64,000 nucleotides of DNA from Rhizobium sp. Q54. GTDB lineage: Bacteria; Pseudomonadota; Alphaproteobacteria; Micropepsales; Micropepsaceae. Positions 1 to 64,000 of this stretch are shown in pieces (within the stretch, counting starts at the first letter, position 1; every line of letters begins with the position of its first letter). Both the position numbers and the translations under genes were made by a program. The stretch spans positions 46,307 to 110,306 of the forward strand of contig CAMAPL010000007.1 in the NCBI GenBank assembly GCA_945860165.1, read 5' to 3'. The notes under the pieces were generated by a model. It made no database searches. It had not been told where the DNA came from and saw only the letters and a program-made list of their open reading frames with translations.

Positions 1-25
1 ATCTGCGACCAATTAATAAGATCAC

Positions 26-943
26 ATGCCAGAGTTACCCGAAGTCGAGACCGTGCGCCTGGGCCTGCTGCCCGCCATGGAAGGCCATGTCCTGACCGAC
101 GTGCAGATGCGGCGGCCAGATCTGCGCATCCCCTTCCCCGCCAATTTCGTCGGCCGCACCAAGGGACGCAAAGTATTGACGCTGCGGCGGCGCGCCAAAT
201 ATCTGCTGGCCGACCTCGACAGCGGCGAGACACTGGTGATCCATCTGGGCATGAGCGGGCGCATAAGCGTCTTTTCTTTGATCGCTCGCGCGGACGCTCC
301 TGCCCATGGCAAGCCGCGCAAGCTCGGTAACTATTTTTACGACCTCGCGCCAGTGAGCGCCGGATCGGGCAAGCATGACCATGTCGTGTTCGAGACCGAT
401 GCGCCGGCCCGTATCGTCTTCAATGATCATCGCCGCTTCGGACTGATGGCACTGGTGGAGACCAGCCGGCTGGAGCAGGATAAATTGTTCAAGGACATCG
501 GCGTCGAGCCTCTGTCGAAGGAATTCAACGCCGCCTGTCTGGCCAAGGCCCTGGCCGGCAAGAAGACTCCCATCAAGTCGGCGCTGCTGGATCAGCGCCT
601 GGTGGCGGGACTGGGCAATATCTATGTCTGCGAGGCGCTGTTTCGCAGCCATATCTCGCCCAAGAAGCTGGCAGGCTCCCTCACCGCCGCGCGAATCGCG
701 CCCCTGGTGACCGCCATCAAGACTGTGCTGAAGCAGGCCATCGCCGCGGGCGGCTCCACCTTGCGCGATCATGCCCAGGCGACCGGCGATCCCGGCAACT
801 TCCAGCATTCCTTCCTGGCCTATGGCCGTGAAGGCATGGCCTGCAAGAATAGTGACAGTTCCAAAAAGAGATGTCCCGGGACGGTAAAGCGCATTGTGCA
901 GGCCGGGCGTTCGACGTTCTATTGCCCCAAGTGCCAAAGCTGA
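26..943 (+). CDS. mutM: Formamidopyrimidine-DNA glycosylase (MutM/Fpg)
   Basis: Base-excision repair enzyme that removes oxidised purines such as 8-oxoguanine and nicks the abasic site. The N-terminus reads MPELPEVE, which supplies the catalytic Pro2 and Glu3. The C-terminal zinc finger ends in [11 protein letters not shown]. At 305 aa it is longer than the usual ~270-290 aa. Extra residues sit after the first beta-sandwich strands (around residues 85-115) and in the zinc finger, whose first knuckle is C273-x9-C283 rather than the usual C-x2-C. The ATG at 26 is chosen because it puts Pro2 in place. The enoyl-CoA hydratase gene begins 7 bp after the stop, so the two are probably co-transcribed. 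Family identity is certain from motifs. Confidence 0.96.
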
Positions 944-950
944 GGACGCC

Positions 951-1718
951 ATGAATATCAAGACTGAAATCAACGGCGCCGCTGGCATCGCCACCCTCAA
1001 TCGGCCCGATGCGCTGAACGCCCTGAACACCGAATTGCTCAACGAACTGGCGGACGCGCTGGAAAGCTGGGATCAGGACGACAAGGTCCGCTGCATGATC
1101 GTCACCGGCTCGGAGCGCGCCTTCGCGGCCGGCGCCGACATCAAGGAAATGCTGCCCAAGACCTATTCCCAGATGTACCGGGAAAATCTGTTCGGCGCTC
1201 AGTTCGACCGCATCGCCCGCATTCGCAAACCGGTGATCGCCGCGGTCGCCGGCCATGCCCTAGGCGGGGGCTGCGAACTGGCGCTGGTGTGCGATTTCAT
1301 CATCGCCGCCGACACCGCCAAGTTCGGCCAGCCGGAGATCACCCTGGGCATCATGCCCGGGCTGGGTGGCACCCAGCGCCTGACCCGCATTGTCGGTAAG
1401 TCCAAGGCGATGGACCTGTGCCTGACCGGTCGAATGATGGACGCGGCGGAAGCGGAAAGCTGCGGCCTGGCGGCAAGGGTGGTGCCCGCCGACCTGTTGC
1501 TGGACGAAGCCCTGAAAGCGGCCAAGAAAATCGCCGCACAATCCTCACCCGTCGCCCAGATGGTGAAGGAGGCGGTAAACCGCGCCCAGGAAACCAGCCT
1601 GGCCGAAGGTCTGCATTTCGAGCGCCGCCTGTTCCACGCCATGTTCGCCACCGCCGACCAGAAGGAGGGCATGGCGGCCTTTGCCGAGAAGCGCAAACCC
1701 GCTTTCAACGACGAATAG
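951..1718 (+). CDS. Enoyl-CoA hydratase (crotonase family)
   Basis: A 255-aa crotonase-fold protein, the normal length for short-chain enoyl-CoA hydratases that add water to trans-2-enoyl-CoA in beta-oxidation. The oxyanion-hole segments are visible as [11 protein letters not shown] and [12 protein letters not shown], and the second catalytic Glu lies in the [13 protein letters not shown] stretch. The ORF track starts at 894 inside mutM; the ATG at 951 gives the expected N-terminus ([19 protein letters not shown]). It sits between mutM and rpsT, a common alphaproteobacterial arrangement near dnaA. Substrate chain length cannot be read from the sequence. Confidence 0.93.
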
Positions 1719-1802
1719 GGCCGCAAACCCGGTATTTCTTGACCCCGGGATCGTCCGGGGTTATATGCCCGCCTCTTTTACGGAAAAAAACAGGTCTCCC
1801 CC

Positions 1803-2069
1803 ATGCCGAATATCGCCTCCTCCAAGAAGCGCGTCCGCACCACCGCCAAGCGCACCGCCATCAATACGGCGCGCAGGACCCGCGTGCGCGGCTTTATCCG
1901 CAAGGTGGAAGAAGCCATCTCCTCGGGCGACCCCAAGGCCGCCCTGGCCGCTCTGAAGGCCGCCGAGCCGGAAATCATGCGCGGCGTGTCCAAAGGTATC
2001 CTGCACAAGAACACCGGCGCCCGGAAGGTTTCGCGCCTCACCAAGCGGGTCACCAAGCTGGCCAAGTAA
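1803..2069 (+). CDS. rpsT: 30S ribosomal protein S20
   Basis: An 88-aa, very basic protein beginning [17 protein letters not shown], the typical S20 N-terminus. It binds 16S rRNA early in small-subunit assembly. Length matches the family. It is preceded by an 84-bp leader containing a GC-rich hairpin and followed by a strong intrinsic terminator, so it is probably an independent transcription unit. Its position upstream of dnaA is conserved in many alphaproteobacteria. Confidence 0.97.
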
Positions 2070-2107
2070 GAAGCCGCTGAAATTTTTGAGAATTACAGAA
2101 TAGGATC

Positions 2108-2136
2108 GGCCCGGAGCAATATCCGGGCCTTTTTTA
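2108..2136 (+). terminator. Rho-independent terminator after rpsT
   Basis: Perfect 8-bp stem GGCCCGGA / TCCGGGCC with a 6-nt loop, followed at once by a T-rich run. It lies 38 bp after the rpsT stop. Confidence 0.92.
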
Positions 2137-2542
2137 TTTGTCCGTGCACAGATGTTCATCGAAAAGCCACGTTTCGGCAGCGCAACACGGACGATCTTCC
2201 ACCTAAGTGACTGATTCAAAAAAGCTTGATCGATAAAGTGTATTTTCCGTATACGTCACAACTATTTAGCGATTTTAAAAAAAGTGAAAAAAATCGAATC
2301 AGTTCGCTTATTCGTAGTTTGTCCCCTTGTTTGGGCACCGAAAGTGGGCGTATCTTAACCAACAGTTAGGGCGAGAGCTGGACATGCTGAAGATAAAACC
2401 AAGTATATCTGAAGTATTGAATAATAATTCTCGGTATTTAAAACGCGCTTAGAAGTATAGCCGACCCTGATTTTCACAAAATATAACGTTTTCATGCTGG
2501 GTGTAGACCCCGGCAATCCCCGAATTGTCTCAAGAGCTCGCC
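2137..2542. promoter_or_regulatory. AT-rich intergenic region upstream of the rhodanese-dnaA genes (candidate regulatory region, possibly origin-related)
   Basis: About 400 bp without a convincing gene, far richer in A and T than its surroundings (for example runs near 2270-2295 and 2395-2445). It holds two GANTC sites (2213-2217 and 2296-2300) and a CtrA-like motif, TTAA-N7-TTAG, at 2355-2369. A 22-codon ORF (2384-2452) is preceded by a purine-rich stretch. I found no perfect DnaA box (TTATCCACA) here. A dnaA-region promoter is the safest reading. An origin of replication is possible, but in several alphaproteobacteria oriC lies elsewhere, near hemE. Confidence 0.5.
2355..2369. promoter_or_regulatory. 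CtrA-like motif TTAA-N7-TTAG
   Basis: The known CtrA consensus is TTAA-N7-TTAA. Here the first half is perfect and followed by CC, as in the TTAACC half-site; the second half has one mismatch. It lies between two GANTC sites and the dnaA-side genes. One such near-match in an AT-rich stretch could be chance. Confidence 0.35.
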
Positions 2543-2989
2543 ATGCCCCCTCCCTCTTCTCTCAACTATGCCGGTGACATCAGCGCCGCCGAGGCCTGGG
2601 ACCGGCTGCAGAACGATCCCAAAGCCCAGCTGATCGATGTGCGCACCGTAGCGGAGTGGAATTTTGTCGGCGTACCCGATCTCGAAGAACTGGGCCGCCG
2701 GGTGCACTGCGTGGAATGGCATAGCTTTCCCACCGGCGCGCCCAATGCCGCCTTTACGGCGGAAGCGATGCAGGCCCTGGGCGCTGCGGGCGCCGGAAAA
2801 TTGGACCCGGTGCTGCTCCTGTGCCGCTCCGGCGCGCGGTCGCGCACGGCGGCCATCGCGCTGACGGCAGCAGGCTTTGAGAAGTCCTTCAATATCGCGG
2901 GCGGCTTTGAAGGCGATGTTGATGGCGAAGGCCATCGCGGAAACACAAGCGGCTGGAAGGCATCCGGCCTCCCCTGGCAGCAAGGATAG
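2543..2989 (+). CDS. Rhodanese-like domain protein
   Basis: A 148-aa single-domain rhodanese. The early motif LIDVRTVAEW and the active-site loop LLLCRSGARSRTAA, with its sulfur-accepting Cys, are both present. Such proteins transfer or carry sulfane sulfur; the acceptor here is unknown. The ATG at 2543 is preferred over the TTG at 2525 proposed by the ORF track. The gene lies 70 bp upstream of dnaA in the same orientation. Whether it is co-transcribed with dnaA is not visible. Confidence 0.85.
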   Translation: MPPPSSLNYAGDISAAEAWDRLQNDPKAQLIDVRTVAEWNFVGVPDLEELGRRVHCVEWHSFPTGAPNAAFTAEAMQALGAAGAGKLDPVLLLCRSGARSRTAAIALTAAGFEKSFNIAGGFEGDVDGEGHRGNTSGWKASGLPWQQG

Positions 2990-3059
2990 AAAACCAAAAC
3001 GACCGGACACGAAAACGTGCCGGAGCAACAATAATAGCCGCTAAAACCGGCCATTAAAA

Positions 3060-4523
3060 ATGGGTACGAGCATGGTGCAAGCAGAAAAAATGATGCCCGA
3101 CTGGCGAGCGGCATGGGCAGCGGTGCGCGAGCGGATGCGGCGCGAACTGGGCGATCCGGTGTTCGACGCCTGGATCGGGCCGTTGAACCTGGAGTCTTTC
3201 GTATCCGACGAACTCAAGATCGGCACCGCCAAGCCCTTCGTGCGCAACTGGGTGGCCAATCATTATGTCGGCCGCATCGAAAAGGCCTTCATGGCCGAAG
3301 GCTTCACCCCGGCCTCGCTGGCGATCGTGATTTCCGCCATGGCCTCACCAAATCTTGGGCCCGCCATCGGCGGCGCCATTCCGCGCGAGGCCCAGCATCA
3401 GGGCCTCACGGACATACAGTCCAGCGTGTCCTACCTGCCGCCACGCAGCGAAAGTCGCACCAATGAAGACGACCGCGGCCTATGGAACCGGATGCTGCAT
3501 CCCCAGCAGACCTTCGAAAGCTTCATTCCGGGCGCCGCCAACCAGTTTGGCCATGGCGCGGCGCGCAGTTTCGCCGACGGCCAGCAGTCCGACATTCCGC
3601 TGCTCTATATCCATGGCGGCTTCGGCTTCGGAAAAACCCATCTGCTGAACGCCGCGGCGCTGGAATTCCGCAAGCGCGGCAAGCGTACTTTGTTCCTGCG
3701 GGCGGAAGATTTCATGCGCCACTTCCTGGGCGCGCTCTATCGCAAGGACACGCTGGCCTTCAAGGAGGAGCTGCGCACCGCCGAAGTGCTGATCATCGAC
3801 GACCTGCAGCATATCTGCCGCTCGACTGCCACGGCGTCAGAGTTCCTCTACACCGTCAACGCCTTTGCCGATCTGCGCCGCCGGGTGGTGATCGCCGCCG
3901 ACCGGCCGCCCCAGGCGCTGGAAGGCCTAGGCGCCGACGTGAAGTCGCGCCTAGGCGGCGGGCTCTGTGTCGGTCTGGACAAGCCGGACCGCGACACAAG
4001 GCTGGCTATCCTGAAATTCCGCGCCGCGGAGTTCACCCGTCACAAACCCGATGTGGTGCTGCCTGACAGCGTGCTGGAGCGGATCGCCGACCTGGAAGAC
4101 GCCTCCCCCCGCGATCTGATCGGGGTCTTCACCAAGCTGGCCACCTATGCCGACCTCACCAAGAAGCCGGTGACCCTGGAAGTGGCGGAAGAAGCAGTGG
4201 GCCTGCGCGCCGGGCCAGGGGCCAAGACCTCCATCGAGGACATCCAGCACAAGACCGCCGAATTCTACAAGCTGGACGTCAAGGACTTCCATTCGCCCCA
4301 GCGTGCCCGCCGGGTGGCCCGTCCGCGCCAGGTTGCCATGTATCTGTCCCGCAAGTTGACCACCCGCTCGCTGCCCGAAATCGGGCGGCGGTTCGGGGGC
4401 CGCGACCACACCACGGTGCTGCATGCCTGCCGCCGCATCGAGGCCCTGATCGGGGAGGATTCCCTGTTCCGCCAGGAGGTCGATTTCCTGTCCCAGATGC
4501 TGCAGCGGCGGCCCGAAATATAG
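3060..4523 (+). CDS. dnaA: Chromosomal replication initiator protein DnaA
   Basis: AAA+ initiator that binds oriC and melts it. Domain I is near residues 10-85, a variable linker spans about 100-145, and the AAA+ core follows with Walker A GGFGFGKTHL (about 186-195) and Walker B VLIIDDLQ (about 243-250). An Arg-finger segment KSRLGGGL and the domain IV DNA-binding signature GGRDHTTVLHACRRI are present. Length (487 aa) is normal. Two conserved spots are unusual: Walker A has Phe where Leu is usual (GLGKTH), and the segment after Walker B is HICRS instead of the common QF(I/L)AGK. The start is uncertain, because no clear ribosome-binding site precedes 3060 and in-frame ATGs lie at 3072 and 3090. 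Confidence 0.95.
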   Translation: MGTSMVQAEKMMPDWRAAWAAVRERMRRELGDPVFDAWIGPLNLESFVSDELKIGTAKPFVRNWVANHYVGRIEKAFMAEGFTPASLAIVISAMASPNLGPAIGGAIPREAQHQGLTDIQSSVSYLPPRSESRTNEDDRGLWNRMLHPQQTFESFIPGAANQFGHGAARSFADGQQSDIPLLYIHGGFGFGKTHLLNAAALEFRKRGKRTLFLRAEDFMRHFLGALYRKDTLAFKEELRTAEVLIIDDLQHICRSTATASEFLYTVNAFADLRRRVVIAADRPPQALEGLGADVKSRLGGGLCVGLDKPDRDTRLAILKFRAAEFTRHKPDVVLPDSVLERIADLEDASPRDLIGVFTKLATYADLTKKPVTLEVAEEAVGLRAGPGAKTSIEDIQHKTAEFYKLDVKDFHSPQRARRVARPRQVAMYLSRKLTTRSLPEIGRRFGGRDHTTVLHACRRIEALIGEDSLFRQEVDFLSQMLQRRPEI

Positions 4524-4559
4524 GCCTGAAAAAATAGCCTTTTTTTTGATCTTGGAGAG

Positions 4560-4594
4560 CACGCGGAAACCCCGATTTTCCGCGTGTTTTTTTT
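4560..4594 (+). terminator. Rho-independent terminator after dnaA
   Basis: Perfect 10-bp stem CACGCGGAAA / TTTCCGCGTG with a 7-nt loop, followed by eight T residues. It separates dnaA from dnaN, so dnaN probably has its own promoter in the 140 bp that follow. Confidence 0.9.
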
Positions 4595-4734
4595 AGGTTC
4601 CCGACCCCTTTTCTGCTATGTTTTTTGCCTTGAGTCTTGGGGCCATTTGCGATCCTCCCAAACACAAGAAAAACACAGATTTTCGGGCGCGATTTTCGCG
4701 CACCGGTGCGGGTCTAACAGGCGGCTGTCGAACC

Positions 4735-5856
4735 ATGAAGATCAACGTCGAACGCGGCGCTTTCCTCAAGGCGCTGAACCATGTGCAAAGCGTCGTCGAA
4801 CGCCGCAACACCATTCCGATCCTTTCCAATGTCCTGATCGAGGCGGCCAAGGGCCAGCTCAAGCTTACCGCCACCGATCTGGATATCGAGATCGTCGAGG
4901 GCCTGCCCGCCGACGTGCTGCGCAACGGCTCGGCCACCGCGCCCGCCCATATGCTCTACGATATTGTGCGCAAGCTCCCGGACGGCGCCCAAGTGCAGGT
5001 TGAGCTGCTCTCCAGCGAAGGCGGAAGGCTGGCGGTTTCGGCTGGCACCTCGCGCTTTGAACTCTCCTGCCTGCCGCGCGAGGATTTCCCCCAGATGGCG
5101 GCGGGCGCCCTGCCCCACAAGTTCCGGCTGGCGGCGGACGATCTCAAGCGCATCATCGGCAAGACGCGCTTCGCCATTTCCACCGAGGAAACCCGTTATT
5201 ACCTCAACGGCATCTATCTGCACGCCGCTAAGGATGCCAAGCCGCCGGTGCTGCGCGCCGTGGCCACCGACGGCCATCGCCTGGCCCGCTATGAGCTGGA
5301 ACTGCCGGACGGCGCCGCCGACATGCCCGGTGTGATCGTGCCCCGAAAAACGGTGGGCGAACTGGTCAAGCTGCTGGACGATGCCGATGGCGCCATCGAC
5401 ATCTCGCTGTCCGACACCAAGATCCAGTTCGGCTTCAATGGCGCGGAACTGACCTCCAAGCTGATCGACGGCAATTTCCCGCCCTATGAACGGGTGATCC
5501 CGTCCGGCAACGACAAGTCCCTGGTGCTGGAAGCCCGCGAGTTCGCCCAGTCGGTCGACCGCGTTTCCACCATCAGCGCCGACAAGACCCGCGCCGTGAA
5601 GCTGAACCTCTCCAAGGACAAGGTGACATTATCGGTGGTCAACCCGGAATCCGGCACCGCCACCGAAGATGTGAGCGCGACCTACAGCGCGGGCGCGCTG
5701 GAGATCGGCTTCAATGCGCGTTACCTGCTGGACATCACCAGCCAGATCGAAGGCAAGGAAGTGCGTTTCCTGCTGTCGGACGCGGGGTCGCCCGCCATCA
5801 TCGAAGATGCGGAGGACGCGCGCACGCTCTACGTCCTCATGCCTCTCAGGGTTTGA
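4735..5856 (+). CDS. dnaN: DNA polymerase III subunit beta (sliding clamp)
   Basis: A 373-aa clamp protein that encircles DNA and tethers polymerase III. The N-terminus MKINVERGAFLKALNHVQSV and the C-terminal LMPLRV are characteristic. The ORF track extends upstream to 4618, but the ATG at 4735 matches the family start. recF begins about 20 bp downstream, which is the usual dnaN-recF arrangement and suggests one transcript. Confidence 0.97.
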   Translation: MKINVERGAFLKALNHVQSVVERRNTIPILSNVLIEAAKGQLKLTATDLDIEIVEGLPADVLRNGSATAPAHMLYDIVRKLPDGAQVQVELLSSEGGRLAVSAGTSRFELSCLPREDFPQMAAGALPHKFRLAADDLKRIIGKTRFAISTEETRYYLNGIYLHAAKDAKPPVLRAVATDGHRLARYELELPDGAADMPGVIVPRKTVGELVKLLDDADGAIDISLSDTKIQFGFNGAELTSKLIDGNFPPYERVIPSGNDKSLVLEAREFAQSVDRVSTISADKTRAVKLNLSKDKVTLSVVNPESGTATEDVSATYSAGALEIGFNARYLLDITSQIEGKEVRFLLSDAGSPAIIEDAEDARTLYVLMPLRV

Positions 5857-5875
5857 TTTGACGGCTGCACGGGAC

Positions 5876-9440
<3,565 letters not shown>

Positions 9441-9666
9441 TCTCAGGGGCTACGCCTTCAGAAGCGCGCGCATCCTGCCGCGCGGATCAACCTGTCGAAA
9501 GGCGGCACCTTGGTCCTGAAAGCGGCTTTCGATGCGCCAGTAAACACCGCCGCGCCCGGACTGCGCACACCTCGCCAAAAAAGAAATTTTCTCGTAAAAA
9601 CAAATACTTATTCGAAAACCCTGAGAAAATAGTTAAAGGGGTGGCAGCTCCTCAGATGATACCGGC
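9441..9666. other. Intergenic region between convergent gyrB and a methyltransferase
   Basis: About 225 bp. The second half (9580-9640) is AT-rich. I see no clear terminator, tRNA or small ORF with a good start. Confidence 0.4.
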
Positions 9667-10500
9667 CTAGGCCCGCGCGCCGACCAGCCAGCAGGCGGTG
9701 GGCGGGGCGATCTCGCCTTCCGGGGTACGGAATTCCTCCAGCGCACTGCTGACCCGCTCCACGATCCTGGCGCGGGTGGGCGCATCGACCTCCCCCACGG
9801 CGCGGGAGAGCGGCCCGATCTGAAGGGTCTGGGCAGCGATAACCGCGCTGTCGGGACCCATCGCCATCACCCCGTGCTGCTTCTCGATATGGATGTCCTG
9901 AAATCCCGCGCCGTCGAGGATTGTGCGGATGCGGTCGAGATCGGCAAAGGCGAAGGGACCGGGTGCTAGGGGGTCGGTCGGCGGCTGTTCAGGCAGGAAG
10001 GGCCGCGCCGCCGCCAGTGGCGCCGATGCCCACCGGTTTTCGAGCGCCGTGCACCAACAGATAAAGGCCAGGCGTCCGCCCGGCTTCAGCGCGGTGCGCA
10101 GGTTGGCGAAGGCCCCTGCGGGATCGTCGAAGAACATCACCCCGAAGCGCGAAAATAGCAGGTCGGATTGCGGCGTGAAATGGTGGGTCGAAGCGTCCGC
10201 CTCGATGAAGGAGACATTGGCGCGGTCCTGGGCGCGGCGGCGTGCCAGTTCCAGCATGGGCCGGGAAATATCCGCCCCCGTGACCTTGCCCCGCAGACCG
10301 ACGGCATCGGCCAGCGCCAGGCTGGTCGTACCCGTGCCGCAGCCGATATCCAGCACATGCTCACAGACTTGCGCAGCGGCGAACGCCATGACCGCGGCAT
10401 AGGTGCCGGACAGGTTGGCATCCATGCGCTCCTGGAGAGCCACCCATTCGCGCCCCGCCTTCTCATTCCAGAATTTTATCTGGTCTTCGTTGGCGGACAT
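9667..10500 (-). CDS. Class I SAM-dependent methyltransferase
   Basis: A 277-aa methyltransferase. Motif I is VLDIGCGTGTTSLALADA and the following acidic and aromatic motifs (TGADISRPML, FIEADAS, FSRFGVMFFDD) fit the Methyltransf_11/25 class resembling UbiE-like enzymes. The ORF track starts further upstream inside argG, but the ATG at 10500 (MSANEDQIKFWN) is a natural start. Its stop-to-start relation with argG (10 bp after the argG stop) suggests co-transcription. The substrate is unknown. Confidence 0.85.
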   Translation of the reverse strand: MSANEDQIKFWNEKAGREWVALQERMDANLSGTYAAVMAFAAAQVCEHVLDIGCGTGTTSLALADAVGLRGKVTGADISRPMLELARRRAQDRANVSFIEADASTHHFTPQSDLLFSRFGVMFFDDPAGAFANLRTALKPGGRLAFICWCTALENRWASAPLAAARPFLPEQPPTDPLAPGPFAFADLDRIRTILDGAGFQDIHIEKQHGVMAMGPDSAVIAAQTLQIGPLSRAVGEVDAPTRARIVERVSSALEEFRTPEGEIAPPTACWLVGARA

Positions 10501-10510
10501 GGCTGCTGTC

Positions 10511-11743
<1,233 letters not shown>

Positions 11744-11801
11744 GGCGGAAATCCCCGAAAATCGCCGGGACTATAGGGATACAGGCCGCAAAATCCAGCC
11801 T

Positions 11802-13043
11802 CTATTGGGGCATCCGGGCAAGCTGGCCGGACTGGAGATTGTCCATTGCCACCCCCGGCCGCTCACTTGGGCTCGCGGCGTTCGCCTGCTCTCGCGGGTC
11901 CACTGGACCCGCCTCGCGCGCTGCGCGCGCCGCAGCCTCACCCATGCGCGCCGAGGCTCGCTCTTTCACACTTTCGCTCTTGAGCTGGCCGCAGGCCGCC
12001 ATGATATCGCGGCCGCGCGGGGTGCGCACCGGCGAGGCATAGCCGGCGCGGTTGACGATCTCGGCGAATTTCTCAATCTGGCTCCAGTCGGAACATTCAT
12101 ACGGCGCACCCGGCCAGGCATTGAAGGGGATCAGGTTGATCTTGGCCGGAATGCCCGCCACCAACTTCACCAGCGCCCGCGCATCGGCAAGGCTGTCATT
12201 GACGTCCTTCAGCATCACATATTCGAAGGTGATGCGGCGCGCGTTGGAGGCGCCGGGATAGGTGCGGCAGGCTTCCATCAGCTGCTCGATGGGATACTTC
12301 TTATTGATCGGCACGATCTCGTTGCGGATATCGTCGCGCACCGCATGCAGCGAAATCGCTAGGCTGGAGCCGATCTCATGGCCGGCGCGCGCGATCATCG
12401 GCACCACGCCTGCGGTGGACAGGGTGACGCGGCGCTTCGACAGCGCCAGGGCATCGCCGTCCATCACGATGGCCAGCGCCGCCTTCACATGGTCGAAATT
12501 GTAGAGCGGCTCGCCCATTCCCATCATCACGATGTTGGTGACCTTGCGGCCCGGCGCGGTCGAGGGCCAATCCTCCAGCGCGTCCTTGGCGATCATGACC
12601 TGACCGAGGATTTCATCGGGCGTGAGGTTGCGCACAAGTTTCTGCGTGCCAGTGTGACAGAAGCGGCAGGTCAGGGTGCAGCCCACCTGCGAGGAGACAC
12701 ACAATGTGCCGCGACCCTTTTCCGGAATATAAACAGTCTCGAATTCGATGCCCGGCCCGGCGCGCAGCAGCCATTTGCGAGTGCCGTCTTCGGAGACCTG
12801 CGCGGTGACGATTTCCGGCCGCACCAATGTGAAGGAGTGTTCCAGCAGGGCACGGAAATCCCGCGCCAGGTTGGTCATGGATGCGAAGTCGCGCGCGCCA
12901 TGGACATAGACCCAGTTCCACAACTGGTTCACCCGCATGGAGGCGGATTTTTCCGGCACGCCCGCCTTCAGTAACGCGGCCTTCAACGCACCCCGGTCTA
13001 GACCGATAAGAGAGATGCGCGGCGTTGTTGAATTTTCTGGCAT
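11802..13043 (-). CDS. rlmN: 23S rRNA (adenine-2503-C2) methyltransferase RlmN
   Basis: A radical-SAM enzyme that methylates A2503 of 23S rRNA and some tRNAs. The [4Fe-4S]-binding CxxxCxxC is present as CTLTCRFC, with SSQVGC before it, and the catalytic Cys lies in [12 protein letters not shown]. At 413 aa it carries a C-terminal tail of about 50 residues, rich in Ala and charged residues, after the conserved end. The DNA encoding this tail contains GC-rich palindromes, so the tail may come from a repeat insertion. An IalB-like gene lies immediately upstream, a neighbourhood I recall from other alphaproteobacteria. Confidence 0.95.
11890..11945. repeat. Palindromic repeat inside the 3' end of rlmN
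   Basis: GCGGGTCCAcTGGACCCGC is a 19-bp perfect inverted repeat (11894-11912). It is followed by alternating GCGCGC stretches that form a second palindrome. It lies in the region encoding the non-conserved C-terminal tail of RlmN and resembles the REP-like elements elsewhere in the window. Confidence 0.5.
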
Positions 13044-13583
13044 TTACATCTGGCAGGTGGCGTGAATCTTCGCCAATGCGTCGTTGAAGCCGGATAGGCT
13101 GAAGGTGTCAGTGGTCTTGGTGCCACGCTGCGAGATGCCGGTGGCCACCGCCGACACGCCACTGCGCATGGCGTCGATCAGGCGCGGCGTGTCGTTCAGC
13201 GATTGCAGCCAGGCACTGCCTTCATTGGCATTGTTGCGGATGAAGAAGGTGAACTTGTCGCCGCCCACGCCCAGCGCCGCGGCGCCGTTTTCCCTCGCCG
13301 GATAGCCATAGACGATCTGCGGCTCGGCCTTGACCTTGCGCGCCGGCCAGTCGCTGACCATCAGATAGATCGCGCTGCGCTTGGCGGTGCGCGGCTGGGT
13401 GGCGCGCGGCCGCGACAGGGCATAGCAGGTCAGGCTGGAACCCGAGCCCGACGAAAAAGCCGACCAGTTATTGAACACGCCCAGCAAGGTCGCAGGCAAG
13501 CCGCCGCCAACCGCGGGCTGCGCCACGGCGGGCGCGCTCAAGCCCAATGCGGCGATGGCGAAAATCCCCGCTATTTTTTTCAT
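13044..13583 (-). CDS. Invasion-associated locus B (IalB)-like secreted protein
   Basis: A 179-aa protein with a clear Sec signal peptide (MKKIAGIFAIAALGLSAPAVA, cleavage near AVAQ). The mature part has two Cys residues (LTCYALS and the C-terminal ATCQM) that could form a disulfide, as in the IalB family. The ORF track begins further upstream, but the ATG at 13583 places the signal peptide correctly. Its stop precedes the rlmN start with no gap. IalB was named for Bartonella invasion, but the family is widespread in free-living alphaproteobacteria, so a virulence role should not be assumed. Confidence 0.75.
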   Translation of the reverse strand: MKKIAGIFAIAALGLSAPAVAQPAVGGGLPATLLGVFNNWSAFSSGSGSSLTCYALSRPRATQPRTAKRSAIYLMVSDWPARKVKAEPQIVYGYPARENGAAALGVGGDKFTFFIRNNANEGSAWLQSLNDTPRLIDAMRSGVSAVATGISQRGTKTTDTFSLSGFNDALAKIHATCQM

Positions 13584-13714
13584 GATAACTTCGACCTTCC
13601 CGACAACCCGATGCGAAATCTTGCATTGGAATCGGGCGTTTGTGTGATTGGCGGCACCATACCGGTAGGCGCCCTGCCCCTGCAAGTTTCCCGCTTAACG
13701 CAGGTTCCCAGGTG

Positions 13715-14500
13715 CTATTGTCTCAAGCCATAGCCCTTGGCATACAGCCGCCACACGGTTGCGCCCAGCGCGACCAGCAGAAGCACGGTCAGCCCGACGC
13801 CAAGGCCGGGCGGCGTTTCGTCAAAGCCGATCATCGCGCCGCGCAGGCCGTTGATGAAATAATAGAAGGGATTAGCCCAGGCCAGCCAGCGCAACCAGTC
13901 GGGCAGCATCCCGACCGTGTTGAACACCCCGCCCATCATCGAAAGTGGCGTGAGGAAAAACACCACCGGCATGTTGAGTTGCTCGAAACTCTTGGACCAC
14001 AGGCCGACGATAATACCGAGCAGCCCGAACACCGCCGACACGCTGACAATCCAGAACAGGAACAGCGGCCAAGAGGCGACATGGGTGGCATCGAAGAACA
14101 GGCCCATCAGCATGATACCGAAGCCGGTGACCGAGGCGCGTAGCACCACCACCGACAGACTGCCCGCGATCATTTCGGCATAGGAGAGCGGCGCGACCAG
14201 CGTCTCCTCGATGAATTTAATGAAGCGCGAAAAATAGATCGCCGAGGAGGATTGCAGGAAGGCGGCATTGACGACGTTCATCATCACGATGCCCGGCAGC
14301 ACGAATTCCAGATAGCGATGGCCGCCGATCTCGGTGATGCGGCCGCCGACCACATGGCCGAAAATAAAGATGAACAGCAGCCCCGAAATCCACGGCGCCA
14401 CGAACACCTGGATCGGCACCCGCATCATGCGCGACACTTCGCGCCGCACGATGGTGTACAGCCCGATCCAGTTTGTCCCCATGGGTGTGTTGGCTTCCAT
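13715..14500 (-). CDS. ABC-2 type transporter permease
   Basis: A 261-aa integral membrane protein with about six hydrophobic segments (for example GLLFIFIFGHVVG and WPLFLFWIVSVSAVFGLLGIIVGL). It ends in a region typical of ABC-2 exporters (GMLPDWLRWLAWANPFYYFINGLRG). The start is the ATG at 14500; the longer ORF in the track is an upstream frame overlap with the ATPase gene. It is paired with the ATP-binding gene just upstream. Polysaccharide or drug export are both possible. Confidence 0.9.
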   Translation of the reverse strand: MEANTPMGTNWIGLYTIVRREVSRMMRVPIQVFVAPWISGLLFIFIFGHVVGGRITEIGGHRYLEFVLPGIVMMNVVNAAFLQSSSAIYFSRFIKFIEETLVAPLSYAEMIAGSLSVVVLRASVTGFGIMLMGLFFDATHVASWPLFLFWIVSVSAVFGLLGIIVGLWSKSFEQLNMPVVFFLTPLSMMGGVFNTVGMLPDWLRWLAWANPFYYFINGLRGAMIGFDETPPGLGVGLTVLLLVALGATVWRLYAKGYGLRQ

Positions 14501-14502
14501 GG

Positions 14503-15252
14503 TTATTCCGCCGCCACGTGATCGGCTTGCGCGCCCGTGGCCACCAGATAGGCCTGTTCCAGGCCGCCCGGCTCGCCCACCATCTCGTCCTTGGTGCCTT
14601 CGCGCACCACGAGGCCCTTGTTGACGATGGCGATCTGGCGGCAGAGGCGTTCGACCTCCTCGAGATAATGCGAGGTGAGCAGGATGGTCTTGCCGTCCTT
14701 GTTGATCTCGGCGAGGTAGCGCCACAGAACCCGCCGCAGTTCGACATCCACGCCCGCGGTCGGTTCGTCCAGGATGATCAGCTTGGGATCGTGGATCAGG
14801 GCGCGCGCCAGCACCACGCGGCGCTTGAGGCCACCGGATAATTCGCGGAACTGCTTTTTCTGGTGGAGGATCAGCTCGAACCGCTCCATCAGCATGTCGG
14901 TGCGTTCCTTGCGCGCCTTGGCGGCCATGCCGAAATAGCCGCCCATCCAGTCCACGATCTGGCGCGGGGTGGCGAAGGGATCGACGTTGAATTCTTGCGG
15001 GCACAGCCCGACCAGCCGGCGCGCCTCGCGATAATCCTTCACCGCATCGATGCCGAAAATCTCGATCTTGCCCGCGGTCGGCTCGGCGATGCCGGTGATG
15101 CAATGAATGGTGGTGGATTTGCCCGCGCCATTGGGGCCCAGGAACGCGAAAAATTCCCCTTCGGGCACGGTCAGGGAAATATCCTCAACTGCCACGGTGC
15201 CACGGGCATAGACCTTGCGCAGATGGGATATGGAAAGGGCGGGGGCTGGCAT
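14503..15252 (-). CDS. ABC transporter ATP-binding protein
   Basis: A 249-aa nucleotide-binding subunit with Walker A FLGPNGAGKSTTI, signature ELSGGLKRRV, Walker B LIILDEPTAGVD and the H-loop in ILLTSHYLEEVE. This is the DrrA/CcmA-like class that partners with ABC-2 permeases. The start MPAPALSISHLRKVY at 15252 is preferred over the upstream ATG at 15288. The permease begins 2 bp after its stop, so the two are one operon. Confidence 0.93.
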   Translation of the reverse strand: MPAPALSISHLRKVYARGTVAVEDISLTVPEGEFFAFLGPNGAGKSTTIHCITGIAEPTAGKIEIFGIDAVKDYREARRLVGLCPQEFNVDPFATPRQIVDWMGGYFGMAAKARKERTDMLMERFELILHQKKQFRELSGGLKRRVVLARALIHDPKLIILDEPTAGVDVELRRVLWRYLAEINKDGKTILLTSHYLEEVERLCRQIAIVNKGLVVREGTKDEMVGEPGGLEQAYLVATGAQADHVAAE

Positions 15253-15291
15253 GGGCACCTTATATGGAGTGCCCCCCGATTTTGCCAATGC

Positions 15292-15825
15292 TCAATAATC
15301 GCGGGGTTTGGCCTTCGGCGCGCCCCAGTTATGCACCGGCGGCAGGTCGGCATCGCCGCCGCCTGGCGTGATCGGCCGCCCGCCATAGCCCCCCAGATTG
15401 ATCAATCTGTCGTACAGCACGATGGCGCCCGCCATGCCGACATTGATGGAGAATCGGGTGGGGATTTTCACCACGAATTCGCAGGCCGCCAGGACCTGCG
15501 GCGACAGAGAATAACGCTCGGCCCCGAAGACATAGGCGGCGCGAGTGGGATGGCGGAAGCGCGGCAGCTCCACCGCATCGTCGGTGATCTCCACCCCCAC
15601 CAGGCGGCAGCCCAGCGGCAGGCGAAAGTCATCCGGCTTTTCGAAGGAATAGAAGGGCAGCACACCTTCGGCGTTGCTGGTGTCGCTGTTGGCCTTGGAC
15701 AGGTTGAGGCGCGGCGCGATGGAAAAGAAGAAGCTGGCGTCAAAGGCATGGGCGATCCGGACCAGATTGCCCAAATTCATCGGCTTGGAAACGCCTTCGA
15801 TGCCGACCCCGAAATACCCGCGCAT
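15292..15825 (-). CDS. TrmH-family RNA 2'-O-methyltransferase (SPOUT)
   Basis: A 177-aa SpoU-fold protein. The conserved motifs are NLGNLVRIAHAF (motif 1), YVFGAERYSLS (motif 2) and IPTRFSINVGMAGAIVLYD (motif 3). These enzymes methylate ribose 2'-OH groups in tRNA or rRNA; the target site is not readable. The internal ATG at 15825 (MRGYFGVGIEGVSKP) is preferred to 15834. The gene is divergent from the Nramp-like gene. Confidence 0.88.
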   Translation of the reverse strand: MRGYFGVGIEGVSKPMNLGNLVRIAHAFDASFFFSIAPRLNLSKANSDTSNAEGVLPFYSFEKPDDFRLPLGCRLVGVEITDDAVELPRFRHPTRAAYVFGAERYSLSPQVLAACEFVVKIPTRFSINVGMAGAIVLYDRLINLGGYGGRPITPGGGDADLPPVHNWGAPKAKPRDY

Positions 15826-15904
15826 GCCCCTCACCTACCCGATTCAGTCGCTATGCGCCAACGCTGGCAACCAAAAGCCGTTGCCGCATGCTAACCTCTG
15901 TCCC

Positions 15905-17200
15905 ATGTGCGCTCCTGCGCCCAAAACCGGCCTGAAAGCCCGCCTCCATCAGGCCCCGCTTCTCAAGCGGCTGGGACCGGGCCTGATCACCGGCGCGGCG
16001 GATGACGATCCCAGCGGCATCGCCACCTACAGCCAGGGCGGGGCGCAGTTCGGCTTCAACCTGCTCTGGACCATCCCGTTGACCTTTCCGCTACTGGCAG
16101 CGATCCAGATGATCAGCGCCCTGATCGGCCGCGTCACCGGCCGGGGGCTGGCCTACAATATGGGCCAGGTGATGCCGCGCCCATTGGTGCTGGGCCTGCT
16201 GGCACTTCTGTTCATCGCCAACACCATCAATGTCGGCGCCGACCTGGCGGCGATGGGCGCGGCGGCGAAGCTGGTCACCGGTCTCAGCCAGCATGGCTTC
16301 ACGCTTTTCTTCGCCTTCCTGTCGCTGGGGCTGCAGCTTTTCATCCCGTATCGCCGCTATTCCCGCTTCCTGATGGTGCTGACATTCAGCCTGCTGGCCT
16401 ATGTCGCCGTCATGTTTCTGCTGCCGCTGGACTGGAAGGAAATCGGTGCCGGCCTGATCGGTCTGCATCCCAATCTGACCGAAAGCAACGCCACCACCAT
16501 CGTCGCCATCTTCGGCACCACCATCAGCCCTTATCTTTTTTTCTGGCAGAGCGCCCAGGAAGTCGAGGAAGTGGACCAGAATGACGACGAGCATCCGCTG
16601 ATCGACCAGCCGCGCGAAGGCTCCGAAGCGATCAGCCGCATCCGCGTGGACACCATCGCCGGTATGGCAATATCCCATCTGATCGCGCTCGCCATCATGA
16701 TCGCCACCGCCACGACCCTGCATGCGCATGGCGTTACCGACATAAACTCCGCCGCCGATGCGGCACAGGCCCTGAAACCCATTGCCGGGCATTTCGCCTT
16801 CGCTTTGTTCAGTCTCGGCATTATCGGCACCGGCTTGCTGGCGGTCCCGGTTCTGGCCGGATCGGCAGGATATGCGGTGGCGGAAGCAGCAGGCTGGCGA
16901 ACTGGCCTCGACAACATGCCCTGGCAGGCGCGCGGTTTTTATACGGTGATCGGCGCGGCGGTGCTGCTGGGACTGGGCGTGGGTTATGTCGGCATCGATC
17001 CGATCCAGGCGCTGTACTGGAGCGCGGTGCTGAACGGCGTCATCGCGGTGCCGATGATGGCGGCGCTGATGGTGGTGGCCAGCAACCGGCGCAAGATGGG
17101 CGAATTTCGCGTCGGTCCGGTGCTGGGCAGTCTGGGCTGGCTCACCACCGCGATCATGGCGGCGGCGGCGATCACCATGTTATATGTGACGTTCAAGTAA
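15905..17200 (+). CDS. Nramp-family divalent metal transporter (atypical motifs)
   Basis: A 431-aa protein with about eleven hydrophobic segments. TM1 carries DDDPSGIATYSQGG where canonical Nramps have DPGN, and the TM6 region reads TTISPYLFFWQSAQE and lacks the metal-selecting Met of the canonical MPH motif. It therefore belongs to the Nramp superfamily but may have different ion selectivity from MntH. The start is the ATG at 15905 (MCAPAPKTG); upstream residues in the ORF track overlap the divergent TrmH gene. Confidence 0.88.
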   Translation: MCAPAPKTGLKARLHQAPLLKRLGPGLITGAADDDPSGIATYSQGGAQFGFNLLWTIPLTFPLLAAIQMISALIGRVTGRGLAYNMGQVMPRPLVLGLLALLFIANTINVGADLAAMGAAAKLVTGLSQHGFTLFFAFLSLGLQLFIPYRRYSRFLMVLTFSLLAYVAVMFLLPLDWKEIGAGLIGLHPNLTESNATTIVAIFGTTISPYLFFWQSAQEVEEVDQNDDEHPLIDQPREGSEAISRIRVDTIAGMAISHLIALAIMIATATTLHAHGVTDINSAADAAQALKPIAGHFAFALFSLGIIGTGLLAVPVLAGSAGYAVAEAAGWRTGLDNMPWQARGFYTVIGAAVLLGLGVGYVGIDPIQALYWSAVLNGVIAVPMMAALMVVASNRRKMGEFRVGPVLGSLGWLTTAIMAAAAITMLYVTFK

Positions 17201-17210
17201 TTCGTTTCTC

Positions 17211-17303
17211 CTTGGCCGGGCTTGACCCGGCCATCCAGAGTCACAAACTGCAAACAGTGAGATTTCACTGCTCTGGATGGCGGCTCAAGGCCGCCCGTGG
17301 TGA
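17211..17303. repeat. REP-like palindromic intergenic repeat
   Basis: Contains TGGCCGGGcttgaCCCGGCCA followed by an outer inverted pair CATCCAGAG ... CTCTGGATG. A related core, ATGGCCGGGtcaagCCCGGCCAT, recurs at 30692-30714, so this is a dispersed family. Confidence 0.75.
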
Positions 17304-17313
17304 GGAGAGAAGC

Positions 17314-17574
17314 ATGCATATTCTGGGCTGGATTGTGTTCGGCGCTTTCATCGGCTGGCTGGCCAGCGCCATCATGGGCGCGCGCGGCGGCGGCTGCATG
17401 GTCAATATCGCGCTAGGGCTTGTCGGCGCGCTGGCTGGCGGCTTCCTGTTCCAGACGCTGAGCCCCGGCTTCAATTACGAACAGCAGGGCTTTATCGTTT
17501 CATCGCTGGTAGCGGTGATCGGCGCCATCATCGTGCTGGCGATCTGGAACGCGATCAACGGAAGGTCGCGCTGA
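17314..17574 (+). CDS. GlsB/YeaQ/YmgE-family (transglycosylase-associated) membrane protein
   Basis: An 86-aa protein with three hydrophobic stretches and the typical Gly-rich opening HILGWIVFGAFIGWLASAIMG, then IALGLVGALAGGFLF. Members are small inner-membrane stress proteins of unknown mechanism. The ATG at 17314 follows the purine-rich GAGGAGAGA; the track start at 17212 lies in a repeat. Its stop overlaps the next ATG by one base, so translation of the two is coupled. Confidence 0.85.
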   Translation: MHILGWIVFGAFIGWLASAIMGARGGGCMVNIALGLVGALAGGFLFQTLSPGFNYEQQGFIVSSLVAVIGAIIVLAIWNAINGRSR

Positions 17575-18002
17575 TGCGCAACACGGCTTTTCTGCTGGCA
17601 GCAAGTCTGTGTCTGCCGGGCGCGGCGAACGCCGCCGCACCTTGCGACGGCATCTGGCAGAAACCGCTGGCCCAGGGACAGGCGCTGCTGAAAAAGGCCG
17701 CGCCGCAAATCAAGGGCCTGCCGAGCAAGCCAAAAGTTTTTGAAGTCATGCAGACGGCGAACTGGAGCTTGGTCTGGGCCGATTTCTCCGATTCCGAACA
17801 CGGCGGCTACTTCCTGCAGGGCGACCGCTATGTCACGGTCTGGGGTGGGGTCGACGCCGGAGAAAGCGAAAAAGAGATCGCGGGCTGGGCGATGAAGCAG
17901 AGCAAAGCCATGCCGCCGCCGCTGGCACGCTGCTTTGGCTGGTATGTGGTGACCGGCCGCGAACAAGGCCCGCCGACCCGTCCCAATCCCTTCAACCGCT
18001 GA
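17574..18002 (+). CDS. Secreted protein of unknown function
   Basis: A 142-aa protein with a signal peptide (MRNTAFLLAASLCLPGAANA, cleavage near ANAAAP). The mature part has two Cys residues (PCDGIW and ARCFGW). I do not recognise a domain. It is translationally coupled to the preceding GlsB-like gene (TGATG overlap), so the two are probably an envelope-associated pair. The start is well supported by the signal peptide. Confidence 0.75.
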   Translation: MRNTAFLLAASLCLPGAANAAAPCDGIWQKPLAQGQALLKKAAPQIKGLPSKPKVFEVMQTANWSLVWADFSDSEHGGYFLQGDRYVTVWGGVDAGESEKEIAGWAMKQSKAMPPPLARCFGWYVVTGREQGPPTRPNPFNR

Positions 18003-18031
18003 TCAGGACGAGGCTTGCGGGACAACTCCAT

Positions 18032-18112
18032 TGTCATTCTCGCGAAAGCGGGAATCCAACTTCTTTGACAATGCCAGACCAAAGTTGGATGCCCGCTTTC
18101 GCGGGCATGACA
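18032..18112. repeat. REP-like inverted repeat
   Basis: TGTCATTCTCGCGAAAGCGGGAATCCAACTT faces AAGTTGGATGCCCGCTTTCGCGGGCATGACA across about 18 bp. It lies between the convergent secreted-protein gene and thiC and could also act as a bidirectional terminator. Confidence 0.8.
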
Positions 18113-18120
18113 GGTATTGG

Positions 18121-20041
<1,921 letters not shown>

Positions 20042-20078
20042 AAAGCGCCAGCATATCACCTTCTCACCGCAACTAAAG

Positions 20079-20211
20079 TGTCATTCCCGGCCGAGCATTG
20101 CGTGAGCAATGCGAGGGGAAGGGAACCTAGGTGGAAAGACCGGGCCGGATCCATCCACCTGGGTCCCCTTCCCTCACGCAAGCCTTCGGCTTGCGCTCGC
20201 CGGGGATGACA
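20079..20211. repeat. REP-like palindromic element
   Basis: Begins GTGTCATTCCCGGC and ends GCCGGGGATGACAT, with internal inverted pairs (ACCTAGGTGGA / TCCACCTGGGT and GGGGAAGGG / CCCTTCCC). It fills the gap between the thiC riboswitch and the creatininase gene. Confidence 0.8.
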
Positions 20212-20222
20212 TGCAGGCGTGT

Positions 20223-20969
20223 CTAGCTGGCGGCAAACTGTTTGAACTCGGCGATCACGCCTTTTACCGCTGCTGCCACGATTTTTTCGCCGGCTTCTAT
20301 GCTGGCCTGGCTGGGATCGGAGCCGATGCGCCCGTCCGGGAAGCGGCGGCGATAGTCGTCGGCATCCAGGATGGGACCGTTGGGGGCTATGCGCGGCGTC
20401 ATGGTCACGGACTTCACCGCTTCCGGATAGCCGAACCAGGTCACCGAGACTTCCGACGGGGTGGCATGGCTGCCCTCGCCCACCGGGAACAGCTGGCGGC
20501 ACAGGTCCATCAAGCCGGGCACTTCCCACCAGTTGCGCAAGCTGCAGCGCAGCGGCGGACGATTATCCCCAGCGCGCGCAAACGTGACACCGTGATAGAT
20601 TTCGGAAAAGGCCGCGGTGATGGTGGCGATATTGCCGCCATGGCCGTTCAGCCAGTAGATGCGCTCAAAGCCGTGCCGCGTCAGGCTCTGCGTCCAGTCC
20701 AGCATGGCCGCGATCATGGTCGAGGGGCGCAGGGTGATGGTGCCGGCAAATCCCATGTGATGCTGCGCCTGCCCGACATTGAAGGTGGGGCCGATCAGGA
20801 TGCCGGCCTCGTCGCCGACGCGGCGGCTGATGATTTCCGGGCACAGCGCATCGGTGCCCAGCAGCCCGTTGGGGCCATGCTGTTCGGTCGAGCCGATGGG
20901 AATCAGGATCGCCTTGGATCGGGCGAGATAGGCCTCGACCTCGGGCCAGGTGGAAAGATGAAGTTGCAT
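20223..20969 (-). CDS. Creatininase-family amidohydrolase
   Basis: A 248-aa metalloenzyme of the creatinine amidohydrolase superfamily. Metal-binding motifs are visible as [17 protein letters not shown] and [11 protein letters not shown]. The family includes enzymes acting on creatinine, FAPy compounds (ArfB) and mycofactocin precursors, so the substrate is uncertain. The ATG at 20969 is chosen; the longer track ORF runs into the divergent acs gene. About 70 bp separate it from the acs start. Confidence 0.85.
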
Positions 20970-21038
20970 AAGACGCCTTGCGAGGAACCGGGCGATGATA
21001 GCACCATCACGGCCGAGGCAAGCCCAAAAGAGATTGCG

Positions 21039-22973
21039 ATGTCCGAGAGCCTGATCCCGGTCCCTGAAGAGTGGAAAAAATGCGCCTTCATGACCAAGGC
21101 CCAGTATGAGGCGGCCTATGCGGAATCGGTGCGCGACCCGGACGGCTTCTGGGGCAAGGAAGCCGCAAGGCTGGACTGGCTGACGCCCTTCACCAAGGTG
21201 AAGAATGTCAGCTGGGACCCGGACAACCTGTCTATCAAATGGTTCGAGGACGGGGCGCTGAATGTCTCGGCCAACTGCATCGACCGCCACCTCGCCACAC
21301 GCGGCGACCATACCGCCATCATCTGGGAAGGCGACGACCCGAACGACAGCAAGCACATCACGTACAAGCAGCTTCATGCCGAAGTCTGCAAGTTCGCCAA
21401 TGTTCTCAAAAACCGTGGCGTCCGCAAAGGCGACCGCGTCACCATCTACATGCCGATGATCCCGGAAGCGGCCTATGCCATGCTGGCCTGCACCCGCATC
21501 GGCGCGGTCCATTCGGTTGTGTTTGGCGGTTTCTCACCCGACTCTCTTGCGGGGCGCATCATCGACTGCGACAGCAAGATCGTCATTACTGCCGATGAAG
21601 GCGTGCGCGGCGGCAAGCCGATCCCGCTGAAGAAAAACACCGACGACGCCGTGGCCAAGGCCGGGATCGTCACAAGCGTAATCGTGGTGCGTCGCACCGG
21701 CGGCAAGATCGAAATGAAAGCCGGCCGCGACGTCTGGTATCACGAGGAAGCGGGCAAGGTAGCGGCCGATTGCCCCGCCGAGGCGATGAATGCGGAAGAC
21801 CCGCTGTTCATTCTTTACACCTCCGGCTCCACCGGAAAGCCCAAGGGGGTGCTGCACACCTCGGGCGGCTATCTGCTGTGGGTGGCGTGGACGCATCAGT
21901 ATGTGTTCGATTATCACGACGGCGACATCTTCTGGTGCACCGCCGATGTCGGCTGGGTCACCGGCCACAGCTATATCGTCTATGGCCCGCTGGCCAACGG
22001 CGCCACGACATTGATGTTCGAAGGCGTTCCCAACTATCCCAGCGTCTCGCGATTCTGGGAGGTGATCGACAAGCACAAGGTCAACATATTCTACACCGCG
22101 CCCACCGCCATCCGCGCCTTGATGCGCGACGGCGATGCGCCGGTGAAGAAGACCAGCCGCGCCTCCCTGCGGCTGCTGGGTTCGGTGGGCGAGCCGATCA
22201 ATCCGGAAGCCTGGTCCTGGTATCACCGGGTGGTGGGCGACAGCCGCTGCCCGGTCGTGGACACCTGGTGGCAGACCGAAACCGGCGGCATGTTGATTTC
22301 GCCCCTGCCCGGCGCCACGGATTTAAAGCCCGGCTCCGCCACCAAGCCCCTGCCCGGCGTGGTGCCGCAACTGGTGGACGCCGAAGGTGTGGTGCTGGAA
22401 GGCGCGGCCAGCGGCAATCTCTGCATCACCGAAAGCTGGCCCGGCCAGATGCGCAGCGTATATGGCGATCACCAGCGTTTCGTGGACACCTATTTCAAAA
22501 CCTATCGCGGCAAGTATTTCACCGGCGATGGCTGCCGCCGCGATGAAGACGGCTATTACTGGATCACCGGCCGGGTGGATGATGTCATCAATGTCTCGGG
22601 ACACCGGATGGGTACCGCCGAAGTCGAGAGCGCGCTGGTGGGCCACCACCATGTCGCCGAAGCCGCGGTGGTGGGCTATCCCCACGATATCAAGGGCCAG
22701 GGCATCTATGCCTATGTCACGTTGAAAGCAGGCGTCGCCAGCAGCGATACACTGCATGCCGAACTGAAGGCCTTTGTAGGCAAGGAAATCGGCCCCATCG
22801 CCAAACCAGACGTGATCCAGTTCGCGCCGGGCCTGCCCAAGACCCGTTCAGGAAAGATCATGCGCCGCATCCTGCGCAAGATCGCGGAAGGCGATACGTC
22901 GAATCTGGGGGATATCACCACCCTGGCCGATCCATCGGTGGTGGAAGATCTCGTCAAGAACGCGAAAAAATAG
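21039..22973 (+). CDS. acs: Acetyl-coenzyme A synthetase
   Basis: Activates acetate to acetyl-CoA through an acetyl-adenylate. The AMP-binding signature [13 protein letters not shown] is present, as are the [11 protein letters not shown] motif and the C-terminal catalytic Lys in TRSGKIMRR, the site that is acetylated in regulated Acs enzymes. At 644 aa it has normal length. The start MSESLIPVP at 21039 is preferred; the track extends 310 codons upstream through the antisense of another gene. A small membrane-protein gene follows directly. Confidence 0.96.
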
Positions 22974-22974
22974 C

Positions 22975-23139
22975 GTGCTGGTATTTCTGTATTTCTTCGC
23001 GGCGATGGGCGTCGGCTACTGGGCGAAAATCCACGGGCGCAATCCTGCCTTGTGGCTGGTGCTGGCCGTGGTGCTGACGCCGCTGGGCGGCAGCATCGCG
23101 CTGATGCTGGCCGACCGCACGGGATGGTTTCGCTATTAG
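22975..23139 (+). CDS. Small membrane protein (54 aa), unknown function
   Basis: Too short for the ORF track. It starts with GTG one base after the acs stop and ends TAG at 23137-23139. It has two hydrophobic segments (VFLYFFAAMGVGYWA and LWLVLAVVLTPLGGSIALML) separated by a short polar turn (KIHGRNP), a plausible hairpin membrane protein. Codon usage matches neighbours. Its end overlaps the end of the convergent 55-aa gene by four bases. The call rests on composition and placement only. Confidence 0.55.
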   Translation: MLVFLYFFAAMGVGYWAKIHGRNPALWLVLAVVLTPLGGSIALMLADRTGWFRY

Positions 23140-23303
23140 GGCTTCTTGACGTTCACGGTGATCGCGGGCGTCGGCGAAGACGCGCCGCTCTTGTGGGAAT
23201 CCCACATGAAAAAGCCGACAATGCCGACCCCGACCAGCAATGCGCCGACGATAAAGGACAGAAAGGCGTTGCTGCCATTGCCCAAACCGGTTTCCGTTGC
23301 CAT
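23136..23303 (-). CDS. Small single-pass membrane protein (55 aa), unknown function
   Basis: MATETGLGNGSNAF leads into one hydrophobic helix (LSFIVGALLVGVGIVGFFMW), then a short polar tail ending VNVKKP. The ATG at 23303 is preferred to the track start at 23333 because a purine-rich GGGAGAATTTC precedes it. I recognise no family. It sits convergent to the acs-linked small protein and in the same direction as the downstream-reading pterin dehydratase set. Confidence 0.55.
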   Translation of the reverse strand: MATETGLGNGSNAFLSFIVGALLVGVGIVGFFMWDSHKSGASSPTPAITVNVKKP

Positions 23304-23367
23304 GAAATTCTCCCGTGGAACTGTCATGACCAAACGGCCTCACCCGTCTGTGGTTCCGCAGTTTCCG

Positions 23368-23670
23368 CTATTTACCGCCGCCCATGGCCGCATAGCCGTC
23401 CATGGCGGTGGCGAGGTCGATGTCTTTTTGCGTCACACCGCCGGCATCATGGGTCGCCAGGGTCACATCCACCTTGTTGTAGACATTGAACCATTCGGGA
23501 TGGTGATCCATCTTCGCCGCCAGCAGGGCGCAGCGCGTCATGAAGGCAAAGGCGGCGTCGAAATCCACGAACTGGAATTTTCGCACGATCGCCTCGCGGT
23601 CCTTGGCCAGCGCCCAGTCCGGCAGACGCTTCAGCGAAGCCTTCAGCTCTTCAATCGTCAGCTTCGTCAT
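23368..23670 (-). CDS. Pterin-4a-carbinolamine dehydratase
   Basis: A 100-aa PCD/DCoH-family protein. The active-site motif [20 protein letters not shown] is intact. It dehydrates the 4a-hydroxy-tetrahydropterin produced by aromatic amino acid hydroxylases. Its start overlaps the end of thpR by 20 bp. No phenylalanine hydroxylase gene is in the window, so its partner is elsewhere or it has another role. Confidence 0.92.
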
Positions 23671-24205
23671 AATGGCCTCCTAGGGGATACTCTTCTTCCA
23701 CGCGATAGACGCTGCCGTCGCTGGTCAGCAGGCTGGAATAAAGCGCAAACGCCCCGACTTCAAATTCGGCACTGGTATAGAGCGCGTTATATTGCAGCCA
23801 CTCCACCACCTTGTCCGGGTCGGAATGGCCGAGCCGCGCCACCGTCACATGCGGCGTGAATTTGTGTGAATCCGGGGCCTGGCCGACCCAGCGAATGGCA
23901 GCGTCCACCTTACGCTGCAGATGATCCAGCGCCGGATTGGGCCGCGCCGCCGCCCACAAAGAATGCGGCTGCTTGTTGCCGAACTGCCCGACGCCATGCA
24001 GCTGCACGGTAAAGTCCGGCGCCTCGATACCTGCCAGCGCATCGTCAATCGCATCGACGTCCTCGCCGTTCACCTCGCCGATGAAAAGCAGGGTCAGGTG
24101 CAACTGTTCTCGGCTTTGCCAGCGCGCCCCCGGCACGCCGCCCTGGATCAGCATCAGGGACTCAGCCACGCCACGCGGAATCGCCAGGGCCACGAACAAT
24201 CTCAT
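23651..24205 (-). CDS. thpR: RNA 2',3'-cyclic phosphodiesterase
   Basis: A 184-aa 2H-phosphoesterase. The two catalytic HxTx motifs are HLTL (near residue 36) and HVTV (near residue 118). The family hydrolyses 2',3'-cyclic phosphate ends on RNA and was long annotated as 2'-5' RNA ligase. It overlaps the murJ end by 4 bp and the pterin dehydratase start by 20 bp, so the set is translationally coupled. Confidence 0.92.
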
Positions 24206-25728
24206 TGCGAGAAACGTCCCAGCGGCAACCGCTTGCGCAGCAGCAACACGGTGACGCCATAGCCCAGCCCGGCGCAGACCAGCGCCACCAGCAACGCCGC
24301 CTCATCGGCATAGGCACCCGGCAGGATGGTTTCCCCCAGCCGCGCACCCAGCCAGGCGCCAGCACCCGCCGCCAGTGCCGCCAGCAAGGCAGCCGGCAGG
24401 GCGCGGCGGAATAGTGTTTCAATCGCCAGCAGGGCGCGGCTGCGTCCCAGCCAGGTCAGCACGCCGACATTGACCCACGCGCCCAAGGCAGTACCCAGGG
24501 CCAGCCCCGCCACGCCCATATCAAATCCCCAGACCAGCAACAGCTTGAGCGCAATGTTGGTCCCCAATGCGATCAGGGTGGCGCGCATCGGCGTGACGGT
24601 GTCGTGACGGGCATAAAAAGTGGACGCGACAATCCGCACCAGCGCCATGGCGGGAAGCCCGACCCCATAGGCGGCCAGCGCCAGCGCTGCCAGCGCGGCC
24701 GCCTGCGCATCGAACGCGCCATGCTGGAACACCGCGCGCGTGATGGTGTCCGGTATGAGCAGAAATGCGAACATGAACGGCAAGGTCAGCAGCAAACTCA
24801 TGGCAGCGGACCGGTTCTGGGCGGCGTCGGAACCGGCGCGGTCTTTTTTCGCCAGCCGCGCCGACATGGCCGGCAGCAGCACCGTGCCCAGCGCGATGCC
24901 CAGCACACCCAGCGGCAACTGGTTGATGCGGTCGGCATAATAAAGCGCGGTGCGGCTGCCGCTCGCCAGCATGCTGGCAAGGATGGTGTCGATCAGCGGC
25001 GCGATCACCACGCTGGCGGCGCCGATGGTCACCATACCGAAGGCGGCGAAGAATTCCTTTATCTCGGGTGTCCAGCGCGGCCATGTCAGGCGCAGCCACA
25101 AGCCTTCTTTCGCCCCGGCCCATACAATGAAGATCAGCTGCGCCACACCGCCCGCCAGCACGCCCCAGGCCGCGGCATAGGCGGCGTTGGGAAACCACTG
25201 CCAGGCGACCAGCGTGGCGATCATGGAAAGGTTGAGCAGATTGGACCAGGCCGCGCCGGCCCAGAAGCGGTCGTTGGCATTGAGCATGGCGGACAACTGC
25301 ACCGCCACCAAAGTCAGGATCAGATAGGGAAAGGTGACGCGGGCCAGCGCCACCGTCATCGCGAACTGGTCGGGGTTGCCGGCGAAGCCCGGCGCGATCA
25401 GCCGGATGATCGCCGGCATGAAGATCATCGCCAGCACCAGCAGCGCGATCTGCGCCGCCATCTGCCAGGCGAAGACGTCATCGGCGAATTTCGCGGCCTT
25501 TTCCTTTTCGCCCCTGGCGTGAAGCGCGGCATAGCGCGGCAAGAACGCCGGATTCAGCGTGCCTTCACCGAAAATAGCGCGGAAATAATTGGGAAAGAGG
25601 AACGCCACGAAGAAGGCGTCAGACAGCACGCCGCTGCCCAGCGTCCAGGCCAGCATGGCGTCGCGCACAAAACCGGTGACCCGCGACGCCAGGGTAAAGC
25701 CGCTGACCGAGAGCAGCTTCCGGAACAT
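24202..25728 (-). CDS. murJ: Lipid II flippase MurJ
   Basis: A 508-aa polytopic membrane protein of the MOP/MVF family that flips lipid II across the inner membrane for peptidoglycan synthesis. The N-terminus MFRKLLSVSGFTLASRVTGFVRD and the FRAIFGEGTLNPAFLPRY block are typical, including the conserved charged residues of the central cavity. Length fits 14 transmembrane helices. Its ATG overlaps the stop of the upstream TesA-like gene. Confidence 0.95.
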   Translation of the reverse strand: MFRKLLSVSGFTLASRVTGFVRDAMLAWTLGSGVLSDAFFVAFLFPNYFRAIFGEGTLNPAFLPRYAALHARGEKEKAAKFADDVFAWQMAAQIALLVLAMIFMPAIIRLIAPGFAGNPDQFAMTVALARVTFPYLILTLVAVQLSAMLNANDRFWAGAAWSNLLNLSMIATLVAWQWFPNAAYAAAWGVLAGGVAQLIFIVWAGAKEGLWLRLTWPRWTPEIKEFFAAFGMVTIGAASVVIAPLIDTILASMLASGSRTALYYADRINQLPLGVLGIALGTVLLPAMSARLAKKDRAGSDAAQNRSAAMSLLLTLPFMFAFLLIPDTITRAVFQHGAFDAQAAALAALALAAYGVGLPAMALVRIVASTFYARHDTVTPMRATLIALGTNIALKLLLVWGFDMGVAGLALGTALGAWVNVGVLTWLGRSRALLAIETLFRRALPAALLAALAAGAGAWLGARLGETILPGAYADEAALLVALVCAGLGYGVTVLLLRKRLPLGRFSQ

Positions 25729-26372
25729 CAGCGCCCCACCAACGTCTTCACCAGCGGCAGGATGCGCGCGACGATCACCTTTACGCCGTCCGGATTGGGA
25801 TGCATGCCGTCCGCCTGGTTGAGTTTGGAATTGAGCGCCACGCCGTCCAGGATGAAGGGATAGAATAGCACGCCCTGCTGCTTGGCGAGGCGCGGATAGA
25901 TAGCATCGAATGCCTTGACATATTCGGGGCCGAGATTGCGCTGCGCCTTCATGCCGGTCAGCAGCACCTTAACCTTGGCGGCCTTGAGGCGGGTGAGGAT
26001 GGCGCGCAGATTCTTTTCCGTCTGCTCCGGCGGCAGGCCGCGCAGCATGTCGTTGGAGCCCAGCTCGATAATGGCCACATCGGGCCGGGCGGCCAGCGAC
26101 CAGTCTAGCCGCGCCAGGCCGCCAGCGCTGGTGTCGCCCGACACCCCGGCATTGGTCACCACCGCATCGATCCCTGCCCGCTTCAGGGCGGCCTGCAACT
26201 GCACGCTGAATTCGGTCCCCGGCGGCAGGCCATAGCCCTGCGTCAAGCTGGTCCCCAGAGCGAGGATTTTTACAGGCGCGGCAAGCGCCTGCCCTGCTCC
26301 TGCCCCAATTAGGAGGCCAAAAGTCAGAAGCAGAACTATGCTAAGCAGCGTTCTTGAAGTGCGCGTTTTCAT
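25728..26372 (-). CDS. TesA-like SGNH/GDSL-family esterase (arylesterase)
   Basis: A 214-aa periplasmic hydrolase with a signal sequence (TLLSIVLLLTFGLLIGAGAGQALA). The oxyanion block GSNDM and the C-terminal catalytic pair DGMHPNPDG (Asp and His) are intact. The nucleophile block reads LALGTSLTQGYGL, so the usual Asp of GDS is Thr while the Ser is kept. It is divergent from an ABC ATPase gene with only 17 bp between start codons, matching the tesA / ybbA arrangement of other bacteria. The last bases overlap murJ. Confidence 0.88.
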   Translation of the reverse strand: MKTRTSRTLLSIVLLLTFGLLIGAGAGQALAAPVKILALGTSLTQGYGLPPGTEFSVQLQAALKRAGIDAVVTNAGVSGDTSAGGLARLDWSLAARPDVAIIELGSNDMLRGLPPEQTEKNLRAILTRLKAAKVKVLLTGMKAQRNLGPEYVKAFDAIYPRLAKQQGVLFYPFILDGVALNSKLNQADGMHPNPDGVKVIVARILPLVKTLVGR

Positions 26373-26389
26373 CTTATATCCGAGTCAGC

Positions 26390-27106
26390 ATGCACAATCC
26401 CCCGCCCGCCCTTCAGCTTCAAGACGTGACCCTGACGCTGAAAAGCCTGGCCGGGCCGGTGGACATCCTGGCCGGTGTGTCCCTTCAGGTCCCGGCCGGG
26501 CAGACACTGGCGCTGACGGGGCCATCCGGCTCGGGAAAATCCTCGCTGCTGATGGTGGCGGCGGGGTTGGAAAAACCCACCTCCGGCAAGGTCACCATCA
26601 CCGGCACCAATATCACCGGAATGGGCGAGGACGCGGCGGCGCGGTTCCGCCTGGGCCGCATAGGCATCGTTTTCCAGTCCTTCCATCTCATCCCCACCAT
26701 GACCGCGCTGGAAAATGTCGCGGTCCCGCTGGAGCTGATGGGCATGCCTGACGCCTTCGACCGCGCGCAGGCCGAGCTGCGCGCCGTGGGTCTGATCCAG
26801 CGCACCGATCATTATCCCGGCCAGCTGTCCGGCGGCGAGCAGCAGCGCGTGGCGCTGGCCCGCGCTCTGGCGCCGGGGCCGCAGATTCTGTTCGCGGATG
26901 AGCCGACCGGCAATCTCGACAGCGCCACTGGTTCGGGCATCGCCGACCTGATCTTCGCCCTGAACGCGGAACGCGACGCCAGCCTGTTCCTGGTGACGCA
27001 CGAGGAAAGCCTGGCGCGGCGTTGCCAGCGCGTGCTGCGCATGGCCGATGGCAAGGTCGTGTCGGATGATGGTGGCGTGCCTCATGCTTCGACAAGCTCA
27101 GCATGA
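26390..27106 (+). CDS. ABC transporter ATP-binding protein (YbbA-like, LolD class)
   Basis: A 238-aa ATPase with Walker A TGPSGSGKSSLLMVAAGLE, signature QLSGGEQQRVALARAL and Walker B ILFADEPTGNLDS. These are typical of the MacB/LolD/YbbA subfamily that pairs with FtsX-like permeases. The ATG at 26390 (MHNPPPALQLQ) is used. Its last ten codons (ending HASTSSA) and stop lie inside a REP-like palindrome. The permease gene follows 49 bp later. Confidence 0.92.
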   Translation: MHNPPPALQLQDVTLTLKSLAGPVDILAGVSLQVPAGQTLALTGPSGSGKSSLLMVAAGLEKPTSGKVTITGTNITGMGEDAAARFRLGRIGIVFQSFHLIPTMTALENVAVPLELMGMPDAFDRAQAELRAVGLIQRTDHYPGQLSGGEQQRVALARALAPGPQILFADEPTGNLDSATGSGIADLIFALNAERDASLFLVTHEESLARRCQRVLRMADGKVVSDDGGVPHASTSSA

Positions 27107-27151
27107 GGATTTGCGCCAACATCCTTACCCTGAGCCTGTCGAAGGGTGAGG
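27081..27151. repeat. REP-like element overlapping the ABC ATPase stop codon
   Basis: CTCATGCTTCGACAAGCTCAGCATGAGG (27081-27108) is followed by ACCCTGAGCCTGTCGAAGGGTGAGG (27127-27151). The TTCGACAAGCTCAG / CTGAGCCTGTCGAA pair is a REP core I recall as widespread in alphaproteobacteria. It contributes the last residues and stop of the upstream gene. Confidence 0.8.
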
Positions 27152-27155
27152 TGAC

Positions 27156-29702
27156 ATGAATCTGCGGCTTGCCCTGCAGCTGGCGCAGCGCGAATTGCGC
27201 GGCGGCTTTGCGGGATTCCGCATTTTCTTTTTCTGCCTGGTGCTGGGCAGCGGCGCCATCGCGGGCGTCGGCTCGCTGAGCGATGCCTTCCTCACCGGCT
27301 TGCAGGATCAGGGACAGATTTTGCTGGGCGGCGATGTTTCGGTCCGGCAGATCCATCGCCCTGTCGGCGCGAAAGAGCGCGCATTCTTCGAACAACAGGG
27401 CCGTGTTTCCGAATCCATGTCGATGCGCGCCATGGTCTATGCGCGCGGCAATGGCGCGCGTCAGCTAGTCGAACTCAAAGGCGTGGACGATCGCTGGCCG
27501 CTGTTCGGCGCAGTCACCTTCACGCCGTCGCAAAATCTGCGCGACGTGCTGGCCTGCGAGGATGACGGGGTCTGCGGCGCCGCGCTGGAACAAAGCCTGA
27601 TGGACCGGCTCAAGGTCTCGCGCGGCGACCTGATCACCTTGGGCAACGCCACCTTCCGGGTGATGGCGGTGCTGGACAAGGAGCCTGACCGCGTTTCCAC
27701 CGGTTTCGAGCTGGGACCGCGGCTGCTGGTCTCCACCAAGGGATTGCCCGCCACCGGCCTGGTCTCGACCGAAAGCCTGATCAACTACAACTATCGCATC
27801 GCGCTGAAAGGCGCGTTGAACAACCAGGTGCAGGCGCGGGGCGCCATCGCCGGCTTCAAGGATGCGGCGGCGAAGCGCTTTCCGGAAGCCGGATGGAATA
27901 TCCGCGACCGCACTGACGCCGCCCCCGGCATCCGCCGCTATGTCGAACAGATCACCATGTTCCTGACGCTGGTGGGCCTGGTGGCGCTGGGTGTGGGCGG
28001 CGTGGGCGCCAGCCAGGCCATTATCGCCTTCCTGGACCGCAAGCGCGCCGACATCGCCATCCTGAAATCGCTGGGCGCCAGCGGCGGCTTCGTCTTCCTG
28101 GTGTTTTTTCAGCAGGTCATGGCGGTGGCGGTCGCCGCCACCTTGCTGGGCGCGGCCCTGGGCGCGGCGTTGCCATTCGCGGTGGTCTGGTTCTATGGCG
28201 CCGCCCTGCCCGTGCCGCCCACCTTCGGTTTCTATCCCCTGCCGCTGCTCTTGGCGCTGGCGTTCGGCCTTCTGTCGGCGGTCGCCTTCGCGGTGCCGCC
28301 GCTGAGCCATGCCCGCGCCGTGCCGCCCGCCAGCCTGTTTCGCGATGTCGTGTCGCCCGCCAATCCCGAAGGACAGAATCTCTATCGCGCCATCTCGGCC
28401 GCCGCCGGCCTTGGCGTGGCCGGCCTCACCCTGGTGCTGGCGCCCTCGCCGGTCTTCGCGGCGCAATTCCTCGCCGGATCGGTGGCGGCGCTGGCGCTGC
28501 TGCGACTGCTGGCGGAAGGCTTGCGCCGCGCCATTCGCGCAATGCCGCACCCCAAATCGCCGCTGGTGCGGCTGGCCTTCGCCAATCTGGTGCGCCCGGG
28601 CGCCGCCACCGGCGGCGTGGTCACCGCACTCGGCCTGGGGCTGACATTGCTGGCCACCGTCACCTTGCTGAATTCGACCATCAACGCCCAGGTGGCGGGC
28701 GCCTTGCCGGCTCGCGCCCCCAGTTTCTTCTTTGTCGATATCCAGCAGGCCGACGCAAAGACCTTCGACCGCATCATCACCGGTTTTTCCAGCGCTACCG
28801 GCTACCAGCGCACCCCAATGATCCGTGGACGGATCACCGAGGTGGCCGGGGTACCGTCGGCTGAGGTGAAAGTGACGCCGGAAGCCAAATGGGCGCTGAA
28901 CGGCGACCGCGGCATCACCTATGCCGATACCCCGCCGCCCGGCACCGTCATCACCGATGGAAAATGGTGGGATGCAAACTATCGCGGGCCCACCCTGATT
29001 TCGCTGGACCAGAATATCGCCCGTGGCACCGGCGCCAAGATCGGCGATTCCATGAAGCTGAACGTGCTGGGGCGCGAGTTCGAAGGCCGCATCGCGTCCT
29101 TGCGCAAGGTGGATTTCACCAATGGCGGGCAGAATTTCGTGCTGGTCCTGTCGCCCGGCCTGATCGACAAGGCGCCGCACGCCTTCCTCGCCACGGTGCG
29201 GGTGGACGATGCGCAGGAGAACGCCATGTACCTGGCGGTGACCAACCGTTTCCCCAACATCTCCACCGTAAGGGTCAAGGACGCCATCCAGCAGATCCAG
29301 AACATGCTGGCTTCGCTGGCCCAGGGCGTCAGCGCCGCCAGCCTGGTCACCATCCTGGCGGGCCTCTTGGTGCTGGCGGGCGCCATCGCGGCGGGAACCC
29401 GGGCGCGGCTGTATGACGCCACCATCCTGAAGATTCTGGGCGCGACCCGGGCGCGAATCGCCCTGGTCTATGTCATCGAATATGGCGTGCTGGGCGCGGC
29501 GACCGGTGTGATCGCCCTGCTGGCCGGAACCCTAGCCGGCTGGGCGATCGCCTGGGGCGTCCTGGAGGTGCCCTTCGCCTTTGACGGCCGGGCGGTGCTG
29601 GTAACGGTACTGGGCGGTGGGGCGGCGACCCTGCTGTTCGGGCTTTTGGGCGCGGTTGGGGCGCTTTCGGTACGGCCGGCACGGCGCTTGCGGGCTCCTT
29701 AA
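27156..29702 (+). CDS. FtsX-like ABC permease (YbbP-like)
   Basis: An 848-aa protein with two FtsX-type membrane blocks and large extracytoplasmic loops. Hydrophobic clusters lie near residues 20-45, 270-420 and 720-845. The sequences ILKSLGASGGFVFLVFFQQ and ILKILGATRARIALVYVIEY are the paired FtsX signatures. It works with the YbbA-like ATPase just upstream. The combination with a divergent TesA-like esterase is conserved in many proteobacteria, but its substrate is not established; export or lipoprotein-type work is inference. Confidence 0.9.
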   Translation: MNLRLALQLAQRELRGGFAGFRIFFFCLVLGSGAIAGVGSLSDAFLTGLQDQGQILLGGDVSVRQIHRPVGAKERAFFEQQGRVSESMSMRAMVYARGNGARQLVELKGVDDRWPLFGAVTFTPSQNLRDVLACEDDGVCGAALEQSLMDRLKVSRGDLITLGNATFRVMAVLDKEPDRVSTGFELGPRLLVSTKGLPATGLVSTESLINYNYRIALKGALNNQVQARGAIAGFKDAAAKRFPEAGWNIRDRTDAAPGIRRYVEQITMFLTLVGLVALGVGGVGASQAIIAFLDRKRADIAILKSLGASGGFVFLVFFQQVMAVAVAATLLGAALGAALPFAVVWFYGAALPVPPTFGFYPLPLLLALAFGLLSAVAFAVPPLSHARAVPPASLFRDVVSPANPEGQNLYRAISAAAGLGVAGLTLVLAPSPVFAAQFLAGSVAALALLRLLAEGLRRAIRAMPHPKSPLVRLAFANLVRPGAATGGVVTALGLGLTLLATVTLLNSTINAQVAGALPARAPSFFFVDIQQADAKTFDRIITGFSSATGYQRTPMIRGRITEVAGVPSAEVKVTPEAKWALNGDRGITYADTPPPGTVITDGKWWDANYRGPTLISLDQNIARGTGAKIGDSMKLNVLGREFEGRIASLRKVDFTNGGQNFVLVLSPGLIDKAPHAFLATVRVDDAQENAMYLAVTNRFPNISTVRVKDAIQQIQNMLASLAQGVSAASLVTILAGLLVLAGAIAAGTRARLYDATILKILGATRARIALVYVIEYGVLGAATGVIALLAGTLAGWAIAWGVLEVPFAFDGRAVLVTVLGGGAATLLFGLLGAVGALSVRPARRLRAP

Positions 29703-29793
29703 CCTTTGAAAAAGCATCTTTTTCGCCCGCCGGCGAAGGCCTTGATATCGCCACAACAAATCACGATATAGTATGGGGCAAAGGGAGTACCAA

Positions 29794-30537
29794 ATGGCTG
29801 AATATGACAATCGCATTGTTCGTGGTGCGGCAACCGTCGCCGACACGATGGATATGGGCCTGCGCGCGCATATGCTGCGGGTCTACAACTACATGGTCGG
29901 CGCCCTCGCCCTGACGGGCGTCGTCGCCTATGTGGTGGCCAATTCGCCGCCGCTGCTGAACATGCTCTACCAGCAGACGGCGACCGGCGGACTCGCGCCC
30001 ACCATGCTGGGTTGGGTGGTGATGCTGGCGCCCATCGCGCTGGTGTTCTTCCTCTCCTTCCGCGTCATGCATATGAGCCAAACGGCGGCGCAGGCCACCT
30101 TCTGGGTGTATGCCGCCCTCACCGGCGCGTCGCTGGCCTCGATCCTGATCGCCTATACCGGCACCAGCGTGGCGATGACCTTCTTTGTCACCGCCGGCAC
30201 CTTCGGCACGATGAGCCTGTACGGCTACACCACCAAGCGTGACCTGACCGGCTTCGGCAACTTCCTGTTCATGGGGTTGATCGGCATCCTGCTGGCGTCG
30301 CTGGCCAACATGTTCTTCAAGTCGGGCATGATGAATTTTATCATCAGCGTGCTGGGCGTGCTGATCTTTACCGGCCTGACCGCCTGGGACACCCAGAAGA
30401 TCAAGAACACCTATTATGAGATCGGCGGAGATACTGCGGTTGCGGGCAAGGCGGCGATCATGGGCGCGCTGTCGCTCTACCTCGACTTCCTCAACATCTT
30501 CCTGTTCCTGCTGCGCTTCATGGGCGACCGCCGCTAA
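29794..30537 (+). CDS. Bax inhibitor-1 / YccA-family membrane protein
   Basis: A 247-aa protein with about seven transmembrane segments and the C-terminal family signature FTGLTAWDTQKIK followed by LYLDFLNIFLFLLRFMG. Bacterial members may modulate FtsH proteolysis (YccA) or ion leak (BsYetJ). The ATG at 29794, just after AAAGGGAG, is preferred to 29773. A strong terminator follows. Confidence 0.93.
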   Translation: MAEYDNRIVRGAATVADTMDMGLRAHMLRVYNYMVGALALTGVVAYVVANSPPLLNMLYQQTATGGLAPTMLGWVVMLAPIALVFFLSFRVMHMSQTAAQATFWVYAALTGASLASILIAYTGTSVAMTFFVTAGTFGTMSLYGYTTKRDLTGFGNFLFMGLIGILLASLANMFFKSGMMNFIISVLGVLIFTGLTAWDTQKIKNTYYEIGGDTAVAGKAAIMGALSLYLDFLNIFLFLLRFMGDRR

Positions 30538-30560
30538 GCGAAGCAACCACGAAAACGAAA

Positions 30561-30588
30561 AGGCCCGGAGAAATCCGGGCCTTTTTTT
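30561..30588 (+). terminator. Rho-independent terminator after the Bax inhibitor gene
   Basis: Perfect 9-bp stem AGGCCCGGA / TCCGGGCCT with a GAAA loop, followed by a run of T. The stem is nearly the same as that after rpsT. Confidence 0.93.
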
Positions 30589-30600
30589 GTTTCCTTGCTC

Positions 30601-30720
30601 TCCATGGGCGGCTCCCCCGGTCCGCGCGAAGCGCGGCCGGAGGACAAGCTTAACGAGCCGCCAATCCAGTTTTCTGTTCGCGTGACGATGGATGGCCGGG
30701 TCAAGCCCGGCCATGGAGAG
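30601..30720. repeat. REP-like repeat with ATGGCCGGG palindrome
   Basis: Includes CTCCATGG ... CCATGGAG at the ends, an internal GCGCGAAGCGC hairpin and ATGGCCGGGtcaagCCCGGCCAT (30692-30714). It is related to the repeat at 17211 and lies between the convergent BI-1 and DUF2794 genes. Confidence 0.7.
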
Positions 30721-30724
30721 AGTT

Positions 30725-31087
30725 TTACTCCCCGAGCACCTTCAGCAGTTTCTTGTCGAAGACTTTCAGCACCTGCGCCAGCTCGTGGCCACGTTTGAGG
30801 ATCACACCGCCCGCGGCGATGACGCAATACTGGCCCTGTCTGGCGCGCAGTTCCGGGCGCTTTCCGATACGGAACAGCGGCATTGCGCTGGCGCGGCGGA
30901 AAACGGAGAACACCGCGGTTTCGCTGAGGAAATCCAGCGCGTAATCCCGCCACTCCCCGGCCGCGGCCATGCGGCCATAGAGGGTAAGAATCCGGTTCAG
31001 TTCGGGACGGTCAAACGTGACTTGCAGCGCCGCAGACATGTCACGACCGGCAATCGCGCGGTGCAGTTTTATGGGTTCTTCCACCAT
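30725..31087 (-). CDS. DUF2794 family protein
   Basis: A 120-aa protein matching the alphaproteobacterial DUF2794 family as I recall it: LTLYGRMAAAGEWRDYALDFL, then AVFSVFRRASAMPLFRI and a C-terminal ILKRGHELAQVLKVFDKKL. Function is unknown. A shorter start at MSAALQVTF (31039) is possible. No signal peptide or membrane segment is visible. Confidence 0.8.
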   Translation of the reverse strand: MVEEPIKLHRAIAGRDMSAALQVTFDRPELNRILTLYGRMAAAGEWRDYALDFLSETAVFSVFRRASAMPLFRIGKRPELRARQGQYCVIAAGGVILKRGHELAQVLKVFDKKLLKVLGE

Positions 31088-31336
31088 CCAAAAGCGATGA
31101 TGGGCCGAGGCTTTATGTCCCGCAAGCGCTCAAGCAGCACCTTTCCTGTCAAAAATGTCACGACGATTCGAAACGGAACCTGCCCAGAAATGGTCAAGAT
31201 TGAACCATGTCCCAGCCGCATTCGGACGTTATCATCTCTTGGTCGGTTGGCCGTGAATCGGGTCGGATAACAAGCCCCCCAGCCCCTACTCCGGGCCGGA
31301 TCAAGCCAACCGACAATTTCCTCACAAAAAAATACG
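31088..31336. other. Intergenic region, no feature seen
   Basis: About 250 bp upstream of DUF2794. It probably carries the DUF2794 promoter. I see no supported gene, RNA or strong repeat. Confidence 0.4.
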
Positions 31337-31676
31337 CTAGCGAAGTGTCGCGATGAATTCACGTATCCACGCCGCATATTGTCCGAACAGTCCGCCGATG
31401 GCGCCGACCAGGGCACCGATCATCACGCCATAGGGTAATGTAGCGTTCGGGCTGGTCACCCAGCAGATTTGCAGCAGCCACCGCCGCCAGGACACAGGCC
31501 GCTTCGATCACCAAGCCGCCAAGCGCGCCCATGCCATAGCCGCGCGCCAGGGCGCGGGCATAAAGCAGGCTAGCGGTGCCAGCGATCATCATGCAGCCGA
31601 ACAGCGCATAGTGAACCTGGAGCAGCGACCGGACATGGCTGGCGATCATCAGCGCCACTTCCAGCATGACGCCCAC
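31337..31676 (-). pseudogene. Small membrane protein, probably frameshifted
   Basis: From the GTG at 31676 one frame encodes a hydrophobic protein (VALMIASHVRSLL, LFGCMMIAGTASLLYARAL, IEAACVLAAVAAANLL). After about 31460-31490 that frame turns hydrophilic and Arg-rich, while another minus frame becomes membrane-like (PYGVMIGALVGAIGGLFGQY, then AAWIREFIATLR) and stops with TAG at 31337. A one-base indel joining the two would give a coherent ~110-aa membrane protein. It could be a real mutation, a sequencing error or chance. No family was recognised. Confidence 0.35.
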
Positions 31677-31756
31677 CAGCAGTGCGCGGTCGAGAATGCG
31701 GGGCGCGGCAACCCTCTCCTTGCGGGAAAAACCTGATTTCTCTAAGCAGTTCCCTT

Positions 31757-32800
31757 ATGGCAGCCGAGACAGCGACCAGCGACCCGTTCCTGCGCGACCT
31801 CTGGTACATGCCGGCGCTAGCGTCCAGCCTCAAGCGCGGCGACATGCGCCGGGAAATGCTGCTGGGCGAGCCGGTGCTGCTGGGGCGCAATCATGCCGGC
31901 GAAATTTTCGCCTTGCGCGATATCTGTCCGCATCGCGGCGTGCCCCTGTCGGCGGGCCGGATCAAACCCGATGACAGCGTGGAATGCCCCTATCACGGCT
32001 GGCGCTTCGGCAAGGATGGCGTGTGCAACGCGATCCCATCGCTGGTGCCGGGGCAGGATTTCGATCCCCACAAGGTCAAGGTGCGGACATATGCGGTGCG
32101 CGAACAGGACGGGCTGATCTGGGTCTATATGGCGGCGACGCCGGGCGCCGCCCCGAAATCCGAGCCGCCGCGCGCTGGTGTCAGCCACAAGATGCGCTGG
32201 ACCGAGATCCAGAATTTCCGTTGCGGCATAGACCATGCCGCGATCGGGCTGATGGACCCCGCGCACGGGCCCTATGTCCATAATCACTGGTGGTGGAAGA
32301 AAACGCCGCGCGTCAAGGAAAAACATTATGCGCCGCTGCCAAACGGCTTTGTGATGACCCGGCACAAGCCGTCCAAACCGGTTTATGCGCTGCTGGGCGA
32401 TGTCCAGACCGAGATCACCTTCGAACTGCCGTCCACCCGCTTCGAGATTCTGTCCGGCACATTGATGGGCATGCCATTCAGGGTGGTGGGCCTGACGGTC
32501 TGCACGCCACGGGACGCGGACAATACGGACGTCATTCAAGTGTTCTACTGGCCGGGCTGGCTGAACTTCATCTATCCTTTTTTCTGGGTGCTGGGCCGCA
32601 CCTTCATCGGCGACGACCGCAAGATCGTGGAATTGCAGCGCGAGGGGCTTAAGTTCAACCCGAATCTGATGCTGATCCAGGATTCCGACCAGCCCGCCAT
32701 CTGGTACCACCGCGTCAAGAAAGCTTGGGCGGAATCGGTCGAAAATGGCACGGCCTTCGTCAATCCTGTGCAGGAACGGACCCTGCGCTGGAGATCATAA
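31757..32800 (+). CDS. Rieske [2Fe-2S] aromatic ring-hydroxylating oxygenase
   Basis: A 347-aa oxygenase subunit. The Rieske cluster motif is CPHRGVPL (C-x-H) with CPYHGWRF (C-x2-H), near residues 55-85. The C-terminal domain carries a plausible mononuclear-iron segment (IDHAAIGLMDPAHGPYVHNH). The start is the ATG at 31757. No ferredoxin or reductase is adjacent; a ferredoxin and its reductase occur 17 kb away at 49449-50989. The substrate is unknown, with relatives acting on aromatics or steroids. Confidence 0.88.
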   Translation: MAAETATSDPFLRDLWYMPALASSLKRGDMRREMLLGEPVLLGRNHAGEIFALRDICPHRGVPLSAGRIKPDDSVECPYHGWRFGKDGVCNAIPSLVPGQDFDPHKVKVRTYAVREQDGLIWVYMAATPGAAPKSEPPRAGVSHKMRWTEIQNFRCGIDHAAIGLMDPAHGPYVHNHWWWKKTPRVKEKHYAPLPNGFVMTRHKPSKPVYALLGDVQTEITFELPSTRFEILSGTLMGMPFRVVGLTVCTPRDADNTDVIQVFYWPGWLNFIYPFFWVLGRTFIGDDRKIVELQREGLKFNPNLMLIQDSDQPAIWYHRVKKAWAESVENGTAFVNPVQERTLRWRS

Positions 32801-32910
32801 TTTTTGGGGTTGCGGCACCGCGTCGCCCCCTCTAAACAGTCCCCTTAACCTACAACTTGACCGGACCTGAGCGCCCTCAAAAGCGCGGGCCCGCATGCGC
32901 GCGAGTACTC

Positions 32911-35900
32911 ATGCCCAAACGCACCGATATCCACACCATCTTGATCATCGGCGCGGGACCTATCGTGATCGGGCAAGCCTGCGAATTCGACTATTCCGGC
33001 GCCCAGGCCTGCAAGGCCCTGCGCGAGGAAGGCTATCGGGTGGTGCTGGTCAATTCGAACCCCGCCACCATCATGACCGACCCGGACATGGCGGACGCCA
33101 CCTATATCGAACCCATCACCCCGGAATTCGTCGAAAAAATCATTGCCCGCGAGCGCCCCAATGTGCCCGAAGGCATGGTCTTCGCGCTGCTCCCCACCAT
33201 GGGCGGACAGACAGCGCTCAACACCGCGCTTAGTTTGCGCAAAATCGGCGCGCTGGAGCGCCACAATGTCGAACTGATCGGCGCCACCGCCGACGCCATT
33301 GACAAGGCCGAGGACCGCGAACGCTTCAAGCAGGCTATGGTGGCCATCGGGCTGGAAGTGCCCAAGGGCGTCACCCTGAAGGGCCAGCTGCGGCAGAAAA
33401 ATGATTCGTCCGGCGCGCCGCTGTTCGACGGCAACAATGCGCCGGTGATGGAGCTGGGCCCCGAGACCTTCAGCCAGGCGCTGTCGGCGCTGGACCAGAT
33501 CGGCCTGCCCACCGTGATCCGCCCCAGCTTCACCATGGGCGGCACCGGCGGCGGCATCGCCTATAACCGCGAGGAATTCTTCGCCATCGTGGAAATGGGC
33601 ATGGAAGCCTCGCCCACGAATGAAGTGCTGATCGAGGAATCGGTGCTGGGCTGGAAGGAATTCGAGATGGAGGTGGTGCGCGACAAGGCCGACAACTGCA
33701 TCATCATCTGCTCCATCGAGAATATCGACGCCATGGGTGTGCATACTGGCGACAGCATCACCATCGCCCCCGCCCTGACCCTGACCGACAAGGAATATCA
33801 GCGCATGCGGTCTGCCAGCATCGCGGTGCTGCGCGAGATCGGTGTCGAAACTGGCGGCTCCAACGTCCAGTTCGCTGTGAACCCGAAGGACGGCCGCATG
33901 GTGGTGATCGAGATGAATCCGCGCGTGTCGCGGTCCTCGGCGCTGGCGTCCAAGGCCACCGGTTTTCCTATCGCCAAGATCGCCGCCAAACTGGCCTGCG
34001 GCTATACGCTGGACGAACTGAAGAACGACATCACCAAGGTGACGCCCGCCAGCTTCGAGCCCACCATCGACTATGTCGTAACCAAGATTCCGCGCTTCGC
34101 TTTCGAGAAATTTCCCGGCGCCGAGCCCCTGCTCACCACATCGATGAAGTCGGTCGGCGAGGCCATGGCCATCGGCCGTACCTTTGCTGAGTCGCTGCAA
34201 AAGGCGCTACGCAGCCTGGAAACCGGCCTGACCGGCTTTGACGAAATTGCCTTGGACGAAGACCATGCCGCAATCCGGGCCGAGTTGGCGCGGCCCACGC
34301 CGGATCGCCTGCGCGCGGCCGCCCAAGCGATGCGTTATGATTTTCCGCTGGACGAGATCCAGCGCATCACCGGCTACGATCCCTGGTTCCTGAGCGAAAT
34401 CGAAATCATCATTCAGACTGAAGCGCGTGTTCGCCAAGAGGGATTGCCGAAAGACGCCGTCTCTTTCCGCGCCCTCAAGACCATGGGCTTTTCCGATGCC
34501 CGGCTGGCCAAGCTGACCGGCCAGAAGGAAGACCTGGTGCGCAAGGCGCGTCACGCGCTGGATATCCGCCCCTGCTACAAGCGCATCGACACATGCGCCG
34601 CCGAATTCGCGGCGCTGACGCCGTATATGTATTCGACCTATGAAACACCGATTGGCGGCCACACGGCCTGCGAAAGCAATCCGACCGACGCCAAAAAGAT
34701 CATCATCCTGGGCGGCGGTCCCAACCGCATTGGCCAGGGCATCGAGTTCGACTATTGCTGCTGCCATGCCGCCTATTCGCTTTCGGAGCGCGGCTATGAA
34801 ACCATCATGGTCAACTGCAATCCGGAAACCGTTTCCACAGATTACGACACGTCGGACCGGCTCTATTTCGAGCCGCTGACCCTGGAAGACGTGCTGGAGA
34901 TCATTCACAAGGAACGCGAAAATGGCACACTGGCAGGCGTAATCGTCCAGTTCGGCGGCCAGACGCCGCTGAAGCTGGCGAACAGTTTGCGCGACGCGGG
35001 TGTGCCGATCCTGGGCACCAGCGCTGACGCCATCGACCTAGCCGAAGACCGCAAGCGCTTCCAGGCACTGCTGGAAGAACTGAAACTGAAACAGCCGCGC
35101 AACGGCACCGCCATGACGGCGGAAGAAACTGTGCAGGCGGCGGCGTCCATCGGTTATCCCGTGATTCTGCGTCCGTCTTACGTGCTGGGCGGCCGCGGCA
35201 TGGTGGTGGTGTCGGACGAAGGCGAACTGCGCAAGCAGGTGGAATCGGGCGAACTCTTCCGCATCTCCGGCGACAATCCGGTTCTGATCGACGGCTTCCT
35301 CAACCGCGCCACCGAAGTGGATGTGGACGCGATCTGCGACAAGGACGGCGATGTCTTCATCGCCGGCATCATGGAGCATATCGAGGAAGCCGGCGTGCAT
35401 TCCGGCGACAGCGCCTGCTCGCTGCCGCCGCGCTCTCTTTCGGCAGACACCATTGCCGAGATCGAACGCCAGACCATCGCCATGGCCAGGGCGCTGAAGG
35501 TCCAGGGCCTGATGAATGTGCAGTATGCCATCCAGGGCGATGAAATTTACGTCCTCGAAGTCAATCCGCGCGCCTCGCGCACCGTACCCTTCGTCGCCAA
35601 GGCGATCGGCCTGCCGGTGGCGGCCATCGCCAGCCGCGTCATGGCGGGCGAGACCCTGAAATCCATGAACCTCAAAAAGCCCAATCCCAAGCATGTCTCG
35701 GTCAAGGAAGCGGTGCTGCCGTTCGCCCGCTTCCCCGGCGTCGACACGATCCTGGGGCCGGAGATGCGCTCCACCGGCGAAGTCATGGGCCTGGACGAGA
35801 ATTTCGGCCGCGCCTTCGCCAAAAGCCAGATCGGGGCGGGCGTCAAGCTGCCCACCGGCGGCACGGTGTTCATCTCGGTCAAGGAGAGTGACAAGGACCA

Positions 35901-36252
35901 GATCGAAGGGCCGGCGCGCGAATTGCTGGCGATGGGTTTTTCCCTGGTCGCGACACGCGGCACGGCGCGGGTGCTGGAGAGCAAGGGCCTGCCGGTCGCC
36001 ACCATCAACAAGGTGCTCGAGGGGCGCCCGCATGTGGTGGACGCGCTGAAGAATGGCGAGATCAACCTTGTGTTCAACACCACCGATGGCGCACAGGCGC
36101 TGACGGATTCGTCGTCCATCCGCCGCGCGGCGCTGACGCTGAAGGTGCCCTATTACACCACCATGGCGGGAGCGACTGCGGCCACCCAGGCGATCCAGGC
36201 CTTGCGGACAGGCTCTCTTGAAGTCGCCCCCCTCCAGTCCTACTCTTTGTAG
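32911..36252 (+). CDS. carB: Carbamoyl-phosphate synthase large subunit
   Basis: Makes carbamoyl phosphate for arginine and pyrimidine synthesis. At 1113 aa it has both ATP-grasp halves. The first opens [21 protein letters not shown], and the second has the parallel [21 protein letters not shown] near residue 600. The MGS-like allosteric domain ends the protein. The start [10 protein letters not shown] at 32911 is standard. carA is not in the window. greA follows 130 bp later. Confidence 0.98.
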
Positions 36253-36383
36253 AGAACCGTCGCGCTTCGTGTGAATTAAATCAGCTAAATCAGTACCTTA
36301 ACAAATAACTGGTTCGGCAACCGGCTAACCCCGGCGGCGCGAGCCTCTTTTTGCCCCGGCTCAGCATGGGGGGAGATGAGACG

Positions 36384-36857
36384 ATGGAAAAAATTCCGAT
36401 GACCGCTCCGGGCTTCAGAGCCCTGGAGGATGAATTGAACCGCCTCAAGAACACCGAACGGCATGAGATCATCAAGGCGATTGCCGAAGCGCGCGCCCAT
36501 GGCGACCTGTCGGAAAATGCCGAATATCACGCCGCCAAGGAGAAGCAGAGCTTCATCGAAGGCCGGGTCATGGAACTGGAAGACCAGATCGGCCGCGCCG
36601 ATGTGATCGACATTTCCAAACTGTCGGGTGGCAGCGTCAAGTTCGGCGCCACCGTCACCCTGGTGGACGTGGATACCGAGAAAGAACGCAAATACCAGAT
36701 CGTCGGCGACGTGGAATCCGACGCCAAGCATGGCCGGGTATCGCTGTCCTCCCCGATCGCGCGCGCCCTGATCGGCAAGAACAAGGGCGATACGGTGGAA
36801 GTCGCCGCGCCCGGCGGCGCGCGCTCTTACGAGGTCGTCAAGGTCGAGTTCAAGTAG
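36384..36857 (+). CDS. greA: Transcription elongation factor GreA
   Basis: A 157-aa factor that rescues backtracked RNA polymerase by stimulating transcript cleavage. The N-terminal coiled coil carries the acidic tip motif [14 protein letters not shown], and the C-terminal FKBP-like domain ends with the usual [13 protein letters not shown]. The ATG at 36384 ([11 protein letters not shown]) follows a good GGGGGGAG ribosome-binding site. Position after carB is common in alphaproteobacteria. Confidence 0.96.
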
Positions 36858-36915
36858 CCTTAAATCACGCCAGGCCCCGGAGCGCGTGCGCGCCAATCAA
36901 ACAATATTCCTGGCG

Positions 36916-37899
36916 TCAAATGACGCCAGGAATAAATCGCGCCGTCTTGGCGCGGTATGTGGCATATTCCGGATAGGCTTCGGCCAGCACCCGCTCCTCG
37001 AACATGGTGCGCACCACCAGCATAATCAGCACGGCAAAGCCGATGATCCCCGCCCAGGGCTGGACGAATTGCACCACCGTACCCAGGATGGTGATCATCT
37101 CCACGGCATACAAAGGATGGCGCGCATAGGCGTAAGGCCCGCTGGTCACCAGTGTGCGCGCCTCCGGCATGATCGAAAAGGATTTGCCCAGGCGCCATAG
37201 CACCATGCAGGACCCCGCGCTGCCCACACCGACCAGCACGGCGGAGACGATTTGCGCGCACAGATCCAGATGTGCGACCGGCAATTGCAACATGCCGACA
37301 CCCAGAAAGGTGCCGATCAGCGCGCACAGCCTCGGCAGGAGGCCGGCCAGGCGGCGCACCGGCTTGTCGCGCACCACCAGCAGATAGATCAGCAGCAGGT
37401 TGAAGGCCATCGCCGCCGACAGGGAGAAAAACCGTATCCAGTTGAGCAACGCGGCGCTGCCGCTCTGCATCAGCGCGAAATCGCTTACCAGCGTGGGCCG
37501 AAGCTGCAGAGCGCCATAGACAAACCACAGAATCAGCGGCAAAGCGACGATCATGTCGTAGGCCTTGGTATTCTGCGCTTTCAAAAGGCGCGAGTCGCTT
37601 TCACCGGGCTGCGACACCCACCACAGCAGCGCAAGCCAGCCCGGGCCGAAATTCGCCAGCAGCCCGACAAGTACCGTGCTGCCGGCATCGCCTTGGGACG
37701 CAGCTACTAGGCCAGGCATCAGTAGTTGCAGGATAACGCTCTGCACTAAGGTCAGCGCAATGTTGAGGGGAAGCACGATCCGGAAACGCTTCTGCCCACG
37801 CATGAAAGACAGCACGGACGGCAGCAAATAAAGAAACAGCGCCGCCGCCACCAGCAGCAGGGTAATGCCCCTGGTCTGACCCGTAAAAAGATGATTCAT
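36916..37899 (-). CDS. Isoprenylcysteine carboxyl methyltransferase (ICMT/PEMT)-like membrane protein
   Basis: A 327-aa polytopic protein. The C-terminal third has the conserved block VTSGPYAYARHPLYAVEMI and the EERVLAEAYPEYATYRAKTARFIP tail of the ICMT/PEMT fold, where SAM binds. The N-terminal part is several transmembrane helices of no clear family. The bacterial substrate is unknown; lipid or small-molecule methylation is likely. Confidence 0.8.
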   Translation of the reverse strand: MNHLFTGQTRGITLLLVAAALFLYLLPSVLSFMRGQKRFRIVLPLNIALTLVQSVILQLLMPGLVAASQGDAGSTVLVGLLANFGPGWLALLWWVSQPGESDSRLLKAQNTKAYDMIVALPLILWFVYGALQLRPTLVSDFALMQSGSAALLNWIRFFSLSAAMAFNLLLIYLLVVRDKPVRRLAGLLPRLCALIGTFLGVGMLQLPVAHLDLCAQIVSAVLVGVGSAGSCMVLWRLGKSFSIMPEARTLVTSGPYAYARHPLYAVEMITILGTVVQFVQPWAGIIGFAVLIMLVVRTMFEERVLAEAYPEYATYRAKTARFIPGVI

Positions 37900-37938
37900 C
37901 CCCGCCCTCTTTTGTTTTCGCGCCAGTCGCTGCCGCGC

Positions 37939-38712
37939 TTATCCAGGCCGGCGCGCCAGCAGCGCCACCAGTTCCGTAACTTCGGTAAACCTCCCTTCCG
38001 GCGACGATTCCTGCAACGCCGCCTGCAATTCCGCCGCCAGTGCGTCCCGGTCAGACACAGAGGCCGACATGGAAAAAGCACGACCCACGATCCCGTCCAC
38101 CGTTAAAGACTGGCGGACGGTAACGGACAGTCCATCCAGCTCCGTGAAAGCGGAGCTGAACAGGAACGCTTCGTACCGGCGATGACCACCGCCGCGCTCC
38201 ATGCCTTTGCGCCGGTGACGGGCGCTGAGATCGCATACCGTCTTGAACCAGGCATTTTCCTCTACGGGGGGATGGGCATCATGAAACAGCGCCACCCCGC
38301 CACCGCGCGTCACGATGCGGTCGAGCATGGCCAGCGTCGCGGCACGGTCCATCCAGTGAAAGGCCCGGCCGATAGTGACCAGCCGGAACGGGCCCATATC
38401 GGGCGTCAAATCATGGGAGCTGGCCTGGTGCAGCGTCACTTGCACGCCGGCCGCGGTGGCCGCCGCTTGCGTCGATGCCAGCATTTCCGGCTCAGGATCC
38501 ATGGCGGTAACCGCCATCCCTGCCAGCGCAAAAGGGATCGCCAGCATTCCGGAGCCGCAGCCCAGGTCCAGAACCGCGTCACCCGGCTTCAGGCCCGCCA
38601 GCCCGGCCACCCGCTGGATCAGCCGGTCCGGGTAGGCCAGCCGGTAGCGCTCATAAAAGGCCGCCGTGCCCTGAAAGCGGTGGGGATCATGGGGCGGAAC
38701 AGCCTCAGACAT
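37939..38712 (-). CDS. Class I SAM-dependent methyltransferase
   Basis: A 257-aa enzyme with motif [21 protein letters not shown] and the following acidic motif [11 protein letters not shown]. The N-terminal [16 protein letters not shown] is typical of the Methyltransf_11 class. Its start is divergent to chvI with about 70 bp between. No link to a pathway is evident from context. Confidence 0.85.
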
Positions 38713-38784
38713 GGAACCTTTTGGACTTTGCTTTGTTGGTCATGGGCTTATACTAGCTCGACCGTATATTTTTTGAATGGATTC

Positions 38785-39495
38785 ATGGTCAATATTGCCC
38801 TTGTTGATGATGACAAAAATATTCTGGCGTCCGTCAGCATGCTGCTGGAGCAGGAAGGCTATCAAGTCCGCACATTTTCGGACGGCGCCGCCGCTCTCAC
38901 CGCCCTGACCACCACCCCGCCCGACCTTGCCATCCTGGACATCAAGATGCCCCGCATGGACGGCCTGGAATTGCTGCGCCGCCTGCGCCAGACTCAGGAT
39001 CTGCCGGTGATCTTCCTCACCAGCAAGGATGAAGAGGTCGACGAGCTGATGGGCCTGAATGCGGGCGCCGACGATTACATCCGCAAGCCTTTCTCCCAGC
39101 GCCTGTTGCTGGAACGGGTGCGCGCCGTCCTGCGCCGCGCCGAAGGCAAGTCGGGGCCGGTACCCGCAGGCGCCGTCGGCGACGCGGCCGAGAAGGAAGC
39201 GCTGGTACGCGGCCATCTGGCGCTCGACCCGCAGCGCCATGAATGCACCTGGGACGGCAAGCCCGTGCGGCTGACAGTCACAGAATTTTTGATCCTGCAG
39301 GCGCTGGCGCAACGTCCCGGCTTTGTCAAAAGCCGCGACAGCCTGATGGACGCGGCCTATGACGATCAGGTCTATGTCGATGACCGCACAATCGACAGCC
39401 ACATCAAGCGCCTGCGCAAGAAATTCAAGGCCGTGGCGGACGACTTCGACGCAATCGAGACGCTGTACGGCGTCGGCTATCGTTACAGAGAATAG
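38785..39495 (+). CDS. chvI: Response regulator ChvI (OmpR/PhoB type)
   Basis: A 236-aa two-component regulator. The receiver domain has the acidic pocket VDDD near residue 8, the phospho-acceptor D52 in AILDIKMP and the switch Lys in RKPFSQRL. The C-terminal winged helix shows [12 protein letters not shown] and ends [13 protein letters not shown]. The start [10 protein letters not shown] at 38785 is clear. A GANTC site (38780-38784) abuts the start codon. It works with ChvG, which overlaps by one base, in acid and envelope-stress control in relatives. Confidence 0.95.
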
Positions 39496-41048
39496 TGCCG
39501 CACTTTTCCGCCCTCACCTGGCGCATTCTTGCCTTCAATGCGCTGGCGCTGATCGTGCTGACTAGCGGCGTCATCCTGGTGCAGGCCACGGGGCGCGGCA
39601 TGGTCGAGGAACGCCTCAATTCCATTCAGGAACAAGCCAATATCGTGGCGGGCACCATCGCCCAATATGCCACCGATCCCGACACCCATACGCTGCGGGT
39701 CGATGAGGCCGAGCCGCTGCTGCGGCAGCTGATCGCGCCGACGCGGCTGCGCGGCCGGCTGTATCTGCCCACCGGTCGGCTGGCGATCGACACCCGAAAT
39801 CTCCTAGCACGCAATGTGGTGCAGACGCAGGAGCTTCCCGCCCTGGATTCCACCACCCAGATCAAAGAATGGCTCAAGCGGCTCTATGACGGCGTGATGG
39901 GCGTGCGCCCGTTCGTGCGGTTAGAGCCCTATTACGAAGCCGGCGATGATGGCCGCGTCTATCAGGAAGTGGGCTCCGCCCTGAAGGGTGCCGCCGACAG
40001 CGCCGAACGGGTGGACGACCGCAACCGGCTAGTTCTGTCAGTGGCGGTGCCGATCCAGCGCTTCACCGCCATCTATGGCGTGCTGTTCCTGTCCACCGAG
40101 GGCGGCGACATCGACGACATCCTGCGGGCCGAACGCGACACGCTAATTCAGGTTTTCGCCGTCGCTTTCCTTGTCATGCTGTTTTCGTCTCTCTATCTGG
40201 CAGGCACTATCGCCGAGCCAGTCAAGCGGCTGGCGGCGGCGGCCGACCGGGTGCGCTCCGGCATTGGCGGGCGCGGTGAGATTCCCAACTTCCCCGAACG
40301 CGACGATGAGATCGGAGATCTGGCCGACAGCCTGAAATCCATGACGGCGGGGCTTTATGACCGCATCGACGCTATCGAAAGATTCGCCGCCGATGTAGCG
40401 CATGAACTGAAGAACCCCCTCACCTCGCTGGCCAGCGCGGTGGAAATGTTCGGCCGCGCCAAGGACGATGAAATCCGGGCCCAGATGCTGGGCATCATCC
40501 GCGGCGACGTCAAGCGCATCGACCGGCTGATCACCGACATTTCCGATGCCTCGCGGCTGGATGCCGAACTGTCGCGCGAAGCCCCAGAACCGGTGGCGCT
40601 GTCGCGGCTGCTGTCCACCATCATTGAGATCTATCGCATGACCGACACCGACCATGTGGTGGAGTTCGCGCTGCGCGACGAACTGCCGGCCAGCGGCATC
40701 GTGCGCGGCCGCGACGAACGGCTGGGCCAAGTGTTCCGCAACCTGATCGACAATGCGGTATCCTTCAGCCCGGCGGGCGGGACGGTGACCGTCAGCGCCG
40801 CCCGTCATGATATCGTGGCCCGGGTAACGGTGGAGGATGAAGGCCCCGGCATTCCGCCCGATAATCTGGAATCCATCTTCGAGCGTTTCTACACCGAGCG
40901 GCCCAGCGACACGTTCGGCCGCAATTCCGGTTTGGGACTTTCCATCGCCCGGCAGATCATCGAAGGCGCCGGCGGGCGCATCTATGCCGAGAACACGGAC
41001 GCGGGCGGCGCGCGGATAATTGTCGAACTGCCCCTCGCCCATGGCTGA
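39495..41048 (+). CDS. chvG: Sensor histidine kinase ChvG
   Basis: A 517-aa membrane sensor. It has an N-terminal transmembrane helix (RILAFNALALIVLTSGVILVQ), a periplasmic domain of about 200 residues, a second helix (VFAVAFLVMLFSSLYLAGTI), a HAMP region, then an H-box with His303 in FAADVAHELKNPLTSL. The ATP-binding boxes are NLIDNAVSFSP, VEDEGPGIPPDN and GRNSGLGLSIARQI. The GTG start overlaps the chvI stop, so expression is coupled. hprK follows with an 8-bp overlap. Confidence 0.95.
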   Translation: MPHFSALTWRILAFNALALIVLTSGVILVQATGRGMVEERLNSIQEQANIVAGTIAQYATDPDTHTLRVDEAEPLLRQLIAPTRLRGRLYLPTGRLAIDTRNLLARNVVQTQELPALDSTTQIKEWLKRLYDGVMGVRPFVRLEPYYEAGDDGRVYQEVGSALKGAADSAERVDDRNRLVLSVAVPIQRFTAIYGVLFLSTEGGDIDDILRAERDTLIQVFAVAFLVMLFSSLYLAGTIAEPVKRLAAAADRVRSGIGGRGEIPNFPERDDEIGDLADSLKSMTAGLYDRIDAIERFAADVAHELKNPLTSLASAVEMFGRAKDDEIRAQMLGIIRGDVKRIDRLITDISDASRLDAELSREAPEPVALSRLLSTIIEIYRMTDTDHVVEFALRDELPASGIVRGRDERLGQVFRNLIDNAVSFSPAGGTVTVSAARHDIVARVTVEDEGPGIPPDNLESIFERFYTERPSDTFGRNSGLGLSIARQIIEGAGGRIYAENTDAGGARIIVELPLAHG

Positions 41049-41517
41049 TCCCATTTCTGGCGAAACCAACATCCATGCTTCCTGCGTCGCGATAGACGGC
41101 AAGGGCGTGTTGTTACTGGGCGTCAGCGGAGCGGGCAAGTCCGACCTTGCACTGCGCCTGATCGATAGCGGCGCCCGGCTGGTGGCGGATGACCGAACCA
41201 TCCTGTTCGTGAAAAACGGTGCCTTGCATGCCAAGGCGCCGCCCAGCATCAAGGGCCTGCTGGAAATCCGCGGCGTCGGAATCGTCAAGCTGCCGGTGCG
41301 CGCCTCCGTCAAGCTGGCGCTGGCGGTAACCTTGGGACGCGAGGGCGCACGGCTGCCAACCCTGCACTTCTATCGTCCGCCTTCGGTGCTGAAGACGACC
41401 ACAAAGCTGCCGCAAATCATATTGGACGCCCGTTTCGCGTCAACGCCCGCAAAAATTCGCGCGGCTTTGGCGGCTTTCTCGCGCGCGTTGTTTCGCGACA
41501 GCTTCACCTTGAGATAG
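41041..41517 (+). CDS. hprK: HPr kinase/phosphorylase (short form)
   Basis: A 158-aa protein containing only the kinase domain, with P-loop LGVSGAGKSDLALRLID and the following GARLVADDRT. Firmicute HprK is ~310 aa with an N-terminal domain; the short form is usual in alphaproteobacteria. It phosphorylates a Ser on HPr, linking carbon status to regulation. The ATG at 41041 lies inside the chvG end. The order chvG-hprK-EIIA-HPr is a known alphaproteobacterial regulatory-PTS layout. Confidence 0.93.
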   Translation: MADPISGETNIHASCVAIDGKGVLLLGVSGAGKSDLALRLIDSGARLVADDRTILFVKNGALHAKAPPSIKGLLEIRGVGIVKLPVRASVKLALAVTLGREGARLPTLHFYRPPSVLKTTTKLPQIILDARFASTPAKIRAALAAFSRALFRDSFTLR

Positions 41518-41627
41518 GCAGGGGCAACCCCAAATAGCCTCAAGTAGCAAGGCGATAGGCTATAAAAAAGGACCTTTCCTCGGCAATGGCTTTTGGTACT
41601 GTCCGCGCCGCGAACGGAAAAGCTTTC

Positions 41628-42020
41628 ATGATCGGCATCGTCCTCGTCACCCATGGCCGCCTGGCCCAGGAATTCATCTCGGCCATGGAGCATATGGTCG
41701 GCCCGCAGTCTCACCTGCGCGCAGTATGCATCGGGCCGGAAGATGATATCGAACGCCGCCAGCGCGAGATCGCGGCCGCCGCCAAATCGGTGGATGTAGG
41801 CCGCGGCGTGATCATCGCCACCGACATGTTCGGCGGCACGCCCTGCAACCTGGCCCTCACTCTGCTGGAAAAAGGCAAAATCGAAGTTTTGGCGGGCGCC
41901 AATCTGCCCAGCCTGATCAAGCTGATCGATATTCGTACCAAGGTGCCGCTGGAACAGGCGGTGAAGGAATCCATCGAGGCCGGACGCAAATATATGCGCG
42001 CCGGAAGCGCCGACCTCTGA
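41628..42020 (+). CDS. PTS EIIA-Man family component (regulatory PTS)
   Basis: A 130-aa EIIA of the mannose type. The likely phospho-acceptor is His9 in IVLVTHGRLAQE, and the DMFGGTPCNLA loop is conserved. No EIIB or EIIC partner is nearby, so it is probably regulatory rather than a sugar transporter. The start at 41628 (MIGIVLVTHG) is preferred. It shares a TGATG-type overlap with the HPr gene. Confidence 0.9.
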   Translation: MIGIVLVTHGRLAQEFISAMEHMVGPQSHLRAVCIGPEDDIERRQREIAAAAKSVDVGRGVIIATDMFGGTPCNLALTLLEKGKIEVLAGANLPSLIKLIDIRTKVPLEQAVKESIEAGRKYMRAGSADL

Positions 42021-42295
42021 TGGCGGAAAAACTGCACGCCCGGGTGATCATTCCCAACAAGCGCGGGCTTCATGCGCGCGCCAGCGCCAAGATCGTGGAA
42101 GCCTCGTCACGTTTCCAGTCCGAGATTCATATCGTCAAGGATGGCGCCGCCGTCAACGGCCGTTCGATCATGGGGCTGATGATGCTGGCCGCCTCGATCG
42201 GCACGGAAGTGGAAATCATCACCGAAGGCCCGGACGCGGCGGAGGCGATGAAAGCGATCCTGGCGCTGGTTGAGGTCAAGTTCGGGGAGGAATGA
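42020..42295 (+). CDS. ptsH: HPr phosphocarrier protein
   Basis: A 91-aa HPr. The EI-dependent His is H18 in NKRGLHARASAK, and the HprK target Ser is S49 in NGRSIMGLMML, so both phosphorylation sites are intact. The linked hprK makes Ser phosphorylation likely. The stop codon is embedded in a perfect hairpin. Confidence 0.95.
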   Translation: MAEKLHARVIIPNKRGLHARASAKIVEASSRFQSEIHIVKDGAAVNGRSIMGLMMLAASIGTEVEIITEGPDAAEAMKAILALVEVKFGEE

Positions 42296-42310
42296 CGAAG
42301 TCATTCCTCC
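42286..42310 (+). terminator. Perfect hairpin over the ptsH stop codon
   Basis: GGAGGAATGAC-gaa-GTCATTCCTCC is an 11-bp perfect stem with a 3-nt loop; it contains the TGA stop. It lacks a T run, so it may be a weak terminator, a processing or stabilising element, or a transcript-end hairpin. Confidence 0.5.
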
Positions 42311-42364
42311 AAGCGCGACCTCGCGGCAGCGCCTTAGGCCGCGCGCGGCAGTGGGAAGGACATA

Positions 42365-43240
42365 ATGAAAAGGCTTTTTGCGCTCTTCGTCGGCTTCCTT
42401 CTTCTTGCGCCTGTTCCCGTCACCGCCCAAACCATCGCGCGCCCCTCGCTGTGGCATGTCCAAGGCAGCAAGGGCGATGTCTATCTGCTGGGCTCGATCC
42501 ATATCTTGCCCCCCGATGTGCAATGGCGCTCGCCATCCATCCGCGCCGCCATCGCCCGCGCCGATGTCTTCGCCTTTGAAGTGCCGCAGGACGCAAAAGC
42601 CATGGCGCGGCTGCAAGAACTGGTTGTCGCCAAGGGCACGCTGCCGCCGGGCCAGACACTACGGTCGCTGCTGAGAAAATCGGCGCAGACCGATTTCGAC
42701 GCCGCGCTTGCGGCCTCCGGCCTGCCGCTTTCGGCGGTGGAACGCGCCCGCCCCTGGCTGGCAGGATTGCAGCTGCTGTTCGCGCAGATCGCCAAGCATA
42801 ACTTCGCAGTCGAGAACAGCGTGGACGCCCAGCTAATGGCGCAGGCCGGAAAGTCCGGCAAGCCGATGCGCTATCTGGAAACCATCGACCAGCAATTTGC
42901 TTTGCTGGCACCGGACGATCCCGTGCTAGAGATGGAAGAATTCGAAGCAGGCCTGAAAGACCTGGCTGACATCGCCGGCAGCACCCAGCCAATGGTGGAT
43001 GCCTGGGCCAAAGGCGACCAGAAGACGCTGGACCGCTTGATCAATGGCGACCTGGACAGGTTTCCCGCCGCCCGCAAGGCGCTGCTGGACGACCGCAACA
43101 ACGCCTGGTTGCCCCAGATCGCAGCCATGCTGAAGCGCAAGCACACTGTTCTGGTCACGGTCGGCGCCGGCCACCTGACCGGCCCCAAGGGCCTGCCGGC
43201 CCTGCTGCGCAAGGCGGGTTACAAGGTTAAAGGCCCCTAA
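42365..43240 (+). CDS. TraB/GumN family protein
   Basis: A 291-aa protein with a signal peptide (KRLFALFVGFLLLAPVPVTA). The family start SLWHVQGSKGDVYLLGSIHILP and the C-terminal VLVTVGAGHLTGPKGL are typical of the TraB/GumN (Tiki-like) fold with its conserved GxxH motifs. Some homologues are metalloproteases; the role here is unknown. It lies between the PTS genes and ahcY. Confidence 0.87.
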   Translation: MKRLFALFVGFLLLAPVPVTAQTIARPSLWHVQGSKGDVYLLGSIHILPPDVQWRSPSIRAAIARADVFAFEVPQDAKAMARLQELVVAKGTLPPGQTLRSLLRKSAQTDFDAALAASGLPLSAVERARPWLAGLQLLFAQIAKHNFAVENSVDAQLMAQAGKSGKPMRYLETIDQQFALLAPDDPVLEMEEFEAGLKDLADIAGSTQPMVDAWAKGDQKTLDRLINGDLDRFPAARKALLDDRNNAWLPQIAAMLKRKHTVLVTVGAGHLTGPKGLPALLRKAGYKVKGP

Positions 43241-43264
43241 GTGATTACTGGCGCTGTATTTTTT

Positions 43265-43290
43265 GCATATCCATATAAGGATATGCAGTT
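43265..43290. terminator. Small hairpin between the TraB/GumN gene and ahcY
   Basis: GCATATCC-atataa-GGATATGC is a perfect 8-bp stem flanked by T-rich runs on both sides. It is probably a terminator for the TraB/GumN gene; a role in the ahcY leader is not excluded. Confidence 0.5.
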
Positions 43291-43360
43291 TTCTTTATAT
43301 CCTCCTTGCCCCGTTTCCGGCCCGCTGCTATAGCCGCCTCGCAATTTGAGGAATCGCGCC

Positions 43361-44767
43361 ATGGCCGCCTTTAACGACTACATCGTCAAGGACATCTCTC
43401 TCGCCGAATGGGGCCGCAAGGAGCTCAACATCGCCGAGATCGAGATGCCGGGCCTGATGGCCACCCGCGCCGAGTATGGCAACGCGCAACCGCTCAAGGG
43501 CGCGCGCATCGCCGGCTCGCTGCACATGACCGTCCAGACCGCCGTGCTGATCGAGACCCTGCAGGCGCTGGGCGCCGACATCCGCTGGGTGTCGTGCAAC
43601 ATCTATTCGACCCAGGATCACGCCGCCGCCGCCATCGCCGCCGCCGGCATCCCCGTTTTCGCGATCAAGGGCGAGAGCCTGAAGGACTATTGGGACTACA
43701 CCGCCAAGCTGTTCGAATGGCACGGCGGCGGCTATCCCAACATGATCCTAGACGATGGCGGCGACGCCACCATGCTGGTGCATCACGGCCTGCGCGCCGA
43801 GAAGGGCGACGTCGCCTTCCTGGAAAAGCCTGAAAATGAAGAAGAAGAAGTCTTCTACGCGCTGATCAAGCGCCTGCTGAAGGAAAAGCCCAAGGGCTGG
43901 TTCGCCGAAGTCGCCGGCAACATCAAGGGCGTTTCGGAAGAAACCACTACCGGCGTGCATCGCCTCTACCTGATGGAAAAGGACGGCAAGCTGCTGTTCC
44001 CAGCCATCAATGTCAATGACAGCGTCACCAAGTCGAAGTTCGACAACCTGTATGGCTGCAAGGAATCGCTGGTGGACGGCATTCGCCGCGGCACCGATGT
44101 GATGATGGCCGGAAAGGTCGCCATGGTCGCCGGCTTTGGCGATGTCGGCAAAGGCTCGGCTGCGTCGCTGCGCAATGCCGGCTGCCGCGTCATGGTGTCG
44201 GAAATCGACCCGATCTGCGCCCTGCAGGCCGCCATGGAAGGCTATGAGGTCGTGACCATGGAGACAGCGGCGCCCAAGGCCGACATCTTCGTCACCGCCA
44301 CCGGCAATGTCGACGTGATCACCGTCGATCACATGCGGGCCATGAAGGACCGCGCCATCGTCTGCAACATCGGTCACTTCGACAGCGAGATCCAGATCGC
44401 TGCCACCAAAAACTTCAAGTGGCACAACATCAAGCCGCAGGTGGACGAGATCGAATTCCCCGACGGCAAGCGCATCATCATGCTGTCGGAAGGCCGCCTG
44501 GTGAATCTGGGCAACGCGATGGGCCACCCGTCCTTCGTGATGTCGGCCAGCTTCACCAACCAGACGCTGGCGCAGATCGAGCTGTGGCAGAACACGGGCA
44601 AGTACGAGAAGAAGGTCTATGTCCTTCCCAAGGTACTGGACGAGAAGGTCGCCCGCCTGCACCTGGCCAAGGTCGGCGCCGATCTGACCGAACTCAGCAC
44701 CAAGCAGTCCGACTACATCACCATCCCGAAGGCGGGCCCGTATAAGCCGGACACCTATCGCTACTAA
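43361..44767 (+). CDS. ahcY: Adenosylhomocysteinase
   Basis: Hydrolyses S-adenosylhomocysteine to adenosine and homocysteine, restoring methylation capacity. At 468 aa it has the NAD-binding motif [15 protein letters not shown] and the usual C-terminal [12 protein letters not shown]. The start [11 protein letters not shown] at 43361 is preferred. A strong terminator lies downstream. The 119-bp leader contains a small hairpin but no SAH riboswitch that I can recognise. Confidence 0.97.
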
Positions 44768-44770
44768 CAA

Positions 44771-44882
44771 TTGTCATCCCGGGTCTGCGGCGCAGCGTGC
44801 AACGGTGCGCCACAGACCCGGGATCCAAGCGGTCGGAAAAATGGATCCCGGCTCGCGCGCTTCGCGCTTGGCCAGGATGGCA
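44771..44882. repeat. REP-like element after ahcY
   Basis: TTGTCATCCCGGGTCTG ... CAGACCCGGGAT is the main inverted pair, followed by a second GGATCCCGG ... CCAGGATGGCA segment with a CGCGCTTCGCGC hairpin. It resembles the elements at 20079 and 18032 in its GTCAT(T/C)CC ends. Confidence 0.8.
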
Positions 44883-44890
44883 GGGTTGAA

Positions 44891-44923
44891 AAAGGGCGCG
44901 TCCGCAAGGCGCGCCCTTTTCGT
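44891..44923 (+). terminator. Rho-independent terminator after ahcY
   Basis: Perfect 10-bp stem AAAGGGCGCG / CGCGCCCTTT with a 9-nt loop, then TTCG. The U run is short, but the stem is strong. Confidence 0.75.
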
Positions 44924-44929
44924 TTGTTC

Positions 44930-45150
44930 GCGCCCGCAGCACAGCCTTCCCGGGCGCTGGCGGTAAGGATTCATTAACGGTCTGATTTGACTCGGAAATA
45001 TCCACAGGCCGCTAAATCTGGGGCTGTTAGCCCCATTTCGTTTTTCATAATTTATTAACCACAATAGCTAGTCGGGCTCGCCATCCGAATCTATCTTGTT
45101 GATTCGAAAGTGATTCGCCGCAAAGGCGAGGTTTAACGGGGGCTGACGGC
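44930..45150 (+). promoter_or_regulatory. divL upstream region with five GANTC sites
   Basis: Five GANTC (CcrM-type) sites occur at 44968-44972, 44989-44993, 45087-45091, 45101-45105 and 45112-45116. The region is AT-richer than its surroundings, has TTAACC near 45055 and a GGGGCT-gtt-AGCCCC hairpin (45020-45034). GANTC density is about ten times what base composition would give. Methylation-dependent timing of divL expression is an inference from Caulobacter. Confidence 0.55.
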
Positions 45151-47580
45151 ATGCGTCCCAGAATGGGACAGAGCAGACGGCCGGGGGCACGGCGATGGCG
45201 GGGTTTCCTGCTGGCCGCTTTCCCCTGCGCCCTTATGCCTGGCCCGGCCTTGGCGGCCGTGCCCGACCTCCTCACCTTCCAGAACGGCAACATAATCGTC
45301 CTGTCAGCCCTGGCCTGTGGCGGCGTGGCGCTGGCCATCGCCGCAGGCCTCTGGGCATTGGCGGAACAGAGCACTACGCGCCGCCTACGCCGCTCGCTCC
45401 GGATGGTCGGCGCCAAGACCAAGGCAGCCGTCGGCGAACGCGACGCCCTGCTGGGCGCGGGCCGCGAGGGGCTGGTGGTCTGGGGCCGCGACGGTGCCGG
45501 GCCTTTCTCCTATGGCGGCGGCGAGGAAACATTGCAGTCCTGCCTGAAGGGGCCCAATGCCCTGGCCCTCTCTACCGCCCTGGACGGATTGTCGGACGGC
45601 GGCGCGGCGTTCCAGCTGGCGGTGCAGGACAGTCATGGCCGCAAGCTGACGGCGCGCGGCCGTGCCGTGGGCGGCATGGCCGCGGTGTGGCTGGAAGAAT
45701 CTGCGGTGGCGCAGGAGAGCGGCGAATACAAAGCCATTCTGGATGCTCTGCCGATTCCGGTCTGGCTGCGCGACAAGGGACTGGCGCTCACCTGGGGCAA
45801 TCATGCCTTCCTGAAAGGCGCCGGTGCCAAGGATATCGAGACCGCGCGCCGCGAGCAAGTCTCGCTGGACAAGAGCGAGCGCGATCTGGCCGCCACCGCG
45901 CGTTCGGAAAACGCCCAGCAGGAAGCCAAGCGCTTCTCGGTGGTGAACGGCCAGCGCCGCGCCCTAGCCTTTACCGAAATCCCGCTGGGCGATGCCGGCA
46001 TTATCGGTGCGGCGGTGGATGTCACCGATGTGGTGGCCGCCGAAGCCAAGCTGCAGCAGCATGTCGATGCCCATGCCGCCACGCTGGATACGCTGCAGAC
46101 CGCGGTGGCGATCTTCGGCCCGGACCAGAAGCTGCGTTTCTACAACAAGGCGTTTGTGCGGCTGTGGGGCCTGCCGGAAGGCTGGCTGGACAAACATCCC
46201 GGCGAAGGCGAAATCCTCGACCGGCTGCGCGACGGCCGCAAGCTGCCCGAACAGCGCGACTACCAGGCCTGGAAACGCGGACGCCTGGCGCTGTACCAGG
46301 ACGGCGCGCGCGAAAATGCCAGCGAAGAGGCCTGGCATATGCCCGGCGGCCAGACCATCCGCGTCGTCACCCAGCCGCACCCCTTCGGCGGCCTGACCTT
46401 CCTGTATGAAGACGTCACCGCGCGCCTGACCCTGGAAAGCGACTACAACACGTTGATGAAAGTGCAGTCGGCGACGCTCGACACGCTGAACGAAGGAGTG
46501 GCGGTGTTCGGTCCCGACGGCAAGCTCAAGCTGCACAACGCCGCTTTCTCCCGCATCTGGGAATTCGAAAAGGGCGAACTGGCCGGTGAGCCGCATGTGC
46601 GCACCATCGCGGCCCTGTCCAAGGACAAGTTCGGCGATACCGGCCTGTGGGAACAGCTGATCCATGCCATTGTCGCAGGCGTTGCGGCCCGCGACCTAGG
46701 CGAAATCGAGCGTTCCGACCGGTCCACCCTGTCGCTGTCCACCTCGCCGCTGCCCGATGGCGCCACTTTGGTGACCTTCAACGATGTCACCGACCGTTTC
46801 CGCATCGAGACGGCGCTGCGCGACCGCAACGAAGGACTGGAAGCCGCCGATCGGCTCAAGTCCGACTTCATCAAGCATGTCAGCTACGAATTGCGCACGC
46901 CGTTGAACACCATTCTGGGCTTCTCCGAGCATCTGGCCAGCGGCGTACCCGGCGCGCTGAACGAGCAGCAGGGCGAATATATCCAGGCCATTGTGGCGGG
47001 CGGCAACACCCTCAAGAGTCTTATCAACGACATTCTCGACCTGGCACTGGTGGAAACCGGCGCCTTGCGGCTGGAGCTGGAACGCATTGACCTGCACGAC
47101 ATCATCACAGAAGTGGCGACCCATGCGCGCGAATGGGCCAACAAGGTCGACCTCACCCTGCACGTCGATGTCGCGCCTAATGCAGGCAAGTTCCTGGCGG
47201 ACGGACGGCGGCTGCGCCAGATCATGTTCAACCTGCTTTCCAACGCCTTCAAATTCACCACGCGCGGCGGCGAGATCGTGCTGTCGGCGAAAATCGTGGG
47301 CGAGGATGTGCAGATTTCCGTGGCCGATAACGGCCCCGGCATCTCGCCCGAGGTGAAGGCCAATGTCTTTGAGCGTTTTTCGGCAAAAAGCCATTCCGGC
47401 CAGCGCTCCGGCGCAGGGCTGGGCCTGGCGCTGGTCAACCGCTTCCTGGAACTGCATGACGGCTGGGTGGAAATCGAAAGCACCCATGGCACCCTGGTGC
47501 GCTGCCACCTGCCGCGCCGCATCCATGACGACGAGCCTCACCCAGAGGTGAGTGGCGATAGGAAGACGGCGTATCTGTAA
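45151..47580 (+). CDS. divL: DivL-type noncanonical sensor kinase (Tyr in place of phospho-His)
   Basis: An 809-aa protein with an N-terminal hydrophobic or signal segment, a transmembrane helix (NIIVLSALACGGVALAIAAGLWAL), three PAS-like repeats (about 190-290, 305-430, 435-550), then a HisKA-like domain and an HATPase. The H-box reads FIKHVSYELRTPLNTILGFSE, so Tyr579 replaces the usual His. This is the hallmark of Caulobacter DivL (Tyr550). ATPase boxes are intact (NLLSNAFKF, VADNGPGISPE, SGAGLGLALVNRF). In Caulobacter DivL reads DivK phosphorylation and tunes CckA-CtrA. Position after ahcY agrees. The name rests on the Tyr swap, domain layout and context. Confidence 0.85.
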   Translation: MRPRMGQSRRPGARRWRGFLLAAFPCALMPGPALAAVPDLLTFQNGNIIVLSALACGGVALAIAAGLWALAEQSTTRRLRRSLRMVGAKTKAAVGERDALLGAGREGLVVWGRDGAGPFSYGGGEETLQSCLKGPNALALSTALDGLSDGGAAFQLAVQDSHGRKLTARGRAVGGMAAVWLEESAVAQESGEYKAILDALPIPVWLRDKGLALTWGNHAFLKGAGAKDIETARREQVSLDKSERDLAATARSENAQQEAKRFSVVNGQRRALAFTEIPLGDAGIIGAAVDVTDVVAAEAKLQQHVDAHAATLDTLQTAVAIFGPDQKLRFYNKAFVRLWGLPEGWLDKHPGEGEILDRLRDGRKLPEQRDYQAWKRGRLALYQDGARENASEEAWHMPGGQTIRVVTQPHPFGGLTFLYEDVTARLTLESDYNTLMKVQSATLDTLNEGVAVFGPDGKLKLHNAAFSRIWEFEKGELAGEPHVRTIAALSKDKFGDTGLWEQLIHAIVAGVAARDLGEIERSDRSTLSLSTSPLPDGATLVTFNDVTDRFRIETALRDRNEGLEAADRLKSDFIKHVSYELRTPLNTILGFSEHLASGVPGALNEQQGEYIQAIVAGGNTLKSLINDILDLALVETGALRLELERIDLHDIITEVATHAREWANKVDLTLHVDVAPNAGKFLADGRRLRQIMFNLLSNAFKFTTRGGEIVLSAKIVGEDVQISVADNGPGISPEVKANVFERFSAKSHSGQRSGAGLGLALVNRFLELHDGWVEIESTHGTLVRCHLPRRIHDDEPHPEVSGDRKTAYL

Positions 47581-47783
47581 GCACCACTAGCTTTGACGGG
47601 GCCGCATTTCACAAAGACTTTGATGCGGGATGGATGAGCAACGCCGAAGGGAGCGGCCAATGTCTGCGTTACGCCATGTGTGGACGCCTCCCCTTTGGCA
47701 AGGACTTTCTTGATGTTCTGTCCTTCGGTCGGTGCGGCCATGTGTGCGACCTGTTTGTGCGGCACACAGAGGACGCTGGCCAT
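47538..47783 (-). other. Truncated ORF of unknown origin (81 aa) antisense to the divL end
   Basis: MASVLCVPHKQVAHMAAPTE and the following ~45 residues look like the start of a protein, but the frame then runs antisense into the end of divL, so the natural end is missing. It lies in mobile-element debris. I do not recognise a family, and it may be non-coding. Confidence 0.2.
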
Positions 47784-47924
47784 AATGCCCTCCTCTAAGA
47801 CGGGTCCCGATCAAAAGCACGCGCTCTAGGCGCTTTGGCGCAAATGGATTTTCCCGTTCTCGGTGTCGACTGATGGTGCATTACATCGCGATTGCCCTTC
47901 CAAAACTCTGCCCGGTACTGCTGG
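47581..47924. other. Mobile-element debris between divL and the IS110 remnant
   Basis: About 340 bp with no intact gene. It contains the truncated 81-aa ORF above and sequence that may be the downstream end of the IS110-type element. No inverted repeats were found by eye. Confidence 0.4.
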
Positions 47925-48175
47925 CTAAGCCGCAGCCACCATAGGTTCTCTGTATTGTTCTCCGGTCATCATCATGGCCCAGATTATCCTGGCCATCTTG
48001 TTGGCCAGCGCGACCGCCGCAATCTTGAGGGTGCGACGGACGAGCAGATGCACCAGCCAGGGCCGCTTGGTTCCATGCCTGTGAGCGTAACGGATGACAG
48101 CCATGGCCCCGGCCACCAGCAGCTGCCGCAGGTATCGATCACCCTGCTTAGTGATGCCGCCTGGCCTGCCCCCAT
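47925..48175 (-). pseudogene. IS110-family transposase, C-terminal remnant
   Basis: The minus frame encodes GGRPGGITKQGDRYLRQLLVAGAMAVIR, then LKIAAVALANKMARIIWAMM and a natural stop. This is the C-terminal Transposase_20 domain of IS110/IS116/IS902 enzymes. The recognisable homology stops at about 48175, exactly where the IS3-type element begins, so the N-terminal two thirds are missing. The remaining ~84 residues cannot be active. Confidence 0.85.
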
Positions 48176-48224
48176 TGAAGTGGTCCGACCTGCAGTATGG
48201 TTTTGACCACGGAGGAGAAGGGGA

Positions 48225-48503
48225 ATGGCTAGGAAACGTCATAGTGCTGAAGAGATAGTTGGGAAGCTACGGCAGGGTGATGTGCTGCTGGCACAGGGCA
48301 AGCCTGTTGCTGATGCGGTTCGGGCGATAGGGGTTACGGAAGTAACCTACTACCGCTGGCGCAACGAGTATGGTGGTCTTAAGGGCGACTAGGTTAAACG
48401 CCTGAAAGAGCTAAAGGCTGAGAACACACGACTTCGGCGTGCGATCTCGGACCTGACGTTGGACAAGCTGATATTGCAGGAAGCCGCTCGGGGAAACTTC
48501 TAA
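48225..48503 (+). pseudogene. IS3-family orfA (helix-turn-helix), interrupted by an amber codon
   Basis: Starts MARKRHSAEEIVGKLRQGDVL, the classical IS3-family orfA helix-turn-helix, preceded by GGAGGAGAAGGGG. A TAG at codon 56 (48390-48392) interrupts the frame. The same frame then continues VKRLKELKAENTRLRRAISDL, the leucine-zipper part, to TAA at 48501-48503. TAG is one base from CAG (Gln) at a position where Gln would fit. Unless suppressed, orfA is truncated and the element is probably immobile without help. Confidence 0.85.
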
Positions 48504-49378
48504 GCCCCGCGCGTCGCCGCGCGTGTGTAGATCATATTGTTACAGAGCTGGGTGTTCCGCAGAGACGGGCCTGCTTGGCGCTAGGACAGCATTGGTCCAC
48601 ACAGCGCAAGATGCCGATCACGCCCGACGATGAAGCGGCTTTGACAGCCGACATCATCGAGTTCGCCCGCCAGTATGGCCGCTACGGATACCGCAGGGTT
48701 ACGGCGCTTCTTCGGTCCTCTGGGCGGAGGGTTAACAAGAATCGGGTTGAACGTATCTGGCGTCGTGAGGGGCTTAAAGTTCCAGCAAAACAGCCAAAAC
48801 GTGGTCGTCTATGGCTCAATGACGGGTCGTGCATTCGGCTTCGGCCAGAACGCCCCAACCATGTGTGGTCCTACGACTTTGTCGCCGACCGCACCCACGA
48901 CGCAAAGGTATTCCGGATGCTTTGCATTATCGATGAGTTCACACGCGAAGCGATTGCCATCCGTGTTGCCCGGTCTCTGAAGTCCACCGATGTGATTGAA
49001 GCGCTGTGCGATCTCTTTGTAGAGCGTGGTATCCCGGCTCACATACGATCTGACAACGGTCCAGAGTTTGTTGCCTTAGCTCTGAGGGAGTGGATTGCTG
49101 CTGTGGGCGCCAAGACTGCCTATATCGAACCAGGAAGCCCTTGGGAGAATGGCTACTGCGAAAGCTTCAACGGCAAGCTGCGGGACAAACTGCTCAACGG
49201 CGAGATCTTCTACACTCTCAAGGAGGCCAAGACCGTTATCGAAGCCTGGCTGAGGCACTACAACACCGTCCGCCCGCACTCATCGTTGGGATACCGTCCA
49301 CCGGCACCGCAGACCACAGTCTGGCCGCCAGATCAGCCGGCTAGCAAAGGGATGGTGCAAATGATGCCCTTAAACTAA
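48503..49378 (+). CDS. IS3-family transposase orfB (DDE integrase core)
   Basis: The integrase domain has the DDE residues in YDFVADRT, IRSDNGPEF and PWENGYCESFNGKL. The HTH_21 region lies near GRYGYRRVTALLR. The frame is open from about 48503 (the end of orfA, -1 relative to it), and the ORF track begins only at the TTG at 48575. Expression normally needs orfA-orfB frameshifting or coupling, which the amber in orfA would impair. Base composition is lower in GC than the flanking genes, fitting acquired DNA. Confidence 0.88.
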   Translation, partial: SPARRRACVDHIVTELGVPQRRACLALGQHWSTQRKMPITPDDEAALTADIIEFARQYGRYGYRRVTALLRSSGRRVNKNRVERIWRREGLKVPAKQPKRGRLWLNDGSCIRLRPERPNHVWSYDFVADRTHDAKVFRMLCIIDEFTREAIAIRVARSLKSTDVIEALCDLFVERGIPAHIRSDNGPEFVALALREWIAAVGAKTAYIEPGSPWENGYCESFNGKLRDKLLNGEIFYTLKEAKTVIEAWLRHYNTVRPHSSLGYRPPAPQTTVWPPDQPASKGMVQMMPLN

Positions 49379-49448
49379 CATACTAACTGGGCCACTCAGT
49401 GGGGGCCGGTCACCCCAAGACTGCCTACAATATTAGAACGGAAACATT

Positions 49449-49781
49449 CTAATGTTGTGACTTGGGCAGGTTGAGAACGATACCGTCCAGCGCTGCGCTC
49501 ATGCGCAACTGGCAGGATAGCCGGCTGGTGGGCCGCACATCGGGCGCAAAATCCAGCATGGTTTCTTCCATCTCGCCTTTGGGCGGCAGTTTTTCCTGCC
49601 ATTCGGGCGCGACATAGACCTGGCAGGTGGCGCAGGCGCAGGCCCCGCCGCAATCGGCATCGATGCCGGGGATCAGGTGCTTGACCGCACCTTCCATCAG
49701 AGACCAGCCTTCAGCGACTTCGACGGTGTGCGCCGTGCCGCCGTCTTCGATATAGGTGACCTTGAATTTCGGCGGCGACAT
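49449..49781 (-). CDS. [2Fe-2S] ferredoxin (adrenodoxin type)
   Basis: A 110-aa ferredoxin with the cluster motif C-x5-C-x2-C in DADCGGACACATCQVY and the fourth ligand in RLSCQL. It belongs to the FdxB/putidaredoxin class that feeds cytochrome P450s or oxygenases. Its start abuts the stop of the reductase gene upstream, so the two form an operon. No P450 is in the window. Confidence 0.92.
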   Translation of the reverse strand: MSPPKFKVTYIEDGGTAHTVEVAEGWSLMEGAVKHLIPGIDADCGGACACATCQVYVAPEWQEKLPPKGEMEETMLDFAPDVRPTSRLSCQLRMSAALDGIVLNLPKSQH

Positions 49782-50989
49782 CAGCCCATCTGCTTCATCG
49801 GGATGGACATGTCGGCCAGCGTCTCGGGCGCGATTGCCTTGCCTTCCGCGATCATCTTCTTACCGACCAGATATTCGCCGGGCGCATTCACCGCTTCTAC
49901 CGCCGCCACCACACCATCACGCAGATGAAAGACGGCGAATTTTCGGTCCTCGGGACGACCGCGCTGCACCAGCCGGTCGGCGGGACGCGCCAGGCCTGCG
50001 ATCTGCAGCTTGAGGTCATACTGGTCCGACCAGAACCATGGCACCTCACTGTAGGTCTTGGCTTTACCAACCATCGCCAGCGCCGCGTGCTTGGCCTGGT
50101 CGATGGCGTTCTGCACGCATTCCAGGCGGATAGAATGGCCCTCGCGCCCGACATGGCGGGTGCAGTCGCCCGCCGACCATATATGGGGATCGCCGGTGCG
50201 GGCATTCTGGTCCACTACTATGCCGTCTTCGCAACCCAGACCGGCATGGACCGCCAGCTCGTCGCACGGCACCACACCGATGCCGACCAACACGATGTCG
50301 GCTTCATAAGTCTGGCCACCAGCCTTGATACGCTGGACCTTGGCGCCCCCTTCAAAGCCTTCCACGCCGGTGCGCAGCTTCAGCTTCACGCCGGCTTTTT
50401 CATGCTCGGCGGCATAGAAGGCGGAGAGTTGCGGCGACACGGCGCGCGCCATCAACCGGTCCATAGCCTCGAACACCGTCACGTCCAGGCCGCGCTTGGC
50501 GCCCACCGCCGCCACTTCCAGTCCGATATAGCCGCCGCCGACGATGGCGATGCGCTTGCCGCTCTGGAACACGCTTTGCAGCCCGTCCACATCGGCGATG
50601 GTCTTGAGGTAATGGATGCCGGCTAGGTCCGCGCCGGGACAGCGGAGCTTGCGCACGCGCGCGCCCGTGGCCAGCAGCAGCTTGTCATAGGCCAGCAGCC
50701 GCCCATCACTCAGCTCGACGGTGCGGTGGGCGCGATGGATGGCCTTGGCCGAGGTGGAAATAAGCAGTTCGCAGCCGGCTTCTTCGTAAAAGGAGTCCGG
50801 CTTGAGGAACAGGCGCGGCCGCTCGAAGGTGCCCAGCAGATAGGCCTTGGACAAAGGCGGGCGCTGATAGGGCGGATAGGCCTCGTCGCCCACCATGGTG
50901 ATGGCACCCTTGAAGCCTTCGCTGCGCAGGGACTGGACTGCCTGCTGGCCGGCCTGGCCGGCGCCGATAATGACGATGTTTTCGGGCAT
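49781..50989 (-). CDS. FAD-dependent ferredoxin reductase (putidaredoxin reductase-like)
   Basis: A 402-aa pyridine nucleotide-disulfide oxidoreductase. The FAD dinucleotide fold is IVIIGAGQAGQQAVQSL, the NAD(P)H fold is IAIVGGGYIGLEVAAVG and the FAD-binding tail is WSAGDCTRH. YPPYQRPPLSK is typical of this class. The start at 50989 (MPENIVIIG) is preferred. It probably passes electrons to the adjacent ferredoxin. A Rieske oxygenase lies 17 kb upstream, but a link is speculative. Confidence 0.92.
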   Translation of the reverse strand: MPENIVIIGAGQAGQQAVQSLRSEGFKGAITMVGDEAYPPYQRPPLSKAYLLGTFERPRLFLKPDSFYEEAGCELLISTSAKAIHRAHRTVELSDGRLLAYDKLLLATGARVRKLRCPGADLAGIHYLKTIADVDGLQSVFQSGKRIAIVGGGYIGLEVAAVGAKRGLDVTVFEAMDRLMARAVSPQLSAFYAAEHEKAGVKLKLRTGVEGFEGGAKVQRIKAGGQTYEADIVLVGIGVVPCDELAVHAGLGCEDGIVVDQNARTGDPHIWSAGDCTRHVGREGHSIRLECVQNAIDQAKHAALAMVGKAKTYSEVPWFWSDQYDLKLQIAGLARPADRLVQRGRPEDRKFAVFHLRDGVVAAVEAVNAPGEYLVGKKMIAEGKAIAPETLADMSIPMKQMG

Positions 50990-51143
50990 TTCTGACTGAA
51001 TTCCGGTATGCGCGCGCGGGGTTACCATGCCCGCTGATTGCGGGCAATCCGCGTGTTTTTATGGCCTATCGCTTCGCTACATGAGGCCAGTGGATGGTCC
51101 ACAACCAGCCTCTTCCTGCGGCGCAAAGGGCAGGTTAAATACG

Positions 51144-51617
51144 ATGGATATGGCCGAAATATCAGAGACTTTCCGCAGGGCCGTCTCCCTGCCCGACCTC
51201 GACGCCACGGCGCGGCTGGGGGCAGACATTGCCAGTGATTTGCGCAACGGCGATGCCGTGGCGCTGTGGGGCGATCTGGGGGCGGGAAAGACCACCCTGG
51301 CGCGCGCCATCCTGCGCCGGCTGGGGGTCAGCGAAGATGTGCCCAGCCCGACCTTCACCATAGTGCAGGCCTATGACACGCCGGGGCTGGCCGTCAGCCA
51401 TTATGATCTCTATCGCGTGAAACATCCACGCGAGATGCGGGAACTCGGATTCGACGATGCACTGGAGAACGGCGCGGTACTGGTGGAGTGGCCGGAACGC
51501 GCTCCCGAAATTCTGCCGCCTGATTCGTTACATGTACGGCTGCGGATGCAGGACGGGGCGCGCACCGCGCGGCTGACCGGGCCGGCGCGATGGGAAAGCG
51601 TATTGCGTCATGTCTGA
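51144..51617 (+). CDS. tsaE: tRNA threonylcarbamoyladenosine biosynthesis protein TsaE
   Basis: A 157-aa P-loop ATPase that works with TsaB-TsaD in making t6A37 on tRNAs. Walker A is LWGDLGAGKTTLARAIL, the conserved SPTFTIVQAY follows, then HYDLYRVKHPREMRELG. The ATG at 51144 is preferred; M42 of the track ORF (51150) is an alternative. Its end overlaps the amgK start by 8 bp. Confidence 0.94.
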   Translation: MDMAEISETFRRAVSLPDLDATARLGADIASDLRNGDAVALWGDLGAGKTTLARAILRRLGVSEDVPSPTFTIVQAYDTPGLAVSHYDLYRVKHPREMRELGFDDALENGAVLVEWPERAPEILPPDSLHVRLRMQDGARTARLTGPARWESVLRHV

Positions 51618-52734
51618 TCGCCCATCTTCAAATCGTGAGGCGGCCATGCGCAACTTCCTGGTTGCCGCCGGTTGGGGCGACGCGACCGTGACGCCGCTGC
51701 CGGGCGATGCTTCCACCCGGCGCTATGCCCGGCTGGCGCTGAACGGCCGCAACACCATGCTGATGGACCAGCCACAGGGCGCGGAAACACCCACTGCGCC
51801 GCCCGATGCCAGCGAAGCCGAACGCCAGGCGCTGGGCTACAATGCCGTGGCGCGGTTAGCGGGCGCCGATTGCGCCCGTTTCGCCGCCGTGGCGGATTAC
51901 CTGCGCGGTCATGGCTTGGCCGCGCCGGAAGTCCATGCCGCCGATCATGCCAACGGTTTCGTCATTCTCGAGGATCTGGGTGACGCGCTGTTCGCCGATG
52001 TGCTGGCCGATGGTGGCGACGAACTGGCGCTGTACCAGGCCGCGGTGGGAGTCCTGGCCAAAATTCACGCCCATGATGCCCCCGCCGCGCTGTCTTCCGA
52101 CAAGCCACTGTTCGCCTATGACCAGACGGCGCTGATTGCCGAGACCAGCCTGCTCACCGAATGGTTCCTGCCGCTGGCGCTGGAACGCAGCGCCAGCGAA
52201 ATCGAAACCGACGAACATCGCACATTGTGGAAAGCCGCGCTGTCGCGGATCGAGGGCGGGCGGCGCGTGTTTGTGCATCGCGATTATCACGCCCAGAACC
52301 TGCTGTGGCTGCCGCAGCGCCAGGGCGTGGCCCGCGTCGGGTTGATCGATTTCCAGGACGCGGTGGCGGGCAGCCCTGCCTATGACTTGATCTCGCTTAC
52401 CGAAGATGCGCGCCGCGATGTCAACCCGCAGCTGGCAGAAGCCACCACCGCGCATTACCTCGCTGCGATGCGGGCGCAGGGCACGCCGGTGGACGAAGCC
52501 GCTTTCCGCCACGAGATGGCGGTGATGGCTGCACAGCGCAATGCCAAGATTGTCGGCATCTTCACGCGCCTTTACCAGCGCGACGGCAAGCCGCGTTACC
52601 TCAGCTTCCTGCCACGCGTGTGGAATTATCTTGAACGCGATCTCACGCATCCGGCGCTGGCCGACCTGCGTGGCTGGTATGATCGCGTGATACCCAAAGC
52701 CAAACGGGCCTTGCCCGCGATGGAGACATTATGA
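51610..52734 (+). CDS. amgK: Anomeric MurNAc/GlcNAc kinase AmgK (aminoglycoside phosphotransferase family)
   Basis: A 374-aa APH-fold kinase. The catalytic loop is VHRDYHAQNLLWL and the metal-binding segment is LIDFQDAVAGSPAYDL. The next gene is MurU; in Pseudomonas and Caulobacter this pair recycles peptidoglycan sugars to UDP-MurNAc and affects fosfomycin tolerance. The naming therefore uses context, since the fold alone would allow other small-molecule kinases. It overlaps murU by 4 bp. Confidence 0.82.
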   Translation: MSDRPSSNREAAMRNFLVAAGWGDATVTPLPGDASTRRYARLALNGRNTMLMDQPQGAETPTAPPDASEAERQALGYNAVARLAGADCARFAAVADYLRGHGLAAPEVHAADHANGFVILEDLGDALFADVLADGGDELALYQAAVGVLAKIHAHDAPAALSSDKPLFAYDQTALIAETSLLTEWFLPLALERSASEIETDEHRTLWKAALSRIEGGRRVFVHRDYHAQNLLWLPQRQGVARVGLIDFQDAVAGSPAYDLISLTEDARRDVNPQLAEATTAHYLAAMRAQGTPVDEAAFRHEMAVMAAQRNAKIVGIFTRLYQRDGKPRYLSFLPRVWNYLERDLTHPALADLRGWYDRVIPKAKRALPAMETL

Positions 52735-53453
52735 GCAAGGTCACACGCGCCATGATCATGGGCGCAGGCCTGGGCATCCGCATGCGCCCCCTGACCGACG
52801 ACCGGCCCAAGCCGATGGTGATGGTGGCGGGACGCCCCCTGATCGATCATGCCATCGACAGGCTGATCGCGGCCGGCGTGACGCGGGTGGTGGTCAATGT
52901 CCACTACAAGGCCGAAATGCTGCGCGCCCATCTGGACAAGCGCCGCGATGTCGACATCGTCTATTCCGACGAAACCGAAAGACTGCTGGATACCGGTGGC
53001 GGCGTGGTCAAGGCGATGCCGCATTTCGGCGGCGAGCCTTTCTTCGTCATCAATTCGGACTCCATCTGGGCGGAAGGCGGCATACCGCCCCTACCCGCCA
53101 TGCAGCGGTTGTGGGATGCCAGCCGCATGGACGGACTGTTGCTGCTGGCCGAGATGGAAACCGCGATGGGGTATGACGGCGGCGGCGATTTCGTGCTTGA
53201 AGCGGATGGCAAGGTGGCGCGCGCCAAGGATCGCGGCGAGCAGCCCTATGCCTATCCCGGAGTGCAGATCGTCCATCCCCGCCTGTTCGAGAGCGCGCCG
53301 GACGGCGCCTTTTCCACCAACATCATCTGGGACCGCGCCATCGCTGCCGAGCGGCTGTCGGGCTGCGTGCTGGACGGGGTGTGGATTCATGTCGGCACGC
53401 CGGAGGCGCGCGCCGAGGCGAATGCGTATCTCGCCGCACAGGCCCCTGCTTGA
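52731..53453 (+). CDS. murU: N-acetylmuramate-1-phosphate uridylyltransferase MurU
   Basis: A 240-aa nucleotidyltransferase. The UTP-binding signature reads AMIMGAGLGIRMRPLTDDRPKP, and D at FFVINSDSIW fits the metal site. It makes UDP-MurNAc from MurNAc-1-phosphate in the recycling route that begins with AmgK. The stop overlaps the proposed addB start (TTGA). Confidence 0.85.
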   Translation: MSKVTRAMIMGAGLGIRMRPLTDDRPKPMVMVAGRPLIDHAIDRLIAAGVTRVVVNVHYKAEMLRAHLDKRRDVDIVYSDETERLLDTGGGVVKAMPHFGGEPFFVINSDSIWAEGGIPPLPAMQRLWDASRMDGLLLLAEMETAMGYDGGGDFVLEADGKVARAKDRGEQPYAYPGVQIVHPRLFESAPDGAFSTNIIWDRAIAAERLSGCVLDGVWIHVGTPEARAEANAYLAAQAPA

Positions 53454-56440
53454 AGGCGCCGGCGGTTTACACCATTGCCGCCAGCGCGCATTTCGCGGAA
53501 AGCCTGGCGCGCGGCTTGTTGCAGCGGACGGGAAACGATCCGCTCGCTTTGTCCTCCGCCACGATCTATCTGCCAACCCGCCGCGCAGCGCGCGGCTTTG
53601 GCGATGCCTTTGCGCGTGTGATGGGCGGCGCAGCCCTACTGCCGCAATTCAAGGCGCTGGGCGACAGCGACGAAGACGATCTGCTGTTTGACGCGCCCTC
53701 CGACGGCCAGGAGCTTGCGCCCTCCATCGCGCCCCTGCGGCGGCAATTGCTGCTGACCGAACTGATCCGGAAATGGGACCGCAAGGGCAGCGACGGCACG
53801 TTATCCTTCGCCCAGGCCGCAACCCTGGCCGACAGCCTGGCCAAGGTGATGGATGAAGTTGAAAATCAGGGCTGCGATCTTGGCAAACTGAAGGATCTGG
53901 CTCCGCCCGAACTGGCCGAACATTGGGAAGGCGTGACCCGCTTTCTCGACGTGTTGCACAAACAGTGGCCCGGTGTGCTGGCGGTGGAGCAAAAGCTCAA
54001 TCCGGCGGCGCGGCGGGCCGCAGCGATCCGGGCGCTGGCCGCCCGTCTTGAGGCCGCGCCGCCGCAAGGACTGATCCTGGCCGCGGGGTCCACCGGCTCG
54101 CTTCCCGCCACCGCAGATTTTTTGGCCGTCATTGCGCAGCTGCCGGGTGGCGCTGTGGTACTGCCCGGCCTTGACCGCGAAATGGACAAACAAAGCTGGA
54201 CCGACCTCGATCCCGGGCATCCGCAATTTGGCCTGCGCCAGTTGCTGAAAACCATGCAGGCGGATCGCCAGGATGTGCAGGACTGGTTCGGCCCGCCCGT
54301 CAATCCAGCCCGCGAATTCCTGCTGCGCGAAACATTACGCCCTGCCCCCACGACAGATGCCTGGCGCGCGCTGGCGCAATCGGGGGAGCGCGAAATCCGC
54401 AAAGGCCTGACCGACATCGCGCTGGTCACCGCCGCCGATCCGGCCCAGGAGGCGCTGGCGATTGCGCTGGCCTTGCGCGAAGCGCTGGAGACGCCCGAGC
54501 GCAGCGCCGCGCTGGTGACGCCGGACCGCAATCTGGCGCGGCGGGTGGCGGCGGAAATGCGCCGCTGGGGGGTCGAGATCGACGATTCCGGCGGACGCCC
54601 GCTGGCCCATACCACAGCCGGCACGTTCCTCTGCCTGCTGGCGGAAGCGGTGGATGCCCGTTTCGCGCCGGTGCTGTTGCTGGCGCTGCTCAAGCATCCT
54701 TTCGCGCGGCGCGGCGAAGACGGCGCGCATTTTCGCGCCCACGCCCGCGAACTCGACCGCTGGTGCCTGCGCGGCCCACGCCCCGATCCCGGTCTGACCG
54801 GCATCACCGCCGCCATCGCAAGATGCGCAAAAGTGCGGCGCTCGCCGCCTGAAGACGCATTGACCGCACTGACGGCGTGGTGGAACGGGATTGCCGCGAT
54901 TCTCGCGCCGCTGGAGGCCCTGTTCGCAGAAAGCGAAGTGCCGCTGGCGGATTTGCTGACCACCCATATCGCCGCCGCCGAAGCATTGGCCTGCGACGAG
55001 CAGAAAAACTGTATCCTGTGGCAAGGCAGCGATGGTGGCACGGCATCCCAACTGGTGGCGGCGTTGATGGCAGCCGCCGAGGATTTGCCGCCGCTGGAGC
55101 CCCGCTCCTGGCCGTCGCTGTTTCGCAATCTCGCCATGAAGACGCCGGTGCGCGCCGCCTATGGCCAGCATCCGCGCCTGGCGATCCTGGGGCCATTGGA
55201 AGCGCGGTTGCAGCGTTTCGACTTGACCATCCTGGGCGGACTGAACGAAGGCATCTGGCCGCAGGCCGCCGGCACCGATCCTTGGTTCTCGCGTCCCATG
55301 CGCGCCAGCCTGGGACTGGAGCAGCCCGAGCGCGGCATCGGCCTGTCGGCGCATGATTTTGCGATGCTGGCGGCCAGCCCTTGCGTGCTGCTGACCCGCG
55401 CCCTGAAGGCGGACGGTACGCCCACCATCGCGTCGCGCTGGTTGCAGCGGCTGGAGCAACTGGTGCTCGGGCTGGACTCGGCGCCGCCGGAGAAGAAAAA
55501 AAAGATCGAGGATATCCTCAGGGGACGTTGCGACTATGCCGGCATCGCCGCACGCATGATGGACGTGACGCGGACCAAGCCCCTTTGCCGCCCGGCGCCA
55601 ACACCGCCCGCCCAGGTGCGGCCGCGCAAATTATCTGTCACCGAAATCGAAACGTGGCTACGTGATCCCTATGCCATCTATGCCCGGCATGTGCTGAAAC
55701 TGCGCCCGCTCGACGCCATCGATGTTCCGATCGGGCCGCGCGAACGCGGCACGGCCTTGCACAAAGCGCTGGAGGATTTCATCTCCCAGCATCCGGGTGG
55801 CTTGCCGGACGATTCGGAAAAGCGCCTGTCGCAGATTGCCGATGATGTTTTTGCGCAAGCCAGCATACCCAAGGCGGCGCTTGCGGTGTGGCGGCCGCGT
55901 TTCCTGGGCGCAGTGCAAGGCTTTCTCAGCGTGGAACGCGAGCGGCGCGAGACCATCGCGCAATCTTTTACCGAGATCACCGGCACGCGAGTTTTCGCTG
56001 TGCCCGGTGGGAATTTCACCCTGATCGGACAGGCCGACCGCATCGACATATTGAAAGACGGCGGCGCCGCGATCCTGGATTATAAAAGCGGTGCCATTCC
56101 CACCCAACCACAGGTGCAGGAATTACTGGCGCCGCAATTGCCGCTGGAAGCGGCAATCCTGGCGGAAGGTGGCTTTCCCGGCATCGGCAAGCGTATCGCC
56201 GAACAGTTGATCTATCTGTCATTGGCCGACAGCAAGAAGGCCGGCAAACCCATGATGGTCAATAACGCCGTCGAACTGGCGCAGCAGGCGGCGGACAAAC
56301 TCAAGCAGCGCATCATCCGGTTCGACGATGAGAAGACACCCTATCTGTCAAGGGTACGCCCACAATTCACCGATAGTGTAGGCTATTACGACCATCTGGC
56401 GCGGGTGCGCGAATGGTCGGCTTCCGGGGAAGACGCCTGA
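53450..56440 (+). CDS. addB: Double-strand break repair protein AddB
   Basis: A 996-aa subunit of the AddAB helicase-nuclease, the alphaproteobacterial counterpart of RecBCD. It lacks a clear Walker A (TIYLPTRRAARGFGDAF instead), as is usual for alphaproteobacterial AddB. The C-terminal PD-(D/E)xK nuclease is present (ILDYKSGAIPTQPQVQE). The TTG at 53450 follows murU with an overlap and is the most plausible start; ATG candidates upstream lie in murU. Its stop overlaps the addA start. Confidence 0.92.
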   Translation: MKAPAVYTIAASAHFAESLARGLLQRTGNDPLALSSATIYLPTRRAARGFGDAFARVMGGAALLPQFKALGDSDEDDLLFDAPSDGQELAPSIAPLRRQLLLTELIRKWDRKGSDGTLSFAQAATLADSLAKVMDEVENQGCDLGKLKDLAPPELAEHWEGVTRFLDVLHKQWPGVLAVEQKLNPAARRAAAIRALAARLEAAPPQGLILAAGSTGSLPATADFLAVIAQLPGGAVVLPGLDREMDKQSWTDLDPGHPQFGLRQLLKTMQADRQDVQDWFGPPVNPAREFLLRETLRPAPTTDAWRALAQSGEREIRKGLTDIALVTAADPAQEALAIALALREALETPERSAALVTPDRNLARRVAAEMRRWGVEIDDSGGRPLAHTTAGTFLCLLAEAVDARFAPVLLLALLKHPFARRGEDGAHFRAHARELDRWCLRGPRPDPGLTGITAAIARCAKVRRSPPEDALTALTAWWNGIAAILAPLEALFAESEVPLADLLTTHIAAAEALACDEQKNCILWQGSDGGTASQLVAALMAAAEDLPPLEPRSWPSLFRNLAMKTPVRAAYGQHPRLAILGPLEARLQRFDLTILGGLNEGIWPQAAGTDPWFSRPMRASLGLEQPERGIGLSAHDFAMLAASPCVLLTRALKADGTPTIASRWLQRLEQLVLGLDSAPPEKKKKIEDILRGRCDYAGIAARMMDVTRTKPLCRPAPTPPAQVRPRKLSVTEIETWLRDPYAIYARHVLKLRPLDAIDVPIGPRERGTALHKALEDFISQHPGGLPDDSEKRLSQIADDVFAQASIPKAALAVWRPRFLGAVQGFLSVERERRETIAQSFTEITGTRVFAVPGGNFTLIGQADRIDILKDGGAAILDYKSGAIPTQPQVQELLAPQLPLEAAILAEGGFPGIGKRIAEQLIYLSLADSKKAGKPMMVNNAVELAQQAADKLKQRIIRFDDEKTPYLSRVRPQFTDSVGYYDHLARVREWSASGEDA

Positions 56441-59400
56441 TGCGCGATTCCTCCGTCATCGCCTCGGACCCGAAAATCTCCGCCTGGGTGGCCGCCAATG
56501 CCGGGTCGGGCAAGACCTACACCCTGGCCAACCGGGTGGCGCGCCTGCTGATGCAGGACGGCACCAAGCCCGAACGCATTCTCTGCCTCACCTTCACCAA
56601 AGCCGCGGCCGCAGAGATGCAGGGACGGCTTTTCAAGCAGCTGGGCACTTGGGCGATGCTGCCGGACGACCAGTTGCGGGCGCAGATCGTGAAGATCGGA
56701 GGCGATGCCCATGGCGATCTGCGCCTGGCGCGCCGCCTGTTTGCAGGCGCGCTCGAAACGCCCGGCGGGCTGAAGGTTCTCACCCTGCATGGCTTCTGCC
56801 AGATCGTGCTGTCGCGCTTTCCCATCGAAGCGGGCATCCCGCCCGCCTTCGATGTGCTGGACGACCAGTCGGCGCGCGAACTGATCGCGGGCGCGCGCCA
56901 GCACATGCTGGAACGCGCCGGAGCCGGCGAGACCGTGCTGGCGGATGCCGTGGCCAGGCTGGTGACCGAAACCAGCGAGGCAAAGCTCACCGGCATCCTT
57001 GATGCCGCGCTAGGCAGCGACCGGCGCAAACTGGACCGGCTGCTTGATGAAGCAGACATTTCTGCGCTGGCGCGAAAACCGTTTGGCCTAGCCGAGAATG
57101 AGACGGCGCAAAGCGTGGCAGAAAAATTCTGTGGCGCGTTAAACGAGGAGATCGCCCAACTAAGTGACGTTGTCGGCTGGCTTGAAAGCGGCACGAAAAC
57201 CGATATTCAAACGGCTCGCGAAATCAAAAACATTTCAGCCAATGGCGGCACACGCGCTCTATCTACATTGCAAGACGTTTTCTTCACTACAAAAGGTGAG
57301 GAACGGCAGCGCCTAGCGACTAAGAAACTTACGGACGCACGCCCAGATTTTTTGAACTATCTAGTCGCGTTGCGAAAACGTTTCTGCGCCGCTGCCGAAC
57401 GCCACCGCACCGCCCGCGCCGCCGAACTGGCCGAGGCCGCCCTGATCCTGATCGACGCGGTGGCCCGTGATTACCGTGCCGCCAAGCGCCTGCGCGGCGT
57501 GCTGGATTATGACGACCTGATCATGAAAACCCGTGACCTGCTGGAAAAGCCCAGCGCTGCCACCTGGGTGCTCTACAAGCTGGACGGTGGCATCGATCAC
57601 CTGCTGATCGACGAGGCCCAGGACACCAGTCCTGAACAATGGGACATCGTCAAAAAGCTGACAGAGGAATTCTTCGCCGGCAGCGGGCGCGAGCGCCGCA
57701 TGCCGCGCACCATCTTCGCGGTCGGTGATGAGAAACAGTCGATCTTCAGTTTCCAGGGCGCGGATCCGGCCCAGTTCGACATCAACCGCCGCTATTTCGA
57801 AGATAAGGTGACGAGCGCGGGATTAACATTGCGCAAAGAACCATTGCTGACGTCGCGCCGTTCGGTGCCCGAAATCCTGACCTTCGTGGATACCGTGTTC
57901 GCCAACGAGCTGGCGCGCACAGGTCTGACCTCCAGCGGCGACGAGATTGTCCACAGAGCCCATCGCAGCACCGACAAGGGCGGCATCGAATTCTGGCCCG
58001 CCCTCAAGCCCGACGAACTGGATGCGGAAGATCCCTGGGCGCCGGTGGATGCGGTCCCGCCGGAAAGCCCCGTTGCGCGCCTGGCTATTCAGATCGCCGA
58101 CAAGATCGCGAACTGGACCCAAAGCGGCTCGTGCCTGCCCGGCCATAAGGAAGCGATCCAGCCGCAGGACATCATGATCCTGCTGCCCCGCCGCGAACCC
58201 TTCGGCAGCGAGGTCATCCGCCAGATGAAGGTGCGCGGCATTCCCGTTGCGGGTGCCGACCGGGTGCGGCTGACCGAACAGATCGCCGCAATGGACCTGA
58301 TCGCACTGGGACGCTTTGTCCTGCAGCGCGAAGACGATCTTAACCTGGCGGCGTTGCTGCGCTCGCCGCTGTGCGGCATCAGTGAAGACGATCTCTACGA
58401 CCTGGCGCATGACCGCAAGGGCGATCTGTGGCAGGCGCTGACGGCGCGGCAATGTGGTGCCGCCTTTGCCTCATCCCATCGCTTCCTGTCGCAGATGCTG
58501 GAACGCGCCGACTATGCGCCGCCGTTCGAGTTTTATTCGCATGCCTTGATTGCCCTTGGCATGCGCGAAAAGCTGCTGGCGCGGCTGGGGACGGAATCCG
58601 CCGACGCCATCGAGGAATTCCTCAGCCTCACCCTGACACACGAGCAAAGCCATTCGCCGTCACTGGAAGGCTTCATCGACTGGGTCGCGCGCGGCGAGAT
58701 CGAGATCAAGCGTGACATGGAGCGTGGCCGCAACCAGGTCCGGGTGATGACGGTGCATGGCGCCAAGGGACTGGAGGCCGACATCGTGATCCTGCCGGAC
58801 ACGACATCGCTGCCCGGCGGGCTGAACCGCAACGAGGGCCTGCTTTATTCCAAGGACGGCCCGCTGTTTCCGCTGCCGGGCCAGGACGCGCCGGAGGCGA
58901 CGCGCGCGGCCAAGGCTGCCGCCGACGAAGAACTCCGGCGCGAACACCGCCGCCTGTTCTATGTCGCGCTGACGCGCGCGCGCGACCGGCTGTGCATCTG
59001 CGGCTTTCAAGGCAAGCGCGAGATCAAGCCAGAGTCCTGGTACGAGATGGCGCGCACCGCGGCCCGGCAACTGGACCTGGAATTGACGCGCGGCGATGAC
59101 GAAGTCCGGATCATCGGTACGGTCGAGGAAGAGAGCGGCACAATCGGTACCGCCGAAGCCAAGCCTCTCCTGCCCGGCTGGATCGTCCGCGCGGCGCCGC
59201 CCGAACCGGTGGTACCCAATCCCATTCGTCCATCGGACCTGCGCGATGGCTCGGCATCCCTATCGCCGCTGGTCACCGCGCGTTTCCTGCGCGGGAATAT
59301 CGTGCATGCGCTGCTGGCGCGCCTGCCCGAAGTCGCACCCGACAAGCGGGCCGGCATTGCGGTGAACTATGCCCGCGCCAACGGCTTGTCCGAGGAACAG

Positions 59401-59817
59401 GCGCAAGCCCTGAGCCACGAGACCCTGGCCGTTCTGGACCATCCCCAGTTTGCCGCCGCTTTCGCGCCCGGCAGCAAAGCGGAAGTCGCCATCCATGCCG
59501 CACGCCCCGATCTGGGCCTGAAAGCCCCAATCGTCGGCCGTCTGGACCGGCTGGCGGTGAGTGACGATCAGGTGCTCATTCTGGACTTCAAAACCAACCG
59601 TCCACCGCCAAAAAGCGAAGACCAGGTTCCGGCCAGCTATCTCGATCAGATGGCGCTGTATCGCGCCGCGGCGGAGCGCGTCTTTCCCGGACGGCGAATC
59701 GTTTGCGGATTGCTGTTCACCGATGGGCCGAGGCTTTTACAGCTTTCCGATGTGGTTCTGGACGCCAGATTGGCCGGTATTTCCGCACGCCTTGACCCGG
59801 AAGGGTCGCGTTCCTAG
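56440..59817 (+). CDS. addA: Double-strand break repair helicase AddA
   Basis: A 1125-aa UvrD-type helicase and nuclease. Walker A is AANAGSGKTYTLANR, motif II is LLIDEAQDTSPEQW, and motif VI lies near RRLFYVALTRARDRL. The C-terminal nuclease has ILDFKTNRP. The ATG at 56440 overlaps the addB stop. An internal stretch of about 300 bp (57050-57360) is clearly less GC-rich and uses rarer codons than the rest. trxA follows 33 bp later. Confidence 0.94.
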   Translation: MRDSSVIASDPKISAWVAANAGSGKTYTLANRVARLLMQDGTKPERILCLTFTKAAAAEMQGRLFKQLGTWAMLPDDQLRAQIVKIGGDAHGDLRLARRLFAGALETPGGLKVLTLHGFCQIVLSRFPIEAGIPPAFDVLDDQSARELIAGARQHMLERAGAGETVLADAVARLVTETSEAKLTGILDAALGSDRRKLDRLLDEADISALARKPFGLAENETAQSVAEKFCGALNEEIAQLSDVVGWLESGTKTDIQTAREIKNISANGGTRALSTLQDVFFTTKGEERQRLATKKLTDARPDFLNYLVALRKRFCAAAERHRTARAAELAEAALILIDAVARDYRAAKRLRGVLDYDDLIMKTRDLLEKPSAATWVLYKLDGGIDHLLIDEAQDTSPEQWDIVKKLTEEFFAGSGRERRMPRTIFAVGDEKQSIFSFQGADPAQFDINRRYFEDKVTSAGLTLRKEPLLTSRRSVPEILTFVDTVFANELARTGLTSSGDEIVHRAHRSTDKGGIEFWPALKPDELDAEDPWAPVDAVPPESPVARLAIQIADKIANWTQSGSCLPGHKEAIQPQDIMILLPRREPFGSEVIRQMKVRGIPVAGADRVRLTEQIAAMDLIALGRFVLQREDDLNLAALLRSPLCGISEDDLYDLAHDRKGDLWQALTARQCGAAFASSHRFLSQMLERADYAPPFEFYSHALIALGMREKLLARLGTESADAIEEFLSLTLTHEQSHSPSLEGFIDWVARGEIEIKRDMERGRNQVRVMTVHGAKGLEADIVILPDTTSLPGGLNRNEGLLYSKDGPLFPLPGQDAPEATRAAKAAADEELRREHRRLFYVALTRARDRLCICGFQGKREIKPESWYEMARTAARQLDLELTRGDDEVRIIGTVEEESGTIGTAEAKPLLPGWIVRAAPPEPVVPNPIRPSDLRDGSASLSPLVTARFLRGNIVHALLARLPEVAPDKRAGIAVNYARANGLSEEQAQALSHETLAVLDHPQFAAAFAPGSKAEVAIHAARPDLGLKAPIVGRLDRLAVSDDQVLILDFKTNRPPPKSEDQVPASYLDQMALYRAAAERVFPGRRIVCGLLFTDGPRLLQLSDVVLDARLAGISARLDPEGSRS

Positions 59818-59850
59818 ATATGGTGACGCGATAGTCACAGGATTGATCCT

Positions 59851-60168
59851 ATGCCCCTGAAAGTGTCCGACGCCTCTTTCCAGGCCGATGTCTTGGATGC
59901 CAAGAAGCCCGTGCTGGTGGATTTCTGGGATGAGTGGTGCGGACCCTGCCGCATGATCGCCCCGGCGCTGGACGAGCTGTCCACCGAGCTGAGTGGCAAG
60001 GTTATCATCGCCAAGCTGAACATCGACGAGAACCCGCATGTGCCGACCAAGTATGGCGTGCGCGGCATTCCCACCATGATGATCTTTCAGGACGGCCAGG
60101 TGGCAGCGACCAAGGTCGGCGCGCTGCCGAAATCCAAGATCAAGGAATGGATCGAGTCGTCTATCTGA
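59851..60168 (+). CDS. trxA: Thioredoxin
   Basis: A 105-aa thioredoxin with the WCGPC active site and the cis-Pro region RGIPTMMIF. It reduces protein disulfides in the cytoplasm. The N-terminus MPLKVSDASFQADVLD fits. The addA-trxA order is common in alphaproteobacteria. It is convergent with folC across a REP-like repeat. Confidence 0.96.
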   Translation: MPLKVSDASFQADVLDAKKPVLVDFWDEWCGPCRMIAPALDELSTELSGKVIIAKLNIDENPHVPTKYGVRGIPTMMIFQDGQVAATKVGALPKSKIKEWIESSI

Positions 60169-60174
60169 CCCTCG

Positions 60175-60271
60175 GTGTCATGGCCCGCGAATGCGGGCCA
60201 CCCAGGTGATACGTTTCCCTTAAGCAGATTTTAGCTGGATGGCCCACACTCCGGTGGGCCATGACAGTGAG
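60175..60271. repeat. REP-like repeat between convergent trxA and folC
   Basis: GTGTCATGGCCCGCGAATGCGGGCCACCC is the first hairpin, and GGATGGCCCACACTCCGGTGGGCCATGACAG the second, in inverted orientation. It may terminate transcription from both sides. Confidence 0.78.
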
Positions 60272-60272
60272 G

Positions 60273-61592
60273 TCAGTCGTTCTCGGCCAACACCCGTCCC
60301 GCAAGATAGAGCGAACCGCAGATCAGGATGCGCGGCGGCGCAGTCTGGCCATCCAGCCGCGTCCAGGCGGTGAGTTGCAGCATGGCGTCTTCCAGATCTT
60401 CGGCAGGCGCCGCGTCCAGGCCGGCCTTACGCGCGGCATCGTAGAGCGCGCCCGCGCTCAGGCTGGCCGCCTCGCCCGGGATCGCCACCGTTACCACATG
60501 CCGCGCCAATCCTTTGAAGGCGCGCAGGTAGCCCACGGCATCCTTGTTAGCCAGCATGGCGCAGATCAGGTAGAGCGGGCGTTCGCCATGCTCTTCCAGG
60601 TCGGCCATGGTGCGCGACACCGCTTCGGCGCCATGGGGATTATGCCCCCCGTCCAGCCAGATTTCGGCGCCACGCGGCGCCCACTCGATCAGCGGTCCCT
60701 TGTGCAGGCGTTGCAGCCGCGCCGGCCATTCCACTTGAGTTAAGCCCTTTTCGATCGCCGCGTCTTCACCCCAGCTGCGTTTTGCGTGCCGCAGGGCGGC
60801 GATGGCAACGCCGGCATTCTCGATCTGGTGACGGCCGATCAATTTTGGCAGCGGCAGGTCCAGCAGGCCGATGCCGTCTTCATAGACCATGCGACCATGT
60901 TCCTGGCGGCTGGCGAAATCCTGGCCGAACTCGAACACCGCCACGCCCAGCCGGTCAGCCTGCGACAGGATGACGTCGCGCGCGATCTCGCTTTGCGGCC
61001 CCATCACCAGCGGCGTGCTCTTCTTGATGATGCCGGCCTTTTCCGCCGCAATGCCCGCAAGGTCGTCGCCGAGGAATTCTCGATGATCCAGGCCCACCGG
61101 CTGGATCACTGTCATGGCCGGGTTGGGCACCACATTGGTGGCATCATAGGTACCGCCCAGGCCGACTTCCAGAATGGTCGCGTCGGCGGGATAGCGGGCG
61201 AAGGCCAGAAACATGGCTGCGGCGGTGATTTCGAAAAAGGTAATCTCGCGGCCTGCATTGACCTGTTCGACTTCCTCCAGTAGCGATAGAAGCGCTTCTT
61301 CGGATATCAGCTTTCCCGCGATGCGGATGCGTTCATGGAAGCGCACCAGATGCGGCGAGATATGAACATGCACCTTGAGGCCCTGCGCCTCCAGCATGGC
61401 GCGGGAAAAGGCGCAGGCCGAACCCTTGCCATTGGTGCCGGCGACATGGATCACCGGCGGCAGTTTCAGGTGCGGATTGTCCAGCTCGCCCAGCAGCCGC
61501 AGAATGCGGTCCAGCGCCAAGTCGATCTTCCTGGGATGCAGCGACAGAAGGCGCCGCAGCACCGCATCGCTGCGCATGGTCTCAAAGAGCAT
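60273..61592 (-). CDS. folC: Bifunctional folylpolyglutamate synthase / dihydrofolate synthase
   Basis: A 439-aa Mur-ligase-like enzyme that adds glutamate to dihydropteroate and folates. The P-loop reads HVAGTNGKGSACAFSRAML, followed by SPHLVRFHERIRI, and the central motif LDHREFLGDDLAGIAAEKAGI is conserved. The start MLFETMRSDAV at 61592 abuts the accD stop; MRSDAVLRRLL (61577) is an alternative. It lies in the trpB-trpA-accD-folC order. Confidence 0.95.
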   Translation of the reverse strand: MLFETMRSDAVLRRLLSLHPRKIDLALDRILRLLGELDNPHLKLPPVIHVAGTNGKGSACAFSRAMLEAQGLKVHVHISPHLVRFHERIRIAGKLISEEALLSLLEEVEQVNAGREITFFEITAAAMFLAFARYPADATILEVGLGGTYDATNVVPNPAMTVIQPVGLDHREFLGDDLAGIAAEKAGIIKKSTPLVMGPQSEIARDVILSQADRLGVAVFEFGQDFASRQEHGRMVYEDGIGLLDLPLPKLIGRHQIENAGVAIAALRHAKRSWGEDAAIEKGLTQVEWPARLQRLHKGPLIEWAPRGAEIWLDGGHNPHGAEAVSRTMADLEEHGERPLYLICAMLANKDAVGYLRAFKGLARHVVTVAIPGEAASLSAGALYDAARKAGLDAAPAEDLEDAMLQLTAWTRLDGQTAPPRILICGSLYLAGRVLAEND

Positions 61593-62518
61593 TAAGGAGT
61601 CGCGGCGACGGCGCCATTGCCGTTGCGCTTCGGCATCGGCAACACCTTGCTCCTCGGCATGGCCTGCTTCAGCAGGAGGTGCAGCACACGCGACAGGGTG
61701 GCGCGCATTTCCTTGCGATGCACCACCATGTCCAGCATGCCATGTTCCAGCAGGTATTCGGCGCGCTGGAACCCTCCGGGCAGTTTTTCACGAATGGTCT
61801 GGGCGATGACGCGCGCGCCGGTGAAGCCGATCTGCGCGGCGGGCTCGGCGATCTGGATATCGCCCAGCATCGCATAGGAGGCGCTGACGCCGCCAAAGGT
61901 CGGATCTGTCAACACCACGACATACGGAAGACCCGATTCCCGCAGCATATCGACGCAGATGGTGGCGCGCGGCATCTGCATCAGCGACAGGATGCCTTCC
62001 TGCATGCGGGCACCGCCCGATGCCACGAACAGGATGTAGGGGCGCTTTTCCTTCAGCGCCGCCTGCATAGACTCCACCAGCGCCTCGCCCACGCCCATGC
62101 CCAGACTGCCGCCCAGAAAATCGAAGGGCTGGACGCCGATCATGACGGACAGGCCGTCTAGGGTGCCGCGCGCGGCGGTGAAGGCTTCGGGGCGGCCGGT
62201 CTTGGTACGCGCCACCTTGATCTCGTCGGTGTGTTTCTTCTCGCCCTTGAAGCGCAGCGGATCAGCCGGGACCGAAGGCGGGGGCAGTTCTCTGAAGCTA
62301 CCGGCGTCGAAGGTATAGGCAAAGCGTTCCGCCGGACCGATCCGCAAGTGATGGCCGCATTGCGGACAGACATTCAGGTTGGCCACCAGGTCGCGGTGAA
62401 AAATCATGTCACCGCAGCTGGGGCACTTGCGCCACAGATTATCGGGTGTGTCGCCGCGGTCCTTGCCGCCCATCAGCCCCTTGATGCGGGGCCGGACAAT
62501 ATTGGTGATCCAGTTCAT
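61592..62518 (-). CDS. accD: Acetyl-CoA carboxylase carboxyltransferase subunit beta
   Basis: A 308-aa subunit that transfers carboxyl from biotin to acetyl-CoA in fatty acid synthesis. The N-terminal zinc ribbon is CPSCGDMIFHRD ... CPQCGHHL, and the crotonase-type core has FLGGSLGMGVGEA and ASGGARMQEGILSLMQM. The start [15 protein letters not shown] is typical. It overlaps trpA by 4 bp. Confidence 0.96.
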   Translation of the reverse strand: MNWITNIVRPRIKGLMGGKDRGDTPDNLWRKCPSCGDMIFHRDLVANLNVCPQCGHHLRIGPAERFAYTFDAGSFRELPPPSVPADPLRFKGEKKHTDEIKVARTKTGRPEAFTAARGTLDGLSVMIGVQPFDFLGGSLGMGVGEALVESMQAALKEKRPYILFVASGGARMQEGILSLMQMPRATICVDMLRESGLPYVVVLTDPTFGGVSASYAMLGDIQIAEPAAQIGFTGARVIAQTIREKLPGGFQRAEYLLEHGMLDMVVHRKEMRATLSRVLHLLLKQAMPRSKVLPMPKRNGNGAVAATP

Positions 62519-63345
62519 GCCGGAACCTTACCATGACGCGCGGCATGGGTGGAACCGGCCAAAGCACGGGTTAGTTCCAGAACTTCCGCCACGACCCGTT
62601 CTTTACCATGTCCCAGATTTTCGGCGACCCGGCCCACAATGGCCGAGCCCACCACCACCCCGTCGGAGATGCGGGCGATGGCGGCGGCCTGTTCGGACGA
62701 ACGAATGCCAAAGCCCACCGTGCAGGGCAGATCGGTGGCGGCGCGCACCCGCACCAGTGCGGCGCGGACTTCTTCTTCCGGGACCGACTTGGTGCCGGTC
62801 ACGCCGGCGACCGACACGTAATAAAGATAGCCGCTGGCGTCCGTGACAATGCGCTTGAGTCGGGCTTCATCGGTGGTCGGCGTGACAAAGCGGATCAGGT
62901 CCACGCCCTGCGCCAGTGCCGGAACGCGCAGCACTTCGTCTTCTTCCAACGGCAGGTCCACCACGATCAGGCCGTCGACCCCGGCATGGGCAACATCCTT
63001 GGCGAAGCGCGCCGTGCCATAGGCATGGATGGGATTGTAATAGCCCATAAGCACGATCGGCGTGGTCTTGTCCGCCTTGCGGAATTTCTCGACCATCTTG
63101 AACACCTTGGTCATGCTGGCGCCGGACTTCAGCGCCCGCACCGAAGAGGCCTGCACCGCCGGGCCATCGGCCATCGGGTCGGTGAAGGGCATCCCCAGCT
63201 CGATGATGTCCGCGCCCGCCGCCGGCAACTGCTGCAGGATGGCGAAGCTGGTGTCCATGTCCGGGTCGCCCGCCGTGATGAACGGCACAAAAGCGGCGCG
63301 GCCTTCCTTTTTCAGGGCGGCGAACCTGGTCTTGAGGCGGCTCAC
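62515..63345 (-). CDS. trpA: Tryptophan synthase subunit alpha
   Basis: A 276-aa TIM-barrel enzyme that cleaves indole-3-glycerol phosphate. The catalytic Glu lies in [19 protein letters not shown], and the second acidic residue and phosphate loop regions ([19 protein letters not shown]) are intact. It pairs with TrpB for channelled indole transfer. The start overlaps the trpB stop by 4 bp. Confidence 0.96.
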
Positions 63346-64000
63346 AGTTTTTCTCCCAGCGCGGCCGCAACCGAGAAAATATCCTTGTCGCCACGCCCCG
63401 ACAGGCAGACCGTGATCAACTGGTCCGGTTTCATCTGACCCGCGATTTTGGCGACATGGGCGATGGCGTGCGCCGGCTCCAGCGCCGGGATGATGCCTTC
63501 CAGTTTGCTTAGCAGCATGAAAGCGTCCAGCGCCTCCTGGTCGGTGATGGAATGGTATTTCACCCGGCCAATATCTTTCAGCCAGCTATGCTCAGGCCCG
63601 ATGCCGGGATAATCTAGGCCCGCCGAGATGGAATGGGCTTCCAATATCTGGCCGTCGCTGTCCTGCAAAAGATAAGAACGCGCGCCATGCAGCACGCCCG
63701 GCGTGCCCTTGGAGAGGGTGGCGGCATGGCGCGGTGTGTCGACGCCGTCACCTGCCGCTTCCACGCCGTGAATCTCCACGTCCGCATCGTCCAGGAACGG
63801 ATGGAACATGCCGGCGGCGTTGGACCCGCCGCCGACGCAGGCGACCACAAGATCGGGCAGGCGTTTTTCGCGGTCCAGCATCTGGGCACGGGTCTCATTG
63901 CCGATCACGGTCTGGAATTCGCGCACCAAGGCGGGATAGGGATGCGGCCCCACCACCGAGCCGATGATATAGAAAGTGTCGTGGACGTTGGCGACCCAGT
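63342..64000 (-). CDS. trpB: Tryptophan synthase subunit beta (5' part beyond the window)
   Basis: The visible 219 residues are the C-terminal half of TrpB, which joins indole and serine using PLP. The phosphate-binding [12 protein letters not shown], the substrate-side [16 protein letters not shown] and the C-terminal [13 protein letters not shown] are present. The frame stays open to base 64000 ([22 protein letters not shown]), so the gene runs off the end; the track start at 63956 is only an internal codon. Confidence 0.95.

Follow-up and report, generated by a model that had tools for sequence, protein, structure and literature searches.

In Caulobacter crescentus and Brevundimonas subvibrioides divL lies within the measured GcrA regulon, and the same analysis, which took in Rhizomicrobium palustre, predicts it as a GcrA target in most Caulobacterales and as an auxiliary target outside that order (PMC7987155). 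The motif proposed there for activation by GcrA in Caulobacter is TGATTCG or, more broadly, YGAKTCK. GcrA acts on domain 2 of sigma at methylated promoters (reviewed in PMC7403470), and the CcrM-dependent genes of Caulobacter are predicted by conserved GANTC marks (PMC3973325).

The stretch of DNA analysed here (the window, 64,000 nucleotides in all, from an uncultured alphaproteobacterium) carries ahcY and divL as neighbours (Table 1). The divL product is a PAS-rich kinase with tyrosine in place of the HisKA histidine, the combination by which a DivL is recognized, and its motif FIKHVSYELRTP is identical in 30 of 30 loci. The terminator-like hairpin that follows ahcY suggests that divL is transcribed from its own promoter. 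A long, REP-like inverted repeat (tcccgggtctg...cagacccggga, 44777-44823) lies directly 3' of ahcY, and an IS3-like transposase reading frame is found downstream of divL (48575-49378). Upstream of divL, at −183, −162, −64, −50 and −39 relative to its ATG (45151), five GANTC sites form the densest cluster of the window. They fall exactly where an earlier note on this DNA had placed them, and the tight trio that it singled out spans 30 bp in total.

Table 1. Coordinates of divL, its upstream neighbour and the features between them (positions within the window)
Feature	Position	Strand	Remarks
ahcY (S-adenosylhomocysteine hydrolase)	43346..44767	+	conserved neighbour upstream of divL
terminator-like hairpin AAAAGGGCGCG...CGCGCCCTTTT	44890..44920	+	between ahcY and divL; read directly off the sequence
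GATTC	44968..44972	.	uppermost site; few relatives have one there
GACTC	44989..44993	.	upstream site; GANTC 95-125 bp before the doublet in 45/56 relatives
ATATCCACA, degenerate, DnaA-box-like	44998..45006	+	adjoins the GANTC at 44989
TTCA-N7-TTAACC, CtrA-like box	45044..45060	+	TTAACC in 51/57 relatives, TTAACCAC in 48/57
GAATC	45087..45091	.	species-particular site, abuts the −10-like hexamer
TATCTT, −10-like hexamer (putative promoter)	45092..45097	+	3 bp before the doublet
GATTC (TTGATTCG)	45101..45105	.	upstream half of the doublet; TGATTCG in the window's own species
GATTC (GTGATTCG)	45112..45116	.	downstream half of the doublet; fits the extended GcrA motif TGATTCG/YGAKTCK
hairpin TCGCC-GCAAA-GGCGA	45115..45129	+	starts within the last GANTC; probable 5' leader hairpin
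divL	45151..47580	+	PAS/HisKA/HATPase_c kinase; Tyr579 replaces the phospho-accepting His (FIKHVSYELRTP)

The earlier note had reckoned with about one GANTC per 300 bp. Dinucleotide shuffles of the window come close to this (248 ± 13 sites, one per ~258 bp), whereas the real sequence is depleted, with 104 sites or one per ~615 bp, and the cluster is more striking than claimed. In the 149-bp stretch that holds the five sites 0.55 are expected, and at least five occur in 0.025% of its composition shuffles (P 0.00025). The density elsewhere was taken from ~450 kb of the same genome, supplemented by pattern searches. Intergenic DNA there has 2.46 GANTC per kb and coding DNA 1.48, and not a single site occurs in 138 of the 219 intergenic regions; a density like that before divL is not typical of intergenic regions, whereas a similar density in most of them would, by the earlier note, have refuted the proposal. 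At least four sites per 150 bp occur at four places only, and five at two, divL and the ftsB promoter. In favour of mere chance, in intergenic DNA that is richer in AT, one could cite the composition-shuffle P of just 0.014 (1.4%) for the whole 383-bp region and the fact that the shuffle P values are post hoc, the region having been chosen afterwards. Conservation is the stronger test, and the rarity of such clusters in 450 kb, together with sites conserved by position in 56 of 57 species, leaves chance with virtually no credence; the conservation of the doublet described next refutes it.

Conservation was followed in 57 close relatives (divL identity 53-100%), made up of the 30 best divL-match loci, the window's own included, and 27 more from the same genus and a sister genus. 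The 250 bp before divL hold 241 GANTC against 51.9 expected, a 4.65-fold over-representation, and the observed/expected ratio of the other 15 palindromic NN-N-NN pentamers is at most 2.1. At least one GANTC is present in all 57 relatives and at least two in 56. A GATTC-N6..8-GATTC doublet is found in 56 of the 57, with a spacer of N6 in 51 (50 plus L032, whose second half fell outside the estimated start but is visible), N7 in four and N8 in one; one of the 57 species has lost a half (TTGATTTACAATTGATTC). Of the 56 relatives with a doublet, 55 have TGATTCG as its downstream half, this heptamer occurs somewhere upstream of divL in 56 of 57, and in the window's own species it is present in both halves. 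Broad conservation of the upstream sites, which the earlier note had proposed to look for, holds for the doublet (45101, 45112) and in part for sites ~26 bp and ~112 bp ahead of it; it does not extend to 45087 and 44968. Elsewhere in the family, other genera also carry paired GANTC upstream of divL, but differently spaced. GANTC before divL is confined to some orders, and of 19 other class members most have no more than one site in the 250 bp that precede the first ATG, gene starts being uncertain; class-wide conservation beyond the family is weak, with the same uncertainty of the start codons. Judged by these alignments, strong purifying selection seems to maintain methylation-linked control of divL in a mostly uncultured alphaproteobacterial clade.

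CcrM recognizes GANTC without need for its middle T, and in the doublet this T is invariant. GATTC-N6-GATTC repeats with an 11-bp period, as does GTTC-N7-GTTC, the LexA motif of alphaproteobacteria, for which overlap with GANTC is known. Both features would also be expected if another protein bound here, for instance at a LexA-like direct repeat (ATTC-N7-ATTC), and GANTC were incidental. We consider this very unlikely: GTTC-N7-GTTC is found in 0 of 57 relatives, so a LexA box of 11-bp period at divL is excluded by sequence, the G and A of GANTC, for which LexA would have no need, are retained, the spacing of the doublet ranges from N6 to N8, and additional GANTC sites are enriched around it.

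In 50 of 56 relatives TATCAT or TATCTT stands 3 bp upstream of the doublet. TATCWT is probably the −10 element of the divL promoter, in which case the start site would fall within the doublet (whose halves would be at about −3 and +9). No good candidate for a −35 element was identified at divL; TTGATT in this role is ruled out, there being no AT-rich or conserved hexamer ~17 bp downstream. Some GANTC lies just before the hexamer, in the −10/−35 spacer of this presumed promoter, in 30 of 56 relatives, most commonly 26 bp before the doublet. Many GANTC-bearing cell-cycle promoters of Caulobacter carry the site in the −10/−35 interval (PMC4287350), and a doublet at about −3 and +9 would count against such a typical placement if TATCWT is the −10. 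The failure to identify a good −35, the restriction of GANTC within the class, the merely auxiliary rank given to divL outside Caulobacterales (PMC7987155), and the occurrence of clusters inside genes and at transposase promoters (see below) likewise count against regulation of divL by GcrA/CcrM.

The overlap with the start site that is expected of the doublet makes repression the main rival to activation: full methylation or a bound protein would shut off divL, hemimethylation after replication would release it, and CtrA or DnaA would act as the activator. The position of the doublet directly downstream of the conserved TATCWT and the conserved CtrA-like TTAACC box upstream accord with such a scheme, as does the activation of Caulobacter ctrA P1 by hemimethylation (PMC4287350). 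However, the downstream site of the doublet fits the GcrA activation motif TGATTCG and the two studied relatives have divL in the GcrA regulon, which makes repression improbable in our view.

When compared with TTAA-N7-TTAA(C), the CtrA-like box before divL has a conserved TTAACC half and a degenerate first half. Since the intergenic DNA of the same genome is 10-fold richer in TTAACC than its coding DNA, the TTNN-N7-TTAACC block (48-51 of 57 species) is read as a probable CtrA site. Within the box, TTAACCACA (45055-45063) has a single mismatch to the DnaA box TTATCCACA, and some close relatives have a better DnaA-like box than TTAACCACA near −150. At the DnaA-box-like site further upstream, several near relatives of the window's species have TTATCCACAG or TTGTCCACAG; such a site precedes divL in 15 of 57 relatives by a relaxed pattern and in 7 by a strict one. 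Brilli et al. (PMC2877005) predicted DnaA sites at divL in one alphaproteobacterial group. The probable leader hairpin has a mean MFE of −7.0 against −4.9 for shuffles (56 species), a modest excess, and in 52 of 56 relatives it folds with less than −3 kcal/mol while its sequence changes. An inverted repeat, GTCCCA-N4-GGGAC, spans the first codons of divL (45151-45172) and is present in most relatives; either a hairpin that regulates divL at its start codon or a true start further downstream could account for it.

The genome encodes the proteins that regulation of divL by GcrA/CcrM calls for. The ccrM homologue on which the earlier note had made its proposal depend is present (match to Caulobacter CcrM 6pbd, E 1.6e-166), with N6_N4_Mtase and RAMA domains and a score on the NCBIfam CcrM model of 634 bits, under its cut-off of 830. 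GcrA is encoded (PF07750, E 4e-47, above cut-off), as are ChpT and a CtrA with 80% identity to a Caulobacter-type CtrA query. With GcrA, CtrA and ChpT encoded, the proposed link from methylation to CtrA has its parts. The GANTC doublet before divL, with its downstream half in the preferred YGAKTCK/TGATTCG form, is conserved in nearly all the orthologues compared, as is expected of a promoter under GcrA and CcrM. In all likelihood divL is a cell-cycle gene under GcrA/CcrM control, as in Caulobacter, and we have good confidence that its promoter is methylation-responsive and cell-cycle-controlled, methylated by CcrM and dependent on GcrA and sigma70.

For divL we infer methylation, GcrA binding, promoter position, activation as the direction of the effect, and timing as follows. 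CcrM would methylate the adenines of the GANTC sites, and GcrA, an m6A-reading sigma70 cofactor, would bind mainly to the conserved doublet TTGATTC-N6-TGATTCG, with the site within the presumed −10/−35 spacer as a second binding place in many species. GcrA would then aid sigma70 polymerase in opening a weak promoter, with TATCWT as its probable −10. Once the locus is replicated, the sites would stay hemimethylated until CcrM returns, and divL output would follow the passage of the replication fork, with the upstream CtrA-like box (or the degenerate DnaA box) as a possible second input. DivL acts through CckA on the phosphorylation of CtrA, and the methylation module would thereby be joined to CtrA activity.

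Further dense GANTC clusters are found at the promoters of ccrM, ftsZ, ftsB and dnaG (gene names other than ccrM were assigned by reading translations), and the set also contains intragenic clusters, transposase promoters and an insertion sequence. A genome-wide search for three GANTC with gaps of ≤30 bp gave 21 forward hits at ~14 places, against 11 in the reversed control, and YGAKTCK is 2.8-fold enriched in intergenic over coding DNA. The ftsZ cluster (C6:91124-91158) includes a GATTC-N6-GATTC, and the ftsB cluster lies at C1:242412-242492. Upstream of ccrM, 5-8 GANTC within about 85 bp are kept in 30 of 30 relatives (L180 to L209; G000:C8:73596-73663 in the window's own genome), partly arranged as ~10-bp doublets. 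These sites are mostly at set positions (−84/−75, −55/−45 and −31/−21) and are denser than those at divL. The region upstream of ctrA has two adjacent GANTC (GAATCGAATC). The clusters at ftsZ, ftsB, ccrM, divL and dnaG are likely to represent a GcrA/CcrM division regulon of the clade. GANTC clusters or ACAGTGATTC are also seen at insertion-sequence ends or transposase promoters (L065:8129-8173, L177:1501, L179:99), where they could couple transposition to methylation state. N6 spacing as a genome-wide habit was rejected: there is no obvious excess of N6 among the GANTC pairs listed (gaps N3-N15), and an N6 pair at C3:125382 and an N7 pair at C1:82070 are both intragenic. ACWGTGATTC was discarded as a regulon motif, as it occurs at five places only (ftsB, ccrM, two insertion-sequence copies and one intragenic position).

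A tentative extension, which we regard as doubtful, is that the TGATTC-N6-TGATTCG doublet is a composite site at which two methyl marks are read jointly, for example by a GcrA dimer; the ccrM promoter, with its ~10-bp GANTC doublets, would belong to the same class. If this is true, divL and ccrM would respond more steeply to methylation than promoters with a single site. The fixed spacing offers a precise target, two TGATTC half-sites that would couple DivL, and hence CtrA activity, to replication-dependent methylation, and the clade-wide alignments are a natural dataset on how GcrA reads paired methyl marks.

The GcrA/CcrM promoters of C. crescentus and B. subvibrioides (PMC7987155, PMC3667746) resemble the one proposed here in the gene itself, divL being among their targets, in the presence of both reader and writer, in the TGATTCG/YGAKTCK motif and in having several sites per promoter. 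Unlike them, this putative promoter has a rigid GATTC-N6-GATTC beside TATCWT, kept throughout a clade of uncultured alphaproteobacteria. Caulobacter ctrA P1 (GANTC plus a CtrA half-site) is similar in that GANTC lies near the core promoter, a CtrA-type TTAA is present and the output feeds CtrA control; it differs in that its GANTC is near −29 (PMC4287350), whereas the divL doublet lies by the presumed start, and in that P1 drives ctrA and the doublet promoter divL. The ccrM promoters of the clade share the multiple GANTC, partly as ~10-bp doublets, but have more of them than divL and serve another gene. The rigid, phased doublet is the sole feature for which we found no description in the literature consulted. 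Methylation-linked control of divL is an already known idea, to which the clade-specific phased doublet is a new and well-conserved addition; control of this kind, known from the Caulobacterales, would extend to another, mostly uncultured clade, together with the clusters at ccrM, ftsZ, ftsB and dnaG.
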